A stretch of 64,000 bases of DNA from Acidimicrobiales bacterium (GTDB lineage: Bacteria > Actinomycetota > Acidimicrobiia > Acidimicrobiales > DATDAH01), in NCBI GenBank assembly GCA_016794585.1, contig JAEUJM010000044.1, positions 1-64,000 on the forward strand, read 5' to 3'. Position 1 is the stretch's first letter; each line of letters opens with the position of its first letter. Both the position numbers and the translations under genes were made by a program. The notes beneath the pieces were generated by a model, which saw nothing but the letters and a program-made list of their open reading frames with translations, did not search any database and was not told the DNA's origin. This document shows positions 1-64,000 of this stretch, in pieces.

Positions 1-43
1 ACTTGCGTTTCCGTTCTCTCACCGACCCGCAGAGGTGTGCGCC

Positions 44-1258
44 ATGTCCCAGTTCTCGCTGGAGCTGAACGAGGATCACCAGCAGATCCAGCAGTGGATC
101 CACGACTTCGCCGAGGGGGTGGTGCGCCCCGTCGCGGCCGAGTGGGACGAGCGCGAAGAGACCCCGTGGCCGGTCATCGAGGAAGCCGCCAACATCGGCC
201 TCTACAGCCTCGACTTCTTCGCCAACGGGTTCGCCGACGAAACCGGCCTGACCATCCCGATCGCCCTCGAGGAGCTCTTCTGGGGTGACGCCGGCATCGG
301 CCTGTCCATCGTCGGCACGGTGCTCGGCGTGGCCGGCATCATGGCCAACGGCACCCCCGAGCAGATCGGCGAGTGGGTGCCCCAGTGCTTCGGCACCCCC
401 GACAAGTTGATGATGTCGGCGTTCTGCGTGAGCGAGCCCGACGCCGGCTCGGACGTCAGCTCCCTGCGCACCACCGCGGTCTACGACGAGGCCAAGGACG
501 AGTGGGTCCTCAACGGCCAGAAGACCTGGATCACCAACGGCGGCATCGCCGACGTCCACGTCGTCGTCGCCTCGGTCGACCGTGAGCTCAAGGGCCGCGG
601 CCAGGCGTCGTTCATCGTGCCCCCCGGCACCCCCGGCCTCAGCCAGGGCACCAAGTTCAAGAAGCACGGCATCCGCGCCAGCCACACCGCCGAGGTCATC
701 CTCGACGACTGCCGGGTGCCCGGCTCGTGCCTGCTCGGCGGCAAGGAGAAGCTCGACGAGCGCCTCGCCCGGGCCCGCGAGGGCAAGAGCAGCAAGGTCC
801 AGGCCGCCATGGCCACCTTCGAGGCCACCCGCCCGTCGGTGGGCGCCCAGGCCGTCGGCGTGGCCCGTGCCGCCTACGAGTACGCGCTCGAGTACGCCAA
901 GGAGCGCAAGCAGTTCGGCAAGCCCATCATCGAGAACCAGTCGATCGCGTTCATGCTCGCCAACATGAAGACCGAGATCGACGCCTCCCGCCTGCTCGTC
1001 TGGCGGGCCGCCTGGATGGGTCGGGCCGGCAAGGAGTTCACCGCCGCCGAGGGCTCGATGTCGAAGCTCAAGGCCGGCCGCACCGCGGTGTGGGTCACCG
1101 AGCGGGCCATCCAGATCCTGGGCGGCTACGGCTACGTCCGGGAGTACCCCGTCGAGCGCTGGCACCGTGACGCCAAGATCTACGACATCTTCGAAGGTGC
1201 CGAGCAGATCCAGGAGCTCGTCATCGCCCGCGCCATCTCCGGCCTGCGCATCCAGTAG
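44..1258 (+). CDS. Acyl-CoA dehydrogenase
   Basis: This 404-residue flavoprotein should catalyse alpha,beta-dehydrogenation of an acyl-CoA, passing electrons to an ETF. The full acyl-CoA dehydrogenase layout is visible: an N-terminal helical domain, the central beta domain with the FAD-contact stretch FCVSEPDAGSD (near residue 130), and the C-terminal helical domain with RKQFGKPI. The probable catalytic base is Glu384 in YDIFEGAEQIQ, the usual position for short/medium-chain enzymes. The ATG at 44 is chosen because AGAGG lies 8 nt upstream; a GTG at 35 in the same frame would add three residues. Substrate chain length cannot be read from sequence. It stands alone, followed by a hairpin. Confidence 0.93.
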   Translation: MSQFSLELNEDHQQIQQWIHDFAEGVVRPVAAEWDEREETPWPVIEEAANIGLYSLDFFANGFADETGLTIPIALEELFWGDAGIGLSIVGTVLGVAGIMANGTPEQIGEWVPQCFGTPDKLMMSAFCVSEPDAGSDVSSLRTTAVYDEAKDEWVLNGQKTWITNGGIADVHVVVASVDRELKGRGQASFIVPPGTPGLSQGTKFKKHGIRASHTAEVILDDCRVPGSCLLGGKEKLDERLARAREGKSSKVQAAMATFEATRPSVGAQAVGVARAAYEYALEYAKERKQFGKPIIENQSIAFMLANMKTEIDASRLLVWRAAWMGRAGKEFTAAEGSMSKLKAGRTAVWVTERAIQILGGYGYVREYPVERWHRDAKIYDIFEGAEQIQELVIARAISGLRIQ

Positions 1259-1279
1259 CCCCGCGGTTCTCCGTGCGCA

Positions 1280-1303
1280 CGGCCCCGGCTCCGGCCGGGG
1301 CCG
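1280..1303 (+). terminator. Perfect 10-bp hairpin downstream of acyl-CoA dehydrogenase
   Basis: Arms 1280-1289 and 1294-1303 are exactly complementary around a 4-nt loop (TCCG), 21 nt after the stop codon. There is no T-run, as is common for actinobacterial intrinsic terminators, so function as a terminator is inferred from position and stem strength. Confidence 0.6.
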
Positions 1304-1323
1304 TTCCGCGTCCGGGCGACGGT

Positions 1324-1398
1324 GAGGGCGAGGGCGAGGGCGAGGGCGAGGGCGACGGTGAGGAGGGGGCGAGGAGGGGGCGAGGAGGGGGCGAGGGC
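1324..1398 (+). repeat. Purine-rich short tandem repeats
   Basis: Five head-to-tail copies of the hexamer GAGGGC (1324-1353) are followed by three copies of the 11-mer GAGGAGGGGGC (1360-1392) and one more GAGGGC. The tract lies in the gap between two convergent genes and is strongly strand-asymmetric (almost all purine on the + strand). No gene is evident in it. Confidence 0.85.
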
Positions 1399-1406
1399 GG
1401 GGGCGC

Positions 1407-3104
1407 TCAGGCGCCGGCGCCGGGGGTGTCGCCGCCCTCGGCGACCGCGGCCATGCGGTAGCAGGAGCGGCCCGCCCGCTTGGCCCGGTACATGGCGGTG
1501 TCGGCGGCGGCGATGAGGGCGGACGGGTCGTCCACGCCGGTGGCGACCGCGACCCCGATGGACATGGTCATGTCCACCTGCTGGCCCTCGACCACGAGGG
1601 GCTGGGTCATGGTCGACAGCAGGCGGCTGGCCAGCACGCCGGCGTCGTCGGGCCCCTCGAGGTCCTCGGCCAGCACCACGAACTCGTCGCCGCCGAACCG
1701 GCTGATGGTGTCACCGGGCCGCACGGCTCGGCCCATCTCGTCGGCGATGGTCATGAGGAGCTGATCGCCGACGGCGTGGCCGAAGGTGTCGTTGATCACC
1801 TTGAAGTGGTCCAGGTCGCAGAAGAGGATGGCCACGGTCGTGTGGTGTCGGAGCGACCGGTCGAGGGCGTGGCCCACCCGGTCGATGAAGAGCTGGCGGT
1901 TGGGCAGGCCCGTGAGCCCGTCGTGGGTGGCCCGGTAGGCGAGGGCGGCGTTGCGCTCGCGGAGGGTCTCCTCGAGGCGCCGGTGGTCGTTGATGTCGTC
2001 GACCTGGACGGAGAGCATGCGCTGGCCGGTCTGGGTGAGGCGCACCATGGTCGCGGTGAGCCGGCTCCAGATCTCCTGGCCGTCGGGACGCACGAGGCGC
2101 ACGTCGACCGGTGCGGTGTCGTCCGGGGCGACGAGGAAGTCGCGCACCACCTCGACGTCGGCGGGATGCACGATGCCCCCGAGGGTGGTCGCCGCCAGCG
2201 CTGCCTCGTCGCGGCCGGTCAGGGTGCGCAGGGTCTGGTTGACCTCGTGGAAGCGGCCCTCGTCGTCGATGCGGGCGAGACCGTGGGGGGAGTGCTCGAA
2301 CTGCTGGCCGAACTCCTCGAGGAGCGACTCGGCCCGGCGCACCTCGGTGACGTCACGGGCGGCCACCGCCACGCCCGCCACCTCGGGGTCCTCGAGGAAG
2401 TTCGTGAGGTGGGCGGCGAGGATGCCGGGGGTCCCGTCGGCGCGGGTCACCTCGAGGTCGCACGCCACCCGGTCGTTCGGCGATCGCAGCAGGCGGTCCC
2501 AGGCGTCGGCGAGCACGGCCTGCGACTCGATGTGCACCACCGAGCCGAGGGGCTGGCCCACGAGGCGCTCGGCCTCGATGCCCAGGATGCGGGTGCTCAC
2601 CGTGCTCGAGTAGCGGATGACCTGTTGGGCGTCGGTGAGGAGGGTGAGGTCGCCGGCGGCGTCGAGCAGGGCCCGGAGGCGCTTCGGGCCCTCGCCGAGC
2701 TCGCTCTCGAGCCGATGGCGGCGGCTCAGGTCCCGGACGGCGACCAGCACACCGTGCACCTCCGGGTCGTGGAGCAGGTTGCCGGCCACGAGCTCGAGCG
2801 TGCGCCACCCGTTGCGGCCGGCAGCGCGCATCTCGATGGGCACGGTCGGGCCGGGGTGGTTCAGCGCGGTGGTGATGGCCTCGTCGACGAGGCGGCGGTC
2901 GTCCGGGTGGATCAGGTCGAAGAACGAGGCGGCGTGCGCCTCGGGGCCCACTTCGGCCACGGTTCGGCGCGGTGCTCCGGTGATGCCGGAGTCCGACGAG
3001 TACCGCACGCCCCCGCGTGCGTCGATGACGATCACGAGGTCGCTCAGGTGATCGACGAGGGCACGGAAGAACTCCGTGTTCAGCCCGTCGTGCTCCTCGG
3101 TCAC
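1407..3104 (-). CDS. PAS-PAS-PAS-GGDEF diguanylate cyclase
   Basis: This is a 565-residue soluble signalling protein expected to make cyclic di-GMP from GTP. Three PAS-type sensor domains occupy roughly residues 13-130, 145-255 and 270-390, followed by the cyclase domain (about 400-555). The catalytic GGDEF motif is intact at 471-475 and an inhibitory I-site RPGD is at 462-465, five residues upstream, so product feedback is likely. No transmembrane segment is seen, so it probably senses a cytoplasmic cue; no cofactor-ligating residue is obvious. The GTG start is preceded by a strong AAGGAGG ribosome site. No EAL domain is present and no partner gene is adjacent. Confidence 0.93.
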   Translation of the reverse strand: MTEEHDGLNTEFFRALVDHLSDLVIVIDARGGVRYSSDSGITGAPRRTVAEVGPEAHAASFFDLIHPDDRRLVDEAITTALNHPGPTVPIEMRAAGRNGWRTLELVAGNLLHDPEVHGVLVAVRDLSRRHRLESELGEGPKRLRALLDAAGDLTLLTDAQQVIRYSSTVSTRILGIEAERLVGQPLGSVVHIESQAVLADAWDRLLRSPNDRVACDLEVTRADGTPGILAAHLTNFLEDPEVAGVAVAARDVTEVRRAESLLEEFGQQFEHSPHGLARIDDEGRFHEVNQTLRTLTGRDEAALAATTLGGIVHPADVEVVRDFLVAPDDTAPVDVRLVRPDGQEIWSRLTATMVRLTQTGQRMLSVQVDDINDHRRLEETLRERNAALAYRATHDGLTGLPNRQLFIDRVGHALDRSLRHHTTVAILFCDLDHFKVINDTFGHAVGDQLLMTIADEMGRAVRPGDTISRFGGDEFVVLAEDLEGPDDAGVLASRLLSTMTQPLVVEGQQVDMTMSIGVAVATGVDDPSALIAAADTAMYRAKRAGRSCYRMAAVAEGGDTPGAGA

Positions 3105-3277
3105 GATTCCCTCCTTCCGCCGGTGAGGGTTGTCTCCGCTTGATCAGTCAAGTCGCCCGATCGCCAGGACCCGCTCCGCCGTCGAAACCACTCTAGGTGA
3201 AAAATCTGACCTCGGAAAGTGGGAATCTCTCAAGATCGTCGTTGCGGACGCCGATGCGTCCCGCCGGTCGGTGGGCA

Positions 3278-3871
3278 CTACCCCTGGCGGACGCCCCGCA
3301 GGCCCGCCCAGACCAACTCCGCCACCTGGTCGGCGAGGCGGTCGGGGTCGAGCCCCTCGGGGTTGTCGAGCCAGTAGCGGCTGGTCCCCTCGGCCACGCC
3401 CACCACGCCGTGGGCGAGGAGGGTGCGGTCGACGGGGTCGAGCCCCTCGACCTCGATCAGGTCGGCCACGAAGCGCGCGATCGACGCCTCCACGTGCTGG
3501 GCCACCACGAGGAACTCCTCGTCGGCCCGGGAGCCGCCGGTGAACAGCAGCTGGAACGCCTCTCGCTGGTGGGCCACGAAGGCGAAGTAGGCGCGCAGCC
3601 CGTCCTCGACCTTCTGGCGCGGCCCCGAGGCGCCGGCGGTGGCCTCGGCGATGGCCCGCTCCAGCCGGCCGCCCACGTCGCGGAGCAGTTCGAGGTAGAG
3701 CTCGCGCTTGGACTCGAAGTGCTGGTAGAGGACCGGCTTGGTGACGCCGGCGGCCTCGGCCACGTCGTTCATCGATGCGGCGTGGTATCCCTCCCGGGCG
3801 AACACGCCGAGGGCCACGTCGAGCAACTGGCGACGCCGTTCTGCGGCGGGAAGTCGCGTGGTCGAGGACAT
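3278..3871 (-). CDS. TetR family transcriptional regulator
   Basis: This 197-residue protein has the typical N-terminal helix-turn-helix (residues about 15-60, with SMNDVAEAAGVTKPVLYQHF as recognition region) and an all-helical ligand domain. TetR proteins usually repress a neighbouring gene in response to a small ligand; candidates here are the alcohol dehydrogenase operon upstream or its own promoter, but no operator palindrome was identified. The ATG at 3871 sits 8 nt behind a TAGGTT element, so the mRNA may be leaderless. Target and ligand unknown. Confidence 0.9.
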   Translation of the reverse strand: MSSTTRLPAAERRRQLLDVALGVFAREGYHAASMNDVAEAAGVTKPVLYQHFESKRELYLELLRDVGGRLERAIAEATAGASGPRQKVEDGLRAYFAFVAHQREAFQLLFTGGSRADEEFLVVAQHVEASIARFVADLIEVEGLDPVDRTLLAHGVVGVAEGTSRYWLDNPEGLDPDRLADQVAELVWAGLRGVRQG

Positions 3872-3879
3872 CGCGCCTC

Positions 3880-3885
3880 AACCTA
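3880..3885 (-). promoter_or_regulatory. -10-like element of TetR gene, leaderless start
   Basis: TAGGTT on the minus strand lies 8 nt before the ATG at 3871. This matches the TANNNT-plus-6-to-9-nt arrangement seen before many starts in this window, implying transcription begins at or next to the start codon. Confidence 0.45.
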
Positions 3886-3955
3886 GTGGCGCGTTGTTAC
3901 CCGGCGGTAACCGGCCCCGGGGGCCCTGCCAGGCCCCCGGACGCCAAGGAGGCGA

Positions 3956-5065
3956 TCAGTCGTCGTAGACGATGACGGAGCGGGCGACCTCGCCCGAGCC
4001 CATGGCGGCGAAGGCGTCGTTCACCCCGTGCAGGTCGATCTCGCGACTGATGAGCTCGTCGAGCTTGAGCTGCCCGCTCTGGTACAGGTCGAGCAGCTTG
4101 GGCACGTCGGTGCGCACGTTGGCCGAGCCGTACCAGCAGCCCTTCACGGTCTTGGCGCCGTAGAGCCAGGTGAAGGCGGCGTGCAGGTTGAGGAACACGT
4201 CCATCCGGGGCACGCCCACGAAGACGGCCTGGCCGCCCATGCGCACCATGTTGACGGCCTGCTCCATGGTCGCCCCGAGGCCGATGACCTCGAAGGCGAC
4301 GTCGGCGCCGCGGCCGTTGCTGGCCATGACCTCGCCGACCGGGTCGCCCTCGTCGGCCTTGACCACCTTGGTGGCGCCGAACTCCTTGGCCATCTCGAGC
4401 TTCGACTCGAACATGTCGATGGCGATGATCTCGCCGGCGCCGGCGATCTTGGCGCCCTGGATCACGTTGAGGCCCACGCCGCCGGCCCCGATCACCGCCA
4501 CGGTGTCCCCCTCGCGGATCGAGGCCGTGTTGAGGGCGGCGCCGACACCGGTCAGCACTCCGCAGCCGATGAGGGCGGCGACCTTGAGGGGGACGTCGTT
4601 CGGGATCTTGACGCAGCTGATGGCGGGGACGATCGCGTGCTCGCCGAAGGTGCCGAGCATGGCCATCTGGAACATCGGGCCACCCTGCGACGTCAGCCGG
4701 GTGGTGCCGTCGAGCATTCCACCCGTGGCCGACGCGCCGTTGTTCTCGCAGAGGAAGGCCTCGCCGCGCTGGCAGAAGTAGCAGGTGCCGCACTGGGGCA
4801 CGAAGGAGAGCACGACGTGGTCGCCGGGCGACAGGCCCTCGACGCCCTCGCCCACGGCCTCGACGGTGCCGGCGCCCTCGTGGCCGAGCACGATCGGGGT
4901 GGGCAGGGGGATGGTGCCGTTCTGCACCGAGAGGTCGGAGTGGCAGACCCCCGACGCCCCCATCTTGATGCGGACCTCGCCGGCCTTGGGCTCGGCGAGC
5001 TCGACGTCGTCCCGGACCTCGAGCGGCGTGTCGACGCCGGTGAGGACTGCTGCGGAGTGGCTCAT
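3956..5065 (-). CDS. Zinc-dependent alcohol dehydrogenase (class III-like MDR)
   Basis: This 369-residue medium-chain dehydrogenase should oxidise an alcohol or thiol adduct with NAD(P). Catalytic zinc ligands are visible as Cys41 (GVCHSD), His62 (GHEGAG) and Cys168 (IGCGV); the structural zinc lobe has Cys92, Cys95, Cys98 and Cys106. A Rossmann nucleotide site (IGAGGVG) follows at about 184-190. Length and motifs fit the COG1062/AdhC group; mycothiol-linked or other substrate use is possible but not provable. Its ATG overlaps the stop of the upstream small membrane protein gene by 4 nt (ATGA), so the two are translationally coupled. Confidence 0.92.
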   Translation of the reverse strand: MSHSAAVLTGVDTPLEVRDDVELAEPKAGEVRIKMGASGVCHSDLSVQNGTIPLPTPIVLGHEGAGTVEAVGEGVEGLSPGDHVVLSFVPQCGTCYFCQRGEAFLCENNGASATGGMLDGTTRLTSQGGPMFQMAMLGTFGEHAIVPAISCVKIPNDVPLKVAALIGCGVLTGVGAALNTASIREGDTVAVIGAGGVGLNVIQGAKIAGAGEIIAIDMFESKLEMAKEFGATKVVKADEGDPVGEVMASNGRGADVAFEVIGLGATMEQAVNMVRMGGQAVFVGVPRMDVFLNLHAAFTWLYGAKTVKGCWYGSANVRTDVPKLLDLYQSGQLKLDELISREIDLHGVNDAFAAMGSGEVARSVIVYDD

Positions 5066-5358
5066 GTCTCGTTCCCCTTGTTGGTGGGTCGTCCCTGCTC
5101 GGCATCTTCCCGCTCGGCGGCCTTCACCCCGTAACCGAAGACGATGGCGGGGGCGAGGATCACCGAGCCCACCACCATCGAGACCACGATCACGCTCACC
5201 AGCGGATCGGTGAAGTCGACGAGGAGCCCGACGAAGAAGCCGACGATGGCGACGCCGAACAGTCCGTAGCCGACGCGCTGACCCAGGTCGACGAGGCGCT
5301 TGATCTGCGCACGGCGGGCGAGCACCTCGTCGTGGGTCTCGAGGTTCCTCGGGCTCAC
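5062..5358 (-). CDS. Small two-helix membrane protein
   Basis: I do not recognise a family with certainty. The 98-residue product has a charged N-terminal helix (about 1-28), two hydrophobic segments (about 29-47 and 53-75) and a charged C-terminal tail, so it is a small integral membrane protein with both termini probably cytoplasmic. It is the first gene of a two-gene unit: its TGA overlaps the ATG of the zinc alcohol dehydrogenase. The GTG at 5358 is the only plausible start; no strong ribosome site precedes it. Function unknown. Confidence 0.72.
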   Translation of the reverse strand: MSPRNLETHDEVLARRAQIKRLVDLGQRVGYGLFGVAIVGFFVGLLVDFTDPLVSVIVVSMVVGSVILAPAIVFGYGVKAAEREDAEQGRPTNKGNET

Positions 5359-5371
5359 GACGCCCAGCTTC

Positions 5372-6400
5372 TCACGGTCGCCACCCCGCCTCCTCCAACA
5401 GCACGCCCACGTGCTCGGTCTGGCGCTCCCAGGAGAACTCGCGGCGGGCCAGGGCCTCGTTGTGGTCCAGCACCGCCGGATCGGGGTCGGCCAACCAGCG
5501 CCGCAGCGGCTCGGGGTCGTCGGTGGGGAACCACTTGAACCCCAGCCAGCGCAGCTCCTGGGCCACCGGGTATCGGGCCACCGCGGCGGGCCGGCGGTAG
5601 ATGGCGGCCTCGATGGGCGGGTTGCCGAACCCCTCCCAGTGCGACGGGAACACCACCGCGTCGGCCGGCGCGTAGATGTTGGGGCCGTGGGCCATCGGGC
5701 GGTGGATCACCCGGCAGCGGGCGCCGGCGAGGATGCGGTCGAGCTCGGGGCCGAAGCCCTCCTCGGGGCCCCCGAGCAGCCAGTAGGTGGCGTCGAGCTG
5801 CTCGGCCAAGGCGATGGCCGCGGGGATGTCCTTGCGGGCGATGGCCCGGACGGGGTGGACGAGCAGGCGCTCCTCGGGGTCGACCCCGAGCTCGTGGCGG
5901 GTGCCCCACCGGTCGCCCGCCGGGCCGTCGACCTCGAAGCCGTTGTAGATGGTGAACGACGGGATGCCCCGCTCGGCCAGCTGGCGCCGGGTGAGCTGGT
6001 TGATGCAGACATGGCGCCAGGCCGGGTCGTCGGGCGGCAGCTCGGTGACGTGCGCGAAGTGGGCCCGCTGCCACGGCGGGTCGTGGTGGTGGAGGATCGC
6101 CGGCCGGCCCCGGAGCACGAGCGCCACCACCCGGGCCGCGGGCAGGTTCAGGGGGATGGTGAGCAGGTTCTCGACCAGCACCAGGTCGGCGTCGAGCAGG
6201 GCCTCGTCCACCTCGTCGATCTCCGGTGGCTCGTCGGCACCCCAGGCCAGCCCCGGGACGAGGCGGTCCACCGGGCCGTCGCCGGCCACCGTCACCACGT
6301 CGAAGCCGAGCGCCTCCAGGGAGCGGCCCCAGCTCTCGGCGATGACCGAGACGCCGTCGGCCTGGCCGAGGCGGAACGAGACGATGGCGCAGGTGGGCAC
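5372..6400 (-). CDS. GT4-type glycosyltransferase
   Basis: This 342-residue protein has the two-Rossmann GT-B plan of family GT4 retaining glycosyltransferases. The N-terminal acceptor half begins with a glycine-containing loop (RLGQADGVSV), and the C-terminal donor half carries EGFGNPPIE, a clean E-x7-E motif, preceded by the surface helix AVVFPSHW. It would transfer a sugar from a nucleotide donor to an unknown acceptor (glycolipid, polysaccharide or small compatible solute). The GTG start at 6400 lacks an obvious ribosome site. It is divergent from a GH63-like hydrolase with 62 bp between them, so the pair may act on the same glycoside. Confidence 0.85.
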   Translation of the reverse strand: MPTCAIVSFRLGQADGVSVIAESWGRSLEALGFDVVTVAGDGPVDRLVPGLAWGADEPPEIDEVDEALLDADLVLVENLLTIPLNLPAARVVALVLRGRPAILHHHDPPWQRAHFAHVTELPPDDPAWRHVCINQLTRRQLAERGIPSFTIYNGFEVDGPAGDRWGTRHELGVDPEERLLVHPVRAIARKDIPAAIALAEQLDATYWLLGGPEEGFGPELDRILAGARCRVIHRPMAHGPNIYAPADAVVFPSHWEGFGNPPIEAAIYRRPAAVARYPVAQELRWLGFKWFPTDDPEPLRRWLADPDPAVLDHNEALARREFSWERQTEHVGVLLEEAGWRP

Positions 6401-6462
6401 AGGGTGGGGATCCGGGGGTCGGAGTCGCTCGTTCGGGGAGGGCGGGTGCTAGCCAAGGGGCC

Positions 6463-7743
6463 ATGGACGACGCCGCCGCCCCGCCCGAGCGGCCCCGTGG
6501 AGCGGGAGGAGCGAGCGAGGCCACCGTAGCGAGCGACCTGCGGGATCGGGTGCGGGCGGTGATGGAGGCGCATTGGCGCGAGGTGGACGGCGCCGGCTTC
6601 ACCGTGCCCAACGCCACGGTGTATCCCTGGCAGTGGTTGTGGGACTCGTGCTTCCACTCGATCATCTGGGCCGAGCTGGGCGACGGCGACCGGGCGGTCC
6701 GCGAGCTCCAGTCGTTGTTCGCCCACCAGGACGACGACGGCTTCGTCCCCCACGTCACCCACCACGGCCGCCCCGACTTCCACGCCGACTTCTGGGGCCG
6801 TCGGGGCACCTCGTCCATCACCCAGCCGCCCATGTACGGCCACGCTCTCGCTGAGCTCGAGCGCCGGGGCATCGCCGTGCCCGCGGAGCTGGTGGACCGG
6901 GCCCGCGCGGGCCTCGAGTTCCTGCTGCGGGTGCGCCGGCGCGACGACGAGTCCGGGCTCATCACCGTCGTGCACCCGTGGGAGACCGGCGCCGACAACA
7001 GCCCCCGCTGGGACGACTTCTGCCCCGGCGGCTTCGACGTCACCCGCTGGAAGCAGGTGAAGGGCGACCTGCTCGCCACGGTCGAGCGCACGGCCGGCGG
7101 AGCGCCGGTGGCCAACCCCGCCTTCCCGGTGGCGCCGGTCAGCTTCAACGCGCTGGTGGCGTTCAACACGTGGGAGCTCGGTCATCTGGCGTCCGAGGAC
7201 GACGAGCCGCTCTGGGGGATGGGGCGCATCCTCCTGGAGCTGTCGGTACGGGTCGACGACCGCTGGGACGAGGGCCTGGCGACCTGGGTCGACGGCGGGC
7301 CCTCCGCTGGGGGGTCCGGCCGCGCCCGAACCTCGGACGCGATCCTCGCGACCCTCACCCGCGGTCCCGAGGACCGCGAGGCGCGTGCGTTCGCCGAGCT
7401 GTTCGAGCCGTCGGCCTTCGGCGCCGCCTACGGGCCGACCCAGGTGCACCGGGCCGAGCCGTCGTTCGACCCGCGTGGCTACTGGCGGGGGGCCACCTGG
7501 CCCCAGGTGAACTACCTGCACTGGGTGTCGGCGCTCGCGCCAGGTCGGGAGCACGGTCGCCGCCTCCACGCCGAGGCCGACCGCATTGCCGTCTCGACCG
7601 TCGCCGGCGCCACCGCGTCCGGCCTCGCCGAGTACTGGGACCCGGACACCGGCGCCGGCCTCGGCGCCGTCCCCCAGTCCTGGACCGGCTTGGCGCTGGT
7701 CCTGGCCGCTGAACCACAGCAGACAAGAGAGGCGCCTGGCTGA
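6463..7743 (+). CDS. GH63-like (alpha/alpha)6 glycoside hydrolase
   Basis: This is a 426-residue cytoplasmic protein with no signal peptide. The pattern YPWQWLWDSCFHSI near the N-terminus, repeated Trp/Asp helices, and WRGATWPQVNYL near residue 345 are characteristic of GH63 and relatives such as bacterial mannosylglycerate/glucosylglycerate hydrolases and trehalase-like enzymes. It probably hydrolyses an alpha-glycoside, perhaps one made by the divergent GT4 enzyme; this link is inference from position. The catalytic acids cannot be assigned with confidence from the primary sequence alone. The ATG at 6463 is preceded by AAGGGG. Confidence 0.8.
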   Translation: MDDAAAPPERPRGAGGASEATVASDLRDRVRAVMEAHWREVDGAGFTVPNATVYPWQWLWDSCFHSIIWAELGDGDRAVRELQSLFAHQDDDGFVPHVTHHGRPDFHADFWGRRGTSSITQPPMYGHALAELERRGIAVPAELVDRARAGLEFLLRVRRRDDESGLITVVHPWETGADNSPRWDDFCPGGFDVTRWKQVKGDLLATVERTAGGAPVANPAFPVAPVSFNALVAFNTWELGHLASEDDEPLWGMGRILLELSVRVDDRWDEGLATWVDGGPSAGGSGRARTSDAILATLTRGPEDREARAFAELFEPSAFGAAYGPTQVHRAEPSFDPRGYWRGATWPQVNYLHWVSALAPGREHGRRLHAEADRIAVSTVAGATASGLAEYWDPDTGAGLGAVPQSWTGLALVLAAEPQQTREAPG

Positions 7744-7942
7744 CTCGTGCTCGCTGCGGTCGTGCTGCCTCGGCCGATCAGTGGCCTCTGACCCAGGGCC
7801 TACGGTCCTGCCTCGCATGGACGGGCTGCGTGTGCGCCGACGGTCCGCTGGTCTGGATGAAGGGTGGGACCGGCCGTTGGCGCCGATGCTCGGCACTGCC
7901 GTCGTGTGCCGTCGTCAGGACCTGCAGTGGATGCGGGTGGCG

Positions 7943-7948
7943 TAACGT
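7943..7948 (+). promoter_or_regulatory. -10-like element before enoyl-CoA hydratase
   Basis: TAACGT ends 8 nt before the GTG at 7957, fitting a leaderless start. It supports choosing 7957 rather than an in-frame start at 7864, because upstream codons would lie ahead of the promoter. The 213-bp gap from 7744 contains no gene I can support. Confidence 0.5.
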
Positions 7949-7956
7949 CGGCGGGC

Positions 7957-8763
7957 GTGGCTGACCCGACGACCGATGACGCACCGGCGCCCGAGCTGCT
8001 GGCCGAGGTGGCCGACGGCGTGGGGCGCCTCACCATCAACCGGCCCGAGCGGCGCAACGCCATCTCGTGGGCGGTCATGGAGGGCCTGCGCCGGCACCTG
8101 GCCGACTGGAAGGACGACCCCGACGTGCGCGTCGTCGTCCTCACCGGCGCCGGCGACCGGGCCTTCTGCGCCGGCGCCGACCTGACCGGCATGACCGGTG
8201 ACGGGGGCTACGTGGCCCTGCACGAGTCCCGGGGCGAGCTCGCCCGCCTGTTCCACGACCTGTGGGATCTCGGGAAGCCCACCATCGCCCGGGTCCGGGG
8301 GTACTGCCTGGCCGGCGGGTTCGGGCTGGCCCTGTCGTGCGACCTGGTGATCGCCGCCGACGACGCCCAGTTCGGCACGCCCGAGATCGACGTCGGCCTC
8401 TGGCCGTACATGATCACGGTGCCCCTGATCCGCTCGATGCCGCCGAAGAAGGTGCTCGAGCTGATGATGACGGGCCGGCGCGTCCGGGCGGCCGAGGCCG
8501 ACAAGCTGGGCTTCGTCACCAGCGTCGTCCCCGTCGACGACCTCGACCCCGCGGTCGACGAGCTCGCCGCCACCCTCGCGGCCAAGTCGCCCGCCACCAT
8601 GAAGCTGGGCCGGGATTCCTTCTACGCCGTGTGGGACCAGTCGGCCGAGGACGCCCTGCGCCTCCTGCATCCGATGCTGACCATCACCTCGTCCACCGAG
8701 GACGCCGCGGAGGGCATCGCCGCCTTCGTCGAGAAGCGCGAGCCCCAGTGGAAGGGCCGCTGA
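7957..8763 (+). CDS. Enoyl-CoA hydratase/isomerase family protein
   Basis: This 268-residue crotonase-fold protein acts on an acyl-CoA. The oxyanion-hole segments are visible as RAFCAGADLTGM (about residues 68-79) and RGYCLAGGFGLALSCDLV (about 113-130), with a conserved acidic residue in GTPEIDVGLWP (about 145). The exact reaction (hydration, isomerisation, decarboxylation) cannot be told from this. The stop and the next start share TGATG, so it is coupled to the carboxyltransferase downstream. That context suggests degradation or carboxylation of a branched or short acyl-CoA. Confidence 0.92.
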   Translation: MADPTTDDAPAPELLAEVADGVGRLTINRPERRNAISWAVMEGLRRHLADWKDDPDVRVVVLTGAGDRAFCAGADLTGMTGDGGYVALHESRGELARLFHDLWDLGKPTIARVRGYCLAGGFGLALSCDLVIAADDAQFGTPEIDVGLWPYMITVPLIRSMPPKKVLELMMTGRRVRAAEADKLGFVTSVVPVDDLDPAVDELAATLAAKSPATMKLGRDSFYAVWDQSAEDALRLLHPMLTITSSTEDAAEGIAAFVEKREPQWKGR

Positions 8764-10343
8764 TGGCCGACGATACCCCGAACCTGCACGACTGGGCGCC
8801 GCTCACCCAGGACCTCGCCGAGCGCCGCGAGCGGGCCCTCGCCATGGGCGGCCCCGAGCGGGTCGAGCGCCAGCGCTCCCTCGGCAAGCTGCCGGTGCGC
8901 GAGCGCCTCGAGCGCTTCGTGGACCCCGGCACCTTCGTCGAGTACGGCCAGCTCGCCGACTCCATGGACCCCGGCCTCGCCGACAAGGGGTACCTGGCCG
9001 CGGACGGCTGCGTCACCGGCATCGGCGAGGTGGACGGCCGGCGGGTGGCCATCTGCGCCTACGACTTCACGGTCATGGCGGGCTCGATGGGCGCGGTCAA
9101 CGAGCAGAAGACGTCGCGCATGCGCGAGCTGGCCCTGCGCCAGCGCATCCCCATCGTCTGGCTGCTCGACTCGGCCGGCGCCCGCATCATGTCGAGCTCG
9201 GGCTCCACCTTCGCCGGCGTGGGTCACCTGTTCCGCGAGCAGGTCACCCTCTCCGGCGTCGTGCCCCAGGTGGGCGGCATGCTCGGGCACTGCGCCGCCG
9301 GCACCGCCTACATCCCTGCCCTGGCCGACTTCATCCCCATGGTGAAGGGCGTCTCCTCGATGGCCCTCGCCGGCCGCCACCTGGTGAAGGCGGCCACGGG
9401 CGAGGACGTCACCGAGGAGGACATGGGCGGCTCCACCGTGCACACCAAGGTGAGCGGCGTGGCCGACCTCGAGGTCGAGTCCGACGATGACTGCCTTGAT
9501 GCCATCCGCACCTACCTGTCGTTCTTCCCGAGCCACAACCAGGAGGCGCCGCCCGTCCGCGAGTGCACCGACCCGGTCGACCGCAGGGTCGAGGAGCTGT
9601 ACGACATCGTCCCCACCGCGCCCCGTCGCGCCTACGACATGCACAAGGTCATCCGTGCCGTCGTCGACGACGGCGAGTTCTTCTCGATGAAGGGGGCCTG
9701 GGCCAAGAACATCATCACCGGCCTGGCCCGCGTCGGCGGCCAGCCCGTGGGCATCGTGGCCAGCCAGCCCATGGTGCTCGGCGGTGCCCTCGACGTGAAC
9801 GCCGCCGACAAGGCCGCCCGCTTCGTGTGGCTCTGCGACGCCTTCGGCATCCCGCTGGTGTTCCTCCACGACGTCCCCGGCTTCGTGGTGGGCAGCGCGG
9901 TCGAGAAGCAGGGGATCATCCGCCACGGGGCCAAGATGCTGTTCGCCATCAGCGAGGCCACCGTGCCCAAGGTCAGCATCGTGCTGCGCAAGAGCTACGG
10001 CGCCGGCTACTTCGTGATGAACGGCACCGCCTACGAGGCCGACTACGTCGCCATCTGGCCCACGGCGGAGATCGCCGTGATGGGCCCCGACGGGATGGTG
10101 AACATCATCATGCGCAAGCAGCTCGAGGCCATCCCCGAGGGCAAGGAGCGCGACGAGGCCCGCATCGCCATGGCCGACGAGCTCCGCAAGAACATCGACC
10201 CGTACATCGCCGCGGGCCACGCCGCGGTGGACGACGTCATCGACCCCGCCGAGACCCGCCACACCATCTGGCGCGGCCTCCAGGTGAGTCGCACCAAGCA
10301 GGTCCAGCGGCCGTGGCGCAAGCACGGCGTGCTGCCGGTCTGA
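8763..10343 (+). CDS. Acyl-CoA carboxylase carboxyltransferase (beta) subunit
   Basis: This 526-residue protein has both crotonase-like halves of a biotin-dependent carboxyltransferase. It transfers carboxyl from carboxybiotin to an acyl-CoA such as propionyl-, acetyl- or methylcrotonyl-CoA. Characteristic segments are LLDSAGARIMS near residue 138, GGMLGHCAAGTAYIPAL near 173, and GAGYFVMNGTAYEADY near 410. Its ATG overlaps the enoyl-CoA hydratase stop. No biotin carboxylase lies in the window, but a lone biotin-attachment protein is 4.6 kb downstream; they could be parts of one split complex, which is inference. Confidence 0.93.
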   Translation: MADDTPNLHDWAPLTQDLAERRERALAMGGPERVERQRSLGKLPVRERLERFVDPGTFVEYGQLADSMDPGLADKGYLAADGCVTGIGEVDGRRVAICAYDFTVMAGSMGAVNEQKTSRMRELALRQRIPIVWLLDSAGARIMSSSGSTFAGVGHLFREQVTLSGVVPQVGGMLGHCAAGTAYIPALADFIPMVKGVSSMALAGRHLVKAATGEDVTEEDMGGSTVHTKVSGVADLEVESDDDCLDAIRTYLSFFPSHNQEAPPVRECTDPVDRRVEELYDIVPTAPRRAYDMHKVIRAVVDDGEFFSMKGAWAKNIITGLARVGGQPVGIVASQPMVLGGALDVNAADKAARFVWLCDAFGIPLVFLHDVPGFVVGSAVEKQGIIRHGAKMLFAISEATVPKVSIVLRKSYGAGYFVMNGTAYEADYVAIWPTAEIAVMGPDGMVNIIMRKQLEAIPEGKERDEARIAMADELRKNIDPYIAAGHAAVDDVIDPAETRHTIWRGLQVSRTKQVQRPWRKHGVLPV

Positions 10344-10356
10344 CCCCGCCCTGTCG

Positions 10357-11694
10357 ATGACCGTCCTCTTCCTGCACATCCCCAAGGCCGCGGGCACGTC
10401 CTACGGGGCGGCGCTGGCGACCGCGCTCGGCGGTCCCGCGTACTTCCCCGACATCCCTGGCGGGATCACGTCCGAGGAGTTCCAGCAGGTCGACGTCGAC
10501 TCGCTGCGGGAGTTCTCGTTCGTGGGCGCCCACGTGGACTACGGGCTGTGCCGGCGAGCACCGTTCCTGCGCCCGGTCACCGTCCTACGCGACCCCGTCG
10601 ACCGCATCGTCTCCTGGTACCACTACGTGCTGAACGACGACGGGCCGTCGCTCGCGGAGTGGCGGGACTTCATCCACGCCCGGCGTCTGTCGGTCGAGGA
10701 GTTCCTGCTGCACCCGCAGCTGCGGTGGCTCCAGGGGCAGGCGCAGACCATGCAGATCGCCGGCCACCTGTGGAGCGGCGACCCCCTCCCCTTCGTCGAC
10801 GACTTCGTGCCGATCGCGGCGGAGAACCTGTCCGGCTTCACCCACGTGGGCCTCTTCGAGCGCCTCGGCGACTCGATGCGCCTGGCGCAGGCCGAGCTCG
10901 GGTTGGCGGACGTCCCCACACTGCCCGACCGCAACGTCTCGCCCGAGCGGCCGACGCCCCTCGACCCCGAGGTGCGGGCCGAGGTGGCCGGCCTCATCGG
11001 CATGGACGCGGCGTTCTACCCGCTGGCGGTCGCGGAGTTCGAGCGCCGCCTCGCCGCGCACGGCCTCGCCGACGACCGCGTCGACCTGCCCCCGCCGGTG
11101 CGACCGGCGGCGATCGTGGCGCCGCCGGCGCCGGCCGCCCCCGCCGCGGGCCCGACCGACACGGCCGCCGGGGTGGGGGACTGGGTGGAGCTGGCCTGGG
11201 CCCCCGAGCCCGGCACATCGCTCAGCGGGCCACTCATCTGGCCACTGCCCCTGACCGCTCCGGAAGAAGCGACGACGGCGTCCGTGGGTGGGTCGCTCGT
11301 CACCGGTGACCCGGCACCGGTCGACATCGGCGCCAACTGGGTGCGGGTCGCGGCCGGGCTCTACCACGTCCAGGCCACCGTCCCCTGCCGTCGCTTCGAC
11401 CACGACGACGACGGCGAGGAGTGGCAGCTGCTGTTCGACTTCGCCTGGTACGCCGATCCGCCCATCCCGTTCGCCGAGGGCCTGCCCGGCATGCCCGACC
11501 TGGTGCTCTGGCTGGCCCAGGCCGTGCCCGCCGGCCTGCCGAAGCTGCCGCTGCGGGGTGCGCCGGTCACCGCCGGCGGCCTGCTGCGCGTGCCGCGGGA
11601 CGGTGGGCACGTGTGCTTCCTCCTGGGCTCCAACCGCCCGGTGGTCATGTCCCCGGGTGACGAGGTGCTGCTCCGCTACGCCAAGGTGGGGTGA
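10357..11694 (+). CDS. Sulfotransferase-like protein with unassigned C-terminal domain
   Basis: The N-terminal ~230 of 445 residues match the PAPS-dependent sulfotransferase fold. HIPKAAGTS (7-15) is the 5'-phosphosulfate loop and RDPVDRIVSWYHY (about 77-89) is the 3'-phosphate motif. The remaining ~180 residues, after a Pro/Ala-rich linker around 248-268, are a separate beta-rich region I do not recognise. It starts 14 nt after the carboxyltransferase gene and so probably belongs to the same transcript. The acceptor could be a carbohydrate or lipid; the sequence does not say. No signal peptide is present. Confidence 0.78.
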   Translation: MTVLFLHIPKAAGTSYGAALATALGGPAYFPDIPGGITSEEFQQVDVDSLREFSFVGAHVDYGLCRRAPFLRPVTVLRDPVDRIVSWYHYVLNDDGPSLAEWRDFIHARRLSVEEFLLHPQLRWLQGQAQTMQIAGHLWSGDPLPFVDDFVPIAAENLSGFTHVGLFERLGDSMRLAQAELGLADVPTLPDRNVSPERPTPLDPEVRAEVAGLIGMDAAFYPLAVAEFERRLAAHGLADDRVDLPPPVRPAAIVAPPAPAAPAAGPTDTAAGVGDWVELAWAPEPGTSLSGPLIWPLPLTAPEEATTASVGGSLVTGDPAPVDIGANWVRVAAGLYHVQATVPCRRFDHDDDGEEWQLLFDFAWYADPPIPFAEGLPGMPDLVLWLAQAVPAGLPKLPLRGAPVTAGGLLRVPRDGGHVCFLLGSNRPVVMSPGDEVLLRYAKVG

Positions 11695-11718
11695 CGTCGT
11701 GGGCGGGCGTCGCCCGGC

Positions 11719-12510
11719 TCAGGCCTGGTGCTTGACGCCCGACAGCAGCACGTCGCTGATGCGACGGGGGGCCTCGGCCAGCAGCGGGAACGCGGCCGCC
11801 CGCTTCGGCAGGCGGATGTGGGACCGACCCTTGCGCACGGCGTCCACGATCGCGTCGGCCACCTGCTCGCGTGGGATGTCGACGAGCAGGCGCAGCTGGT
11901 AGCCCCGGTCGAACGAGTCGCGGGTGGGCGCGTAGTCGCGCACGTGGTCGAGCATCTCGGTGGGGATGGGCCCCAGCTGCACGACCGTCGTGCCCACGGG
12001 CAGGCCCTTCAGGTCGAGGGCCAGGATCTCGGTGAACTGGGTGAGCCCCGCCTTGGTGGAGGCGTAGGTGGCCATGCCCGGGTAGGCGGCGACGCCGGCG
12101 AGCGACGACACGTTGACGAGATGCCCCCGGCCCCGATCCAACATGCCCGGGAGCACCTGACGGCACAACTGGACCGGCGTGACGAGGTTGAGGCGGTAGA
12201 TGCGCTCGATGTCGTCGGGATCGGCGTCCGCGAAGGCGCCCACGGCGTCGATGCCCGCGTTGTTGACGAGGACGTCCACCCCGGCGCCGGTCGACTCGAC
12301 CTCGTCGACGAGCCCCGCCACCACCGAGGGGTCGAACAGGTCCGCCGGGTGGGCGGTGCCGCCGAGCTCGTCGGCGAGCGCGGCGAGGCGCTCGGCGTCG
12401 CGCGCCACCAGCGCCACCGACGCACCGGCCGCCGCGAAGGCGCGGGCCGTGGCCTCCCCGATCCCGCGGGAGGCCCCGGTCACCAGCACTCGACTGCCCT
12501 GGAGGTCCAT
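11719..12510 (-). CDS. Short-chain dehydrogenase/reductase
   Basis: This classical SDR of 263 residues interconverts a ketone and a secondary alcohol with NAD(P). The cofactor loop TGASRGIG is at 11-18, the NNAG motif at 83-86, catalytic Ser135 or Ser136 in NVSSLAG, and Tyr149/Lys153 in YASTK. The ATG at 12510 is chosen because it places the cofactor loop at the usual distance from the start; the open frame runs further upstream into the preceding gene. It lies 25 bp downstream of the CocE-like hydrolase on the same strand, so cotranscription is likely. Substrate unknown. Confidence 0.92.
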   Translation of the reverse strand: MDLQGSRVLVTGASRGIGEATARAFAAAGASVALVARDAERLAALADELGGTAHPADLFDPSVVAGLVDEVESTGAGVDVLVNNAGIDAVGAFADADPDDIERIYRLNLVTPVQLCRQVLPGMLDRGRGHLVNVSSLAGVAAYPGMATYASTKAGLTQFTEILALDLKGLPVGTTVVQLGPIPTEMLDHVRDYAPTRDSFDRGYQLRLLVDIPREQVADAIVDAVRKGRSHIRLPKRAAAFPLLAEAPRRISDVLLSGVKHQA

Positions 12511-12535
12511 GCCCCCAGGATGCACCGCCGAGGGG

Positions 12536-14860
12536 TCAGCCCGCGGGGGTGTTCTCGATCTCGACGTACTCCCGGCACGGCTGGCCCCGGTAGGACTCGC
12601 AGTCCGGCACCTCGTCGGGAACGTCGTGGTCGCCGCCCAGGATCGGCAGCACCACCGACGACGGGAAGTCCGCCGACTGGGCCACGGTGTTGGTGATGTC
12701 CTGACCGCTGAGCGAGTCGAACTCCCACTCGGGCCGGTCACCGCCGGGGGAGTCGACCGTGATGCGCAACTGGGAGCCCGGGTGGAACGCGTGGGCGAAG
12801 GGGAAGATCTCCACCCGCACGAGGGTGAACTCGCCCTCGGGCAGGCGCTCGTCGTCGGTCTCGAGGTGGGTCGACTGCGGGCGCAGCTCGGTCGACACCT
12901 CCTCGTCCAGCTTGCGGTGGCTGGCCCGCAGCCAGCCGTTCTGGAGATAGAGCTCGTCGCCGTTCGGGCGCACCTCGCTCAGCGTGACCTCGAGGTCGGT
13001 GTCCAGGGCGGTCGACTGCACATACAGGTCGGCGCTGGCGGGACCGGCCATGACCGTCGCCTCGTCGAACGGCTCGCTGAGGTAGCTCACCGCGTCGCCC
13101 TCGAGCAGCGGCTGCCAGTCGAACTCCTGCTCGGCGCTGAAGCTGAAGCCGTCCGCCGTCCGGTCGTCGCCGTACTCGGGGTGGTACTCGAACGACGCCG
13201 CGCTGTCCGCCTCGCCGTCCTCGACCGTCGGCTCGTCCTCGGCCAGGGTGCCGTCGGGCTGGAAGAACAGCCGGGTGGGCTCCACCTCGGACGGCGGCCA
13301 GGCCGTGTAGGTCTCCTCGAAGGTCGAGCCCGGGACGCGGGGCTGGTCCGTGCCGGCGCCGTTCTCGTAGAGGATGCGGATGTCGTCCTCGGCCTGGTAC
13401 GCGGCGAGGGCCTCGTCGTAGGAGTCGTACTCGGTGAAGCGGTCCTCGGGGAACGGATAGTCGCCCTCGCCGAACTGGCCCGCGAACACCGCCGGCGCGC
13501 CGGCCCGGATGATGGGCGGGATCTCGGGGATCTCCTGGGCGACGTAGAAGTCGAGGAACTCGAACCACCGTTGGGTGTTCTCGGGGATGAGCGCGTCACC
13601 GTGGGTGCCGTTCTGCATCGAGACCACCAGGTCGGGGGTGTTCGTCAGGTGCTCGATCAGCGCGGGGAAGTGGCCGCCCGTCTGCTCGTCCTGCCACGAG
13701 CCCGTGAGGAACACGGGCACCTCGATGCGGTCGGCGAAGGTCACCGGGGTGAGCGGGGGGCTCAGGACCGGGTCGTAGTGCGGGTAGGCGCGGGCCAGCC
13801 GCTCGATGTCGGGGTTCTGGCTGCGCAGGCCCTGGTTGGCGGCGCACTCCTCGGCGTTCGGGCCGCCCTCGTCCACCACGAACTGCTCCCAGCCCTGGCC
13901 GTAGGGCTGGGCCCCGTCCTGGACGTTGAGGATCCAGTTCCGGGCGAAGCCGTCGTTGTACATGCCGCCCGGGTAGAGCACCGCCGGCCAGATGCTGTCG
14001 AGCACGGACATCGGGGCGATGGCCGCCAGGTGGGGCGGCTGGGTGGCCGCCACGTAGAGCTGGCTGTTGCCGGCGTAGCTGATGCCGATGAGGCCGGGCT
14101 TGCCGTGCTTGACCCAGTCCTGTGCGGCGACCGCCTCGACCACGTCGTAGCCGTCGCTGACCTGGGCGGCCTCGAAGAAGCTGAACGTGCCGCCCGAGCA
14201 CCCGGAGCCCCGGACGTTCACCGACACGGTGGCGTAGCCGTAGATGTCCGCGAAGGGGGCGATGCTGCTGCCGGACCCGTTGGGGTTGGCGGTGTCGTAG
14301 CCCGAGTAGTTGATGACCGTCGGGTAGGGCCCGTCCTCGGGCGGGCCGGGCATCTTCACCAGCGCCGCGAGCGTGGTGCCGTCGCGGGTCTCGATGAAGT
14401 TCAGCCCCGGCTCGAGCACCTGGTCCTCGTAGAGCGAGGGATCGGGCTCGTCGTACACGTCGCCCACCGTGATGGGCTCGCTGGTGGCGACCGCCTCGCC
14501 GTCGGCGACCTCGACCACGTGGTACCCCTCGCCGGGAGGGACCCGCGCGAACACGAGGTTGCCCTCGTCGTCCACCGTGCCGGCGTCGGCCTGGAGCCCG
14601 TCGATGGTGAGCACCACCGGCTGGGGCACGCCCTCGGCGTCCACCACCTGGAGGTCGGTGCCCGGCTCGGCCTCGGTCACCGTGATGGCGCCCGTGTTGC
14701 CCACCACCTCGAACTCGGCCGGCGCCGCACCCTCGAGCTCGATGGGCTCGGCGGCGGCACCGTCGCCGTCACCGCCGTCGCTGCTGCAGGCGGGGAGCGC
14801 GATCGCGACGAGGGCCACGACGGCGAGCGAGAGGGCGCGTGCGGGTCGGCTCGAGGCCAT
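12536..14860 (-). CDS. CocE/NonD family hydrolase, predicted lipoprotein
   Basis: This 774-residue alpha/beta hydrolase belongs to the X-Pro dipeptidyl-peptidase/cocaine esterase-like group. A signal sequence ends in ALPAC within the first 25 residues, so it is probably a membrane-anchored lipoprotein outside the cell. The nucleophile elbow GISYAG (near residue 267) and a C-terminal jelly-roll-like region (FHPGSQLRITVDSP) typical of the group are visible. It may cleave an ester, amide or proline peptide; substrate not assignable. The ATG at 14860 begins the signal peptide and is divergent from the biotin carrier gene, so 14861-14963 carries promoters for both. Confidence 0.88.
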   Translation of the reverse strand: MASSRPARALSLAVVALVAIALPACSSDGGDGDGAAAEPIELEGAAPAEFEVVGNTGAITVTEAEPGTDLQVVDAEGVPQPVVLTIDGLQADAGTVDDEGNLVFARVPPGEGYHVVEVADGEAVATSEPITVGDVYDEPDPSLYEDQVLEPGLNFIETRDGTTLAALVKMPGPPEDGPYPTVINYSGYDTANPNGSGSSIAPFADIYGYATVSVNVRGSGCSGGTFSFFEAAQVSDGYDVVEAVAAQDWVKHGKPGLIGISYAGNSQLYVAATQPPHLAAIAPMSVLDSIWPAVLYPGGMYNDGFARNWILNVQDGAQPYGQGWEQFVVDEGGPNAEECAANQGLRSQNPDIERLARAYPHYDPVLSPPLTPVTFADRIEVPVFLTGSWQDEQTGGHFPALIEHLTNTPDLVVSMQNGTHGDALIPENTQRWFEFLDFYVAQEIPEIPPIIRAGAPAVFAGQFGEGDYPFPEDRFTEYDSYDEALAAYQAEDDIRILYENGAGTDQPRVPGSTFEETYTAWPPSEVEPTRLFFQPDGTLAEDEPTVEDGEADSAASFEYHPEYGDDRTADGFSFSAEQEFDWQPLLEGDAVSYLSEPFDEATVMAGPASADLYVQSTALDTDLEVTLSEVRPNGDELYLQNGWLRASHRKLDEEVSTELRPQSTHLETDDERLPEGEFTLVRVEIFPFAHAFHPGSQLRITVDSPGGDRPEWEFDSLSGQDITNTVAQSADFPSSVVLPILGGDHDVPDEVPDCESYRGQPCREYVEIENTPAG

Positions 14861-14963
14861 GTCGGATGGTTCCCCCGTGAGGCAGGTGACCAGCTGGTAG
14901 ACAGCGGGTGACGGACGGTCCGAGCACACTAATGGGACCGCACCCAGGAACGGGAGTCGCTCC

Positions 14964-15182
14964 ATGACCGAAGTCGAGGCCGAGATCACCGCCAACGTCT
15001 GGCAGGTGCGGACGGAGGTCGGAGCGGTCGTCGCCGAGGGCGACGAGCTCGTCATCCTGGAGTCCATGAAGATGGAGATCCCGGTGCTGGCGCCGTGTGC
15101 CGGGACGGTCACCGAGATCCGGGTGGCGCCCGACGACCAGATCCACGAGGGCGACGTCGTGCTGGTGATCGATTCGGCTTAG
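14964..15182 (+). CDS. Stand-alone biotin/lipoyl attachment protein (TB7.3-like)
   Basis: This 72-residue protein is nothing but a biotinyl-lipoyl domain. The attachment motif is ESMKM at 33-37, so Lys36 should carry biotin (Met on both sides favours biotin over lipoate). Length and sequence resemble the mycobacterial biotinylated protein TB7.3. It could serve as the carrier for the carboxyltransferase encoded 4.6 kb upstream. A GGAG lies before the ATG. The gene is divergent from the hydrolase lipoprotein and followed by a long non-coding region. Confidence 0.93.
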   Translation: MTEVEAEITANVWQVRTEVGAVVAEGDELVILESMKMEIPVLAPCAGTVTEIRVAPDDQIHEGDVVLVIDSA

Positions 15183-15219
15183 CGCCCGTCGCCCTGCGGC
15201 TGCGGGGTCCTGTCCCCGC

Positions 15220-15700
15220 TCCGTTTCCACTGGCCCGGGGCGCTTTGCCGTCGGCCCTCCGTGGCGGGCTCGGTCCTTGGGTCTCGGGCGGCGCGGGTCG
15301 AGCGGGGCCGACGGGCGCCCCGGTCCAGCGGACCCTCGGAGCGGCGCCACCCCTCCGCCTCCGGGCGACCCCTGGCGGCCGGCCTCGGTCACCAGCTCCT
15401 TGGGGTCGGGGCGACCGCTCGGTGGGTCCCGTCGGTTGGTGCCGTTCCCGCGGGAGGCGCCGGCCGCCGGCCATCGCCTTCCTGGCGGGTGGTGCCGATC
15501 TCGGTCCTCGGGCTCCTTGGGGGCCGAGGCGACCGGCGCGCGGCTCGAGCGGTTGGCGCCCTTCGTGCGACGTCCTTGGTCCGGGCGGCGCAACATCTCT
15601 GCTTTCGTGACGGCGGGTGCGATCTCGGTCCTCGGACTCCTTTGGGGCGGGGGCGACTGCTCGGTGGTGCTCGTCGGTTGGTGCCGCTTCCGCTTCTCCG
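15220..15700 (+). repeat. Four degenerate ~118-bp tandem repeats in a non-coding region
   Basis: A recurring block beginning CTCGGTC is found at 15269, 15384, 15500 and 15624 (spacing 115, 116, 124 bp). Each copy continues with a CTCCTTGG-like and GGCGAC-like segment and a GTCGGTTGGTGCCG-like segment in two copies. The whole gap 15183-15941 has no gene I can support; frames on both strands here give low-complexity Arg/Pro-rich products typical of GC-rich non-coding DNA. Confidence 0.65.
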
Positions 15701-15751
15701 CTGGCCGTGGCGTCACGCTGGGTGGTCACTTCGAGGGTCGCCTCCGAACCT

Positions 15752-15788
15752 GAGGCAATAGCGCGCGGTATGCGCGCGCTATTGCCTC
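15752..15788. terminator. 16-bp perfect inverted repeat hairpin
   Basis: Arms 15752-15767 and 15773-15788 are exactly complementary around the 5-nt loop GTATG. It lies about 150 bp downstream of the sortase/septum-protein operon (minus strand) and could end that transcript, although no T-run follows on either strand. An operator or a structured RNA are alternatives. Confidence 0.6.
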
Positions 15789-15941
15789 GACTTCGAGGGG
15801 CGCGGGCCTCGTGGGCACGGAGGGTGGGATCGGCGCCTCGGCCGGACCCCGTCGTCGCCGCCTTTCGCTCGTGCGAGCCCCCTCGGAGTCCGGCGTCGGA
15901 CTCGGGATCGCGCCGGGAGGTCCCGGCGCCGCCGCCGGGGG

Positions 15942-16520
15942 TCAGGCGCCGGCGGCGCTTCCGGCCACGGTGGCGGTGAGTTGGGCGGCGGGGTCGAAGG
16001 CGACGCAGACGGCTTCGCGGTCGCCGCCGGACCAGGAGGCCTCGGTGGGCCAGAGGGAGACCATGGAAAGGGGGGAGGTGCCGTAGGCGACGCCGACGTA
16101 GGCCTCGAAGGCGATGGCGCACTGCTCGTCGGCGTAGGCGGCCACCTGGTCGGCGCCCGGGAAGGCCACCTCAGGGCCCTCGGTGTAGGTGATGACCCCG
16201 ACGACCTCGCCGTCGTGGGCGGCGGCGCAGTCGACCACCTGCGCCTCGGTGGCCTCGCCGGTCGAGTCGGCGGAGAACGCCGACCCGTCGACGCAGTCGC
16301 CCGCCACCAGGTCGGTGATGGGCGTGGCTGCGGCCGAGGTGGTGGCCGGACCGCCCCCTGCGACCGTGGTGGTGGTCGCCGCGGGGGCCGCGGTGGTCGT
16401 GGTGGGGGCGCCGAGCTGTTCCAGCCAGGTGGGCGGGTCGGTGTCGGCGCACGCGCCAGCCGCCAACGCAGTCCCGAGGGCCAGGCCGGCGACGAGCACG
16501 GACAGGGTGGGACGTCGCAT
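15942..16520 (-). CDS. Septum-formation-like secreted lipoprotein
   Basis: This 192-residue protein has a signal sequence ending in AAGACAD, a lipobox-type cleavage site, followed by a Thr/Ala-rich linker (about 38-65). The domain GDCVDGSAFS...VVDCAAAHDGEVVG, with paired cysteines, fits the septum-formation (Septum_form) family of actinobacterial surface proteins. The biochemical role of that family is poorly known. It begins 2 nt after the sortase stop, so it is cotranscribed with it. It has no LPXTG-type C-terminal sorting signal, so it is not itself an obvious sortase substrate. Confidence 0.75.
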   Translation of the reverse strand: MRRPTLSVLVAGLALGTALAAGACADTDPPTWLEQLGAPTTTTAAPAATTTTVAGGGPATTSAAATPITDLVAGDCVDGSAFSADSTGEATEAQVVDCAAAHDGEVVGVITYTEGPEVAFPGADQVAAYADEQCAIAFEAYVGVAYGTSPLSMVSLWPTEASWSGGDREAVCVAFDPAAQLTATVAGSAAGA

Positions 16521-16522
16521 CG

Positions 16523-17524
16523 TCAGAAGCCCGCCGGCAGGAGCTTGTAGAAGTTCTCGAAGAACACGTAGAGCGTCACCGCGAAGAACGGGAAGGCGAT
16601 CAGGTAGGCGGGCCACTTCCGCCAGGCCCGGCCCACGAAGTAGGCGGTGAGCCAGATGGCCGCGGCGGCCAGGCCCCACAGGACGGCGGGCGCCTTGGAG
16701 ACGGGCTCGGTCTGCTCGGCGTCGTCGAGGGACACCTCTTCGGTGCGGGTGGGTCGCTGGCCGGGCGGGATGGGCACGGGCGCCTCCTCGAGGCGGGCCC
16801 GGATGATGATGCGCTCGCGGGCGCTGTACTTCGGGTGGCAGGCGGTGAGGGTGAGCATGTTGTCGAGCTCGCCGTCCTCGTCGAAGTCCTTGGCCTGGAG
16901 CACGTCGGTGCGGTCGGGGGTGACGATCTCGGTGCTGCGGTAGCTGTAGGTGAACTCGGCGCCGGTGACGTAGGTGACGATGATCTCGTCGCCCGACTTC
17001 ATCTCGTCGACTCGGTTGAAGGGGGCGCCGTAGGTGGTGCGGTGGCCGGCGATGGCGGCGTTGCCGGGCTGGCCGGGCATCGGCGTGCCCTCGTAGTGGC
17101 CCGGGCCGTCTTTCAGGATGCTGAGATCGACGCCCTCGTAGAAGTACCAGTCGGCCCCGATCGACGGGATCTGGATGCGGCCCACGAGTCCGCCGGTGGC
17201 CGGAGGCGGGGGGATGACCTGATCGCCCTCGGTGGCACCGGACCCACCGGCCACGGTGGTCGCAGTGGTGGGCGCCGACGTCGTGGTGGTGGCCCCGCCG
17301 GCCGCGGTCGTGGTGGTGGCGCCCGGCTCCTCGTCGCCGCCGGCGAGGGTGCCGGTCTGCTCGAACTCCGCGGCCTGCGCCTCGAACTCGCTCTCGGCGC
17401 TGCTCTGGGCCTGGCGGGTCTGGATGCCCGTGCCCCAGAGCTGGAAGGCCACGAAGGCCAGGATGAGCACGCCGGCGGTGATGAGCACCCGGCCGATGCG
17501 GGAGAGGGCCTTGGCCAGCCTCAC
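16523..17524 (-). CDS. Class E sortase
   Basis: This 333-residue membrane transpeptidase should attach surface proteins to the cell envelope. It has an N-terminal membrane helix (about 12-33), a Thr/Ala-rich linker, and the sortase barrel with catalytic His in AGHRTTYG, Cys229 in TLTACHP and a downstream Arg in SARERI. Two further hydrophobic segments near the C-terminus are visible. The fold and the TLTACHP sequence fit class E sortases of high-GC Gram-positives. GTG at 17524 is the first start compatible with the membrane helix. No substrate with a sorting signal is encoded nearby. Confidence 0.88.
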   Translation of the reverse strand: MRLAKALSRIGRVLITAGVLILAFVAFQLWGTGIQTRQAQSSAESEFEAQAAEFEQTGTLAGGDEEPGATTTTAAGGATTTTSAPTTATTVAGGSGATEGDQVIPPPPATGGLVGRIQIPSIGADWYFYEGVDLSILKDGPGHYEGTPMPGQPGNAAIAGHRTTYGAPFNRVDEMKSGDEIIVTYVTGAEFTYSYRSTEIVTPDRTDVLQAKDFDEDGELDNMLTLTACHPKYSARERIIIRARLEEAPVPIPPGQRPTRTEEVSLDDAEQTEPVSKAPAVLWGLAAAAIWLTAYFVGRAWRKWPAYLIAFPFFAVTLYVFFENFYKLLPAGF

Positions 17525-17606
17525 GGGGACACCACCCTGCGCGCTCGGCCCATAGGGAGGCGAGGCTACCCGGGGGCACGGGGGACGCGAGGGCGCGTGC
17601 GCCGCG

Positions 17607-17624
17607 GATGGGACGTTCGGCCCT
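17607..17624 (+). promoter_or_regulatory. DosR-box-like site upstream of the 17685 gene
   Basis: GATGGGACGTTCGGCCCT matches the published DosR half-site pattern (GGGAC, 4 nt, G-N-CCC). It differs from the site at 23306-23323 (read on the minus strand) at only 2 of 18 positions. It ends 60 bp before the start at 17685. Binding by the DevR-like protein encoded at 20372-21022 is inference. Confidence 0.55.
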
Positions 17625-17684
17625 AGGCCGGGAGGGCACGGCCCGGGCATTCTCGGAGGGTTCGCCACCCGAGGGGGAAGATCC

Positions 17685-18281
17685 ATGCGCATCCTCGTGA
17701 CCGAGACCCATGCCGAGGCGGCCCTGCCCGCCACCCGCCAGCTCGTCGAGGCGGGCCACGAGGTCGTGCGCTGCCGCGCCGACGACGGCCCGGCCTTCCC
17801 CTGCGCCGGCCTCGAGCCCGGCGGGTGCCCCGTCGAGGGTGGGATCGACGTCGCCCTCACCGTGCGCACCGGCCCGCCCGAGCAGCCGACCGCCCGCGAG
17901 GACGGCGCCGTGTGCGCCCTGCGCCGCCACGTGCCGCTCGTGGTGGCCGGCCCCGCCGGGCCCAACCCCTTCGAGGGGTGGTCGACGGTGGCGGTCGACG
18001 AGCGCGACCTCGTCGCTGCCTGCGAGGCGGCCGCCGCCTCGGACATCTCCCGGCTCTCCGACGCCGCCCGGGCCGAGGCGAGCCGGTTCCTGGCCAAGCG
18101 GGGCCACGACGTGGACGGTGTCGAGGTGCACACCCGGCGCTCGGCGCACGAGCTCAAGGTCGAGCTCAGGCTCCCCGACTCCCTCACCGGTCCCGAGTCC
18201 GACGCCGTGGCGGTCAGCGTGGCCGACGCCGTGCGCGCCATCGAGCCGACCATCCCCGTCATCGACGTCCGGCGCGCCTGA
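17685..18281 (+). CDS. Uncharacterised protein, paralogue of the N-domain of the 22253-23140 product
   Basis: I do not recognise a named family. The 198-residue product starts with an alpha/beta domain (MRILVTETHA, then LVEAGHEVV) and continues to VPLVVAGPAG near residue 92. This pattern is repeated in the N-terminal half of the pyridoxamine-oxidase-like protein at 22253-23140 (LHVLLVGPDA, LAGAGHTVS, VPLVLAGTPL). The C-terminal ~80 residues form a different alpha/beta region. It lacks a signal peptide or membrane helix. The upstream DosR-like box and proximity to devR suggest control by that regulator. Two cysteines (GPAFPCAG, PGGCPV) lie in the N-domain. Confidence 0.75.
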   Translation: MRILVTETHAEAALPATRQLVEAGHEVVRCRADDGPAFPCAGLEPGGCPVEGGIDVALTVRTGPPEQPTAREDGAVCALRRHVPLVVAGPAGPNPFEGWSTVAVDERDLVAACEAAAASDISRLSDAARAEASRFLAKRGHDVDGVEVHTRRSAHELKVELRLPDSLTGPESDAVAVSVADAVRAIEPTIPVIDVRRA

Positions 18282-18356
18282 GCGCCGGCGCCACCGTGAT
18301 CGTGACCGTGACCTTCGGCCCTTCCACCGGCCGCCGCCCGGCGCGACCCTGACCAC

Positions 18357-18752
18357 ATGACCGAGACCACGAACAACGAGGAGCTCGCCGCCGAGCTCGA
18401 GGATCTCGAGCGCGAGACGGTGGACGCCGACGGAGATGACATCCGAGCGCAGGTCGAGGCCCAGCTGGCCAAGTGGCGCCAGTGGATCGACGAGCTGGTC
18501 GTGCAGGCCGACCTGGGTCGCCTGGACGTCCGCGACGAGCTGCGGGACCTGGTCCAGCGGCTCGAGAACTCCTACCTCGCCCTGAAGAACGAGGCCGAGA
18601 AGGCCGTCGACCGCAACCAGGGCCGCGGCGAGCAGGTGCAGAAGGTCGCGGCGGGTGCCGCCGGGGATCTGAAGGAAGGCCTCACCAAGGCCACCGACGA
18701 TCTGCGCAGCGCCGCCCGCAAGGCCTACGACCAGGTCCGCAAGGCGGCGTAG
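18357..18752 (+). CDS. Charged coiled-coil protein, function unknown
   Basis: This 131-residue product is almost entirely predicted helix. It has an acidic N-terminus, a central heptad-like stretch (about 28-85, LRDLVQRLENSYLALK) and an alanine/lysine-rich tail ending KAYDQVRKAA that resembles apolipoprotein-like or LEA-like helices. There is no signal peptide or membrane segment. It follows the 17685 gene by 75 bp on the same strand and converges with the APH/AAA kinase gene. A stress-related structural role is only a guess from composition. Confidence 0.7.
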   Translation: MTETTNNEELAAELEDLERETVDADGDDIRAQVEAQLAKWRQWIDELVVQADLGRLDVRDELRDLVQRLENSYLALKNEAEKAVDRNQGRGEQVQKVAAGAAGDLKEGLTKATDDLRSAARKAYDQVRKAA

Positions 18753-18788
18753 GCCGCCGCGGGTCAACCGTTCTCGGCCCTCGGGCCG

Positions 18789-20321
18789 TCACCTCACGTC
18801 GGAGGGTGACGGTCCGAGGGTCGGAATCGTCGCGTCGAGGGCGGCCGACTTCGGGCCGGACGTGTCGATCTCGATGGCCTCGGGCCACGGCTCGAAGCGC
18901 GCCGCCATCCAGTCCGCCACCTCCGGTGTGGCCTCGGACGCGTCGTCACCCCGGGCCAGCCGCCGGGCGACCCGGTCCCGGCAGACCTCCGGCGGGGCCA
19001 CGCAGCGGATCGAGGTGACCCGCGCGCCGATCGCCTCCGCGGCCGCGCCTGCGGCACGTCGGCTCGCGGCGGTGCGCCATGATGCGTCGAGCACCACGGA
19101 TCCGCCGGCGCCGACGGCGGCCAGCCCTTGCCGCACCACCTCGTCGTAGACCCGGGCGGTGACGTCGGGGGCGTAGCCGCCCTGCTCGATGGCGTCCGGT
19201 GCCCTGTCCCCACCCTGCCCGTCGCTGCGACCGAGCAGCTCGCGGCGCACGTCGTCGGACCGCACCACCACCCAGTCGTGCGCCTCGCCGATGCCTCGGG
19301 CGAGGGTCGACTTCCCCGTGCCGGGGCCACCGCCGACGAGGACGACGCGAGGCTCGGCGCGGCGCAGGTGGTCGAGGGCGAGGGCGAGGAACTGGTCGAC
19401 GGTCGCCTCCTCGTCCGTGCGGGCGGCGTCCTCGGCGGGGAGTTGGTCGGCCCGTAGGGCGTGCACCTTGGCCCGCACCACGGCCCGCTGGGCCACGTAC
19501 AGGTCCGTGAGGGCGGCGGGCGGGTGCTCTCCGGCCGCCTCGCCGTAGGCGCGCCACAGGGTGGTGGCGAGGTCGGGACGGCCGAGGTGCTCGAGGTCCA
19601 TGGCCAGGAAGGCGAGGTCGGCGGCGACGTCGCCCCAACGGAGCTCGTCGGCGAAGGCGAGGCAGTCGAGGATGCGGGGGCCGTCGTCGAGGCAGAAGAT
19701 GTCGTCGGCCAGCAGGTCGCCCTGGCCGTCGACGATGTGGCCGCCGGCGACACGGCGCTCGAGCATCGGGCGGCGGGCCCGGATGCTGCGCTCGGCCAGG
19801 TCGCCCGCGGCGGCGAGCGCATCGCCCCGCTCGGCGCCGAACCCGGTGGACGCGAGCTCGGCGAGGTCCGCCTCCCACCGGGCGGCGAGCGCGTCGGGAG
19901 TCGCCACCGCCTCGATGGCGGGGGACCGGTCCGCTCGCCGGTGGAACTCCGCCATGACCTGCGCGACCGCCACCACTTCGTCGTGACCGCCGCCGGCGCG
20001 GGCCAGGGTGGCGAGGCGGCGGGCGGGGTCGAGGCGGCGCATGAGCACCAGGTGGTCGCACACCTCTCCTTCGGGCCCGCGCACCTCGGCCACTCCCAGG
20101 TACACCTCGGGGGCCAGGCGGCGGTTGAGGGCGACCTCCCGCTCGCAGTCGACCCGTCGACCCTCGACGGTGGTGTGGTCGAGGAAGTCGGTGCGGACCG
20201 GCTTGTAGCGCTTGACCGCCAGGTCGCCGTCGAAGAGCACGGTCGAGATGTGGGTCTCGGCCACCGCCGCGGGTGGCGGCGGACCCGGCGGCGCCGGTGG
20301 GCGGGCGGCCGGCTCGGTCAC
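18789..20321 (-). CDS. APH-like/AAA kinase-like fusion protein (Rv2004c-like)
   Basis: This 510-residue protein has an N-terminal aminoglycoside-phosphotransferase-like (COG2187) half and a C-terminal P-loop kinase-like half (COG0645). The Walker A sequence GGGPGTGKST lies near residue 340, followed by RSDDVRREL. The same two-domain layout and length occur in mycobacterial Rv2004c, a member of the DosR dormancy regulon. Its substrate is unknown; drug resistance should not be assumed from the APH-like fold. It starts 50 bp after the devR stop on the same strand, so it probably forms an operon with devR. Confidence 0.87.
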   Translation of the reverse strand: MTEPAARPPAPPGPPPPAAVAETHISTVLFDGDLAVKRYKPVRTDFLDHTTVEGRRVDCEREVALNRRLAPEVYLGVAEVRGPEGEVCDHLVLMRRLDPARRLATLARAGGGHDEVVAVAQVMAEFHRRADRSPAIEAVATPDALAARWEADLAELASTGFGAERGDALAAAGDLAERSIRARRPMLERRVAGGHIVDGQGDLLADDIFCLDDGPRILDCLAFADELRWGDVAADLAFLAMDLEHLGRPDLATTLWRAYGEAAGEHPPAALTDLYVAQRAVVRAKVHALRADQLPAEDAARTDEEATVDQFLALALDHLRRAEPRVVLVGGGPGTGKSTLARGIGEAHDWVVVRSDDVRRELLGRSDGQGGDRAPDAIEQGGYAPDVTARVYDEVVRQGLAAVGAGGSVVLDASWRTAASRRAAGAAAEAIGARVTSIRCVAPPEVCRDRVARRLARGDDASEATPEVADWMAARFEPWPEAIEIDTSGPKSAALDATIPTLGPSPSDVR

Positions 20322-20371
20322 CGGCCCATCATCGCCCCGCCGGCCAGAAGGCCGCAGAGGCGAAGGTCACG

Positions 20372-21022
20372 TCAGTCGCGGTGCTCGCGCTCGCGGCGCT
20401 CGGCCAGGCGGGCGGCGAAGACCGCGGCCTCGGTGCGCCGACTCATGCCGAGCTTCGAGAGCAGGTTGCTCACGTAGTTCTTGACCGTCTTCTCGGCGAG
20501 GTACATCCGCTCGCCGATCTGGCGGTTGGTGAGGCCCTCGGCGATGAGGTCGAGGATGCGGCGCTCCTGGGCGGTGAGGCCGGCGAGCTCGTCGTCTTCG
20601 GGGGTGCGCAGGCGCTCGAGGACCTTCTGGGTGAGCGCGGGGTCGAGGAGGGACTCGCCGGCACCCACGCGGCGGATGCCGCCGACGAGGTCGGTGCCCT
20701 TCACCTGCTTGAGCAGGTAGCCGGCGGCGCCCGCCATGATGGCGCTGAACAGCGCCTCGTCGTCGGCGAACGAGGTGAGCATCAGGCACTGGATCTCGGG
20801 GTGCTTCGAGCGGATCTCGCGGCAGACCTCGATGCCGTCGCCGTCGGGCAGGCGCACGTCGAGCACGGCGACGTCCGGCCGGGTGGCGGGGATGCGGCCG
20901 TAGGCCTCCTCGGCCGTTCCCGCCTCGCCGACGACCTCGAAGTCCTCCTCGGCCTCGAGCAGGTCCCGGAGTCCCCGGCGCACCACCTCGTGGTCGTCGA
21001 GCAGGAAGACACGGACGGTCAT
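20372..21022 (-). CDS. devR: NarL/LuxR-type response regulator, DevR(DosR)-like
   Basis: This 216-residue two-component regulator has a receiver domain with Asp9/Asp10, phospho-acceptor Asp55 ([10 protein letters not shown]), Thr83 and Lys105. A C-terminal LuxR-type helix-turn-helix follows ([22 protein letters not shown], then [19 protein letters not shown]). Over its whole length it closely resembles mycobacterial DosR/DevR, the hypoxia and NO response regulator. The divergent gene encodes a matching GAF histidine kinase. Likely targets in the window are the two genes carrying GGGAC-N4-GNCCC sites. Orthology to DosR is inferred from sequence and context, not proven. Confidence 0.9.
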
Positions 21023-21093
21023 GGCGGACAGTCTGCCCGTTCGGCCCGGTTCGCGGCGGTTGGCTGCGTTCGTGCCCGCGGTGACGGTGGTCG

Positions 21094-21099
21094 TAACCT
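21094..21099 (+). promoter_or_regulatory. -10-like element of the histidine kinase gene
   Basis: TAACCT ends 6 nt before the GTG at 21106, matching the leaderless pattern seen elsewhere in the window. The 83-bp gap between the divergent regulator and kinase genes holds no convincing DosR box. Confidence 0.5.
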
Positions 21100-21105
21100 C
21101 TCGAC

Positions 21106-22236
21106 GTGTCCAGGCCCACGGCGCCGTCGAGCATGCAGCAGCTGCTCGACGCGGTCGCCGCCGTCGGGACCGATCTCGACCTCCCGGCCATGCTGCGACG
21201 CATCGTGGCCGCCGCCGCGCAGCTCGCCGACGCCCGCTACGCCGCCCTCGGCGTGCTCGACGAGAGCGGCACCGAGCTGGTCGAGTTCATCACCGTCGGA
21301 CTCTCCGACGAGGGGGTGCGAGCCATCGGGCACCTGCCCAAGGGGCACGGCATCCTCGGCATGCTCATCGTCGACAAGGAGCCGCTCCGGCTCCGCGACC
21401 TCAGCCAGCACCCCGACAGCTACGGGTTCCCCGCGAACCACCCGCCCATGACGTCGTTCCTGGGCGTCCCCCTGCGGGTGCGTGACGAGGTGTTCGGCAA
21501 CCTCTACCTGACCGACAAGGCCTCCGGCGAGCAGTTCACCAGCGAGGACGAGCTGTTGGTGGTGGGCCTGGCCGTGGCCGCCGGCGTGGCCATCGAGAAC
21601 GCCCGCCTCCACAACCGGGTGCAGGAGGCCGCCATCGTCGAGGACCGCGAGCGCATCGCCCGCGACCTGCACGACACCGTCATCCAGCGCCTGTTCGCCA
21701 CCGGCCTCTCACTCCAGGGCGCCATCCGCAAGGCCGAGGTGCCCGAGGTGGCCGAGCGCATCGAGGCGGCGGTCGAGGATCTCGACCTCACCGTCAAGCA
21801 CATCCGCACCGCCATCTTCGGCCTCGAGTCGTCCCGGGGGCGCACGGTCAACGGCACCCGCGCCGAGGTGATGTCGCTGTGCCGAGAGGCCGCCGGCCCG
21901 CTCGGCTTCGAGCCCCGTGTCACCTTCGACGGCCCCATCGACGCGTCCGTGCAGGGCTCGGTGGCCATCGACCTCCTCTCGGCGGTGCGTGAGGCGCTCA
22001 GCAACGTGGCCCGCCACGCCCACGCCTCCCGGGTGGACATCCACCTGCACGTGGTCGACGACACCCTCAGCCTCAGCGTGGTCGACGACGGCGTGGGCCT
22101 CCCCGACGACCTCGCGGCCGCCGGCCACGGCCTGCGCAACCTCCGGGACCGGGCCGAACGCCACGGCGGCAGCTTCCTCGTCCTGCCCGCCGTCCCGAGC
22201 GGCACCCGCGCCGAGTGGCAGGTCCCGCTGTCGTAG
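21106..22236 (+). CDS. devS: GAF-domain sensor histidine kinase, DevS/DosT-like
   Basis: This 376-residue soluble kinase has one GAF domain (about 25-168), a HisKA_3 dimerisation domain with phospho-acceptor His189 ([13 protein letters not shown]), and an ATPase domain with [14 protein letters not shown] and DDGVGLPDD. The GAF domain keeps HPPM and NLYLT. His112 and Tyr134 are 22 residues apart, the same spacing as the haem-ligand His149 and distal Tyr171 of mycobacterial DosS. This suggests a haem-based O2/NO/CO sensor. DosS and DosT have two GAF domains; this one has only one. It is divergent from the devR-like gene, its probable partner. Confidence 0.88.
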
Positions 22237-22248
22237 GCGGCGCCGCCG
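22237..22248. terminator. 12-bp GC palindrome between convergent genes
   Basis: GGCGGCGCCGCC starts immediately after the kinase stop codon and precedes the stop of the convergent gene at 22253. It could form a short hairpin on either transcript, but the arms leave almost no loop, so terminator function is uncertain. Confidence 0.3.
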
Positions 22249-22252
22249 CCGA

Positions 22253-23140
22253 TCAGGTGCGGGCGGCGGCGGGGGTGCGGGCGGGGAGTCGGCAGCCGGC
22301 CACGACGTCGGTGGGGACGGCCAGGTAGCGGTCACGGGCGCCGTGGGCCCACCAGCCCCCGGGCTCGAAGCCGAGCTCGGCGCGGGCGGCGTCGGCGGCG
22401 TCGACCAGGCCGGAGACGTCACGGGCCACGCCCGTGACGGTGACGCTCCAACCCCAGGGCTCGTCCGCGCCCAGGGCGTCGACCTCGAAGGCCACCACGG
22501 CGTCGGTGGTGGCGGTGTGCAGGCGGCTGCCCTCGGCGGTGCGGAAGACCACCCGGTCGCGCCACAGGCGGTAGTCGACGGGCACCACGACGGGCAGGGC
22601 TCCGGCGGTGAAGCCGATGCGCCCCACCTTGGCGGTGCCGAGCAGGGCGAGGCACCGGGCCCGGGTGAGGGGCTCGCCGCCGCTCTGCTCGAAGTCGATG
22701 GGGTCGAACACGGTGCGGGAGACGTGGTCGTCGTGGTCGTGCTCGGGGAGGACGTCGGCTTGGGCGGCCCGCTGGCGCACCGCGTCCTCGACCACGAGCA
22801 CGAGGTCGGCGCCGGGGCTGGTGTAGCTGGTGGCCCAGGCCGTGTAGGGGCTGGCGAGGGGCGTGCCGGCCAGCACGAGGGGGACGCCGCTCTCGGTCAG
22901 GGTGAGGACTCGCTCCTCGCACCACGGCACCCCGACGAGGGCGTGGCCGGGGATCGAGACCACGACGTCGACGGTGTCGGGATCGAACGAGTGCCGGTCC
23001 CCGGTCGGCCACCGGAAGGGCACCCCGCTCTCGGCGGTGACGTGGCTGACCGTGTGGCCGGCGCCGGCGAGTGCGAGCGTCGCCTCACCGATCGCGTCGG
23101 CATCGGGCCCCACGAGCAGGACGTGCAGGCTGGTGCGCAT
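22253..23140 (-). CDS. Split-barrel (pyridoxamine oxidase-like) protein with N-terminal alpha/beta domain
   Basis: The C-terminal ~140 of 295 residues fit the pyridoxamine 5'-phosphate oxidase-like split barrel (LGTAKVGRIGFTAGALPVVVPV, shortened here as the conserved strand pair near residues 172-190). Members of this fold bind FMN, F420 or haem. The N-terminal ~140 residues form a domain also found alone in the protein at 17685-18281. ATG at 23140 follows GGGAG; a GTG directly before it is an alternative. It is convergent with the kinase gene, and a DosR-like box lies 165 bp upstream, so control by the DevR-like regulator is plausible. Cofactor and reaction are not determined by sequence. 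Confidence 0.82.
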   Translation of the reverse strand: MRTSLHVLLVGPDADAIGEATLALAGAGHTVSHVTAESGVPFRWPTGDRHSFDPDTVDVVVSIPGHALVGVPWCEERVLTLTESGVPLVLAGTPLASPYTAWATSYTSPGADLVLVVEDAVRQRAAQADVLPEHDHDDHVSRTVFDPIDFEQSGGEPLTRARCLALLGTAKVGRIGFTAGALPVVVPVDYRLWRDRVVFRTAEGSRLHTATTDAVVAFEVDALGADEPWGWSVTVTGVARDVSGLVDAADAARAELGFEPGGWWAHGARDRYLAVPTDVVAGCRLPARTPAAART

Positions 23141-23305
23141 CACGTCGCTCCCGGGTGGGAGTGGGCGACGGCGGATCGCGGCGGAGACGGCGCAACGCGC
23201 CGGCGGGCGTGGACGCGGCGGGTCCCGGTCCCCCCGGAGGCCGTCCCCTGTGCCGTGCTCCTTCGAGCCATGGGGCGAAGGTACGGGGGTGCGATCCGGC
23301 CCGGC

Positions 23306-23323
23306 AGGGGCGAAAGTCCCATC
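23306..23323 (-). promoter_or_regulatory. DosR-box-like site between the split-barrel gene and ccmA
   Basis: Read on the minus strand the site is GATGGGACTTTCGCCCCT, which fits the DosR half-site pattern and matches the site at 17607-17624 at 16 of 18 positions. It lies 165 bp upstream of the split-barrel gene and 82 bp upstream of ccmA on the other strand, so it could affect either direction. Confidence 0.58.
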
Positions 23324-23405
23324 TCTGCCGCCGGTGGTGCGCTCAGGACCCCTGGCGCTGCGCTTGCTGGTGTGAGCGCGGCCTCCGTAGCCTGCCCTTG
23401 GCCCC

Positions 23406-24107
23406 ATGGATCCCGTCGTCCACCTCCGCGCCGCGGTCTCGCTGCTCGGGCGCTTCCCCGCCCTCGCCGGCGTCGACCTCGACGTCGGGCGGGGCGAGAC
23501 CGTCGTGTTGCAGGGCCCCAACGGCGCCGGCAAGACCACCCTCCTGCGGCTGTGCGCGGGCCTGGCGCCGGTCGCGTCGGGCACCGCGGTCGTCCTCGGC
23601 CACGACCTCACCCGCGACCGCAAGGCCGTGCGCCGCCATGTCGGCCTGCTCGGCCACCAGACCCACCTCTACGACGAGCTCACCGTCGCCGACAACGTCA
23701 CCTTCTGGGCGAAGGCCGTCCGTGCCGACGCCGCCGACGCCCAGCGGGCCATGGCCCGCCTCGGCCTCGACGGGCGCCTCCGCGACGTGGCCGTCGGTCG
23801 CCTCTCGGCCGGACAGCGGCGACGGACCGCCCTCGCCGTGCTGGTCGCCCGACGGCCCGAGCTGTGGCTGCTCGACGAGCCCCACGCCGGCCTCGACCAG
23901 GACGGACGCGACCTGCTCGACGGCCTCATCCGGGAAGCCACCGCCGCGGGGGCCACGGTGCTGATGGCCTCGCACGAGCTCGAGCGGGTCCAGGGCCTCG
24001 CCCCCCGGGTCGTGCACATCGCCGGCGGTGGCGTGGCCGGCGACGACCCCGCGCCCGAAGCGGCCGGCGAACCGGCCGACGAGGGGGAGGCCGCCCGTGT
24101 TCCGTGA
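23406..24107 (+). CDS. ccmA: Haem exporter ATP-binding protein CcmA
   Basis: This 233-residue ABC ATPase powers the CcmABCD complex that releases haem-loaded CcmE during cytochrome c maturation. Walker A GPNGAGKTT is at 37-45, the signature LSAGQRRRTALA near 137, and Walker B LWLLDEP near 158, followed by HAGLD. It is the first gene of an unbroken ccmABCDEFGHI operon, overlapping ccmB by 11 nt. A TAGCCT element 12 nt before the ATG may be its -10. Identity rests on operon context as well as sequence, since ABC ATPases are similar to one another. Confidence 0.92.
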   Translation: MDPVVHLRAAVSLLGRFPALAGVDLDVGRGETVVLQGPNGAGKTTLLRLCAGLAPVASGTAVVLGHDLTRDRKAVRRHVGLLGHQTHLYDELTVADNVTFWAKAVRADAADAQRAMARLGLDGRLRDVAVGRLSAGQRRRTALAVLVARRPELWLLDEPHAGLDQDGRDLLDGLIREATAAGATVLMASHELERVQGLAPRVVHIAGGGVAGDDPAPEAAGEPADEGEAARVP

Positions 24108-24765
24108 CGCCGCCCTCATGGCGGGCAAGGACCTGCGCCTCGAGTGGCGTTCCCGGGTGGCCACCAACCAGGTGGCGCCGTTCGCCGTGCTCGTCCTCAT
24201 CCTGTTCGCGTTCGCGCTCGACCCCGATCGGGGGATCCTCGAGCGGGCCACCGCCGGCCTCTACTGGATCACCGTGCTGTTCTCCGCCCTGCTGGCGCTG
24301 TCGCGGGCCTTCTCGGTGGAAGCCGCCGACGGCAACCGGGACGCCCTGCGCCTGTCGGGGCTCGATCCCGCCGGCATCTTCCTCGGCAAGGCGGCCGCCA
24401 TCGCCGCCGAGCTGCTGGCCCTCGAGGTGGTGCTGCTGGTCGGTGTCGTCGTGCTCTACAACGCCGACCTCTCGGGCATCGGGCTGCTCGCGGCGACCTG
24501 CGTGGCCGCGACCGCGGGGCTGGCGGCCACAGGTAGCCTCTACGGCGTGCTCGCCGCCGGCTTGCGGGTGCGGGAGACCCTGCTCCCGCTCCTGCTCCTG
24601 CCGGTTGCGGCGCCCGTCCTCATCGGGGCGACGCGGGCTTTCGAGGCTGCGTTCTCCGGCACCACGGGCGAAGGTTGGTCGTGGTGCGTCCTGCTCACCG
24701 TCTTCGCCGCCGTCTACACCGTGTTCGGGGTGCTCGCCTTCGGGCCCCTGCTGGAGGAGTCATGA
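24097..24765 (+). CDS. ccmB: Haem exporter permease CcmB
   Basis: This 222-residue membrane protein has about six hydrophobic helices and the CcmB-type opening (AGKDLRLEWRSR, then a long membrane helix). It pairs with CcmA in the complex that drives haem transfer via CcmE. GTG at 24097 is preferred because GGGGGAGG lies 7 nt upstream; it overlaps ccmA by 11 nt. An ATG at 24118 would give 215 residues. Its stop overlaps the ccmC start (ATGA). Confidence 0.9.
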   Translation: MFRDAALMAGKDLRLEWRSRVATNQVAPFAVLVLILFAFALDPDRGILERATAGLYWITVLFSALLALSRAFSVEAADGNRDALRLSGLDPAGIFLGKAAAIAAELLALEVVLLVGVVVLYNADLSGIGLLAATCVAATAGLAATGSLYGVLAAGLRVRETLLPLLLLPVAAPVLIGATRAFEAAFSGTTGEGWSWCVLLTVFAAVYTVFGVLAFGPLLEES

Positions 24766-25595
24766 CCACCACTGATCCGACGCCGGCGGCCACCGACGCC
24801 GGTCCCATGGCCACGGGGTCGGCCTTCACCCGGGTGCTCGGCATCCTCTGCCTGGTCGGCATCGCCGCCCTGCTGGCCTTCGGGCTGGTGTGGAGCGCCC
24901 CCGACGTCGTGCAGGGCGACTCGGTCCGCATCATGTACGTCCACGTGCCGGTGGCCATCGTGGCCTTCCTCGCCTTCGGGGTGACGGCCTTCGGCAGCGT
25001 GATGTACCTGTGGAAGAAGTCGCAGTTCTGGGACCTCACCGCCGGCGCCTCCGCGGAGATCGGCGTCGTCTTCACCTCCCTCTGCCTGGTCACCGGCATG
25101 CTCTGGGGCCGTCCCACCTGGGGCGTCTACTGGGTGTGGGACGCCCGCCTCACCACCACGGCGCTGCTGCTCGTCCTCTTCCTCGGGTACCTGGCCGTGC
25201 GCCGCATCCCCGCCGAGCCCGACGTCCGGGCCAAACGGGCGGCCATCGCCGGTCTGATCGCCTTCGTGGACGTCCCCATCGTCCACTACTCCACGGTGTG
25301 GTGGCGCACCCTGCACCAGGGGCCCACCATCACCCGCCTCGACCCGCAGATCGACGGCCTCATGCTCTTCAGCCTGATGCTCGGCATGGTGGTGTTCCTG
25401 CTCGTGTACCTCTGGCTGCTCGTCCACCGCTTCCGGGTGGCCTACCTCGAGGCCCAGGTCGAGGACCAGGGCCTCGACGTCGCCATCGCCGAGCGCCGCG
25501 CCGAGGCGCAGGCCGCGGGTGGCGCGGCCGCCACCCCGGCCGCCGCGGCCGCCGCCGACCCGGCCCCGCTCGTCAGCACGGGGGAGGAGCGATGA
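24762..25595 (+). CDS. ccmC: Haem-handling membrane protein CcmC
   Basis: This 277-residue protein has six membrane helices of the cytochrome c assembly family. It presents haem to CcmE. The tryptophan-rich haem loop is visible as WGRPTWGVYWVWDARLTTT, and His residues in MYVHVPVAI and PIVHYSTVWWRTLH match the conserved external haem ligands. ATG at 24762 overlaps the ccmB stop by 4 nt. The last ~40 residues are an Ala-rich tail not typical of the family, probably cytoplasmic. Confidence 0.93.
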   Translation: MTTTDPTPAATDAGPMATGSAFTRVLGILCLVGIAALLAFGLVWSAPDVVQGDSVRIMYVHVPVAIVAFLAFGVTAFGSVMYLWKKSQFWDLTAGASAEIGVVFTSLCLVTGMLWGRPTWGVYWVWDARLTTTALLLVLFLGYLAVRRIPAEPDVRAKRAAIAGLIAFVDVPIVHYSTVWWRTLHQGPTITRLDPQIDGLMLFSLMLGMVVFLLVYLWLLVHRFRVAYLEAQVEDQGLDVAIAERRAEAQAAGGAAATPAAAAAADPAPLVSTGEER

Positions 25596-25726
25596 GCCAC
25601 GCCGGCTACGTCGCCGTCTCCTACGCCCTGGTCCTCGGCTCCACCGCGTTCTACGCGGTCTGGGTGATCGTCAAGGGCCGCCGCCTCAGCCGCCAGGTGC
25701 CCCCGGAGGACCGTCGATGGCTCTGA
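25592..25726 (+). CDS. ccmD: CcmD-like small membrane protein
   Basis: This 44-residue product has a single hydrophobic helix (about 8-28) followed by a basic tail (KGRRLSRQ). Size, topology and position between ccmC and ccmE match CcmD, which in other bacteria helps release holo-CcmE from CcmABC. Sequence conservation in this family is low, so the call rests mainly on context. The ATG overlaps the ccmC stop by 4 nt and its 3' end overlaps ccmE by 10 nt. Confidence 0.75.
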   Translation: MSHAGYVAVSYALVLGSTAFYAVWVIVKGRRLSRQVPPEDRRWL

Positions 25727-26319
25727 CCCCACCGCCCCCGCCGCCGTCGGCCACCGCCGACGAGTCCGACGAGGACCTCCCCCCGGTCGACCTCACGCCC
25801 CGCGCCGGACGGGCACGGGGCAAGCGCCGCCTGCCCGTGATCCTCGCCCTCGTCGTGGTCGTCGCCGCCCTGATCTTCATCGCCGCCCAGAGCCTCGGCT
25901 CGGCCACCTTGTTCTTCTACAACGTCGACGAGGCGGTCGCGAACAAGGACGACCTGGGTGACGACCGCTTCCGCCTCCAGGGCACCGTCGAGGAGGGCTC
26001 GGTCCAAGAGTCCGACGACCGGGTCGAGTTCGTGGTGTTCTTCGGCGGCGCCGAGGTGGACGTGGTCCACCAAGGCGACCCGCCCGAGCTCTTCCAGCCC
26101 AACATCCCCGTGGTGCTCGAGGGCAACTGGGACGGCGACCACTTCGCCTCCGACCGCATCATGGTGAAGCACTCCTCGTCCTACGCCGAGGACAACCCCG
26201 ACCGGGTCGAGCCGGTCGACGCACCGGCCGCCGACGGCGTCACGGACAGTGGGTCGTCCGCGCCGTCCGGCCCCGACGAGTCGTCGGGGGGCGACGCCGC
26301 CGAGTCCGGCAACCCGTGA
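25717..26319 (+). CDS. ccmE: Cytochrome c-type biogenesis haem chaperone CcmE
   Basis: This 200-residue protein carries haem from CcmC to CcmF. It has a proline/acid-rich cytoplasmic N-terminus, a membrane anchor at about 38-58, and an OB-fold domain. The covalent haem motif is His152-x3-Tyr156 in VKHSSSYAE, the family's HxxxY. The N-terminal extension of ~35 residues before the anchor and the acidic Ser/Gly tail are longer than in proteobacterial CcmE. The ATG lies inside ccmD, so translation is coupled. Confidence 0.94.
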   Translation: MALTPPPPPPSATADESDEDLPPVDLTPRAGRARGKRRLPVILALVVVVAALIFIAAQSLGSATLFFYNVDEAVANKDDLGDDRFRLQGTVEEGSVQESDDRVEFVVFFGGAEVDVVHQGDPPELFQPNIPVVLEGNWDGDHFASDRIMVKHSSSYAEDNPDRVEPVDAPAADGVTDSGSSAPSGPDESSGGDAAESGNP

Positions 26320-26326
26320 CGCGGCC

Positions 26327-28507
26327 ATGAACGTCGCTCTCGGCTCGGCCGCGCTGCTGTTCGGCCTCGGGGCCTCCGTGCTGGGTGCCGGCACCCTCGC
26401 GGTCGGGCTCGCCAAGAAGCGGCCCAAGCTGCTCGTGCTGGGCCGCAGCTACGCCCTGCTCGCGTTCCTCGGGGCCCTCGTGGCGTTCGCGGTCATGGAG
26501 CGCGCCCTCATCACCCGGGACTTCACGGTGGCCTACGTCGCCGAGAACGGCAGCTCGAAGACCCCCGCCATCTACAACTTCGCCACCCTCTGGGCGGCCC
26601 TCGAGGGCTCGATCCTGCTCTGGGCGCTGGTGCTCACCGGCTACCTGATGGCCATGATGCGCAAGTTCCGCCACCGCCAGACCGACCCGCTGGTGGGCTG
26701 GGCCAACCTCACCATGTTCGTGGTGTGCATCTTCTTCTTCGGGCTGATGGTCACGGTGGCCAAGCCCTTCCTGCCCTTCGACCCCGGGCCGGGCTTCGAC
26801 GGGCCGGGCCCGAACCCCCTGCTCCAGAACCACATCCTCATGGCCTTCCACCCACCGATGCTCTACCTGGGCTACGTCGGGTTCACCGTGCCCTTCGCCT
26901 TCGCCATCGCCGCGCTGGCCACCGGTCGCCTCGGCGAGGGCTGGCTGGTCGAGACCCGGCGCTGGACCCTGTTCGCCTGGGGCTTCCTGACGGTCGGCAT
27001 CGTCCTCGGGGCGTGGTGGTCCTACGAGGTGCTGGGCTGGGGCGGCTACTGGGCGTGGGACCCGGTGGAGAACGCCTCGTTCCTGCCGTGGCTCACCGGC
27101 ACGGCCTACCTGCACTCGGTGATGGTCCAGGAGCGCCGCGGCATGTTGCGGGTGTGGAACCTGTCGCTCCTGTGCGCCACGTTCTCGCTCACCATCCTCG
27201 GCACCTTCCTCACGCGCTCGGGGGTGCTCGACTCGGTGCACGCGTTCACCGAGTCCGGCATCGGGCCGGCCATCCTCGGGTTCTTCGCCTTCATCGTCGC
27301 GGTCACCGTCGGCCTCATCGCCTGGCGGGGCGACACGTTGCGGTCGCCCGGGCGCATCGACTCGCCGATGTCGCGCGAGGGCGCCTTCATGGCCAACAAC
27401 CTCCTGTTCGCGGCCTTCGCCTTCGTGGTGCTCCTCGGCACCGTGTTCCCTCTGCTGGTCGAGGCCGTCAACGGCGACCGCATCTCGGTGGGCGTCCCCT
27501 ACTTCAACCGCATGACGATGCCCATCGGGCTCACGCTGCTGTTCCTCATGGCCATCGCCCCGGTGCTCCCGTGGCGCAAGGCCAGCGGGGAGCTGCTGCG
27601 CCACCGCCTGTACTGGCCGATGTGGGTGGCCACCGCCTCGCTCGTTTTCGCCGTGGTCATCGGCGCCCGAGGGCTGGCCCCACTCGTCGCGTTCTTCCTC
27701 GGCGGGCTGGCCGCTGGCTCGGCCCTCCGCCAGATCGTGCTCGCCACGCGGCGCCAGGGGTGGCGCGGACTGGTGGGTCGGGCCAACGGCGGCATGATCG
27801 TGCACCTGGGCGTGGTCATCATCGCCGTCGCCTTCGCCGCCAGCCAGAGCTTCGCCCACCAGGGTGAGTTCCGCCTCTCGCCCGGCGACTCGGCGGTCGT
27901 GGCCGGTCACCGCATCACCTACCTCGGGGTCGAGACGGTCGAGCGTCCCGAGAAGGTCGTGGTCCAGGCGCGGGTGCGCGTCGACGACGACGGGGTGTTC
28001 ACGCCTGCCCTCAACCGGTTCCAGTTCGGTGGCCAGGCCATCGGCACGCCGTCGGTCCGGGTCGGGTTCGCCGATGACGTCTACCTCGCCCTGCTGGCCC
28101 TGCCTGGCGAGGAGGGCTCGGTGACGGGCACGGGCAGCGACACCAGCGACGCGCTGGCCGACGCCGCCGGCGACGGCTCGGAGGACGGCGCGGCGGCGGA
28201 CGGCGCCGACGCCGGGGACGGCGATGCCGCCGCCGGCCAGCCCGCGGCCGACGCCGTGCTGCTGCGGGTGATCGTCCAGCCCATGATCGTCTGGCTCTGG
28301 ATCGGCGGCGGGGTGATGGCCCTGGGCACGATCCTCGCGGCCTGGCCCGGGCGCCGGCGGCGCCCCACCGATCCGGTTTCCGCCCCTGTCGAGGTCGCCG
28401 CCGGCGGCCCCGACGCCGGGACCGATGACGGCGACGGCGGCGACCAGGGCGGAGGGGACGAGGGCGACGACACCTCGGCCCCCGAACCTGCGACGGTGGG
28501 CTCGTGA
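26327..28507 (+). CDS. ccmF: Cytochrome c haem lyase subunit CcmF
   Basis: This 726-residue polytopic membrane protein attaches haem to apocytochrome c. The WWD domain is clear as GWGGYWAWDPVENAS near residue 240, and conserved His residues occur in NHILMAFHPPMLYLG and SVHAFTESG. About 13-15 hydrophobic segments are present. A Gly/Asp/Ala-rich acidic insertion (about 600-640) and an acidic tail are unusual compared with proteobacterial CcmF. The ATG at 26327 is 7 nt after the ccmE stop; the stop overlaps the next start (GTGA). Confidence 0.95.
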   Translation: MNVALGSAALLFGLGASVLGAGTLAVGLAKKRPKLLVLGRSYALLAFLGALVAFAVMERALITRDFTVAYVAENGSSKTPAIYNFATLWAALEGSILLWALVLTGYLMAMMRKFRHRQTDPLVGWANLTMFVVCIFFFGLMVTVAKPFLPFDPGPGFDGPGPNPLLQNHILMAFHPPMLYLGYVGFTVPFAFAIAALATGRLGEGWLVETRRWTLFAWGFLTVGIVLGAWWSYEVLGWGGYWAWDPVENASFLPWLTGTAYLHSVMVQERRGMLRVWNLSLLCATFSLTILGTFLTRSGVLDSVHAFTESGIGPAILGFFAFIVAVTVGLIAWRGDTLRSPGRIDSPMSREGAFMANNLLFAAFAFVVLLGTVFPLLVEAVNGDRISVGVPYFNRMTMPIGLTLLFLMAIAPVLPWRKASGELLRHRLYWPMWVATASLVFAVVIGARGLAPLVAFFLGGLAAGSALRQIVLATRRQGWRGLVGRANGGMIVHLGVVIIAVAFAASQSFAHQGEFRLSPGDSAVVAGHRITYLGVETVERPEKVVVQARVRVDDDGVFTPALNRFQFGGQAIGTPSVRVGFADDVYLALLALPGEEGSVTGTGSDTSDALADAAGDGSEDGAAADGADAGDGDAAAGQPAADAVLLRVIVQPMIVWLWIGGGVMALGTILAAWPGRRRRPTDPVSAPVEVAAGGPDAGTDDGDGGDQGGGDEGDDTSAPEPATVGS

Positions 28508-29301
28508 CCGACCCCCAGGCTCCTGACGGGCCCCGCCGGCACGGGCGCGTGCTCGAGGACCCGCCTTCCGCCGACGCCGACGCCGACGCTGATGCCGGTA
28601 CCCGTGCCGGGGACGGCGGGTCGGGCGTCGCGTCGTCGGGTCCCGCCGCGTCGGGCGACGAGGGCACGGGCGACGCCGCCGGCCTGTCCGAGGGGCGCCC
28701 CCGCCGCCGCGGCCCTATCTTCTTCGTGGCCCTCGGCGTCGCCGTCGTCCTCGCCGTGTTCGTGGTGGTGCTGGCCACCCGTGAGCCCAGTCAGGACCGA
28801 CGGGCCGACAGCCCCCTGGTGGGCGAGGTCGCCCCGCCGGTGCGGGGGGTCTCGCTCACCACCGGCGACGAGTTCGACCTCGACTCGCTGCGGGGCCAGT
28901 GGGTGGTCGTGAACTTCTTCGCCACCTGGTGCGTGCCGTGCCGGGTCGAGCACCCCGAGCTGCTGTCGTTCAGCCGTCGCCACGCCCAGATCGGCGACGC
29001 CTCGGTGGTCAGCGTCGTGTTCGACGACGAGCCGGGCGAGGTGCAGCAGTACTTCGAGGACAACGACAGCACCTGGCCGGTCATCGACGGCTCCGGCACC
29101 GGCGTGGCCCTCGACTACGCGGTGGCGGCCGTGCCCGAGTCGTTCATCATCTCGCCGACGGGCTACGTCGTGGCCAAGGTGACCGGCGGCGTCACCAGCG
29201 TCGGCCTCGACCAGCTCATCGACCAGCTCTCCGGTGCCGAGTCCGACGGCGCCGGGTCCGACGGTGCCGGGTCGGGCTCCCCGGGGACCACGACGCCATG
29301 A
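28504..29301 (+). CDS. ccmG: Membrane-anchored thioredoxin-like protein CcmG (TlpA/ResA type)
   Basis: This 265-residue protein should keep the cysteines of apocytochrome c reduced outside the membrane. It has an acidic low-complexity N-terminus (including an Asp-Ala repeat at 22-31), a membrane helix at about 71-92, and a thioredoxin fold with Cys143-Val-Pro-Cys146 in TWCVPC and the cis-proline loop AAVPESFIISP. GTG at 28504 overlaps the ccmF stop. The C-terminal Gly/Ser/Asp repeat is extra to the usual fold. Confidence 0.92.
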   Translation: MTDPQAPDGPRRHGRVLEDPPSADADADADAGTRAGDGGSGVASSGPAASGDEGTGDAAGLSEGRPRRRGPIFFVALGVAVVLAVFVVVLATREPSQDRRADSPLVGEVAPPVRGVSLTTGDEFDLDSLRGQWVVVNFFATWCVPCRVEHPELLSFSRRHAQIGDASVVSVVFDDEPGEVQQYFEDNDSTWPVIDGSGTGVALDYAVAAVPESFIISPTGYVVAKVTGGVTSVGLDQLIDQLSGAESDGAGSDGAGSGSPGTTTP

Positions 29302-29870
29302 CCGACACCGCCGCCCCCGAGTCCGCCGGGGCCCCTGATCCCGACTCCTCCCCGTCGTCGTCGACGACGACGACCCCGGCGTCCCTGTCGGGCAAGGCCG
29401 GTCCGGCGCCGTGGCTGTGGGTCCTGATGGGGGCGATCGTGCTCGTGGCCCTCGTGGTGGGCACCCGTCCCGACGACACGCCCCGCACCAACGAGGACCG
29501 TGCCCATGCGCTCGGCGACACGCTGAAGTGCCCGACGTGTCGCAGCCAGTCGGTGGCCGATTCGGACGCCCCCGTGTCGAAGGAGATCCGCGCCGAGATC
29601 AACCGGCGGATCGAGGCCGGCGAGACCGACGAGCAGATCCGTGACTACCTCGTGGGGCGCTTCGGCGAGGACGTCGTGCTGACCCCTGCCGCCACCGGGG
29701 TCACCGGGCTGGTGTGGGTCCTGCCGGTCGTGTTGGTGGTGGCCAGCGGCGCCGCCCTGGGCTTCGCCTTCCGGCGCTGGCGCCGCCGGTCGCCCGTCGG
29801 GGTCACCGACGACGACCGGGCGCTGGTGGAGAAGGCCCGCCGCGAGCTCGAGGGCGACGGGTCGTCGTGA
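29298..29870 (+). CDS. ccmH: Cytochrome c maturation protein CcmH
   Basis: This 190-residue protein has the CcmH motif LKCPTCRSQSVADSD with Cys78 and Cys81. These residues take part in the thiol exchange that prepares apocytochrome for haem attachment. A membrane helix precedes it (about 38-56) and another follows the domain (about 130-150). Compared with proteobacterial CcmH, it is N-terminally anchored rather than carrying a cleaved signal. The ATG overlaps ccmG and the stop overlaps ccmI. Confidence 0.93.
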   Translation: MTDTAAPESAGAPDPDSSPSSSTTTTPASLSGKAGPAPWLWVLMGAIVLVALVVGTRPDDTPRTNEDRAHALGDTLKCPTCRSQSVADSDAPVSKEIRAEINRRIEAGETDEQIRDYLVGRFGEDVVLTPAATGVTGLVWVLPVVLVVASGAALGFAFRRWRRRSPVGVTDDDRALVEKARRELEGDGSS

Positions 29871-30685
29871 CCGGCACCCGGTCCGCCAAGCGGCCGCCCG
29901 CGGGGCTCGGCGCCGCCGACCGCGACGCCCTCGTCGAGGAGCGCGACTTCCTGCTCGCCTCCCTCGACGACCTCGACCGCGAACACGCCGCCGGCGACAT
30001 CGACGACGACGACTACCGCGCCCTCCAGGACGACTACACCGTGCGCGCCGCCGCGGTCGTGCGGGCCCTCGAGGAGCACGAGGCCGCCTCGCGGGGCGCC
30101 GACGCCGACCGTGTCGGCGACGGCGCGAACGGATCGGGCCGGGTCCGCACCCTCGCCATCAGCGCCTTGGTGGTCGTGTTCGCCGTCGTGGCCGGGCTCG
30201 TCATCGCCAACAACTACGGCACCCGCGCCCCGGGCGAGAGCGCAGTGGACGACGGCGTGGAGACCGCCCGCGAGAAGGTGTCCGAGGCGCAGCAGCTCGA
30301 GGCCAGCGGCGAGCCCGACTCCCTCGCCCGGGCCGCCGAGCTGTACGACGAGGTCCTCCAGACCGATCCCGAGAACGTCGACGCCCTCACCTACAAGGGC
30401 TGGCTACTCGTGCGGGCGGGTGTCGACGGCGGGATGGAGTTGTTGGATCAAGCCATCGCCCTTCGCCCCGGCTTCGCTCCGCCCCACGTCTTCAAGGCGG
30501 TGGCGTTGCGCAACCAGGGTGACCCCGAGGCGGCGCTCGCCGAGCTCGACGCCGTCGACCCCACCCAGCTCTCGGCCTTCGGCGGCCTGGTCACCAACCT
30601 GCGCCAGGAGCTCGAGGCCCTGGTGATCGCGGGCGACACCTCCGACGGCGCCGGCGCCGCCACCCCCACCACCGCCGCGCCATGA
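29867..30685 (+). CDS. ccmI: CcmI-like TPR protein
   Basis: This 272-residue protein starts with an acidic coiled region (EERDFLLASLDDLDREHAAGDID, residues about 24-46), typical of CcmI and its relatives. A single membrane helix follows at about 97-115. C-terminal TPR-like helices follow (AAELYDEVLQTDPENVDALTY near 155-175). CcmI chaperones apocytochrome c to the haem lyase. It is the last gene of the operon; the GTG overlaps the ccmH stop. A 72-bp gap follows before the AtuA-like gene. Confidence 0.85.
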   Translation: MTGTRSAKRPPAGLGAADRDALVEERDFLLASLDDLDREHAAGDIDDDDYRALQDDYTVRAAAVVRALEEHEAASRGADADRVGDGANGSGRVRTLAISALVVVFAVVAGLVIANNYGTRAPGESAVDDGVETAREKVSEAQQLEASGEPDSLARAAELYDEVLQTDPENVDALTYKGWLLVRAGVDGGMELLDQAIALRPGFAPPHVFKAVALRNQGDPEAALAELDAVDPTQLSAFGGLVTNLRQELEALVIAGDTSDGAGAATPTTAAP

Positions 30686-30757
30686 TGGCGGGGTGACCGG
30701 ATCCAGCAGGGGCGACGCCGGCGTGGTGACGCCGCGCAGCGGAGCGGAGCAGCGGCG

Positions 30758-32131
30758 GTGAGCTCGAACGGATCCCGAAGGGGTGACGCCCGAGGCGGCG
30801 CAAAGCCAGTACGCATCGGGGGTGGGCAGGGGTTCTACGGCGACGGCCACGAGCCGGTGGGCGCGCTCCTCGAGGCCGGCGTGGACTACCTGGTCTGCGA
30901 GGCGCTGGCCGAGCTGACCCTCGCCATACTCGCCAAGGACCGGCTCCGCGACGAGGCGCTCGGGTACGCCCGTGACCTGCCGCTCTACGTGGCGGCCGCG
31001 GCGCCGTACCTGCTCGACGGGCGCACGAAGCTCATCACCAACGCCGGCGGCATCAACCCCGTCGCCGCCGGTCGGGCCGTGGCCGGCTTCGCCAAGCAGG
31101 CCGGCGTCGGCGGCCTGACCATCGCCACGGTGGTGGGCGACGACGTGCGTCCCCGGGCCGCCGAGTTGGGCCTGCCCGACGACGCCATCTTCGCCAACGC
31201 CTACCTGGGCGCCCGTCCCATCGTCGAGGCGCTCGCCGCCGGCGCCGACATCGTCATCACCGGGCGGGTGGCCGACGCCTCGCTCTTCCTGGCCCCGCTC
31301 ATCCACGAGTTCGGGTGGGCGTGGGACGACTGGGACCGCCTCGCCGCCGGCGTGACCGTCGGCCACCTGCTGGAGTGCAGCGGCCAGGTCACCGGGGGCA
31401 ATTACTCGGGGGCATGGTGGGAGAACCCCGACCCGCTGCACGTCGGCTTCCCCCTCGGGGAGGTCGACCAGGACGGCGCCATGGTCCTCACCAAGCCCGA
31501 GGGGACCGGGGGCATGGTCACGTTCGACACCGTCCGGGAGCAGCTCCTCTACGAGGTGCACGACCCGAGTCGCTACCTCAACCCCGACGTCGTGGCCGAC
31601 TTCACCACGGTGCAGCTCGACGATCTCGGCGACGACCGGGTCCGGGTGTCCGGCGCCACGGGACGCCCGGCGCCCGAGACCTACAAGGGCCTGGTGTGCA
31701 CGCCCGCCGGGTGGTCCGGCGAGATCCGCTTCGGCTACTCGTGGCCCGACGCCGAGGCCAAGGCACGTGCGGCGCTGTCCTTCGTGCGCCGACGGGCGGA
31801 GGACGCCGGGGTGGCCGTCGACGAGTGGCACGAGGAGTACTTCGGGCTGAACGCGTACGGCGGCGACACGGTGGACCTGGGCCCCCGCGCCGGCGGCGAC
31901 CACGAGCCGCCCGAGGTCATCGGGCGCCTCGCGTGGCGAGCCGCCGACCGAGACGTCGCCGCGTCGGTGGCGAAGGGCGCCGGCGTGTTGGGCCTGTCGG
32001 GCCCGCCCACCATCACCGGCACCGGGCGCGCCCGCGACGGCAAGCCCACGCAGCTCCTCGCGGTCGAGCCCTTCTTCGTCGAGCGGGCGTCGGTCGACGC
32101 CGGCGTGCGCGTCGACGTCGCCGTGCTCTGA
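30758..32131 (+). CDS. AtuA-like (DUF1446) acyl-CoA catabolism protein
   Basis: This 457-residue protein matches the DUF1446/AtuA family, associated with acyclic terpene and related acyl-CoA degradation. Recognisable parts are RIGGGQGFYGDG at the N-terminus, LITNAGGINP near 86, and VITGRVADASLFLAPLIHEFGW near 165. In many genomes AtuA is fused to or followed by a small C-terminal partner; here that partner is encoded 1.7 kb away (33793-34158) with three unrelated genes between. The GTG at 30758 is the only in-frame start upstream of the conserved region. Its reaction is not established. Confidence 0.85.
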   Translation: MSSNGSRRGDARGGAKPVRIGGGQGFYGDGHEPVGALLEAGVDYLVCEALAELTLAILAKDRLRDEALGYARDLPLYVAAAAPYLLDGRTKLITNAGGINPVAAGRAVAGFAKQAGVGGLTIATVVGDDVRPRAAELGLPDDAIFANAYLGARPIVEALAAGADIVITGRVADASLFLAPLIHEFGWAWDDWDRLAAGVTVGHLLECSGQVTGGNYSGAWWENPDPLHVGFPLGEVDQDGAMVLTKPEGTGGMVTFDTVREQLLYEVHDPSRYLNPDVVADFTTVQLDDLGDDRVRVSGATGRPAPETYKGLVCTPAGWSGEIRFGYSWPDAEAKARAALSFVRRRAEDAGVAVDEWHEEYFGLNAYGGDTVDLGPRAGGDHEPPEVIGRLAWRAADRDVAASVAKGAGVLGLSGPPTITGTGRARDGKPTQLLAVEPFFVERASVDAGVRVDVAVL

Positions 32132-32265
32132 CCCCGGCGAGCGGCGGCGGGAGCCGGGCATCGGGATGCGGGGCGACAAGCGGTCTCGGCCTCCTGAGCC
32201 TCCCAGCCGAACGGTGACGTCCCCCGCCAGTCGGCGTTCCCCCTGCCGTAACCGTGTGCCTGCAC

Positions 32266-32271
32266 TAGCGT
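32266..32271 (+). promoter_or_regulatory. -10-like element of the DUF4234 gene
   Basis: TAGCGT ends 7 nt before the ATG at 32279, suggesting a leaderless transcript. The gap 32132-32278 holds no other recognisable feature. Confidence 0.45.
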
Positions 32272-32278
32272 GCGCGCC

Positions 32279-32659
32279 ATGACCAACGTCTCACCTTCGG
32301 GCAAGCCCCTCGGCAAGCTGCGCAGCCCCATCGGCGTGTGGCTGCTCACCCTCATCACCTTCGGGATCTACCTCGTGTACTGGTGGTACAAGGTCAACAA
32401 GGAGCTCGACGACTTCGACGACGAGATCAACATCTCGCCCGTCCTCAGCGCCATCGCCCTGTTCGGGGTCATCACCACGGTCGTCACCATCGTCCGCACC
32501 GGCGGGCGAATCGGCCACGCCCAGAAGCGGGCCATGGGCGAGGACGACACGTCCGGTTGGCTGGGTCTGCTCCTGGCCTTCTGCGCCACCCTGAACGTCG
32601 CCTATTACCAGGCCAAGCTCAACAAGCTGTGGGAGAGCCAGGGCGCCACCCGGGCCTGA
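32279..32659 (+). CDS. DUF4234 membrane protein
   Basis: This 126-residue protein begins with a short polar segment. The family pattern SPIGVWLLTLITFGIY, with YWWYKVNKEL, is then visible. Three hydrophobic segments are present, with a central amphipathic region and a C-terminal WLGLLLAFCATLNVAYYQAKLNKLW stretch (residues about 93-117). DUF4234 proteins are small membrane proteins of unknown function, often near TM2-type genes, as here. Start chosen at the ATG 7 nt behind a TAGCGT element. Confidence 0.82.
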   Translation: MTNVSPSGKPLGKLRSPIGVWLLTLITFGIYLVYWWYKVNKELDDFDDEINISPVLSAIALFGVITTVVTIVRTGGRIGHAQKRAMGEDDTSGWLGLLLAFCATLNVAYYQAKLNKLWESQGATRA

Positions 32660-32787
32660 TCAGCCGCATGGCGGCGGTCGGCTCGGCCGGTCGTCCGCCT
32701 CGTCCAACCGGTGGTGTGCCACCGCGGTTAGGGTCGCGGCTGAACCAGCCACGCCCCTCCCGGGCACCTTGGTGAAGGAGAACCTCA

Positions 32788-33174
32788 ATGTCTGATGCCC
32801 CGCCGCCGCCTCCTGGTCCGGATCCGAGCAGCGTCCCGCCGCCGCCCGCTCCCGGCTACCAGCAGCCCGCACCCGGCTACCAGCAGCCGCCCGCCTACCA
32901 GCAGCCCATGGCCGCCGGTGGCGTCCCGGCCGTCGGCCCCGACGGCACGCCCCTCAAGTCGAAGATGGTCGCCGGCCTGCTCGGCATCTTCCTCGGCGGC
33001 TTCGGCGTCCACAACTTCTACCTGGGCAACACCAACAAGGGGATCATCCAGATCGTGGTCACCCTGGTCACCTGCGGCATCGGGGCCATCTGGGGGACCA
33101 TCGAGGGCATCTTGATCCTCGTGGGCAACCAGGGCTTCTCCACCGACGCCCAGGGTCGCCCGCTGACGGACTAG
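32788..33174 (+). CDS. TM2-domain membrane protein
   Basis: This 128-residue protein has a proline/glutamine-rich N-terminus containing repeated GYQQP units (about 23-40), then a TM2 domain. The domain has a first helix with VAGLLGIFLGGFGVHNFYLG, a DRF-like turn replaced by NTNKG, and a second helix IIQIVVTLVTCGIGAIWG. TM2 proteins are small membrane proteins of mostly unknown role. A strong GAAGGAGA ribosome site precedes the ATG, and TTAGGGT around 32727 may be its -10 region. Confidence 0.88.
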   Translation: MSDAPPPPPGPDPSSVPPPPAPGYQQPAPGYQQPPAYQQPMAAGGVPAVGPDGTPLKSKMVAGLLGIFLGGFGVHNFYLGNTNKGIIQIVVTLVTCGIGAIWGTIEGILILVGNQGFSTDAQGRPLTD

Positions 33175-33195
33175 CCGCACTGCGGCGCGCCATCG

Positions 33196-33651
33196 TCAGG
33201 GGGCGGGCTCGTACCGCCCCCTGACGAAGCGCTTCCCTTCGGGGTGCAGCACCCAGGTCGAGCCCTTCTTGGCGTCGCGGCCGTGGGCCTCCATGCCCTC
33301 GCCGATGAGCCGGTTCACCAGGTCGGGGATGATGTCGCCGTGGCTGCACAGCGCCACGTCGATCCCCCGGACCGAATCGAGCAGCTCGCGGGCACCATCC
33401 ACCGACGCGCCCTCGAGCAGGGCGTCGTGGTCCTCGATGACAAGGCCGAGGTGCGAGGCCAGGGGGTCGAGGGTCTGGCGGCACCGCACCGCCGGGCTGG
33501 TGATCAGCCGACGGATGCCCTTGGCGCCCCAGAGCTCGACCAGGCCCTTGGCCTGACCGAACCCCTTCTCGGTGAGGGGCCGGAGCAGGTCGTCGTGGGC
33601 CCATTCGCTGCGGCTGAGGGCGTCGGCGTGGCGGACGAGGTAGACGGTCAC
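33196..33651 (-). CDS. Histidine phosphatase (SixA-like)
   Basis: This 151-residue single-domain member of the histidine phosphatase superfamily has the catalytic motif LVRHADA at residues 5-11, the second arginine region TSPAVRCRQT (about 51-60), and a second histidine in ALCSHGDI (about 105). Length and the RHADA variant fit SixA-type phosphohistidine phosphatases, but small-metabolite phosphatase activity is equally possible. GTG at 33651 places the RHA motif at the usual distance. The gene is convergent with the TM2 gene. Confidence 0.85.
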   Translation of the reverse strand: MTVYLVRHADALSRSEWAHDDLLRPLTEKGFGQAKGLVELWGAKGIRRLITSPAVRCRQTLDPLASHLGLVIEDHDALLEGASVDGARELLDSVRGIDVALCSHGDIIPDLVNRLIGEGMEAHGRDAKKGSTWVLHPEGKRFVRGRYEPAP

Positions 33652-33779
33652 GGGCGGGCGGCGTTCACGATGCAGGGTCGGGGTCGCCCGTCGGGCATCG
33701 CCCGAATGTAGGCGAGTGGGCGACCCGATTGTGCCACCGTCGGGTTGCGGGGCCGTCGCCCGGATCGGGTGATCCCGCG

Positions 33780-33785
33780 TAGGGT
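33780..33785 (+). promoter_or_regulatory. -10-like element of the AtuA-partner gene
   Basis: TAGGGT ends 7 nt before the GTG at 33793, fitting a leaderless start and supporting 33793 over an earlier ATG at 33745. Confidence 0.5.
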
Positions 33786-33792
33786 GGCCGCC

Positions 33793-34158
33793 GTGGCCAG
33801 GATCCAGCTCCGGGACCTCTGCGGGGCCCGCTCGGGGGACAAGGGCGACATCAGCGACATCGCGCTGTTCGCCGACGACGAGGCCGCCTACGAGGCCATC
33901 CGGGCGCAGGTCACCGCGGCGCGGGTGAAGGACCACTTCGGCTCGCTGGTGGCCGGCCCGGTCGAGCGCTTCGAGGTGCCCAACGTCTGGGCGCTGAAGT
34001 TCGTGCTCTACGACGCCCTCGGTGGCGGCGCCCCCCGGTCGCTGCGGGCCGACAACCTCGGCAAGACCTTCGGCGCCAGCCTCCTGCGCCTCTGGATCGA
34101 CGTCCCCGACGAGGTCGCCGCCGGCGCCCGCCGGCGCAAGGCCCCCGTCCCCCGCTGA
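33793..34158 (+). CDS. AtuA C-terminal partner-like protein
   Basis: This 121-residue protein starts IQLRDLCGARSGDKGDISDIALF, shown here in part (residues 4-26). That pattern is the hallmark of the small domain found at the C-terminus of AtuA or as a separate AtuA-related protein. It probably works with the AtuA-like protein encoded at 30758-32131, although the two are not adjacent. It has its own apparent promoter and converges with the cysteine desulfurase gene; a GC-rich GCCGGC repeat separates their ends (34162-34181). Confidence 0.82.
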   Translation: MARIQLRDLCGARSGDKGDISDIALFADDEAAYEAIRAQVTAARVKDHFGSLVAGPVERFEVPNVWALKFVLYDALGGGAPRSLRADNLGKTFGASLLRLWIDVPDEVAAGARRRKAPVPR

Positions 34159-34183
34159 CCCCGCCGGCGCCGGCGCCGGCCAA

Positions 34184-35305
34184 TCAGCCGCCGGCGAGGG
34201 CGCGGAGGTCGGCGAGGACCTTCGGGAGGGCGGTGAGGAGGGCGTCGACGTCGGCGTCGGTCGTGCTCCAGCCCACCGAGAGGCGCAGCGAGCGGTGGGC
34301 GTCGACGCCCATGGCCTCGAGCACGGGGGAGGGCTCGAGCGACTCGGACGAGCAGGCGCTGCCCGAGTGGGCGGCGACGCCGGCCCGGTCGAGGCCGAGC
34401 AGCACGGCTTGTGGCTCGATGCCGTCGATGCCGAGGCAGACGAGGTGCGGGGCCCGGTGGTCGAGGTCGCCGTAGACCCGGACGCCATCGAGATCGGCCA
34501 CCGCGGCCAGGATCCGGTCGGTGAGACGGCGGGCCTCGGCGGCCTCCGCCTCGATCCGCCCGCCGCCGAGCGCCTCGGCGGCGGCACCGAAGCCGACCAC
34601 GGCGGTGACGTTCTCGATGCCCGCCCGTCGGGCCCGCTCCTGGTCGCCGCCCAGCAGGAGCGGGCGCAGGCGCAGACCTCGTCGGACCAGCAGGGCGCCG
34701 GCGCCGGCCGGGCCCCCGAACTTGTGGGCGCTGAGCGACAGCAGATCGGCGCCGAGGTCGGTGAACGCGATGGGGAGGTGGCCGTTGGCCTGGGCGGCGT
34801 CGACGTGCACCAGCACGCCCCGGTCGCGGCACCCGGCCACCACGTCGGCGACCGGTTGGACGGTGCCCACCTCGTGGTTGGCCCACTGCACGTGGACAAG
34901 GGCGGTCTCGGGCGTGATGGCGGCCAGAACCTCGCCGGCGTCGACCCGACCGCCGCCGTCGACGCCCACGACGGTCACGGCGCCGGCGCGGGCCGCCGCC
35001 TCCCGAACGGCGGAGTGCTCGACGGCGGGCACGACCTGGTGCGCCCCCCGCTCGGCGGCGCCCCACACCGCGGTGGCGATGGCCTCGGTGCCACCGCTGG
35101 TGAAGACCACTTCGCGCGAGCGGGCGCCGAAGCACGCTGCCACCTGCTCCCGGGCCGTCTCGACCGCCACCCGGGCGGTCAGGCCCTCGGCGTGTATGCG
35201 GCCGGGGTCGCCGGCGGGGTCACGCAGGCAGGCGACCATCGCCTCGACCACCTCGGGCCGCGGGGGCGACGTCGACGCGTGGTCCAGGTAGTGGCGCCGG
35301 CTCAC
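34184..35305 (-). CDS. Cysteine desulfurase (NifS/IscS family)
   Basis: This 373-residue PLP enzyme mobilises sulfur from cysteine for Fe-S clusters, tRNA thiolation or other uses. Lys195 in LSAHKFGG should bind PLP; the catalytic Cys318 is in the loop HSGSACSSESLEPS. It is of the IscS/NifS group rather than the SufS group, judging by that loop. GTG at 35305 gives a normal N-terminus (YLDHASTSPP). It lies downstream of the SufR-like repressor gene on the same strand, separated by a 72-bp direct repeat, so a joint Fe-S role is likely. Confidence 0.92.
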   Translation of the reverse strand: MSRRHYLDHASTSPPRPEVVEAMVACLRDPAGDPGRIHAEGLTARVAVETAREQVAACFGARSREVVFTSGGTEAIATAVWGAAERGAHQVVPAVEHSAVREAAARAGAVTVVGVDGGGRVDAGEVLAAITPETALVHVQWANHEVGTVQPVADVVAGCRDRGVLVHVDAAQANGHLPIAFTDLGADLLSLSAHKFGGPAGAGALLVRRGLRLRPLLLGGDQERARRAGIENVTAVVGFGAAAEALGGGRIEAEAAEARRLTDRILAAVADLDGVRVYGDLDHRAPHLVCLGIDGIEPQAVLLGLDRAGVAAHSGSACSSESLEPSPVLEAMGVDAHRSLRLSVGWSTTDADVDALLTALPKVLADLRALAGG

Positions 35306-35351
35306 GCCCCCATCATCGCCCGCCCGCCGCCCATAGCCCCCACCTCATCGC

Positions 35352-35423
35352 TTCTGCCAGCACGAGCCTGTTCTGCACGACAGGGCGGTGCTGGCGGAAT
35401 GAGTGGACCGGGCGGGTGGCCGG
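35352..35423. repeat. 72-bp direct repeat, copy 1, with internal inverted repeats
   Basis: This unit is 70/72 identical to the unit at 35446-35517. It contains nested inverted repeats: TTCTGCCAGCAC pairs with GTGCTGGCGGAA (11 of 12), and inside it CCTGT pairs with ACAGG. It can thus form a stable stem-loop. It lies between the SufR-like gene and the cysteine desulfurase gene (both minus strand). Confidence 0.85.
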
Positions 35424-35445
35424 ACGACGCACACCGGTCGCGCCG

Positions 35446-35517
35446 TTCTGCCAGCACGAGCCTGTTCTGCACGACAGGGCGGTGCTGGCGGAACGAGGGG
35501 ACCGGGCGGGTGGCCGG
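35446..35517. repeat. 72-bp direct repeat, copy 2
   Basis: This second copy, 22 bp after the first, preserves both inverted-repeat arms exactly; the two differences are near its end. It ends 3 bp before the SufR-like gene's stop codon. Confidence 0.85.
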
Positions 35518-35520
35518 CGG

Positions 35521-36240
35521 TCACTCGGGGACGGCGGTGACGCAGCGCTCGTCGCCCATGGGGAGCGACGCCTCCGTGGCGGGCGTGGTGTCGCCGTAGA
35601 GGGCGCCGAGCATGCCCTTCACCATGCCGCGGTCGACCGCGCAGATCACCGGGTGCTCGACGGCGGCATCGCCGAACGGGCAGTGCTCGGACACGAGGCG
35701 CAGCTGGCCGTTGCGCGACTCGGCGCGCATGGCGAAGCCGTGAGCGGTGAGCGCGTCGGCCACGGAGTGCAGCGCGGTCCGGAACGAACGGGACTGGTCG
35801 CCGCCGGTGCCCATGGACTCGGCCATCGTGCGGCCGTATTCGATGCCCACCTCCTCGGCCATCCGCTCGGCCTCGGCGGGTCCGAGCAGCTCGAGGGCGC
35901 GGCCCAGCAAGGTGACGAGCACGTCGTCGTGGCGCACCGGCATCTCGATGGGCATCGCGTCGCTGGTGACCCGGTAGTGCTTCGAGGGCCGACCGGCGCC
36001 GCCGGACTCGCTGCGCTCGACCGCGACCTCCAGGTACCCGCCGGAGGCGAGCTTGTCGAGGTGGTGGCGGGCGACGTTGGCATGCAGCTCGAAGCGTTGC
36101 GCCACCTCTGCGGCGGTGACGCCTTCGGCGTGCTCACGGGCGAAGAGGTAGATGTCCCGCCGGGTGGGGTCGCCGAAGGCCGAGGTGATCGCCGTGACCG
36201 CCGAGGCGAACTCGGTGGCGGTGAGGGCCGAGCCGTCCAC
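35521..36240 (-). CDS. sufR: SufR-like Fe-S-cluster transcriptional repressor
   Basis: This 239-residue winged-helix regulator has an ArsR/DeoR-type DNA-binding domain (about 15-85, VTAAEVAQRFELHANVARHH) and a C-terminal cysteine region. Cys187 and Cys200 are separated by 12 residues, with a third cysteine at 233, the pattern of SufR proteins that ligate an Fe-S cluster and sense cluster supply. GTG at 36240 is chosen for the HTH position. It is divergent from mrp across a 32-bp palindrome that is a good operator candidate. No sufBCD genes lie in the window; its visible targets would be itself, mrp and the desulfurase. Confidence 0.83.
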   Translation of the reverse strand: MDGSALTATEFASAVTAITSAFGDPTRRDIYLFAREHAEGVTAAEVAQRFELHANVARHHLDKLASGGYLEVAVERSESGGAGRPSKHYRVTSDAMPIEMPVRHDDVLVTLLGRALELLGPAEAERMAEEVGIEYGRTMAESMGTGGDQSRSFRTALHSVADALTAHGFAMRAESRNGQLRLVSEHCPFGDAAVEHPVICAVDRGMVKGMLGALYGDTTPATEASLPMGDERCVTAVPE

Positions 36241-36243
36241 GTC

Positions 36244-36275
36244 GGTATTCTACCTATGCGCGTAGGTGAAATACC
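36244..36275. promoter_or_regulatory. 32-bp AT-rich palindrome, candidate SufR operator
   Basis: Arms GGTATTCTACCTA (36244-36256) and TAGGTGAAATACC (36263-36275) are complementary at 11 of 13 positions around TGCGCG. It begins 3 bp before the sufR-like start and 78 bp before mrp, the expected place for an autoregulatory operator. It stands out as AT-rich in very GC-rich DNA. Confidence 0.62.
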
Positions 36276-36353
36276 CGAGGCACCGGGCGAGTGCCCGTGC
36301 CCGCCACGCGATCGGTGCCCGCCGGGGCGCCGTCGAGGAGGAGGCACGACCCC

Positions 36354-37496
36354 ATGAGCGATCAGCGCAACGCCGTCGAGTCGGCCATCGGCGGCGTGCT
36401 CGAGCCCGAGCTCGAGCGCACCCTCGCCGACCTCGGCCTGGTGCGTGGCGTCGCCGTCGACGGCGGCCGCGTGCACGCGGTCGTGGCCCTCACCACCCCC
36501 GAGAACCCCACGGCGCCCGAACTGGCCCAACGCATCACCGACGCCGCCGGCGCCGTCGAGGGCGTCACCGGCATCGACATCGAGTTCTCGGTCCTCACCG
36601 ACGACGAGCGGCTGGCCCTGCGCCAGCGCCTCCTCGGCGACCCCCACGCCACCGCCGGCACCACCGAGGCCCACGGGCATGCCGAGGGCCGGGCCATCCC
36701 CTTCAACCAGCCCGGCTCGCACACCCGCGCCCTGCTGATCGCCTCCGGCAAGGGCGGCGTGGGGAAGTCCTCGGTCAGCACGAACCTCGCCGTGGCCCTC
36801 GCCGCCCAGGGCCACCGCACCGCCATCGTCGACGCCGACGTGTGGGGCTTCTCCGTCCCACGAATGCTCGGCATCCACCGGCCGCCCACCCTCATCGACG
36901 AGATGCTCGTCCCGCCCCGAGCCAACGGCGTGGCGTGCATCTCGATGGGCTTCTTCGCCGACGAGAGCCAGCCCGTGATCTGGCGGGGTCCGATGCTCCA
37001 CAAGGCCCTCGAGCAGTTCCTCACCGACGTCTACTGGGGCGAGCCCGACTTCCTCGTGGTCGACCTGCCCCCGGGCACGGGCGACATCTCGATCTCCCTC
37101 GCCAGCTTCCTGCCCCAGAGCGAGGTGTACGTGGTCACCACCCCGCAGCCCGCAGCCGAGCGGGTGGCCCAGCGAGCGGCCTTCATGGCCCAGAAGGTGG
37201 GCCTCGAGGTGAAGGGCGTCATCGAGAACATGTCGTGGTTCACCGGCGACGACGGCACCCGCTACGAGCTCTTCGGCGCCGGCGGTGGGGCCGGCCTGGC
37301 CGAGCGCCTCGACGTGCCCCTCGTCGGCCAGGTGCCCCTGGTGCCGGCCCTGCGCGAGGGCGGCGACGGCGGCGAGCCCATCGCCGCGGCCGACCCCGAC
37401 AGCGAGGCCGGGCGGGTGTTCGCGGAGATGGCCCGCACCATCGCCGTCGATCTGGCACCCACGAAGCGCCGTCACCCCGAGCTCCGGATCGTGTGA
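36354..37496 (+). CDS. mrp: Mrp/NBP35-type Fe-S carrier P-loop ATPase
   Basis: This 380-residue protein has an N-terminal MIP18-like (DUF59) domain (about 5-85) and a deviant Walker A SGKGGVGKSS (131-140) followed by DADVWGFSVP, typical of ApbC/Mrp proteins that carry Fe-S clusters. The usual CxxC near the C-terminus is missing: the corresponding region reads IENMSWFTGDDGTRYELFG. A strong GGAGGAGG site precedes the ATG. Divergence from a SufR-like gene supports a role in Fe-S assembly. Confidence 0.92.
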   Translation: MSDQRNAVESAIGGVLEPELERTLADLGLVRGVAVDGGRVHAVVALTTPENPTAPELAQRITDAAGAVEGVTGIDIEFSVLTDDERLALRQRLLGDPHATAGTTEAHGHAEGRAIPFNQPGSHTRALLIASGKGGVGKSSVSTNLAVALAAQGHRTAIVDADVWGFSVPRMLGIHRPPTLIDEMLVPPRANGVACISMGFFADESQPVIWRGPMLHKALEQFLTDVYWGEPDFLVVDLPPGTGDISISLASFLPQSEVYVVTTPQPAAERVAQRAAFMAQKVGLEVKGVIENMSWFTGDDGTRYELFGAGGGAGLAERLDVPLVGQVPLVPALREGGDGGEPIAAADPDSEAGRVFAEMARTIAVDLAPTKRRHPELRIV

Positions 37497-37609
37497 TCGG
37501 GCGGTCGCCGCGTACCATCGGTCCCTGCGGCCGCTGGTCCCGGACCGGCCGCCCCACCCCGCCGAGGCCCCGCCTCCGCCCCGACCCCAGCGCCAGACAG
37601 AGGAAGACC

Positions 37610-37846
37610 ATGGACGTTCGCATCGGTGTGACCTACAGCCCCAAGGAGCTCGACCTCGACCTGGGCGACGACGTCGATCGCGACGCCCTGAAGAAGAGCA
37701 TCGAGGCCGCCCTTTCCGACGACGACGGTGTGCTCTGGCTGAGCGACAAGCGCGGGCGGGAGGTCGCCATCCCGTCGGGCAAGGTGGCCTACGTCGAGCT
37801 CGGCAGCCCCGAGGACGAGCGGCGGATCGGCTTCGGGGCCGGCTGA
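37610..37846 (+). CDS. DUF3107 protein
   Basis: This 78-residue small alpha/beta protein matches DUF3107: MDVRIGVTYSPKELDLD, then LSDKRGREVAIPSGKVAYVELG. It is an actinobacterial family of unknown function. An AGAGGAAG ribosome site precedes the ATG. It lies 10 bp upstream of the first ArsA-type ATPase gene, so they may be cotranscribed; DUF3107 next to this ATPase pair is seen in other actinobacteria as well. Confidence 0.88.
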   Translation: MDVRIGVTYSPKELDLDLGDDVDRDALKKSIEAALSDDDGVLWLSDKRGREVAIPSGKVAYVELGSPEDERRIGFGAG

Positions 37847-37856
37847 GCGCCCGCCC

Positions 37857-38822
37857 GTGCCCGCCTCCGCGGTGCCGCTGCTCGATCGGCGGCTCCTCTT
37901 CGTCACCGGCAAGGGCGGGGTCGGCAAGACCACCGTCGCGTCCGCCCTCGGGGTGCTCGCGGCGAAGCAGGGCAAGAAGACCCTCGTCTGCGAGTTCGAC
38001 GCCAAGGGCAACATCGCCGACTTCTTCGGGTCGGACCCGACCCGCTTCGAGCCGCTCGAGGTGCAGCCGAACCTCTTCGCCATGTCCATGGACACCGAGG
38101 AGTCGCTGAAGGAGTACCTGCGTCTCCAGATCAAGGTGCCGCTGCTGGCCAAGATCGGGCCGCTGGCCCGGACCCTCGACTTCGTGGCCAACGCCGCGCC
38201 GGGCGTGAAGGAGATCCTCACCGTCGGCAAGGTGGCGTGGGAGGTGCGCGAGGACCACTACGACCTCGTGATCGCCGACGCCGCCGCCAGCGGCCACGTG
38301 GTGGCGCAGCTCTCGGCGCCGCAGGCCATCGGTGAGCTGGTGAAGGTCGGCCTCATCAAGGAGCAGACCAGCTGGCTGAGCGACATCCTCGACGACCCCG
38401 CCGTCACCGGCGCGGTCCTCGTGTCGGCGCCGGAGGAGATGCCGGTCAGCGAGACCCTCGAGCTGGCCGAGCGCATCCGCACCGACACCCGGGTGGACAT
38501 CGCCGCCGTCGCGGTCAACCGGGTGCTCCCCGAGCTGTTCGGTCGGGGCGAGGAAGCGGTCTTCGACGCCTTGTCCGAGCCCGCCGCGCGCGAGCGCCTC
38601 GACGCGCTGGTGGGCCACCCCACCGCCCCGCTCTTCGACGCCGCCCGGCTGGCGGTCACCCTTCGCCGCACCCGGGCTGAGCACCTCGACCGCCTCCGCC
38701 ACGAGCTGCCCGCAGAGCTCCCCCTGCTCTACCTGCCCGAGCTGTTCACCCGCAGCCACGGGTCGCGCGCCACCCACCAGGTGGCGGCCGCCCTCGCCGC
38801 CGAGCTCGGGCTGGAGGCCTAG
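37857..38822 (+). CDS. ArsA/Get3-type ATPase, first of a pair
   Basis: This 321-residue P-loop ATPase has the deviant Walker A GKGGVGKTT (18-26) and switch-like segment CEFDAKGNIADFFG. Together with the next gene it resembles the mycobacterial pair Rv3679/Rv3680 rather than the arsenite pump ATPase, since no ars genes are present. The two proteins may form a heterodimer with a client-handling or anion-related role. GTG start at 37857. The gap to the next gene is only 3 bp. Confidence 0.87.
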   Translation: MPASAVPLLDRRLLFVTGKGGVGKTTVASALGVLAAKQGKKTLVCEFDAKGNIADFFGSDPTRFEPLEVQPNLFAMSMDTEESLKEYLRLQIKVPLLAKIGPLARTLDFVANAAPGVKEILTVGKVAWEVREDHYDLVIADAAASGHVVAQLSAPQAIGELVKVGLIKEQTSWLSDILDDPAVTGAVLVSAPEEMPVSETLELAERIRTDTRVDIAAVAVNRVLPELFGRGEEAVFDALSEPAARERLDALVGHPTAPLFDAARLAVTLRRTRAEHLDRLRHELPAELPLLYLPELFTRSHGSRATHQVAAALAAELGLEA

Positions 38823-38825
38823 GCC

Positions 38826-40013
38826 GTGGCCAAGAAGACCACCGTGGCGCCGCCGCCCGCGTCGTTCGAGCAGCTGCTGGCCACGCGCGAGATCGTCGTC
38901 ACCTGTGGCTCGGGTGGCGTGGGCAAGACCACCACCGCGGCGGCCGCCGGGGCGATGGCCGCGGTGCACCTCGGCGGCAAGGTCCTCGTGCTCACCGTCG
39001 ACCCCGCCCGCCGCCTCGCCACCGCCCTCGGCCTCGAGCAGTTCGGCAACGTCGAGACCCAGGTCCCCGCCAGTGCCTTCGCCGAGGCCGGCGTCGAGCC
39101 CCGGGGCGAGCTCTGGGTGGCCATGTTGGACATGAAGGCGTCGTGGGACGACCTCGTCCACCGCTACGCGCCGGACGAGGAGACCCGCGAGGCGATCCTG
39201 GCCAACCCGCTCTACCAGAACATCACCGGCAAGTTCGTCCAGAGCCACGACTACATCGCCATGGAGCGGCTCTACGAGATCCACGTCTCGGGTCGCTACG
39301 ACCTCATCATCGTGGACACCCCGCCCACCCGGAACGCCATCGACTTCCTCGAGGCGCCCGAGCGCATGGCCGACTTCTTCAGCAGCCGCCTGCTGCGCTG
39401 GCTCACCGCCCCGGCCCGCTCCCGCATCCTCAGCACCGCCTCGAAGCCCTTCTACTCGATGGCCGACCGGATCCTCGGCTCCCAGTTCCTCCAGGACATC
39501 GCCGACTTCTTCCTGCTCTTCCAGACCATGTACGACGGCTTCGTCGAGCGCGCCCGGTCCATCGAGCGGACGCTGGCCGACCGCTGCACCACCTTCGTGG
39601 TGGTGAGCACCCTCGACACGGCGCCGGCACGCGAGGCCGAGTTCTTCATCGAGGCACTCGCGGAGCGGGAGCTGAACCTCGGGGCGCTGGTGCTCAACAA
39701 GGTGCTGCCGCCGTTCTTCGTCGACGCCGAGGCCGGGGCGATGGCCGAGCAGGTCTGCCGGGACAGCGAGGCGCTGGCTGAGCAGGTCGTGGCCGAGGGC
39801 ATCGGGGGCTGCACCGACGCCGGACAGGTCGCCCGGGTGCTCAGCGAGGTCGGCGAGAGCTTCGTCAACTACCGGGTGGTCGCCACCCGCGAGGCCGAGG
39901 AGGCCGCCCGCCTGGGCGAGCGTCCCGGCCTCGTGGCGGCGGTGTCCTACCTCGAGTCCGACGTCCACGACCTGGGCGGCCTCCTCGAGCTCGGCGAGCG
40001 TCTCTGGTCGTGA
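38826..40013 (+). CDS. ArsA/Get3-type ATPase, second of a pair
   Basis: This 395-residue partner has Walker A GSGGVGKTT (28-36), LTVDPARRLATALGL (switch I region, about 58-72) and the helical subdomain with ALNLGALVLNKVLPP-like sequence near 285. A conserved IIVDTPPTRNAIDFL stretch holds the Walker B region. It begins 3 bp after the first ATPase gene with GTG at 38826. Function of this pair is not established for this organism; no metal-binding cysteines typical of arsenite ATPases are seen. Confidence 0.87.
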   Translation: MAKKTTVAPPPASFEQLLATREIVVTCGSGGVGKTTTAAAAGAMAAVHLGGKVLVLTVDPARRLATALGLEQFGNVETQVPASAFAEAGVEPRGELWVAMLDMKASWDDLVHRYAPDEETREAILANPLYQNITGKFVQSHDYIAMERLYEIHVSGRYDLIIVDTPPTRNAIDFLEAPERMADFFSSRLLRWLTAPARSRILSTASKPFYSMADRILGSQFLQDIADFFLLFQTMYDGFVERARSIERTLADRCTTFVVVSTLDTAPAREAEFFIEALAERELNLGALVLNKVLPPFFVDAEAGAMAEQVCRDSEALAEQVVAEGIGGCTDAGQVARVLSEVGESFVNYRVVATREAEEAARLGERPGLVAAVSYLESDVHDLGGLLELGERLWS

Positions 40014-40053
40014 ACGCAGGCGTCCAGGGCGGGCCCGGCCGACGGCGGGGCGC

Positions 40054-41532
40054 ATGACCGCCGGCCTCGTCGCGGGCGGCCACCCGGCGGTGGCCGAAGC
40101 CGCCGCTTCCGTCCTACGCCAAGGTGGCAACGCCTTCGACGCCGTCGTGGCGGCGGGGTTCGCCGCTGCGGTGGCCGAGCCGACCCTGTCCAGCCTGGGG
40201 GGCGGCGGCTTCCTGCTCGCCCGCACCGCCGGGGGCGCCGCCACGCTCTTCGACTTCTTCGTGGACACCCCGGGACGCGGTCTCGGTCCCGGGGCGGTCG
40301 AGCCCCACTTCGAGCCCGTCACCATCGCCTTCCCCGGATCCGATCAGGTCTTCAACGTGGGTCGGGGCTCGGTGGCGGTGCCGGGGTGCCTGGCCGGCTA
40401 CCTCCACGTCCACGAGCGCCTCGGCCGCCTGCCCCTGCGTGACGTCGTGGCCCCTGCGGTCGACCTCGCCGGCGGCGGCGTGGTGGTGACGCCCATGGCC
40501 GCGGCGCTCTGCGCGCTGCTCTGGCCCATCTTCGACCGCTCGCCCGACACCCACGCCCTGTTCGCCCCCACCGGGCGGGCCCTGCGAGCGGGCGACCGCA
40601 TGACCAACCCCGACCTGGCGGGCTTCCTCACCCGTCTCGGCGACGACCCCGGCCACTCGTTCTACCGGGGGGCGCTCGCCGAGTCCTTCGCCGCGGACAT
40701 GGCCGCCGGCGGCGGCCTCGTCACCGAGGACGACCTGGCCGCATTCGAGGTGATCGAGCGCACGCCGCTGGCGGCGGACTACCGCGGCCATCTGGTGCTC
40801 ACCAACCCGGCGCCTTCGTTCGGCGGCTCGCTGGTCGCCTGCACCTTGGGTCTCCTCGCCGACGGCGGCACCCTGCCCGACCGGGGGTCGCCCGACCATG
40901 CGGTCGCCCTCGTCGAGGCCATGGTGGAGACCGATCGCTTGCGCGCCCTCGGCGAGGTGGACGCCCGCCTCCAGGCCACGCGGGGCACCACCCATTTCAG
41001 CGTGGCCGACCACGAGGGGAACGTGGCCTCGATGACCACCTCCAACGGTGAGGCCTCGGGCTACCTCGTCCCCGGCACGGGCATCTTGTTGAACAACATG
41101 TTGGGCGAGGACGACCTGCACCCCGACGGCTTCCACGCCGCCCCGGCGGGGGAGCGGGTGGCGTCGATGATGTCGCCCACCGTGGTGCTCGACCCCTCCG
41201 GCCCGCCCGCCCTCGTGGTCGGCAGCGGCGGCTCGAAGCGCATCCGCACCACCATCGTCCAGGTCGTGACCGCGGTCGTCGACCACGGGGTCGCCCTGCG
41301 TCCCGCGGTGGAGGGCCCCCGCCTGCATTGGGACGGCGACGTCGTGCAGCTCGAGCCGGGGTGGCCCGCCGAGTCGGTCGGGGCGCTGCGCCGGCGCTGG
41401 CCGGTCAACGAGTGGACGGAGCGCAACCTCTACTTCGGCGGCGCCCACGCCGTCGTTCCCGCGGGCCCCACCGGCTCGGGCGCCGCCGCCGGCGACCCCC
41501 GCCGCGGCGGCGCCGCCCTCGCCGTCGACTGA
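40054..41532 (+). CDS. Gamma-glutamyltransferase family protein
   Basis: This 492-residue Ntn-hydrolase belongs to the gamma-glutamyltranspeptidase family. The autocleavage site is at GTTHFSV, making Thr312 the probable nucleophile, followed by the conserved LNNMLGEDD and MSPTVVLDPSG. Unlike classical GGTs it has no signal peptide and is about 80 residues shorter, so it may be a cytoplasmic acylase-like member acting on gamma-glutamyl or cephalosporin-like amides. It follows the ATPase pair by 40 bp on the same strand. Confidence 0.88.
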   Translation: MTAGLVAGGHPAVAEAAASVLRQGGNAFDAVVAAGFAAAVAEPTLSSLGGGGFLLARTAGGAATLFDFFVDTPGRGLGPGAVEPHFEPVTIAFPGSDQVFNVGRGSVAVPGCLAGYLHVHERLGRLPLRDVVAPAVDLAGGGVVVTPMAAALCALLWPIFDRSPDTHALFAPTGRALRAGDRMTNPDLAGFLTRLGDDPGHSFYRGALAESFAADMAAGGGLVTEDDLAAFEVIERTPLAADYRGHLVLTNPAPSFGGSLVACTLGLLADGGTLPDRGSPDHAVALVEAMVETDRLRALGEVDARLQATRGTTHFSVADHEGNVASMTTSNGEASGYLVPGTGILLNNMLGEDDLHPDGFHAAPAGERVASMMSPTVVLDPSGPPALVVGSGGSKRIRTTIVQVVTAVVDHGVALRPAVEGPRLHWDGDVVQLEPGWPAESVGALRRRWPVNEWTERNLYFGGAHAVVPAGPTGSGAAAGDPRRGGAALAVD

Positions 41533-41634
41533 TCCCGCGACGGCCCGTCCGGTCCGCCCTGGGGAACCACACGGCTGAAACTTGTCAGAGCGGGTTCGTA
41601 CGGTGCGGCCATCGGAACAGTGGAGGAGGATCCG

Positions 41635-42144
41635 ATGGCCCACCGCACGAACCGCACGAACCGCACGCACCCCCACCGGCACGCCCGGCGGTGCCCCTCG
41701 GGGCGGACGCAGCACCTGATCGACCTCGAGAACCTGGCCGGCGGCCCGTTCCCGAACGCCGGCGTCGCGCTCGCCCGCCTCGACGAGTACCTCGAGGCCA
41801 GCGACTGGCAGCCGGGCGACCTCGGCGTCGTGGCCACCAACCGGTGGCTCCACCGCCGGATCGCCTTCGACCTGCCCCGCCACCTGCGGGCCCTGCCCGT
41901 GATCGGCAAGGACGGCGCCGACCTGGCCCTGCTGGGGTGGACCAGTCCCGCCGACGTGGCCAAGCGCTTCGACCGCCTGGTGGTCGGCAGCGGCGACCAC
42001 GCCTTCGTCGAGCTGGTCGCCGGCGCCGCGGCGCTCGGGGTCCCGGCCTGGGTCGTGGGCGTCACCGGCACCATCTCGGCCCGCCTCGAGGCCGCGGCCA
42101 CCCGCACGGTCGTGCTCGACCGCGCGGTCGCGGCAGCGGCCTGA
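41635..42144 (+). CDS. NYN-domain (LabA/DUF88-like) predicted ribonuclease
   Basis: This 169-residue protein has the acidic pattern of the NYN branch of PIN-like nucleases: LIDLENLAGG (about 27-36), GADLALL (about 98-104), and VVGSGDHAFVELV (about 117-129). Such proteins are predicted metal-dependent RNases. The N-terminus is basic with three tandem Asn-Arg-Thr units. ATG at 41635 follows GGAGGAGGA. A TACGGT around 41599 may be a -10. The next gene begins 16 bp after its stop but has its own -10-like element. Confidence 0.72.
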   Translation: MAHRTNRTNRTHPHRHARRCPSGRTQHLIDLENLAGGPFPNAGVALARLDEYLEASDWQPGDLGVVATNRWLHRRIAFDLPRHLRALPVIGKDGADLALLGWTSPADVAKRFDRLVVGSGDHAFVELVAGAAALGVPAWVVGVTGTISARLEAAATRTVVLDRAVAAAA

Positions 42145-42146
42145 CC

Positions 42147-42152
42147 TACCAT
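42147..42152 (+). promoter_or_regulatory. -10-like element of first WYL gene
   Basis: TACCAT ends 8 nt before the GTG at 42161, consistent with a leaderless transcript for the WYL gene pair. Confidence 0.45.
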
Positions 42153-42160
42153 CCCGCCCC

Positions 42161-43081
42161 GTGGCCGGTGACCGCCTGGAGCGACTGTCCGACCTGCTCT
42201 TCCTGCTGTTGGAGCACGACCAGCCGCAGACCCAGGTCGAGCTCCGGGCGGCGCTCGGCCACCAGCCGACCACGGCCTACCCCGAGGGGGACAGCGGCGA
42301 GCGGGCCTTCTTCCGCGACCTCGCCACCCTCCGCGAAGCGGGCATCCCCGTCGTCGAGCGCGACGACGCCTACACCATCCGTCGTGAGGACTACTACCTG
42401 CCGAAGCTCGACCTCTCCGAGGACGCCCAGCTCGCGTTGAACCTCGCCGCCACCGCGGTCGGCTTCGCCGGGCGCAACTGGTCGACCTCGGCGGCGTGGA
42501 AGCTGGGTGGCCTGGTGGGCGGCCAGGACCAGGTGGCGGTGGTCGCCTCCGAGGAGCACCTGCCGGAGCTGTTCGCCGCCTGCGGCGACCACCGGCGGGT
42601 CCGCTTCACCCACGGCGACCGGGAGCGGGTGGTCGACGCCTGGGGCCTGCTGTTGCGGGAGGGCTACTGGTACCTGTTCGGCTGGTACGCCGACGCCGAT
42701 GGCTGGCGCTTCTTCAAGGTGGACCGCATGACCGGGCCGGTGCTCGACGTCGGCCCCTCCGAGCACCCCGAGCCCGACGACTTCGACGCGGCGGCGGCCT
42801 TCCCCGCCGACCCCAAGCTCGTGGGCGGCGACGAGGTGGTCACCGCGCACGTCGAGGTGGACGCGGTGCTGGCCGCCAAGGTGCAGGCCGAGCACCCGCG
42901 GGCCCACGTGCTCGAACGTCGAGCCGACGGCTCGGTGGTCGTCGAGCTGGCCGTGTCCAACCGGCCGGCGTTCCGGTCGTGGCTCCTCGGCATGCTCGAC
43001 CACGCCCGGGTGCTCGCCCCGGACGTGCTGCGCGACGACCTGCGCTCGTGGCTGGTCGCCATCGCCGAGGCCGGACGATGA
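42161..43081 (+). CDS. WYL-domain transcriptional regulator (PafB-like)
   Basis: This 306-residue protein has an N-terminal winged-helix region (about 1-75) and a WYL domain, with GYWYLFGWYADADGWRFFKVDR (part shown, about 166-187), followed by a C-terminal WCX extension. With the adjacent WYL gene it resembles the PafB/PafC heterodimer that activates DNA-damage genes in mycobacteria. No proteasome accessory gene pafA is present here, so orthology is uncertain. It ends in an ATGA overlap with a 34-codon frame that bridges to the second WYL gene. Confidence 0.85.
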   Translation: MAGDRLERLSDLLFLLLEHDQPQTQVELRAALGHQPTTAYPEGDSGERAFFRDLATLREAGIPVVERDDAYTIRREDYYLPKLDLSEDAQLALNLAATAVGFAGRNWSTSAAWKLGGLVGGQDQVAVVASEEHLPELFAACGDHRRVRFTHGDRERVVDAWGLLLREGYWYLFGWYADADGWRFFKVDRMTGPVLDVGPSEHPEPDDFDAAAAFPADPKLVGGDEVVTAHVEVDAVLAAKVQAEHPRAHVLERRADGSVVVELAVSNRPAFRSWLLGMLDHARVLAPDVLRDDLRSWLVAIAEAGR

Positions 43082-43182
43082 GCGCGCCGGCGGTGTGGCG
43101 GCGCGCGAGCCGAGGCGGCCCGGTGGCGCCGAGCGGCGTCCTCTCCGCCCGGCTGGCAGTCGTGGCCGAGGCCCGACGATGA
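43078..43182 (+). CDS. 34-codon bridging reading frame between the WYL genes
   Basis: A 34-residue Arg/Ala-rich frame starts in an ATGA overlap with the first WYL stop and ends in an ATGA overlap with the second WYL start. It could keep ribosomes moving between the genes. Its last ~20 bases nearly repeat the end of the first WYL gene (GCCGAGGCCGGACGATGAGC versus one mismatch), so it may instead be a remnant of a short duplication. Protein-level function is doubtful. Confidence 0.3.
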   Translation: MSAPAVWRRASRGGPVAPSGVLSARLAVVAEARR

Positions 43183-44102
43183 GCCGGCCATCGGTGGCCG
43201 AGCGCCTGCCGCGCATGCTCGCCGTGCTCGCCTTCCTGCACCAGGAGGGGTCGGCCACGGTGGCGGAACTGGCCGAGCGCTTCGGCCTGCCCGTCGAGCG
43301 CATGCGCCAGGAGGTGATCCTGCTGTCGATGTGCGGGCCCGACCCCTTCGACGTCCTGGACATCACCATCGACGGCGACGAGGTGGGCGTCGGGATGCTG
43401 CCCGACTACGTGCGCCGCCCGCTCCAGTTGTCCCGGGCCGAAGGCTTCGCGGTGCTGACCGCGGGCGAGTCGTTGCTCGCGAGCGGCCTGTTCGAGGCGG
43501 CGCCGTTGGACGAGGCCCTCGATGCGCTGGCCGCGGCGCTGGGCGTCGACCGCGACGACGTCGAGGTGGTGGTCGAGGTGCCGCCCTTCCGCGACGAGGT
43601 GCAGGCCGCCGTCGAGGCCGGCGAGACGCTCGAGCTCACCTACTACTCGCTCTGGCGAGACGAGGTCGACGAGCACACCGTCGATCCGCTGCGGGTCTCG
43701 CTGGTGGACGGCGAGTGGTACCTCGACGCCTGGGACCACGGCCACGACGAGGTGCGCAAGTACCGCGTGAGCCGCATCCACGCGGTGCGGCCCACGGGTG
43801 CGACTTTCACCCGGTCGGTGGCGCTCGACGATCCGTCCGCCTTCGTGGCGCCGGCGGCGTCGGTCGAGGCGCGGGTGTTGCTGCCCCGGTCGGCGGCGTG
43901 GGCGGCCGAGGTCTACCCCGGGGAGGTCGTGGCCGAGCACCCCGACGGCAGCGTCGAGCTCACCTTCTCGGTGGTGGGCACCACCTGGCTCGAGCGCCTG
44001 CTCTTGCGGGCCGGCCCCGACGCCCGGGTGCTGTCACCCCCCGACCTCGTCGACCTCCCCGCCCGGGCCGCCCGCCGCCTCCTCGCCCACCACGACGCCT
44101 GA
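43179..44102 (+). CDS. WYL-domain transcriptional regulator (PafC-like)
   Basis: This 307-residue protein has an N-terminal helix-turn-helix (ATVAELAERFGLPVERMRQE, about 25-44) and a WYL domain with DGEWYLDAWDHGHDEVRKYRVSRI (in part, about 176-199). It ends with a WCX-type domain. It is the second of a tandem WYL pair, as in pafBC, whose products sense single-stranded DNA in mycobacteria and respond to DNA damage. The ATG at 43179 is 98 bp after the first WYL gene; no independent promoter is evident. Confidence 0.85.
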   Translation: MSRPSVAERLPRMLAVLAFLHQEGSATVAELAERFGLPVERMRQEVILLSMCGPDPFDVLDITIDGDEVGVGMLPDYVRRPLQLSRAEGFAVLTAGESLLASGLFEAAPLDEALDALAAALGVDRDDVEVVVEVPPFRDEVQAAVEAGETLELTYYSLWRDEVDEHTVDPLRVSLVDGEWYLDAWDHGHDEVRKYRVSRIHAVRPTGATFTRSVALDDPSAFVAPAASVEARVLLPRSAAWAAEVYPGEVVAEHPDGSVELTFSVVGTTWLERLLLRAGPDARVLSPPDLVDLPARAARRLLAHHDA

Positions 44103-44272
44103 GCCATTTCATTCTGGTAGCGACTTGGCAACGCCAGGGGAGCGTCGATCTTTCCAGCGGCGCCTGCATACGGCCAGCGCGGCCGAGCGTTTCCCCTGGT
44201 GGGAATGCATCGTCGCGCAGGCCCGAGCCCCCAGCGTCGCTGACGAGGGACCAGAACGAGCGGGGTGGCGGG
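44103..44272. other. Intergenic region between convergent genes
   Basis: No gene is recognised. It contains an 8-bp spaced inverted repeat, CCAGGGGA (44134-44141) and TCCCCTGG (44192-44199), which might form a large weak stem between the convergent WYL and exonuclease genes. Confidence 0.3.
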
Positions 44273-44908
44273 TCAGGGGGCGCCGACGAGCGAGCCGGTG
44301 AGGCCGTAGCGCTCGGCGAGGCGGAGGGTGGCCCGGGCGTCGCTGGCCACGTAGCGCTCGAGGGCGGAGGCGGACAGCGACGGGAGTCGGGCGTAGTCGT
44401 GCTCGAGGCAGTCGATGCCGTGGAGCGCGGCGAAGGGCTTGAGCCGGGCCGAGCCGGCGATGCGGTGGGCGATGGGTCGGAGCTCGAGGTAGGCGTCGAT
44501 GTGGTCGTGGGCGCCCCAGCGCACCCGGTAGGCCAGTCGGTGCCCGGCCGGTGGGCCGTGGGGCAGGAGGATGCCGGGGTCGGGCGAGAGGTAGAGGTCG
44601 AGGGCCACGCCGGCGGCGATGGCCCGGTCCCACACGAACGGGAAGTCGAAGCCGGCGCCGTTCCAGGTGACGAGGTGTCCCGGCGGGAGCTGGGCGAGGA
44701 ACGCGTCGGTCTCCGCGAGCACGTCGGCCTCACGGCCGGTGAAGCTGCGCTCCCATCCGTCGCCGGCGATGCCGATGGCGATGATCCGGCTGGTGGCGGG
44801 GTCGAGGCCGCCGCGGGTGGTGTCGGTCTCGATGTCGAAGCCGTAGGCCGGTCGTCGCTCGTGGGCGGTCCCACGTGTCGTCAGCCGGTGAGTGGGGTGC
44901 GGGGTCAC
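44273..44908 (-). CDS. DEDDy-type 3'-5' exonuclease
   Basis: This 211-residue RNase H-fold protein has FDIETDT (Exo I), HLVTWNGAGFDFPF (Exo II) and YVASDARATLRLAE, where YxxxD gives the DEDDy Exo III form. It resembles the stand-alone PolB-like predicted 3'-5' exonucleases. GTG at 44908 follows GAGGAGAGG. It is downstream of the SWIM and SNF2 genes on the same strand (83 bp gap), suggesting the three work together in DNA processing. Confidence 0.83.
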   Translation of the reverse strand: MTPHPTHRLTTRGTAHERRPAYGFDIETDTTRGGLDPATSRIIAIGIAGDGWERSFTGREADVLAETDAFLAQLPPGHLVTWNGAGFDFPFVWDRAIAAGVALDLYLSPDPGILLPHGPPAGHRLAYRVRWGAHDHIDAYLELRPIAHRIAGSARLKPFAALHGIDCLEHDYARLPSLSASALERYVASDARATLRLAERYGLTGSLVGAP

Positions 44909-44991
44909 GTCGTGCCTCTCCTCGTCGCCCGATGTCGAACGGTAACCAGGGCCTGTGACAGGCAACCCGGGGCGTCCCGCCCGGTCGGCGG

Positions 44992-46203
44992 TCAGAGCGC
45001 GGAGAGGATGAGGTCGTCGGGGTCGATGGCGGGTGGGGCGGCGAGCTCCCATCGGCCGGCCCGCTTCTCGAAGCGCCACCAACGGCCGTCCCGGCCCAGT
45101 CGCAGCTGGACGTCGATGGCCGGGATGGTGAGGCGGTTCTCGCGCACGGCCACGGCGCCATAGCGCTTGAGGGCGGCGCCCACGGCGTCGCGGGCCGCGC
45201 CCATGACCAAGGGGTCGGCGCGCCACGGGGGGTCGCCGATGGCATCGAGCGCGGCCTCGCCCCCGAAGCGCCAGGCGGTGGCCAGGTGGCGCAGGGCGCG
45301 GTCGCTCTCCCCTGTGGCGGCCAGCAGCGGCATCCATCGGTCCGTGCCCAGGGCGCTGCTGGCCCGCCGGGCAAGATCAGCGTCGGGAGCGAGCGTGAGG
45401 TCGGCGCCGCCTTCGCCGCGGGTCAGGGCCCAGGCCCGCTCGGCGGCATCGGCGGCCAACTCGTGCAGGCCGGGGGCGGTGAAGGGCGCGCCGTTGGGTG
45501 GGTCGGTGGCCCACGGCGCCGGCCGACCGGGCGCGGTGCGGGGTGCCGGGGGCCGAGGCGGGTCCGCCGGCGTCCAGGCCCACGCCTCCCGGGCCACGAC
45601 GCCGGGGTCGGCCTCGGGGGGCCGTTCGCCGGCCGCACCGGCTGCGTTCGTGCCCTCGGTACTGCTCGTGCCCGAGCGCCGGCGGCGGACCTCGGCCAGC
45701 ACCTCGTCCCGGGTGCGCCCCCGCACGAGGAACAGGGTGAACGGGTCGTCGTCGAGCAGGTCCGCCGTGAGGTAGCAGACCGCGGCGGCGTGCTTGCAGG
45801 GATTGGCCCAGTCGGGGCACGAGCACTCTGGGCGCAGCTCGCCGGCCAGGGGCAGCAGGTCGACGTCGGCGGCCCGGGTGTCCTCGACGATGCCCGGGTC
45901 GAGCTCGCCGTCGAGCAGGGCGGCGGCGTGGCCGGCCCGGGCGGCGATGGCGTCGAGGGCGAGGTCCCACTCGCGGTCGGTGAACGGACGCACCCCGAGG
46001 CGCACCCGGTAGGGCACGGAACGACTGCCGTGGACGAAGGCGCGTACCGCCCCGGGCTCGACCTCGAGGCGCTCGACCCGGTCCTGGCGGGCGTAGGTGC
46101 GCCCCCGGGGCAGGCGGTTGGGGTCGAGCTGCGCGCGGTGTTCGAGGGCGTCGACCCACGCCGCCCCCCACCACGTGTTGCCGAAGGTCCGCCGCGGAGG
46201 CAT
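44992..46203 (-). CDS. SWIM zinc-finger protein
   Basis: This 403-residue protein has the SWIM motif CSCPDWANPCKHAAAV at about residues 124-139 (CxC...CxH zinc ligands). An N-terminal domain starts TFGNTWWGAAWVDALE, typical of SWIM proteins paired with SNF2 helicases. SWIM domains bind DNA or proteins. The ATG at 46203 overlaps the helicase stop by one base (TGATG), so the two are coupled. The C-terminal half is Pro/Ala-rich, then a conserved-looking domain of unknown function. Confidence 0.88.
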   Translation of the reverse strand: MPPRRTFGNTWWGAAWVDALEHRAQLDPNRLPRGRTYARQDRVERLEVEPGAVRAFVHGSRSVPYRVRLGVRPFTDREWDLALDAIAARAGHAAALLDGELDPGIVEDTRAADVDLLPLAGELRPECSCPDWANPCKHAAAVCYLTADLLDDDPFTLFLVRGRTRDEVLAEVRRRRSGTSSTEGTNAAGAAGERPPEADPGVVAREAWAWTPADPPRPPAPRTAPGRPAPWATDPPNGAPFTAPGLHELAADAAERAWALTRGEGGADLTLAPDADLARRASSALGTDRWMPLLAATGESDRALRHLATAWRFGGEAALDAIGDPPWRADPLVMGAARDAVGAALKRYGAVAVRENRLTIPAIDVQLRLGRDGRWWRFEKRAGRWELAAPPAIDPDDLILSAL

Positions 46204-49200
46204 CAGGCGTCCTCCGCATCGGTGTCGTTGTCGGCCAGCGGCGGCACCAGGGACAGGCCGCCGCGGCTCGGGGTGGCGGTGGACGGAGGCGACGACGTGG
46301 GAGCGGACGGGGAGGGAGCCGGGGAGGCGGGGCCGGACGCGGAGGCCGCCTGCCCTGCGCCGACGGGCTCGGCAAGACGGACGAGGTCGGCGAGGGCCCG
46401 GTCGTCGAGCTCGGAGATCCAACCCTCGCCGCTGCCCACCACCGCGTCGGCGAGGGCCCGCTTGTCCTCGAGGAGGGCGGCGATGCGGTCCTCGACGGTG
46501 CCTTCGCAGATGAGGCGGTGGACGGTGACGGGCCGGTCCTGGCCGATGCGCCACGCCCGGTCGCTGGCCTGGTCCTCGACCGCCGGGTTCCACCAGCGGT
46601 CGAAGTGCACCACGTGGCTGGCCTGGGTCAGGTTGAGGCCGGTGCCGCCCGCCTTGAGCGAGATGACGAACGCATCGGCCTCGCCGGCCTGGAACCGGTC
46701 GACCAGCTCCTGACGTCGGCGCACGCCCAGCGATCCGTGGAGGAAGAAGGTGCGCAGCCCGTGGGCGGCGAGGTGCTGCTCGAGCAGGCGGCCCATCTCG
46801 ACGTACTGGGTGAACACGAGGGCGGCGGCGCCCTCGTCGGCGATGATGTCGAGCAGCTCGACGGTGGCGTCGAGCTTGCCCGAGCGTTCGACGAGCGGGC
46901 CGGGTTGGTGCAGGTACTGGGCGGGGTGGTTGCAGATCTGCTTCAGTGCGGTCAGCAGCTTGAGCACGAGGCCGCGCCGCTCGATGCCCTCGGTCTCCGC
47001 GATGGTGGCGAGCGCCTCCTCCGTGACCGCCTTGTAGAGCGAGGCCTGCTCGACGCTCAGGGGGACGATTCGGTCGACCTCGGTCTTGGGTGGCAGCTCG
47101 GGGACGATGGTCGGGTCGCTCTTACGGCGGCGCAGCAGGAACGGGCGGGTCACCCGGGTGAGGGCCTCGGTCGCCTCCGGGTCCCGGTAGCGCTCGATGG
47201 GCAGGGCCACCTTCCGACGGAACGGCTCGAGGGGGCCGAGCAGCCCAGGCGTGGTCCAGTCGAGCAGTGCCCACAGCTCGGTGAGGCGGTTCTCGACGGG
47301 GGTGCCGGTCAGCGCGAAGCGGGCGTCGGCGGGCAGCTTGCGGAGGGCCTTGGCCGTGCGGGCGAGCGGGTTCTTGACCGCCTGCGCCTCGTCGGCGGCG
47401 ATCAGCCCCCAGTGGACCTCGGCCAGGCGCTCGGCGTCGCGGCGCACCATGCCGTAGGTGGCCACCACCAGCTCGTCGGGGGCGAGGTCGTCGAGGCTGC
47501 GTCCGGCGCCGTGGTAGCGGCGCACCGGGATGTGGGGGGCGAAGCGGGCGGCTTCCCGCTCCCAGTTGGCCAGCACCGAGGCGGGGCAGACCACGAGGGT
47601 GGGCCGGCCGGGGGCGTCGCCCTCGCTCCCGGGGTCGCCGTCGGGCTCGGGCACGGGTGCGGGCGGGTGGCGGTGGAGGTGGAGGGCGAGGAGCTGGACG
47701 GTCTTGCCGAGGCCCATGTCGTCGGCGAGCACGCCGCCGAGGCCGAGGTCGGCCATCTCGGCCAGCCAGGCCACGCCCCGCTGCTGGTAGGGGCGCAGCT
47801 CGGCGCCGAGCCCGGCCGGCGCCGGCAGGGCATGCGTGGGGTCGAAGGCGGCGAGGCGTTCGGTGAGCCCGGCCAGGGGGCCCTCGAGCTCGACCTCGAG
47901 CGCCTCGCCGTCGATCACCAGTTCGGCGCCGAGGCTGGCGGCCAGCACCTCGCCCGCACTGAGCCGGCGGCGCTGACGGAGTCGGGCCAGCCGCTCGGGA
48001 TCGGCGCGCACCCAGCGGCCCCGCAGGCGGACGACGGGCCGCTTCGCCTCGGCCAGCGCCGCCAGCTCGGCGGCGGTCAGCGCCTCACCGCCGATGGCCG
48101 CGGTCCACCGCAGCTCGAGCAGGTCCTCCAACGAGAACCCGGTCTCGGCCACGCCCGCCGGCGCGGGCGTGGAAGACGCCACCGCGGTCAGCGTGAGGTC
48201 GTCCACCAGCTCCTTCGGCCAGAGCACCTGGATGCCGGCGCCGGCGAGGTCGTCGACGACGGGTCCGAGCAGGTCGTCGGCCTCCTCGTCGCTCACCTCC
48301 AGCGCGGTCGGTCGGGCCTCGTCGAGGAGCCGTTGGAGCGGCGGCCAGGTGCGGGCACCGCGGCGCAGGGCGAGGAGCAGGTCGGTCTCGCCCTCGGGGA
48401 AGCGCTCGAGGACGACGTCCGGCGCGTCCCACAGATCGGCGGCGTCGAGCACGAGTGACGGGTCGGCGGCGCTCTGGAGCTGGAGCGCGGCCCGGAAGGG
48501 GTCGGCCTCGTCGAGCGGCGGCTCGAGGCGCAGGGCCACGACGACGGCGTCGGTCGACGGGCGCAGACCGGCCAGCCAGGCCGCGGTCGCTCCCTCCAGC
48601 CGGGGGGACGACCCACCCTCGGCCATCGGGCCCACGGATGGGGCGTGCCGGTCGGCGGCGCCTCGACGGCCGGCGCCGGTGTCGGGCGTCATCGGACGGC
48701 CGCCGTCGACGTCCGGTCGGCGCTCTCCAAGGCTGCTCGACCGGGCGAAGGCCACGTGGCCGGCGGCGGCCGGCGCCGACGCGGTGCGGGGGAGCAGGTC
48801 GGCGACGGCATCGGCGAAGGCGGCGACGGCCACGTCCGCCGATCCGATTCGCAGCGGTCGGTGGCCGGGGAGAGCGACGGCATGGGCCTCGGGGGGCAGT
48901 GCCCGGGCGAGCTCGCCCTGGCGGCGGTGGTCGTCGGGATCGAGGGGGCCGACCCGCCAGGTGTCCGTGCCGGTCGGGGTGACGCCCGGCTGGAGCCGCC
49001 CCCGTGCGGCGAGCTCGACGGCGATGCGGGCGGCCGCCGCCCACGCCCGCACCGACCGCCCGACCTCCGCCCCGGCGGGCAGCTCGACGAGGGCGTCGAG
49101 CGCCTCGGCGAGGGGCACGCGGTGCACCGCCACCTTCTTGCGCCGCACCTGGGTGCCCGCGGGCACGGCCAGCTCGAGCTCGTCGGTCGGCGTCAGCCGC

Positions 49201-49334
49201 CGAGCCGCGTCCTTGCCTTCGGCGTCGCCGGCGAGGGGCCAGAGCGCGAGCCAGCTGTCCCTCGGCGGGTCGGCGGCGACGAACGTCGCCGCGACCGCGG
49301 GACCCGCGAGCTCGTGCAGGGACGCGTCGGCCAT
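46203..49334 (-). CDS. SNF2-family DNA helicase/ATPase
   Basis: This 1043-residue SWI2/SNF2 protein has Walker A DDMGLGKT near residue 540, Walker B-type ADEAQ near 648, LTGTPVENRLTELW, and the C-terminal helicase motifs FTQYVEMG near 842 and HFDRWWNPAVEDQASDRAWRIGQ (in part). The N-terminal ~500 residues include an SNF2-associated domain. It resembles mycobacterial HelZ (Rv2101), also found beside a SWIM gene. It probably remodels protein-DNA complexes in repair or recombination. The ATG lies 9 nt behind a TACGGT element. Confidence 0.92.
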   Translation of the reverse strand: MADASLHELAGPAVAATFVAADPPRDSWLALWPLAGDAEGKDAARRLTPTDELELAVPAGTQVRRKKVAVHRVPLAEALDALVELPAGAEVGRSVRAWAAAARIAVELAARGRLQPGVTPTGTDTWRVGPLDPDDHRRQGELARALPPEAHAVALPGHRPLRIGSADVAVAAFADAVADLLPRTASAPAAAGHVAFARSSSLGERRPDVDGGRPMTPDTGAGRRGAADRHAPSVGPMAEGGSSPRLEGATAAWLAGLRPSTDAVVVALRLEPPLDEADPFRAALQLQSAADPSLVLDAADLWDAPDVVLERFPEGETDLLLALRRGARTWPPLQRLLDEARPTALEVSDEEADDLLGPVVDDLAGAGIQVLWPKELVDDLTLTAVASSTPAPAGVAETGFSLEDLLELRWTAAIGGEALTAAELAALAEAKRPVVRLRGRWVRADPERLARLRQRRRLSAGEVLAASLGAELVIDGEALEVELEGPLAGLTERLAAFDPTHALPAPAGLGAELRPYQQRGVAWLAEMADLGLGGVLADDMGLGKTVQLLALHLHRHPPAPVPEPDGDPGSEGDAPGRPTLVVCPASVLANWEREAARFAPHIPVRRYHGAGRSLDDLAPDELVVATYGMVRRDAERLAEVHWGLIAADEAQAVKNPLARTAKALRKLPADARFALTGTPVENRLTELWALLDWTTPGLLGPLEPFRRKVALPIERYRDPEATEALTRVTRPFLLRRRKSDPTIVPELPPKTEVDRIVPLSVEQASLYKAVTEEALATIAETEGIERRGLVLKLLTALKQICNHPAQYLHQPGPLVERSGKLDATVELLDIIADEGAAALVFTQYVEMGRLLEQHLAAHGLRTFFLHGSLGVRRRQELVDRFQAGEADAFVISLKAGGTGLNLTQASHVVHFDRWWNPAVEDQASDRAWRIGQDRPVTVHRLICEGTVEDRIAALLEDKRALADAVVGSGEGWISELDDRALADLVRLAEPVGAGQAASASGPASPAPSPSAPTSSPPSTATPSRGGLSLVPPLADNDTDAEDA

Positions 49335-49343
49335 CGTCCGGGG

Positions 49344-49349
49344 ACCGTA
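49344..49349 (-). promoter_or_regulatory. -10-like element of the SNF2 gene
   Basis: TACGGT on the minus strand ends 9 nt before the ATG at 49334; likely promoter for the SNF2-SWIM-exonuclease operon with a leaderless mRNA. Confidence 0.45.
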
Positions 49350-49410
49350 CCCGCCCCCGTCGGCGCTCCCACGTCCGGCCGGGGTCCGTGGCCGGCGTCG
49401 CCCGCGGGAG

Positions 49411-50061
49411 TCAGCGCCAGCCGGTGCGGAGGACCTCGGCGTCGTCCCAGTGGTCGTGGAACACGACGTCGGCGAGGGGGCGCCGGCGGACCGGGCCGTG
49501 GGCGCCCCGGGGCCAGCCGACGACGACGTGTCCGGCGAGCAGCCACCCCTCGGGGATGCCCACGGCCTCGCGCAGCAGCGCCTCGCCGCCGTAGTTGGCC
49601 CAGCTGGTGAGGCAGGCGCCGAGGCCCTGGGCGCGGGCGGCCAGGAGGAAGTTCTGCATGGCCGGGTAGATCGAGCCGCCGAGCAGTAGCTCGGAGGCCG
49701 TGTCGTAGCCGAAGGTCGTGAACAGCACCGACGTCCGCTCGCCGGCGTGGTCGTGCAACTCGTAGGTGGCGCGATCGGTGCGGGCCCGGCGGCTGTCGTC
49801 GTCGGGATCGGGGCGGGACATCCCGTACACGGGCTCGATCACCTGGAGGGCGAGGCGGGCGGCCTCGGCCACCACGGCCCGCACCTCGGGGGATCGCAGC
49901 ACCACGAAGCGCCACGCCTGCACGTTGGCGCCGTTGGGCGCCCAGGTGGCGGCTTCGAGACAGCGGTCGAGCACCTCGTCGCCGACGGGCTCGTCGGTGA
50001 AGCGGCGGATGGAGCGTGCGGTCGCCAGCACCTCCCAGACGTCGTCGGTGGCCCCCGGCAT
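49411..50061 (-). CDS. Nitroreductase family protein
   Basis: This 216-residue FMN-dependent nitroreductase fold protein shows RSIRRFTDEPVGDEVLDRCLEAA at the start (partly residues 16-38), PNGANVQAWRFVVL, and the C-terminal LGACLTSWANYG...EAVGIPEGW. It would reduce a nitro, quinone or similar substrate with NAD(P)H. There is no sign of a DosR-like box upstream, so it is not an obvious member of the predicted DevR regulon. Substrate unknown. Confidence 0.88.
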   Translation of the reverse strand: MPGATDDVWEVLATARSIRRFTDEPVGDEVLDRCLEAATWAPNGANVQAWRFVVLRSPEVRAVVAEAARLALQVIEPVYGMSRPDPDDDSRRARTDRATYELHDHAGERTSVLFTTFGYDTASELLLGGSIYPAMQNFLLAARAQGLGACLTSWANYGGEALLREAVGIPEGWLLAGHVVVGWPRGAHGPVRRRPLADVVFHDHWDDAEVLRTGWR

Positions 50062-50175
50062 GGCCGTCCTTCTAGCAGGCTCCCGCTGCGGATGCTTCGG
50101 GCGGCCCGAACCTCGAACCGTCGATCGCGGAGGGCGACCGCGCCGCCGGCGGTCGGACCGAGGCGGCGCCGCTGG

Positions 50176-51756
50176 TCAGGCGGAGGCGGCGCTGGTGGTG
50201 CGGTCGGCGGCCTCGACCACCTCGTAGCCGCAGTTGTAGCCCGGGGTGAAGGTGACGCCGGGACCGCCGTGGCAGCCGGCGCCGCAGAGGTACAGGCCCT
50301 CGTAGGGGATCGGGTTGTCCGGCCACCCGGTGGGCCCGGGGCGGAACGGACCCATGAGCTCGGGGTGGATGAGGCCGTGGCAGAAGTCGCCGTCGATGGC
50401 GCCGTACATCATCTCGTAGGTGTACGAGGCGTAGGTGAGTTGGCGGTCGATGATGTCGGGGAAGTTCGGGGCCATCCCCGCGACCTTCTCCACGACCCGC
50501 TCGGCCATGACGTCTTTGAGGCGGGACTGCTCCTCGCGGGTGCCCACGACGGGGAAGTAGAAGGCGTAGGAGCTTGCCGCCTGCTTGCCGGGCGGGGCGA
50601 GGGCAGGGTCGAGCAGCGAGGGGATCTGCATGCCCATCGAGGGCCAGGCGGGCACGTCGCCGCGACAGCAGTCCTCGTAGTCCCGCTGCATCTCCTCGGG
50701 GGTGCCGAACATGCCCATGGATGCCCGGAGGTTGCCCTCGTTCAGCATCTCGTACGGGCCCGCGAACTCGGGGAGCCCGTCGAGGGCGAAGTGGATCTGC
50801 ACGTAGGCGGCGCGGTGGTCGATGCGCTCGACCCGGCGCACCAGGTCCGGGGGCATTGACTCCCGGTCGACCAATCGGGTCAGCGTCGTGGTGAGGTCGA
50901 GGTTGGACACGACGTTGGGCGCCGAGACGGTGTCGCCGTCGGTGAGGCGCACACCGGTGACCCGCCCGTCCTCGATCAGGATCTCCTCGACCTTGGCGTG
51001 CAGGCGCAGCTCGCCGCCGGCGGCCTCGAACTGCCCGAGCAGGTGCTCGGAGAGCGCACCGATGCCGCCCTTCAGCTTGCGCATCATCTGGGTGCCGGGA
51101 CTGGCCATGGCGAAGGCGAGGCACATGGCGCTGCCCGGGGTGTACGGGCCGCGGTAGGTGGAGTTGACCGCGAGGAAGGCGAGCATGCCCCGGAGCATCC
51201 CGTGGCGCTCCTTGTCGGGCAGGAAGCGGTCGATGACGTCCATGACGCTGCCGAACAGGGAGACCTCGATGGCCTCGCGCTCGGCCTCGTTGCGGGCGCA
51301 GGCGAACATCTCGTCGAGGCTCTTCGGGCCCTGGCGGACCTCGAAGCGGCCGAGCGCACGGGCGGGCGCGTCGCACCACCCCATGATCTCGGCCATGCCC
51401 AGCACGGCGTCCATGCCGTTGGTCTCGCTGATGTGCTCCATCAGCTTCTCGGGGTCGGTGTAGAAGATCATCGGGTCCTGACCCGGCCGGCCGATGTTCA
51501 CGGACATCACGTCGCTCTCGACCGTCTCGCACGCATCGAGGCCCAAGTCGTCCCAGATCTCCTGGGCCATGGGGAACAGCACCGAGCCCGCGATCTCGAA
51601 CTTGTAGCCCTTGATGAGCTCGGTGGTCGACGCCATGCCGCCCACGTGTTGGTTCTTCTCGAGGCAGAGGACGCGCAGCCCGCCCCTGGCCATGATGGTG
51701 GCTGCGGTGAGGCCGTTGTGGCCCGCTCCGATGACGATGGCGTCGTAGTCGCTCAT
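50176..51756 (-). CDS. FAD-dependent oxidoreductase (phytoene desaturase/PYROXD2-like)
   Basis: This 526-residue flavoprotein starts with the dinucleotide motif IVIGAGHNGLTAA and LEKNQHVGGMAS. It ends with the second FAD segment LYLCGAGCHGGPGVTFTPGYN (in part), typical of the carotenoid-desaturase/PYROXD2 group. Lack of neighbouring carotenoid genes means the substrate is open. ATG at 51756 is preferred: GGAGGG lies about 9 nt upstream, whereas the GTG at 51765 is too close to it. It is divergent from the ABC importer genes. Confidence 0.86.
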   Translation of the reverse strand: MSDYDAIVIGAGHNGLTAATIMARGGLRVLCLEKNQHVGGMASTTELIKGYKFEIAGSVLFPMAQEIWDDLGLDACETVESDVMSVNIGRPGQDPMIFYTDPEKLMEHISETNGMDAVLGMAEIMGWCDAPARALGRFEVRQGPKSLDEMFACARNEAEREAIEVSLFGSVMDVIDRFLPDKERHGMLRGMLAFLAVNSTYRGPYTPGSAMCLAFAMASPGTQMMRKLKGGIGALSEHLLGQFEAAGGELRLHAKVEEILIEDGRVTGVRLTDGDTVSAPNVVSNLDLTTTLTRLVDRESMPPDLVRRVERIDHRAAYVQIHFALDGLPEFAGPYEMLNEGNLRASMGMFGTPEEMQRDYEDCCRGDVPAWPSMGMQIPSLLDPALAPPGKQAASSYAFYFPVVGTREEQSRLKDVMAERVVEKVAGMAPNFPDIIDRQLTYASYTYEMMYGAIDGDFCHGLIHPELMGPFRPGPTGWPDNPIPYEGLYLCGAGCHGGPGVTFTPGYNCGYEVVEAADRTTSAASA

Positions 51757-51866
51757 GGGCGCCACCCTCCATCACTTGCGCACTCATGTCAACACTGACA
51801 TGATCCGGCCACAACGGACACCAGGTGCGGACGGCCGCACCGGACCGCCGATCCGGGGGGATGGCC

Positions 51867-53084
51867 ATGGGGGACCGCGGAGGACGCCGACACGGCGCCG
51901 TGAAGTTGCTGGCGGCGGCGATCGCCATCGTCGTCGCGGCCTGTGCCTCGGGGTCGAGCACCAGCCCCGACCGCGAGGACAGCACCGCCACCAGCGCCGG
52001 CGGCGGGGGCACCACCACGACGGTGGCCTCCGTCTTGAGCGGAGCCGACGCCGTGGCGGCTGCGGAGGAGGGCCTCCAGCCCTGGCTCGAAGGCACCTTC
52101 CGCCCGCCGCCCGACGACGGGCCCGCCGCGGTCGACGGCGCCGCGATCTACGTGATCTCGTGCGGCCAGCTGCTCGAGAGCTGCAGCGTGCTGGTGGACG
52201 GCGTGATGGACGGCGCCGATTCCATCGGCTGGGACGCCACCCTCTTCGACACCGGGCTCGACTTCACCAAGGCCGGCGACGGCGTGCGACAGGCCATCGC
52301 CGCGGGCGCCGACGGTGCCGTGGTCGTCGGGGTCGACTGCCAGCACTTCAGTGGCGCTCTGGACGAGGCCAACGCCGCCGACTTCCCCGTCGTGGTCCTC
52401 AACGCCTTCGACTGCGACGTGACCTCCGACGGCGAGCAGGACGCCCGCTTCGCGGCGCAGGTCAGCTTCACCCCCGAGGGCCAGGACCCCGAGCAGGGCG
52501 CCCGGGACTTCGCCGGCGCCAAGGTCGACTTCGGGGTGGTCGAGACCGACGCCGAGCTGAAGGTCATCAACCTCACCCAGGACGACCTGCTCGCCATCAC
52601 GCTGCTCGGCGAGGGCTTCGAGCAGGCCGTGGGCACGTGCGGGTCGTGCGAGCTCGTCGACACCGTCACCTTCAGCACCGGCGACCTCCTCGACGGCTCG
52701 CTGCCCCAGAAGGTCGCCTCGTCCATCGTCGCCCACCCCGAGGCCAACGCCATCAGCTTCCCGTACGCCGCCGCGGTGCAGCTCGGCCTACCCGGCATCG
52801 CCGACGCCGGCCGCGACGACCTGCTCGTCCTGGGTGCCGAAGGCATGCCCTCGCAGTACGACCTGCTCGCCGATGGCCAGATCGACATGGTTATGGCCTT
52901 CCCCGCCGACTGGACCGGTTGGGCCGCGATCGACACCCTCAATCGCATCTTCCAGGGCGCGGAGACGGTGGACGAGGGGGTGGGCTACCAGCTGTTGACC
53001 GCCGACACGCTGGTGGACGGCAACGAGCCGCCGGCGCCCCCGTACGACTTCGAGGCCACCTACCGCGAGGTCTGGGGGGTGTGA
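51867..53084 (+). CDS. Sugar-type ABC transporter substrate-binding lipoprotein
   Basis: This 405-residue protein has a lipoprotein signal ending VVAACAS, then a Ser/Thr/Gly linker and a periplasmic-binding-protein type 1 fold (VYVISCGQ-like first strand, GADGAVVVGVDCQHF). With the next two genes it forms a ribose/autoinducer-2-type importer. It has at least six cysteines after the lipobox (ISCG, ESCS, VDCQ, FDCD, TCGSCE), unusual for this fold and suggestive of disulfides. ATG at 51867 is preferred, as GGGGGG ends 6 nt before it; an ATG at 51861 is too close. Confidence 0.85.
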   Translation: MGDRGGRRHGAVKLLAAAIAIVVAACASGSSTSPDREDSTATSAGGGGTTTTVASVLSGADAVAAAEEGLQPWLEGTFRPPPDDGPAAVDGAAIYVISCGQLLESCSVLVDGVMDGADSIGWDATLFDTGLDFTKAGDGVRQAIAAGADGAVVVGVDCQHFSGALDEANAADFPVVVLNAFDCDVTSDGEQDARFAAQVSFTPEGQDPEQGARDFAGAKVDFGVVETDAELKVINLTQDDLLAITLLGEGFEQAVGTCGSCELVDTVTFSTGDLLDGSLPQKVASSIVAHPEANAISFPYAAAVQLGLPGIADAGRDDLLVLGAEGMPSQYDLLADGQIDMVMAFPADWTGWAAIDTLNRIFQGAETVDEGVGYQLLTADTLVDGNEPPAPPYDFEATYREVWGV

Positions 53085-54748
53085 GCGGGAGGCCCGAGCC
53101 CGCCCTCGCCGTGCGGGGGCTCACCAAGCGCTACGCCGGCGTGCTCGCCCTCGACGGTGTCGACCTGTCGGTGGCGCCGGGGTCGTTGCACGCCCTGCTC
53201 GGAGCCAACGGGTCGGGCAAGTCCACGCTCATCCGCGTCGTTGCCGGCGTGGAGCGGGCCGATGCCGGCGGGACGGTGTCGGTGGGGGGCGCCCAGGTCC
53301 GCGCCGACCGCACCTCGCCGGCGTGGTCACGGGCGGCCGGCGTGCGGGTCGTGCACCAGGGCACCTCGGTCTTCCCCGACCTCACCGTGGCCGAGAACAT
53401 CGGCGTGGTCGCGGGCCTGCCCACCCGGCCCGGTGGCTCCATCCGGTGGCGGGCGGCGCGGGCCGACGCCGCCGCGGGCCTGGCCCGGCTGGGGTTGACC
53501 GTGGACCCGGCGGCCCGCATGGGGTCGCTGTCGCCGGCGGTCCAGACGCTGGTCGCCGTCGCCCGCGCCCTCGCCGACGTGGACGGCGGCGGCTCGGCCG
53601 TCGCGAGCGGAGGCCCCAAGCTGCTCATCCTCGACGAGCCCACCGCGGCGCTGCCCGCCGCCGAGGCCGCCACCCTGCTGGCCGGCCTGCGGTCCCTCGC
53701 CGGCGAGGGTCACGCCGTGGTCCTGGTCACCCACCGCCTCGACGAGGTCACGCGAGCCGCCGACGAGGCCACCGTCCTGCGCGACAGCCGCACCGTCGCC
53801 CGGGTGCGCGTGGCCGACACCGTCCCTGCCGACCTCGTGGCCCTGGTCACCGGGGCGGTGACGCCGGTGGCGTCCTCGGCGACGATCGACCCGGGCGCCG
53901 GCGATGGCGGAGGGGCGACCGCCGGCGCCCGGGCCGCAGCCCGCCGGGAGGCCTCTGGGGCCTCCGCTAGCAGTAGCGGCAGTAGCGGCGGTGCGGAGGA
54001 GCCCGAGGCCGCCGAGGCGGCGCCGTTGCTGGAGGTGGACGGCCTCGCGGTCGGTCCGCTGCGGGGGGTGTCGTTCACGGTGGCGCCGGGCGAGGTCGTG
54101 GGGATCGCAGGGCTGCTCGGCTCTGGGCGCTCTGCACTGCTCGAGGCGCTGTTCGGGGCCCGACCCCGTCGGGGCGGGACCGTGCAGCTCGTCGGCGCCG
54201 CGATGGCACCGCGCTCGCCGGCCCACGCGATGACCGCGGGAGTCGCTCTCGTCCCCGAGCAGCGCGAGCGGGCACTCTTCCCGGCCCGGTCGCTGGCCGA
54301 GAACCTCAGCGTGGCCGACCTCGGCCGCTTCCGTCGACGCGGCCGCATCGACCGGGGCGGCGAGTCGCGGGCGGCGGCGGACGACGTCGAGCGCTACGGC
54401 ATCCGGGCCCGATCCGTCGCGGCGCCGGTCCGCACGCTGAGCGGCGGCAACCAGCAGAAGGCGGTGGTGGCCCGGTGGCTGCGCCGCGACCCGACCCTCC
54501 TCCTGCTCGACGAGCCGACCCTCGGGGTCGACGTCGGCGCACGGGCAGAGATCCACGCGCTCGTGCGCCGCTTCGTGGCCGGCGGCCACCGGGCCGTGCT
54601 CTGCGTGTCGTCCGACGCCGAGGAGCTCTGCGCGCTCGCCGACCGGGTGCTCGTGCTGCACGACGGGCGCCTCGTCGGCGAGCTCCGGGGGGCCGACGCC
54701 CACCCCGAGGCCGTCGCCCACCTGTCCCACGGCGGGGTGGCGGCGTGA
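53081..54748 (+). CDS. Sugar ABC transporter ATP-binding protein (two ATPase domains)
   Basis: This 555-residue tandem ATPase is of the RbsA/MglA type. The first domain has GANGSGKST near residue 36 and LLILDEPTAALP near 182. The second has a degenerate Walker A GLLGSGRSA and intact LSGGNQQKAVVARWL with LLLLDEPTLGVD. The first domain carries an extra Gly/Ser/Ala insertion just before its Walker B, and a Ser/Gly-rich linker (about 285-305) joins the halves. GTG at 53081 overlaps the binding-protein stop by 4 nt. Confidence 0.92.
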   Translation: MSGRPEPALAVRGLTKRYAGVLALDGVDLSVAPGSLHALLGANGSGKSTLIRVVAGVERADAGGTVSVGGAQVRADRTSPAWSRAAGVRVVHQGTSVFPDLTVAENIGVVAGLPTRPGGSIRWRAARADAAAGLARLGLTVDPAARMGSLSPAVQTLVAVARALADVDGGGSAVASGGPKLLILDEPTAALPAAEAATLLAGLRSLAGEGHAVVLVTHRLDEVTRAADEATVLRDSRTVARVRVADTVPADLVALVTGAVTPVASSATIDPGAGDGGGATAGARAAARREASGASASSSGSSGGAEEPEAAEAAPLLEVDGLAVGPLRGVSFTVAPGEVVGIAGLLGSGRSALLEALFGARPRRGGTVQLVGAAMAPRSPAHAMTAGVALVPEQRERALFPARSLAENLSVADLGRFRRRGRIDRGGESRAAADDVERYGIRARSVAAPVRTLSGGNQQKAVVARWLRRDPTLLLLDEPTLGVDVGARAEIHALVRRFVAGGHRAVLCVSSDAEELCALADRVLVLHDGRLVGELRGADAHPEAVAHLSHGGVAA

Positions 54749-55773
54749 GCGGTGAGGACCCGGTGGTGGACGACGCCACCGACGCGGTGGTCGACGTGGG
54801 TGCCGCCCCGGCGCCGAGCCGGTCGAGCGGGCGGGGTGCCGACCTGGCCGAGCGCTACGCCCTGTTGCTGGCCCTGGTCGGCGTCATCGCCTTCTTCTCG
54901 CTGCTGCCGGCCACCTCGGAGACCTTCGCCACGGTCACCAACTTCAAGTTCGTGCTCAACAACCAGGCCGTGCCCGTGCTGGTTGCGCTGGCGGTGACGG
55001 TCCCGCTGATCTGCAACGAGTTCGACCTTTCGGTCGGCGCCCTCACGGCCCTCTCGTCGGTGATCGCGGCGGCGGGCATGACCCGGTTCGGCCTCGGATG
55101 GGGCCCGGCCATGCTCCTGGCCGTCGGCGTGGTGGCGCTGATCGGGCTGGTCACCGGCCTGCTCGTCGCCCGCGGCGGGATCAGCTCGATCGTGGTCACG
55201 CTCGCCGTGTCGAGCGTGGTCATCGGCGTCCTGTCCTGGTACACGGGCGGCGAGAGCGTGCTCGGCACGTTCCCCGACCCCTTCACCTCGATCGGCGCCT
55301 GGCCCTGGCCGCTCGTCGTGATCGTGGTCGTCACCGGACTGCTCTGGTACCTCCTCGAACAGACCCCGTGGGGGAGACGGCTGTACGCGGTCGGCTCGAA
55401 CCGTGAGGCGGCGCGCCTGGTCGGCATCGGCGTCGCTGCGAAGGTCACCCTCAGCTTGGTGCTGTCCGCCGCGCTCGCCGGCCTCGCCGGGGTGGTCGCC
55501 GTGGCCCGCAACGGGGGTGCCAATCCGACCGTCGGCCCGGCGCTGGTGCTGCCCGCGTTGGCCGCCGCCTACCTGGGGGCGACCGCGTTCCGCCGCTGGT
55601 TCAACCCCCTCGGCACCGTCGTCGGCGTGCTGCTGGTGGCCTTCACCGTCAGCGGCTTCACCCTCGCCGGCATCGACCCCTGGGTGAAGGACGTCATCAA
55701 CGGCACACTGCTCCTCCTCGCCGTCGCCCTGGTGGCGCTGCTCCGCCGGCGCTCGTCCGCCACGGCCGGCTGA
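54745..55773 (+). CDS. Sugar ABC transporter permease (RbsC-like)
   Basis: This 342-residue membrane protein has about ten hydrophobic helices and the BPD_transp_2 segment CNEFDLSVGALTALSSV, followed by the coupling-helix region GSNREAARLVGIGV. It completes the three-gene importer, with GTG at 54745 overlapping the ATPase stop. The transported solute is unknown; no catabolic gene for a specific sugar is adjacent. Confidence 0.92.
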   Translation: MSGEDPVVDDATDAVVDVGAAPAPSRSSGRGADLAERYALLLALVGVIAFFSLLPATSETFATVTNFKFVLNNQAVPVLVALAVTVPLICNEFDLSVGALTALSSVIAAAGMTRFGLGWGPAMLLAVGVVALIGLVTGLLVARGGISSIVVTLAVSSVVIGVLSWYTGGESVLGTFPDPFTSIGAWPWPLVVIVVVTGLLWYLLEQTPWGRRLYAVGSNREAARLVGIGVAAKVTLSLVLSAALAGLAGVVAVARNGGANPTVGPALVLPALAAAYLGATAFRRWFNPLGTVVGVLLVAFTVSGFTLAGIDPWVKDVINGTLLLLAVALVALLRRRSSATAG

Positions 55774-55800
55774 CGCCCAGCGGCGGCGACCGGACCGGAG

Positions 55801-57171
55801 TCAGGCCCGATCGCGGAGGTCGAAGACCTGGATGGTCGGCCGGGCGGGGTCTGCGCAGGAGACCTGCGTGGCGAACGTGGCGCCCGCGGCGACGGCCAGG
55901 CCGCACGACGGACCGAGCAGGCGCTCCTGCCGGTGAGCGACCGAGTCGTAGGCGATCGTCCTGCCGTCGGCTGAGTCGGTGAGGATCACGTGCTCGGCGC
56001 CCACGGTGACGGAGAAGGCACCGGGCGTCGTCTCGAACCACCGCTCCTCGCCGGTGGTGGCGTCGTACACGACGACGTGGTCGTCGGTGGTGAGGACCAC
56101 GACCTGCTGGGATGCGCCCACGATCGGGCTCGCTTCGAGCCCTTCCTCGTACTCGACGTTCCAGCGGCGTTCGCCGGTCGACGGGTCGAGCCGTTCCAGC
56201 CGCGCACTCTCGGGCCCAGCGGGATACGTCGCCGCGGTGCGCACGAAGACGGCGTCGTCGGTGGCGAAGAGGGCACCGATGTTGGCCTGCATCTGCCAGA
56301 TCCCCATGCCGTAGTCGCCGTCGAGGGCCCGCAACTTGTCGTCGTTGCCGACGTAGACCTGGTCGTCGTCGACCGCGATGGCGGCATCGCCGAGTCCTCG
56401 TCGGGCCCATCGTTGCTCGCCGTCCTCGAGATCGAGGACCCGCACCGCCTGGGTCGACTGGAGCACGAGCATCGTCCGACTCTGCCGCACGCGCTCGGTC
56501 CCTGCGGGCACGGGACGGCGCCAGAGCACCTCGCCGCCGTCGGCGTCCACTGCGGTGATCTCGCCCCCGCAGTTGAGGACGAGCGGCGAGCCGTCCGGTC
56601 CGGGGACGGGCGCGAGCCAGCCCGGGAAGATGCAGTCGTCGACCGACCACCTCGGCTCTCCCGACTCGACGGTGAACGCCCGGAGTCCGCCGTCGGTGGG
56701 CACGACGACGTGGTCGCCCGCGATTCGTGCCTGGTCGGTCGGGTACGAGGAACCGAGCGACAGCTCGATCGAGGGAGGCGCGGCTTGGCCGGCGGTCACG
56801 ATGTCGGCACTCGCGGTGCCCCCGGGGTCGTCCGGTTCGGTGATGGTGACCCGATAGCGCTGGTCCTCCTGGTCGACCCAACCGGTCCAGTGAGCGTCCT
56901 CATGGCGATCGAGCAGCCACCCGTCCCGTTCGAGGATGGCCGCGGCTCGATCCGAAACGTGTCCACCGGGCCTTCGCTCCTCGAACGCGAGTCGATGGCG
57001 GCAGCCCGGCGCGGGCGATGCCGATGCGATGGCGACCGAGTCGCCGTCGTCCACCGACGGGAGGTCCACCGGGCGGCACCGCTCGATGCCGGGTCCGGCG
57101 GAGGGAAGGCACCCCGTGCCCGCCAGCGCAAGCAGGGCTGCGAGGCTCGCGAATCCCGACCGTGCGCCCAT
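55801..57171 (-). CDS. PQQ-propeller-like secreted protein
   Basis: This 456-residue product has an N-terminal hydrophobic segment ending AGTGCLPS, probably a signal or lipoprotein anchor. A beta-propeller with PQQ-like repeats follows (GGLRAFTVESGEPRWS, GGEITAVDADGGEVLWR, DHVVVYDATTGEERWF). PQQ catalytic residues are not apparent, so it is more likely a BamB-like or binding propeller than a dehydrogenase. An in-frame ATG at 57243 would add 24 residues before the signal; 57171 fits a normal signal peptide better. Role unknown. Confidence 0.78.
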   Translation of the reverse strand: MGARSGFASLAALLALAGTGCLPSAGPGIERCRPVDLPSVDDGDSVAIASASPAPGCRHRLAFEERRPGGHVSDRAAAILERDGWLLDRHEDAHWTGWVDQEDQRYRVTITEPDDPGGTASADIVTAGQAAPPSIELSLGSSYPTDQARIAGDHVVVPTDGGLRAFTVESGEPRWSVDDCIFPGWLAPVPGPDGSPLVLNCGGEITAVDADGGEVLWRRPVPAGTERVRQSRTMLVLQSTQAVRVLDLEDGEQRWARRGLGDAAIAVDDDQVYVGNDDKLRALDGDYGMGIWQMQANIGALFATDDAVFVRTAATYPAGPESARLERLDPSTGERRWNVEYEEGLEASPIVGASQQVVVLTTDDHVVVYDATTGEERWFETTPGAFSVTVGAEHVILTDSADGRTIAYDSVAHRQERLLGPSCGLAVAAGATFATQVSCADPARPTIQVFDLRDRA

Positions 57172-57247
57172 CGGGTTCCATCGGCGGTCGCCGGATTCGG
57201 GATGAGTGATTCCACCGATGTTCGAGGCCGTCGAATCCGGCATCTTT

Positions 57248-57285
57248 GGAGGAAATGCCAGTCACCGGTGACTGGTGGTTCCTCC
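57248..57285. terminator. Two-tier palindrome between TetR and propeller genes
   Basis: Inner 18-bp perfect palindrome CCAGTCACC/GGTGACTGG (57258-57275) is flanked, after 3-nt spacers, by outer arms GGAGGAA (57248-57254) and TTCCTCC (57279-57285). It starts 10 bp after the TetR stop codon. It may end the TetR transcript or be an operator for the propeller gene downstream. Confidence 0.5.
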
Positions 57286-57294
57286 AGTGAAGGG

Positions 57295-57921
57295 TCAGGC
57301 GAGGGGGACGTCGCCGAGGAGGGCGAAGGCCTCGCCGGTGAGGACGGTCATGTCCTCGGGATCGCCGCCGCCGCGGCGGGTCCAGACGTCGAGGACGCCG
57401 AGCAGGGCACCGGCGATGACGTTGCCCACCACCACCGAGACCAGCTCGATTCGGTCGTCGGTGGTGCCCGCGCCGTCGGTGGCACGGGTGTGCTCCATCT
57501 TCTGGCGGATGGCGCCCTCGAGCTCGCGGGCGAAGGCGCCCTGGACGAGGCGCAGGTGGTTCTCGATGGTCTCGGGGCTGAGCACCCCGTGGCGGATCGC
57601 GGCGACCTGGTGAAGGATCTCCCGGTCGTCGGGGAACGACCCCACCGCCACCATGACCGACTCGAGGACGGGCTCGTCCAGGGGCCGGACGGCGAGGGCG
57701 GCGCTGAACCACTCGAGGCGACTCTCGTAGTCCTGGAAGAGCACCGCCTCCTTCGTCGGGAAGTGGCGGAAGAAGGTGCGCTCGGTGACACCGGCGCCGG
57801 CCGCGATCTCGGCGACGCTGGTGGCGTCGAAGCCGTCGCGGCGGAACAGCTCGAGGGCGCTGGCCTGGAGGCGCTCTCGGGTCTGGGCCCGTTGCTTGGC
57901 GCGCGTGCCCAGCTCGGCCAT
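57295..57921 (-). CDS. TetR family transcriptional regulator
   Basis: This 208-residue protein has an N-terminal HTH (SVAEIAAGAGVTERTFFRHFPTK in part, about 34-56) and a helical regulatory domain. Its Glu/Arg-rich start and FRHFPTKE pattern are usual for the family. The ATG at 57921 lies 6 nt behind TAGCGT. Two TGACA-like direct repeats sit 30-50 bp upstream and could be part of its control region. Target genes unknown. Confidence 0.9.
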   Translation of the reverse strand: MAELGTRAKQRAQTRERLQASALELFRRDGFDATSVAEIAAGAGVTERTFFRHFPTKEAVLFQDYESRLEWFSAALAVRPLDEPVLESVMVAVGSFPDDREILHQVAAIRHGVLSPETIENHLRLVQGAFARELEGAIRQKMEHTRATDGAGTTDDRIELVSVVVGNVIAGALLGVLDVWTRRGGGDPEDMTVLTGEAFALLGDVPLA

Positions 57922-57927
57922 GGGCCC

Positions 57928-57933
57928 ACGCTA
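57928..57933 (-). promoter_or_regulatory. -10-like element of the second TetR gene
   Basis: TAGCGT on the minus strand ends 6 nt before the ATG at 57921, another apparent leaderless start. Confidence 0.45.
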
Positions 57934-57991
57934 CTCAGGTCGTGGCAGTCCTGACATCATCGGGTCCAGTTTGACAGCCCGGAGGGCAGGT

Positions 57992-58687
57992 TCAGAACGC
58001 GCTCGACCCGTTCAGAGCGTCGGTGACGAGCTGGGTGCCACCACTGGCCAGCAGGGTCACGCCGATGGCGGTGAGCAGGATGCCGGCGATGCGCTCGAGG
58101 GTGCCGCGGGAGCGGTCGGACAGGCGGCGGTCGAGGTGGCCGGCGACCCAGAGCGTGATGCCGGTCATCGCCGCGTAGGCCACCCCGGCGACGGTCACGG
58201 CCAGTTGGTCGGCGGCGCCGTCGGTCTGCGCGGTGAACCCCACGAGGATGCCGAAGGTGGTGCCACCCACCGTCAGGGGAAACGTGACCGGCGTGAACAG
58301 CACCCGACGCCAGCTCTCGCCGGCGGCGTCGTCGCCCCTGTCGGCGCCGTCGGCCCCCGCCTCCGCACCCGCAGGCCGGTCGCCGAGGAGCGCCGGGTCC
58401 GTCAGGCCCCGCATCATCGGGATGCTGGCGTAGAGCAGGGCGATGCCGCCGGTGACCGACAGCGCCGCGGTGCTGATGCCGAGCACCTCCAGCAGCGGCT
58501 CGCCCACCCAGATCGACGCCATGGCGAAGATCAAGACGTAGGTGAACAGCCCGACGGCCAGGCGGGTGCGGTCGGGAAGGGGCAGGCGCCCCACGATGGG
58601 CAGGTACGACGACAGCGCCGCCAGCGGGCTGTAGAGCGCGAAAAGGGTGACGAAGAGCAGGACCCCGAGGTCCACGGAGCCGCTCAT
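57992..58687 (-). CDS. MarC family membrane protein
   Basis: This 231-residue protein has six hydrophobic helices in two related halves, starting GVLLFVTLFALYSPLAALS, as in the MarC/UPF0056 family. A Gly/Asp/Ala-rich loop (about 98-125) separates the halves. MarC proteins were once linked to drug resistance, but that has been withdrawn; their role is unknown. It follows the arginine deiminase gene by 13 bp on the same strand, so they may be cotranscribed. Confidence 0.88.
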   Translation of the reverse strand: MSGSVDLGVLLFVTLFALYSPLAALSSYLPIVGRLPLPDRTRLAVGLFTYVLIFAMASIWVGEPLLEVLGISTAALSVTGGIALLYASIPMMRGLTDPALLGDRPAGAEAGADGADRGDDAAGESWRRVLFTPVTFPLTVGGTTFGILVGFTAQTDGAADQLAVTVAGVAYAAMTGITLWVAGHLDRRLSDRSRGTLERIAGILLTAIGVTLLASGGTQLVTDALNGSSAF

Positions 58688-58700
58688 CGGGTCCGCCGGC

Positions 58701-59954
58701 TCAGAAGTCGACGGCGTCGCGGACGAGCGGGCAGGTCATGCAGTGGCCGCCACCGCGCCCGCGGCCGAGCTCGGCGCCGACGATGGTGATGACCTCGACG
58801 CCGGCCTTGCGCAGCAGTGAGTTGGTGTGGGTGTTGCGGTCGTAGGCGACCACGACACCGGGCTCGAGGGCCACGAGGTTGTTGCCGCTGTCCCACTGCT
58901 GGCGCTCGGTGGCGTAGATGTCGCCGCCGGTCTCGATGACCCGCAGCTGGTCGAGGCCGAGCGACTCGGCCACCACGTCGACGAAGGGCTTGCGCTCGGC
59001 GTGTACCTCGACGCCCTCGCCGGCGTCGTCGGGGCGGATGGAGAAGGTCTCGATGCCGTCGACGATGGGCGCGTGGGCGGTGGCGATGTCGCGGTCGGCG
59101 AAGGTGAACACCGTGTCGAGGTGCATGGCCGCCCGCAGCTTGGGCATGCCCGCGACGATCACCCGCTCGGCGGCGCCGGCCTCGAACAGGGCGTGGGCCA
59201 CCTGGGTGATGGCCTGGCGGGACGTGCGCTCGCTCATGCCCACGAGGACGATGCCGTTGCCGACGGGCATCACGTCGCCGCCCTCGAAGGTGGCGAGGCC
59301 CCAGTCCAGCTCGGGGTCGCCCCACCAGACCTTGACGTCGGCGTCGGCGAAGTCCGGGTGGAACTGGTAGATCGCCTTCATGAGCAGGGTCTCGTCGTGG
59401 CGGGCGGGCCAGAAGAGGGGATTCATGGTGACCCCGCCGTAGAGCCAGCAGGTGGTGTCGCGGGTGTAGAGGGTGTTGGGCAGGGGTGGCATGAGGTAAT
59501 CGCGCACACCGGCGTGCTCGCGGGCCAGTGCGAGGTAGCCGGTGCGGAACTCGTCGGGCAGGTCGTCGGTGGCGAGGCCGCCGATGAGGAACTCGGCCAG
59601 CTCACGGGTGTCGAGGCCGTCGAGGAAGGAGCGGGTCTCGTCGACCAGGCCCAGGCCGACCTCGTTGGCGGTGATCTTGCGGTCGAGCAGCCACGCCTTG
59701 GCGTCCGGGAGGTCCATGGTCTCGGCCAGCAGGTTGTGCAGCTCGACCACCTCGACGTCGCGCTCGCGCATCTTGGCCATGAAGTCGAAGTGGTCGCGTT
59801 GGGCGTTCTGCACCCACATCACGTCGTCGAAGAGCAGGTCGTCGCAGTTGGTCGGCGTGAGGCGGCGGTGCGCCAGGCCGGGGGCGCACACGAGCACCTT
59901 GTGGAGCTTGCCCACCTCGGAGTGGACGCCGTAGGGGAGGGGTTGGTCGGGCAT
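58701..59954 (-). CDS. arcA: Arginine deiminase
   Basis: This 417-residue enzyme hydrolyses arginine to citrulline and ammonia. Family motifs are [40 protein letters not shown] and the catalytic Cys405 in [11 protein letters not shown]. The upstream minus-strand gene encodes an APC permease that could exchange arginine for ornithine or citrulline. No ornithine carbamoyltransferase (arcB) or carbamate kinase (arcC) is in the window. ATG at 59954 gives the normal ADI N-terminus. Confidence 0.94.
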
Positions 59955-60015
59955 GGGATCGCTCCTGGAGTCGGTGCGGCGGGGTGGGAGAGAGGGTTGG
60001 CCGGAGGGGGGAGGG

Positions 60016-61479
60016 TCAGATGGAGATGGTGCCGGTGGCGAGGGCGACGACGCCGGCCACCGCGCCGAGCACGGACACCACGAGGATGACGAGTTCGGGT
60101 CGGCTGAACAGCTGGCGACCCTGCTCGCGGCGGGCCATGACGAACAGGATCGTGCCCGGGGCGTAGACGATGAAGGCCACCAGCAGGTACTTCGCGCCGG
60201 CGGCGTAGAGCAGGAACACCGTGTAGAGCGTCGCCAGGCCGGCCACCAGCAGATCGCTGCGACCCTGCTCACCGGCGGCCACACCCCCGCGGCCCCGCGC
60301 CAGCTTCACCGCGAAGCCCGCCGCCAACAGGTAGGGGATGAGGCTGAGCGCGCTGGTCATGTTCAACATGAAGTCGAAGGCGTTCTCCGACAGCAGCACC
60401 ACGAAGAGCACGACCTGGATCAGCGCGGTGGTGAGCAGCAGCGCCGCCGCCGGCGAGTCGGCGGCGTTGGTGCGGCTGAGGAAGGCGGGCATGTCCTTGT
60501 CCCGGGCGGCCACGAAGAGCACCTCGGCCGACATCAGGGTCCACGCCAGGTAGGCGCCGAGCACCGAGACGATGAGCCCGACGCTGATGAAGACCTCGCC
60601 CCACCCGCCGACCGCGGCCTCGAGCACCCCGGCCATCGAAGGCTGGCGCAGTTCGGCGATCTGCTCGCGGGGGAGGATGCCGTAGCTGACGATGGTGACG
60701 CTGGCGAAGATGGCGAGCACCATGACGAAGCCGAGGATGGTGGCCCGGCCGACGTCCTCCCGGCGCTTGGCGTAGCGGGAGTAGACGCTGGCGCCCTCGA
60801 CCCCGAGGAAGACGAAAACGGTGGCGAGCATGGTGCCCCGCACCTGGGAGAACAGCGAGCCGGCGCCCTCACCCGACAGGTTGTCGGCCAGGACGTCCAC
60901 GTCGAGGTAGGCGACGGCGAGGACGATGAAGACCAGGATCGGGATGATCTTGGCCACGGTCACGATCTTGTTGATGGCGGTGGCCTCGCGGACGCCCCGC
61001 AGCACGAGGGCGGCGAACACCCAGATGGCCACGCTGGAGAGGCCGACGGCGGCGAGGGTGTCGCCCTCGCCCAGCCAGGTGAAGATGCCGCCGAGGGTCG
61101 ACATGATCAGCACCCAGTAGGTGACGTTGCCGACGCAGGCGCTGGCCCAGTAGCCGAAGGCCGAGAAGAAGCCGAGGTACTCGCCGAAGCCGGCCTTGGC
61201 GTAGGCGTAGACGCCGGCATCGAGGTCGGGCTTGCGCACCGCCAGCGTCTGGAAGACGTACGCCAGCATCAACATGCCGGCGCCGGCGATCACCCAGGCA
61301 ATGAGCGCGCCGTAGACGCCGGTCTCGGCGGCGAAGCGGCGGGGCAGCGAGAACACGCCGGCGCCCACCATCGAGCCCACCACCATGGCGGTGAGGGTGA
61401 CGAGGGTGAGGCGGGGGGCATCCTCGCCGACGTCGGTGTCCGTCTCGGAGGCGGTCCCGACCCCTTCGTCTGCTGTCAC
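60016..61479 (-). CDS. APC-family basic amino acid antiporter (ArcD-like)
   Basis: This 487-residue transporter has about 12-13 membrane helices. The first-helix motif [16 protein letters not shown] is typical of the basic amino acid/polyamine antiporter (APA) group that includes arginine-ornithine exchangers. It lies 61 bp upstream of arcA on the same strand, which supports arginine transport. GTG at 61479 is chosen because TAGGGT ends 8 nt before it; an in-frame ATG at 61539 has no ribosome site and would add 20 residues. Confidence 0.88.
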
Positions 61480-61487
61480 CGCTCGGT

Positions 61488-61493
61488 ACCCTA
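61488..61493 (-). promoter_or_regulatory. -10-like element of the antiporter gene
   Basis: TAGGGT on the minus strand ends 8 nt before the GTG at 61479, consistent with a leaderless antiporter-arcA transcript. Confidence 0.48.
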
Positions 61494-61559
61494 GCGATCC
61501 ACCCGTCGACCGCCCGGGTTGCGCGAGGGGTTGATCCATGAACTGGAGGTCACGAGATC

Positions 61560-62456
61560 ATGGTCGCCCCTGACGCCGGCGTGGAGCGCCGGGCCCTGCG
61601 GGTCTCGCTCGTCGCCGCCGCGGGGCTCGGTGTCGCCGGGGTGCTCTGGGGCATCGCCACCGGGTCGCAGCTGATCCTGCTCGACGGGGCCTATGCCTTC
61701 ATCGGCGTGGCCGTGTCGTGGCTGCTGCTAGCGGTGTCGCGTGCCGTCGGCCGGGGCCCCAACCACGTCTACCCCTACGGCCGTCAGGCGCTCACCCCGC
61801 TGGTGGTGGGCGTGCAGGGGTTCGTCCTGCTGGGCACGGTCGCCTACGCCGCCGTGGACGCCGTGAACTCGATCCTCGCCGGGGGCGAGGAGGTCGCGGC
61901 CGGCTGGGCCCTCGCCTACGGCGTGCTGACCCTCGCCGCCTCGCTCGTTGTGTGGCGCCTGCTCCTGCGCATGGCTCCCGACTCGGACCTCGTGGGCGCC
62001 GAGGCGACGGCGTGGCGCGTGTCCGCTGTGCTCGCCGGCGGGATGGTCATCGGCTTCGGCGCCATGCTCGCACTGGAGGGCGGCGCCCGCAGCGACTGGG
62101 TGCCGTACCTCGACCCGGCGCTGGTGCTCGTCGCCGCCGTGGTGCTGGTGCCGGCGCCGCTCGGCATGGTGCGCACGACCTTCGTCGAGCTGGTGGAGGC
62201 GTCGCCACCCGCCGACGTGCAGGCGCCGGTCCGCGCCGCGGTCGCCGCCATCGAAGCCGAGTACGGCGTGACCGTCCCCGACCTGCGCATGACCAAGGTC
62301 GGCCCCAAGCTCTACGTCGAGGTCGACGGCGTCGCCCCGCCGACCCTCACCATCGCCGACGAGCACGCCATGCGCCTCGACCTCGAGCGCCGCCTCGACG
62401 CCCTCCCCTTCGACGTCTGGCTCAACTTCGAGCTCTTCCCCGCCGACGCCCATTGA
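61560..62456 (+). CDS. CDF-fold cation transporter-like protein
   Basis: This 298-residue protein has the six-helix cation diffusion facilitator plan with a C-terminal cytoplasmic domain (about 215-298). The second-helix segment LILLDGAYAFIGVAVS and the fifth-helix AEATAWRVSAVLAGG lack the usual HxxxD/DxxxD metal ligands, so metal transport by the standard route is doubtful. GGAGGT lies 9 nt before the ATG. Divergent from the antiporter gene. Confidence 0.82.
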   Translation: MVAPDAGVERRALRVSLVAAAGLGVAGVLWGIATGSQLILLDGAYAFIGVAVSWLLLAVSRAVGRGPNHVYPYGRQALTPLVVGVQGFVLLGTVAYAAVDAVNSILAGGEEVAAGWALAYGVLTLAASLVVWRLLLRMAPDSDLVGAEATAWRVSAVLAGGMVIGFGAMLALEGGARSDWVPYLDPALVLVAAVVLVPAPLGMVRTTFVELVEASPPADVQAPVRAAVAAIEAEYGVTVPDLRMTKVGPKLYVEVDGVAPPTLTIADEHAMRLDLERRLDALPFDVWLNFELFPADAH

Positions 62457-62524
62457 CGGCGTCGGCTTCGCTGGTTTCGAGGTCTTCGGGGGTGGACATC
62501 TCTGTACATTTCCCTGGGTTTTGC

Positions 62525-62556
62525 TTGACAGTGGCGTGGTGTTAGGTGGGTAGTGG
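62525..62556 (+). promoter_or_regulatory. Possible promoter of the DNRLRE-protein gene
   Basis: TTGACA (62525-62530) is followed by T-rich sequence with TTAGGT (62542) and TAGTGG (62551); neither spacing is ideal. The region 62457-62581 is less GC-rich than its surroundings and contains no other recognised feature. Confidence 0.3.
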
Positions 62557-62581
62557 TGCCTCTGCGAGGGGGTTCTTTGTG

Positions 62582-64000
62582 ATGGTTCGGCGGTGGGCGG
62601 GTGCGGTTGTCGTGGTGATGGTGTTGGCGGGTGTGGTGGTGGCTGCGCCGGCGGGGGCCGAGGTGTCGCGTGCGGGGGAGGTTTCGCCGACCCCCCCCGC
62701 GTGAGGTGGGGGAGCTGGTGTTCTCCGAGGACGGGGGGATCGAGCGGGGGGCGGAGGTGGTGTCGTTGCGGTCGGAGTTCTCTCGGACGTTCGCGACGAG
62801 CGTGGCGGGGGTGTTCGAGACGGTGTCGTCGTCGGCGCCGTTGCACTTCGAAGGTGCTGATGGTGGGTGGCGCCGGTTCGACAACGATCTCGAGTCGGCG
62901 TCGGGGGATGTGGTGGCGCCGGCGGCGACCGATGTGCCGGTGGCGATCGCGTCGGACGCGTCGGCGGCGGAGTTGGTGGCGGTGGAGCCGGCAGAGGGGG
63001 TGTCGGTGGGGTTCGGTCTCGAAGGGGCCGCGGCGGTCGAGGCGGAGGTGGCTGGGGACACGGCGACCTTCAGTGAGGTGGTCGAGGGGGTCGATGTGGA
63101 GTTGACCGCGTTGGATCGGGGGGTGAAGGAGACGATCGTGTTGGCTTCGCCCGAGTCGCCGAGCGAGTTCCGGTTCCCGTTGGTGTTGGAGGGTGCGTCG
63201 GCGTCGGTGAACGCCGAGGGTGCGGTGGAGTATCGGGACGGGACGGGGGCGGTGGTGGCGGTGACACCGGCGGGGTTCATGGTGGACTCGGCGACGGCTC
63301 GTGGGGTGGGGGAGCGGTCCGAGGCGGTCACCTATGCGGTCGAGGACGACGGGTCGGGCCCGGTGTTGGTGGTGTCGGTCGACCCGGGGTGGTTGGCGGA
63401 CCCGGCCCGGGTGTTCCCGGTGTTGGTGGACCCGACGGTGGAACCGCCGTTCGCGACGGTCGAGGTCGGGGCTGATGACACCTACGTCGCAGATTCGGAC
63501 ACTGGGGACCATTCGACCAATAACAGCTTGTATGTGGGGTACGGCGACGGGGCGGTGCTGCGGTCGTATCTCCAGTTTCCGGGGATGGACGACTTCGACG
63601 GGATGAACGTCTACGACGCCCGCCTGGACCTGCGCCAGGTGTTCGGGACGAACTGCTCGCCGGGCCCGGTGGAGGCCTATCCGGTGCCGACCGCGTGGGA
63701 AGGGTCGGAGGTGACGTCGTGGCCGGGCCCGGTCGAGGACCTGGTGGATCGAGTGGCGATCGATTCGATGTCAGGCACGGCCGGGTTCGGGGCGCCGGGT
63801 TGTTCGTCGCCGGGGGCGGTGTCGATCCATCTGACCGCCGGGGCGGCGCGGTGGACGAGCACCAACCCGAACGAGTCGTGGGCCAACAACGGGGTCATGT
63901 TGCGGGCCGCGGACGAATCGCAGAGCGCGGGCGGCTTCCGGGAGTTCGCGTCGGCGGACTCGTCGACCCCACCGACGTTGAACCTGATCTGGTCGGACCC
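62582..64000 (+). CDS. Secreted DNRLRE/Rhs-type surface protein, frameshifted and truncated by window end
   Basis: A clear signal peptide (MVRRWAGAVVVVMVLAGVVV, then APAGA as cleavage site) opens the gene, with GAGGGGG 9 nt before the ATG. The frame meets TGA at 62702 just after a run of eight C (62691-62698). One base fewer in the run would join it to a frame that stays open to the window edge: an N-terminal region with SLRSEFSRTF and GADGGWRRFDNDL as in actinobacterial Rhs/wall-associated proteins, then a DNRLRE domain (DDTYVADSDTG, SYLQFPGM, LTAGAARW). Codons mostly end in G rather than C, unlike its neighbours, hinting at acquisition. Whether the shift is real or a sequencing error is unknown. 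Confidence 0.72.

Follow-up and report, generated by a model that had tools for sequence, protein, structure and literature searches.

A single-GAF sensor histidine kinase gene lies at 21106-22236 of the window (the whole stretch of DNA analysed, 64,000 nucleotides), beside a divergent gene for a DosR/DevR-type response regulator. The genes of this locus and the main parts of the kinase are as follows.

18789-20321, minus strand: protein of 510 aa with a C-terminal AAA_33 ATPase domain (Pfam AAA_33)
20372-21022, minus strand: DosR/DevR-type response regulator, transcribed away from the kinase gene (phmmer, 3c3w (DevR) at E 1.7e-77, next match 2.4e-46)
21106-22236, plus strand: single-GAF sensor histidine kinase, 376 aa, GTG start (open reading frame; Pfam GAF, HisKA_3, HATPase_c)
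21169-21618, plus strand: haem-type GAF domain of the kinase, residues 22-171, matching DosS/DosT GAF-A (phmmer; AlphaFold2 model)
21541-21726, plus strand: a single predicted helix, residues 146-207, which starts where the GAF domain ends and continues as the dimerisation helix with His189 (AlphaFold2 full-length model)
21670-21672, plus strand: codon of His189, the predicted autophosphorylation site (HisKA_3; invariant in a 47-row alignment)
22253-23143, minus strand: pyridoxamine-5'-phosphate-oxidase-fold (PPOX) gene, start chosen by eye (PF12900, E 8e-22)

Pfam divides the kinase into GAF (residues 24-164), HisKA_3 (181-242) and HATPase_c (288-375) domains and finds no second GAF, in agreement with the initial annotation, which had described one GAF fused to a kinase core. 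The HisKA_3 and HATPase core is that of DosS and DosT, and its best matches to these kinases in the PDB were 3zxo (DosS, 3e-17) and 3zxq (DosT, 3e-15). Since the two N-terminal GAF domains of DosS and DosT are represented here by one, the kinase falls outside strict DosS/DosT membership. MadS, NarX and LiaS were rejected as identities for the kinase, the NCBIfam models scoring far under their cut-offs.

The regulator at 20372-21022 combines a receiver with a LuxR-type helix-turn-helix (Pfam Response_reg and GerE) and is closest to DevR; the MadR and NarL models score far under their cut-offs and were set aside. Because its own gene scores 454 bits in the source genome and the next-best 151 bits, we take it to be the sole DosR-like regulator of that genome. 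A DosR-like regulator was present within the fetched locus in 63 of the 80 nearest relatives, many of these stretches ending at contig ends; it lies upstream of the kinase and divergent from it in 36 loci, and where the two genes share a strand it precedes the kinase in 9 and follows it in 16. The other neighbours are less constant: a homologue of the 510-aa AAA_33 protein, which may be Rv2004c-like, occurs in 5 of the 80 relatives' loci, and one of the PPOX-fold gene, which is convergent with the kinase, in 30.

Comparison of the GAF domain with solved structures by phmmer gave DosS GAF-A variants and DosT GAF-A as the top five matches (E 4e-50 to 2e-48, among them 2y8h at 4e-50, 2w3d at 5e-49 and 2vzw at 2e-48), the best-scoring being a DosS E87G mutant structure; the remaining GAF domains matched at E 1.8e-10 or weaker. 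The initial annotation had also proposed a comparison of the predicted structure with DosS GAF-A, and this bore out the resemblance. An AlphaFold2 model of the domain (pLDDT 87, pTM 0.83; 48-row alignment, query included, drawn from 80 loci) superimposes on DosS GAF-A (2y79_B) with a Z-score of 24.1 and an rmsd of 1.3 A over 146 residues at 57% identity, and on DosT GAF-A with a Z-score of 23.5. The best GAF from outside DosS and DosT reached Z 18.2 (2.7 A), a ranking with which Foldseek concurs, and mycobacterial DevS GAF-B reached Z 14.7. Both the phmmer and the predicted-fold matches to the haem GAF-A domain thus stand well above those to other GAFs. Since the model is far closer to GAF-A than to GAF-B, the predicted fold identifies the single GAF as the counterpart of GAF-A, not of GAF-B.

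Kinase matches were obtained in 150 of 296 genomes of the class (at 1e-40) and in 44 of 198 genomes of the phylum (at 1e-50), not all of them single-GAF DosS-type kinases; both searches were made without the HPPM peptide pattern. Score cut-offs applied to both the GAF and the kinase left 169 relatives, comprising 150 one-GAF and 19 two-GAF proteins from two collections in which some species may count twice. Single-GAF relatives come from many Acidimicrobiia and from loci titled Dormiibacterota, Frankiaceae and Nitriliruptoraceae. The single-GAF form is therefore the common one among the sampled relatives and not a curiosity of the source genome. One-GAF and two-GAF forms interleave on trees rooted by midpoint only, with 4 changes between the forms on the kinase-domain tree (3-5 in bootstraps) and 8 on the GAF-domain tree (7-8 in bootstraps). 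When seven GAF-B stretches were compared with the other 18, five matched most of them significantly and two matched only some. We conclude that the GAF architecture was altered more than once among these relatives.

The residues of the predicted haem pocket map to the following codons.

21250-21252, plus strand: Gly49, gas-channel position (equivalent to DosS Glu87 and DosT Gly85; alignment)
21439-21441, plus strand: His112, predicted proximal haem ligand (equivalent to DosS His149; alignment, H in 169/169 relatives)
21505-21507, plus strand: Tyr134, predicted distal-pocket Tyr (equivalent to DosS Tyr171; alignment, Y in 169/169 relatives)

His112 opens the motif HPPM and Tyr134 lies within LYLT, 22 residues further on. 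The earlier observation that this spacing equals that of His149 and Tyr171 in DosS is confirmed by a gapless alignment, which pairs the residues directly. Every one of the 169 relatives has both, and many other domain residues are likewise invariant across the family; because a peptide pattern containing the HPPM His helped to collect the 80 loci, conservation of the His among them is not independent. In DosS, H149 is the haem ligand and Y171F loses gas discrimination (PMC4082495).

The likeness to DosS does not extend to the rest of the pocket. The channel position carries Gly49, the DosT state, in place of the channel-blocking Glu87 of DosS, and the distal His89 of DosS is replaced by Leu51, so that the distal network of DosS is not intact. 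Judged from these residues, the distal pocket is DosT-like rather than DosS-like. Gly is found at position 49 in 149 of the 150 relatives with one GAF and in 18 of the 19 with two, and Glu, found once, is the exception within this sample. The consequences of this position have been described for the mycobacterial proteins: Glu87 of DosS is proposed to hinder the gas channel, DosS E87G and E87A form stable oxy complexes in which the domain holds O2, and DosT G85E becomes autoxidisable, although investigators disagree on the extent to which DosS itself is autoxidisable (PMC4082495). These data bear on the possibility that the kinase is a haem redox sensor, as proposed for DosS, in which O2 oxidises the iron rather than staying bound. 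Its GAF belongs to the same GAF-A family, and DosS fragments without GAF-B have a less stable oxy complex (PMC4082495); however, Gly49 stands where a Glu was proposed to cause autoxidation (PMC4082495), and with Glu in just 1 of 169 relatives we consider redox sensing unlikely.

How informative the His/Tyr pair is by itself was assessed within the source genome, where searches with PF13185 and PF01590 located 17 GAF-domain places, 2 of which yielded no alignment and several only a partial one. His and Tyr occur together at the pocket columns in 2 of the 17, namely in the kinase at 21106 and in the GAF-A domain of another kinase, which has two GAFs; some of the other GAFs have just the His or just the Tyr. 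The pair is also kept in three single-GAF paralogues (L155-L157) that are 34-38% identical and whose adjoining regulators are only 40-45% identical to the DosR-like gene at 20372-21022 (43 loci parsed, L094-L099 left out; a fixed regular expression found the motif in 40 of the 43). Because such distant paralogues keep it, the pair marks a GAF subfamily and is by itself no proof of haem. The His-to-Tyr spacing alone is thus weak, non-discriminating evidence for haem, and the whole-domain match to DosS/DosT GAF-A is the stronger evidence. The initial annotation had suggested a minimal haem sensor with a DosS-like pocket: the assignment as a DosS/DosT-type single-GAF kinase holds, on sequence, predicted fold, DosR-type partner and family conservation, while its spacing argument does not discriminate and the pocket, beyond the His/Tyr pair, points to DosT.

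The same paralogues, together with the replacement of the distal His by Leu, would fit a GAF domain without haem that senses another small ligand or merely serves as a dimerisation or linker domain. Against this stand the 57% identity and 1.3 A fit to a haem GAF-A, the clear gap to other GAFs and the invariance of His, Tyr and many other residues across the family, which make a haem-less domain quite improbable. Haem should be available to the cell, since the genome encodes ferrochelatase.

We next consider how the DosT-like haem domain that we favour may be coupled to the kinase. A full-length AlphaFold2 model (pLDDT 85, pTM 0.60; 47-row alignment, query included, drawn from 80 loci), which as a monomer does not place the domains firmly, predicts the continuous helix of residues 146-207. 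In 124 of the 150 single-GAF relatives, the conserved acidic residue at the helix start and the phospho-histidine are 41 residues apart; in 12 of the 19 two-GAF relatives the spacing is the same when measured from GAF-B. In the remainder the pattern was not matched (11 single-GAF and 6 two-GAF rows), the phospho-histidine motif was absent (4 and 1 rows) or the distance differed (11 single-GAF rows). Because the spacing matches, the haem-type GAF appears to occupy the seat that GAF-B has in DosS. In DosS, GAF-B sharpens the discrimination of CO and NO from O2 binding and slows autoxidation; what GAF-B does in the full-length protein is, according to the same review, not explained by its crystal structures (PMC4082495). 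A kinase without GAF-B may therefore behave differently from DosS.

The second, DosS-like kinase of the source genome has two GAF domains (G000 C9:168253-169857; L009:8245-9918), and its GAF-A is 62% identical to the GAF of the kinase at 21106. It is without an adjoining DosR, since the sole DosR-like regulator found lies in the window. Some 2 kb away from the start of the two-GAF kinase gene there is a gene for a bacterial globin (L009:11670-12062). M. tuberculosis has DosS plus a distant DosT, an arrangement that the kinase pair of this genome resembles by analogy, with the DosR-linked kinase being the one reduced in architecture. O2 sensing could be the task of the two-GAF paralogue, near which the globin gene lies, leaving the kinase at 21106 as a haem sensor of NO or CO, gases that DosS and DosT both bind (PMC4082495), but the open DosT-like channel and the conserved distal Tyr make this just as improbable as a GAF without haem. 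None of the genes adjoining the kinase was noted as NO-specific.

DosR-box-like palindromes were sought with a combined pattern, GGGMCNWWNGKCCC, which draws on the mycobacterial DosR-box half-sites and on the OsdR consensus, and with the reversed pattern as a control. The Streptomyces OsdR consensus is AGGGCCGATCGGCCCT (PMC5069765). DosR-type boxes are present in the source genome, with 29 sites for GGGMCNWWNGKCCC compared with 6 for the reversed control, many of them unplaced, a rough gene caller having set them inside doubtful open reading frames. The 80 relatives' loci (724 kb) contain 38 boxes compared with 1 control site, and 26 of the 38 lie between called genes, intergenic bases making up 22% of these loci. 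Three sites occur in the window.

17610-17623, no strand assigned: DosR-box-like palindrome without mismatch, in the interval that separates ORF 17685 from the sortase gene
18308-18321, no strand assigned: DosR-box-like palindrome with 1 mismatch, upstream of ORF 18357
23307-23320, no strand assigned: DosR-box-like palindrome with 1 mismatch, in the interval that separates the ccm operon from the PPOX gene

Within the 64-kb window the boxes are not enriched (3 sites with at most 1 mismatch, compared with 4.4 expected by shuffling), and all three are intergenic. Support for DosR-type boxes comes from the intergenic placement of these three sites together with the counts for the relatives and the whole genome. 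A scan of the stretch that separates the regulator gene from the kinase gene in 33 of the 36 divergent loci (those with a gap of at most 600 bases) revealed no conserved box, the ratio to the rest of the loci being 0.71, and for this reason autoregulation is not claimed. In seven relatives (L015, L018, L035, L054, L062, L083 and L088) a PPOX-like start is preceded by a box at a distance of 28-123 bases; the PPOX identity comes from a tblastn match in six of these and was judged by eye in L083.

Taken together, the best reading of the locus, and one that we consider likely, is a predicted DosT-like haem sensor kinase that has one GAF and a DosR-type regulator as its partner. It would be a soluble, haem-based gas sensor of DosS/DosT type whose GAF-A equivalent is attached straight to the kinase, without GAF-B. 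His112 would hold the haem, and Tyr134 on the distal side would contact the bound gas. With Gly49 the gas channel stays open, like that of DosT, and the ferrous haem is therefore expected to form a stable O2 complex. By analogy with DosT, the O2-bound haem would keep the kinase off, the sign of the response being set by this analogy, and loss of O2, or binding of NO or CO, would switch it on. The switching change would travel along the one continuous helix to His189, from which the phosphate would pass to the adjoining DosR-type regulator, presumably acting at GGGMCNWWNGKCCC boxes to control the putative target genes of a DosR-type regulon.

Among known systems, DosT of M. tuberculosis shares the haem GAF fold, proximal His, distal Tyr, channel Gly, HisKA_3 kinase and DosR partner; it differs in having two GAFs, whereas the kinase at 21106 has one, adjoins its regulator and has Leu at the distal-His position. 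In M. tuberculosis the dosT gene lies apart from dosR. DosS/DevS shares membership of the GAF-A family, the His149/Tyr171 equivalents and an adjoining DosR-type regulator, but has Glu87 and GAF-B where the present kinase has Gly49 and no GAF-B; the DosS and DosR genes form an operon in M. tuberculosis, whereas the genes here are divergent. OsdK/OsdR of Streptomyces coelicolor is likewise a non-mycobacterial DosS/DosR-type pair, with a GGGCC-N4-GGCCC box (PMC5069765), although osdR-osdK is an operon, unlike the divergent genes at 21106. PolS/PolR of Microlunatus phosphovorus is a DevS/DevR-like pair from an environmental actinobacterium, but PolS has two GAF domains (PMC6754071). Searches of an open-access library turned up no publication that deals with a DosS-type haem kinase of one GAF. 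The single-GAF CvnF8 was considered and rejected, being described as an accessory protein and not a DosS-type kinase (PMC13343842).

These comparisons raise the possibility that single-GAF haem kinases, whose haem GAF sits where GAF-B would and acts on the kinase without an intermediary, control the DosR-type hypoxia/dormancy regulons of Acidimicrobiia and of some further lineages of actinobacteria and Dormibacterota, a proposal that could equally well prove right or wrong. If true, GAF-B would be a movable add-on that is not essential to DosS-type signalling. A natural family without GAF-B but with the same helix spacing offers a ready experiment on its role: in a soluble kinase of 376 residues, gas binding would have to pass straight to the kinase. 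The locus also points to DosR-type control in environmental, non-mycobacterial Actinomycetota. The single-GAF kinase represents a known type of sensor in a variant form that is widespread and common in its class.

Several minor observations concern the surroundings of the boxes. A class E sortase gene (16526-17560) is divergent from ORF 17685-18281, whose 198-aa product has no Pfam or NCBIfam match. A domain shared between this product and the N-terminal part of the PPOX protein was considered but is not claimed (25% identity over 106 residues, E 0.003, one comparison). ORF 18357 gives a weak sll1863-type stress-protein match, under the cut-off. Beyond the PPOX gene, 23406-28507 holds cytochrome c maturation genes (ABC ATPase, CcmB, CcmC-like and CcmF) that begin 86 bases past the DosR-box-like site. 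Elsewhere in the genome (L160; G000 C1:222700-228700), two WS/DGAT genes are adjacent, with a box 74 bases before one and a further box at the 3' end of the next. A gene of the same WS/DGAT family, tgs1, is a member of the mycobacterial DosR regulon.
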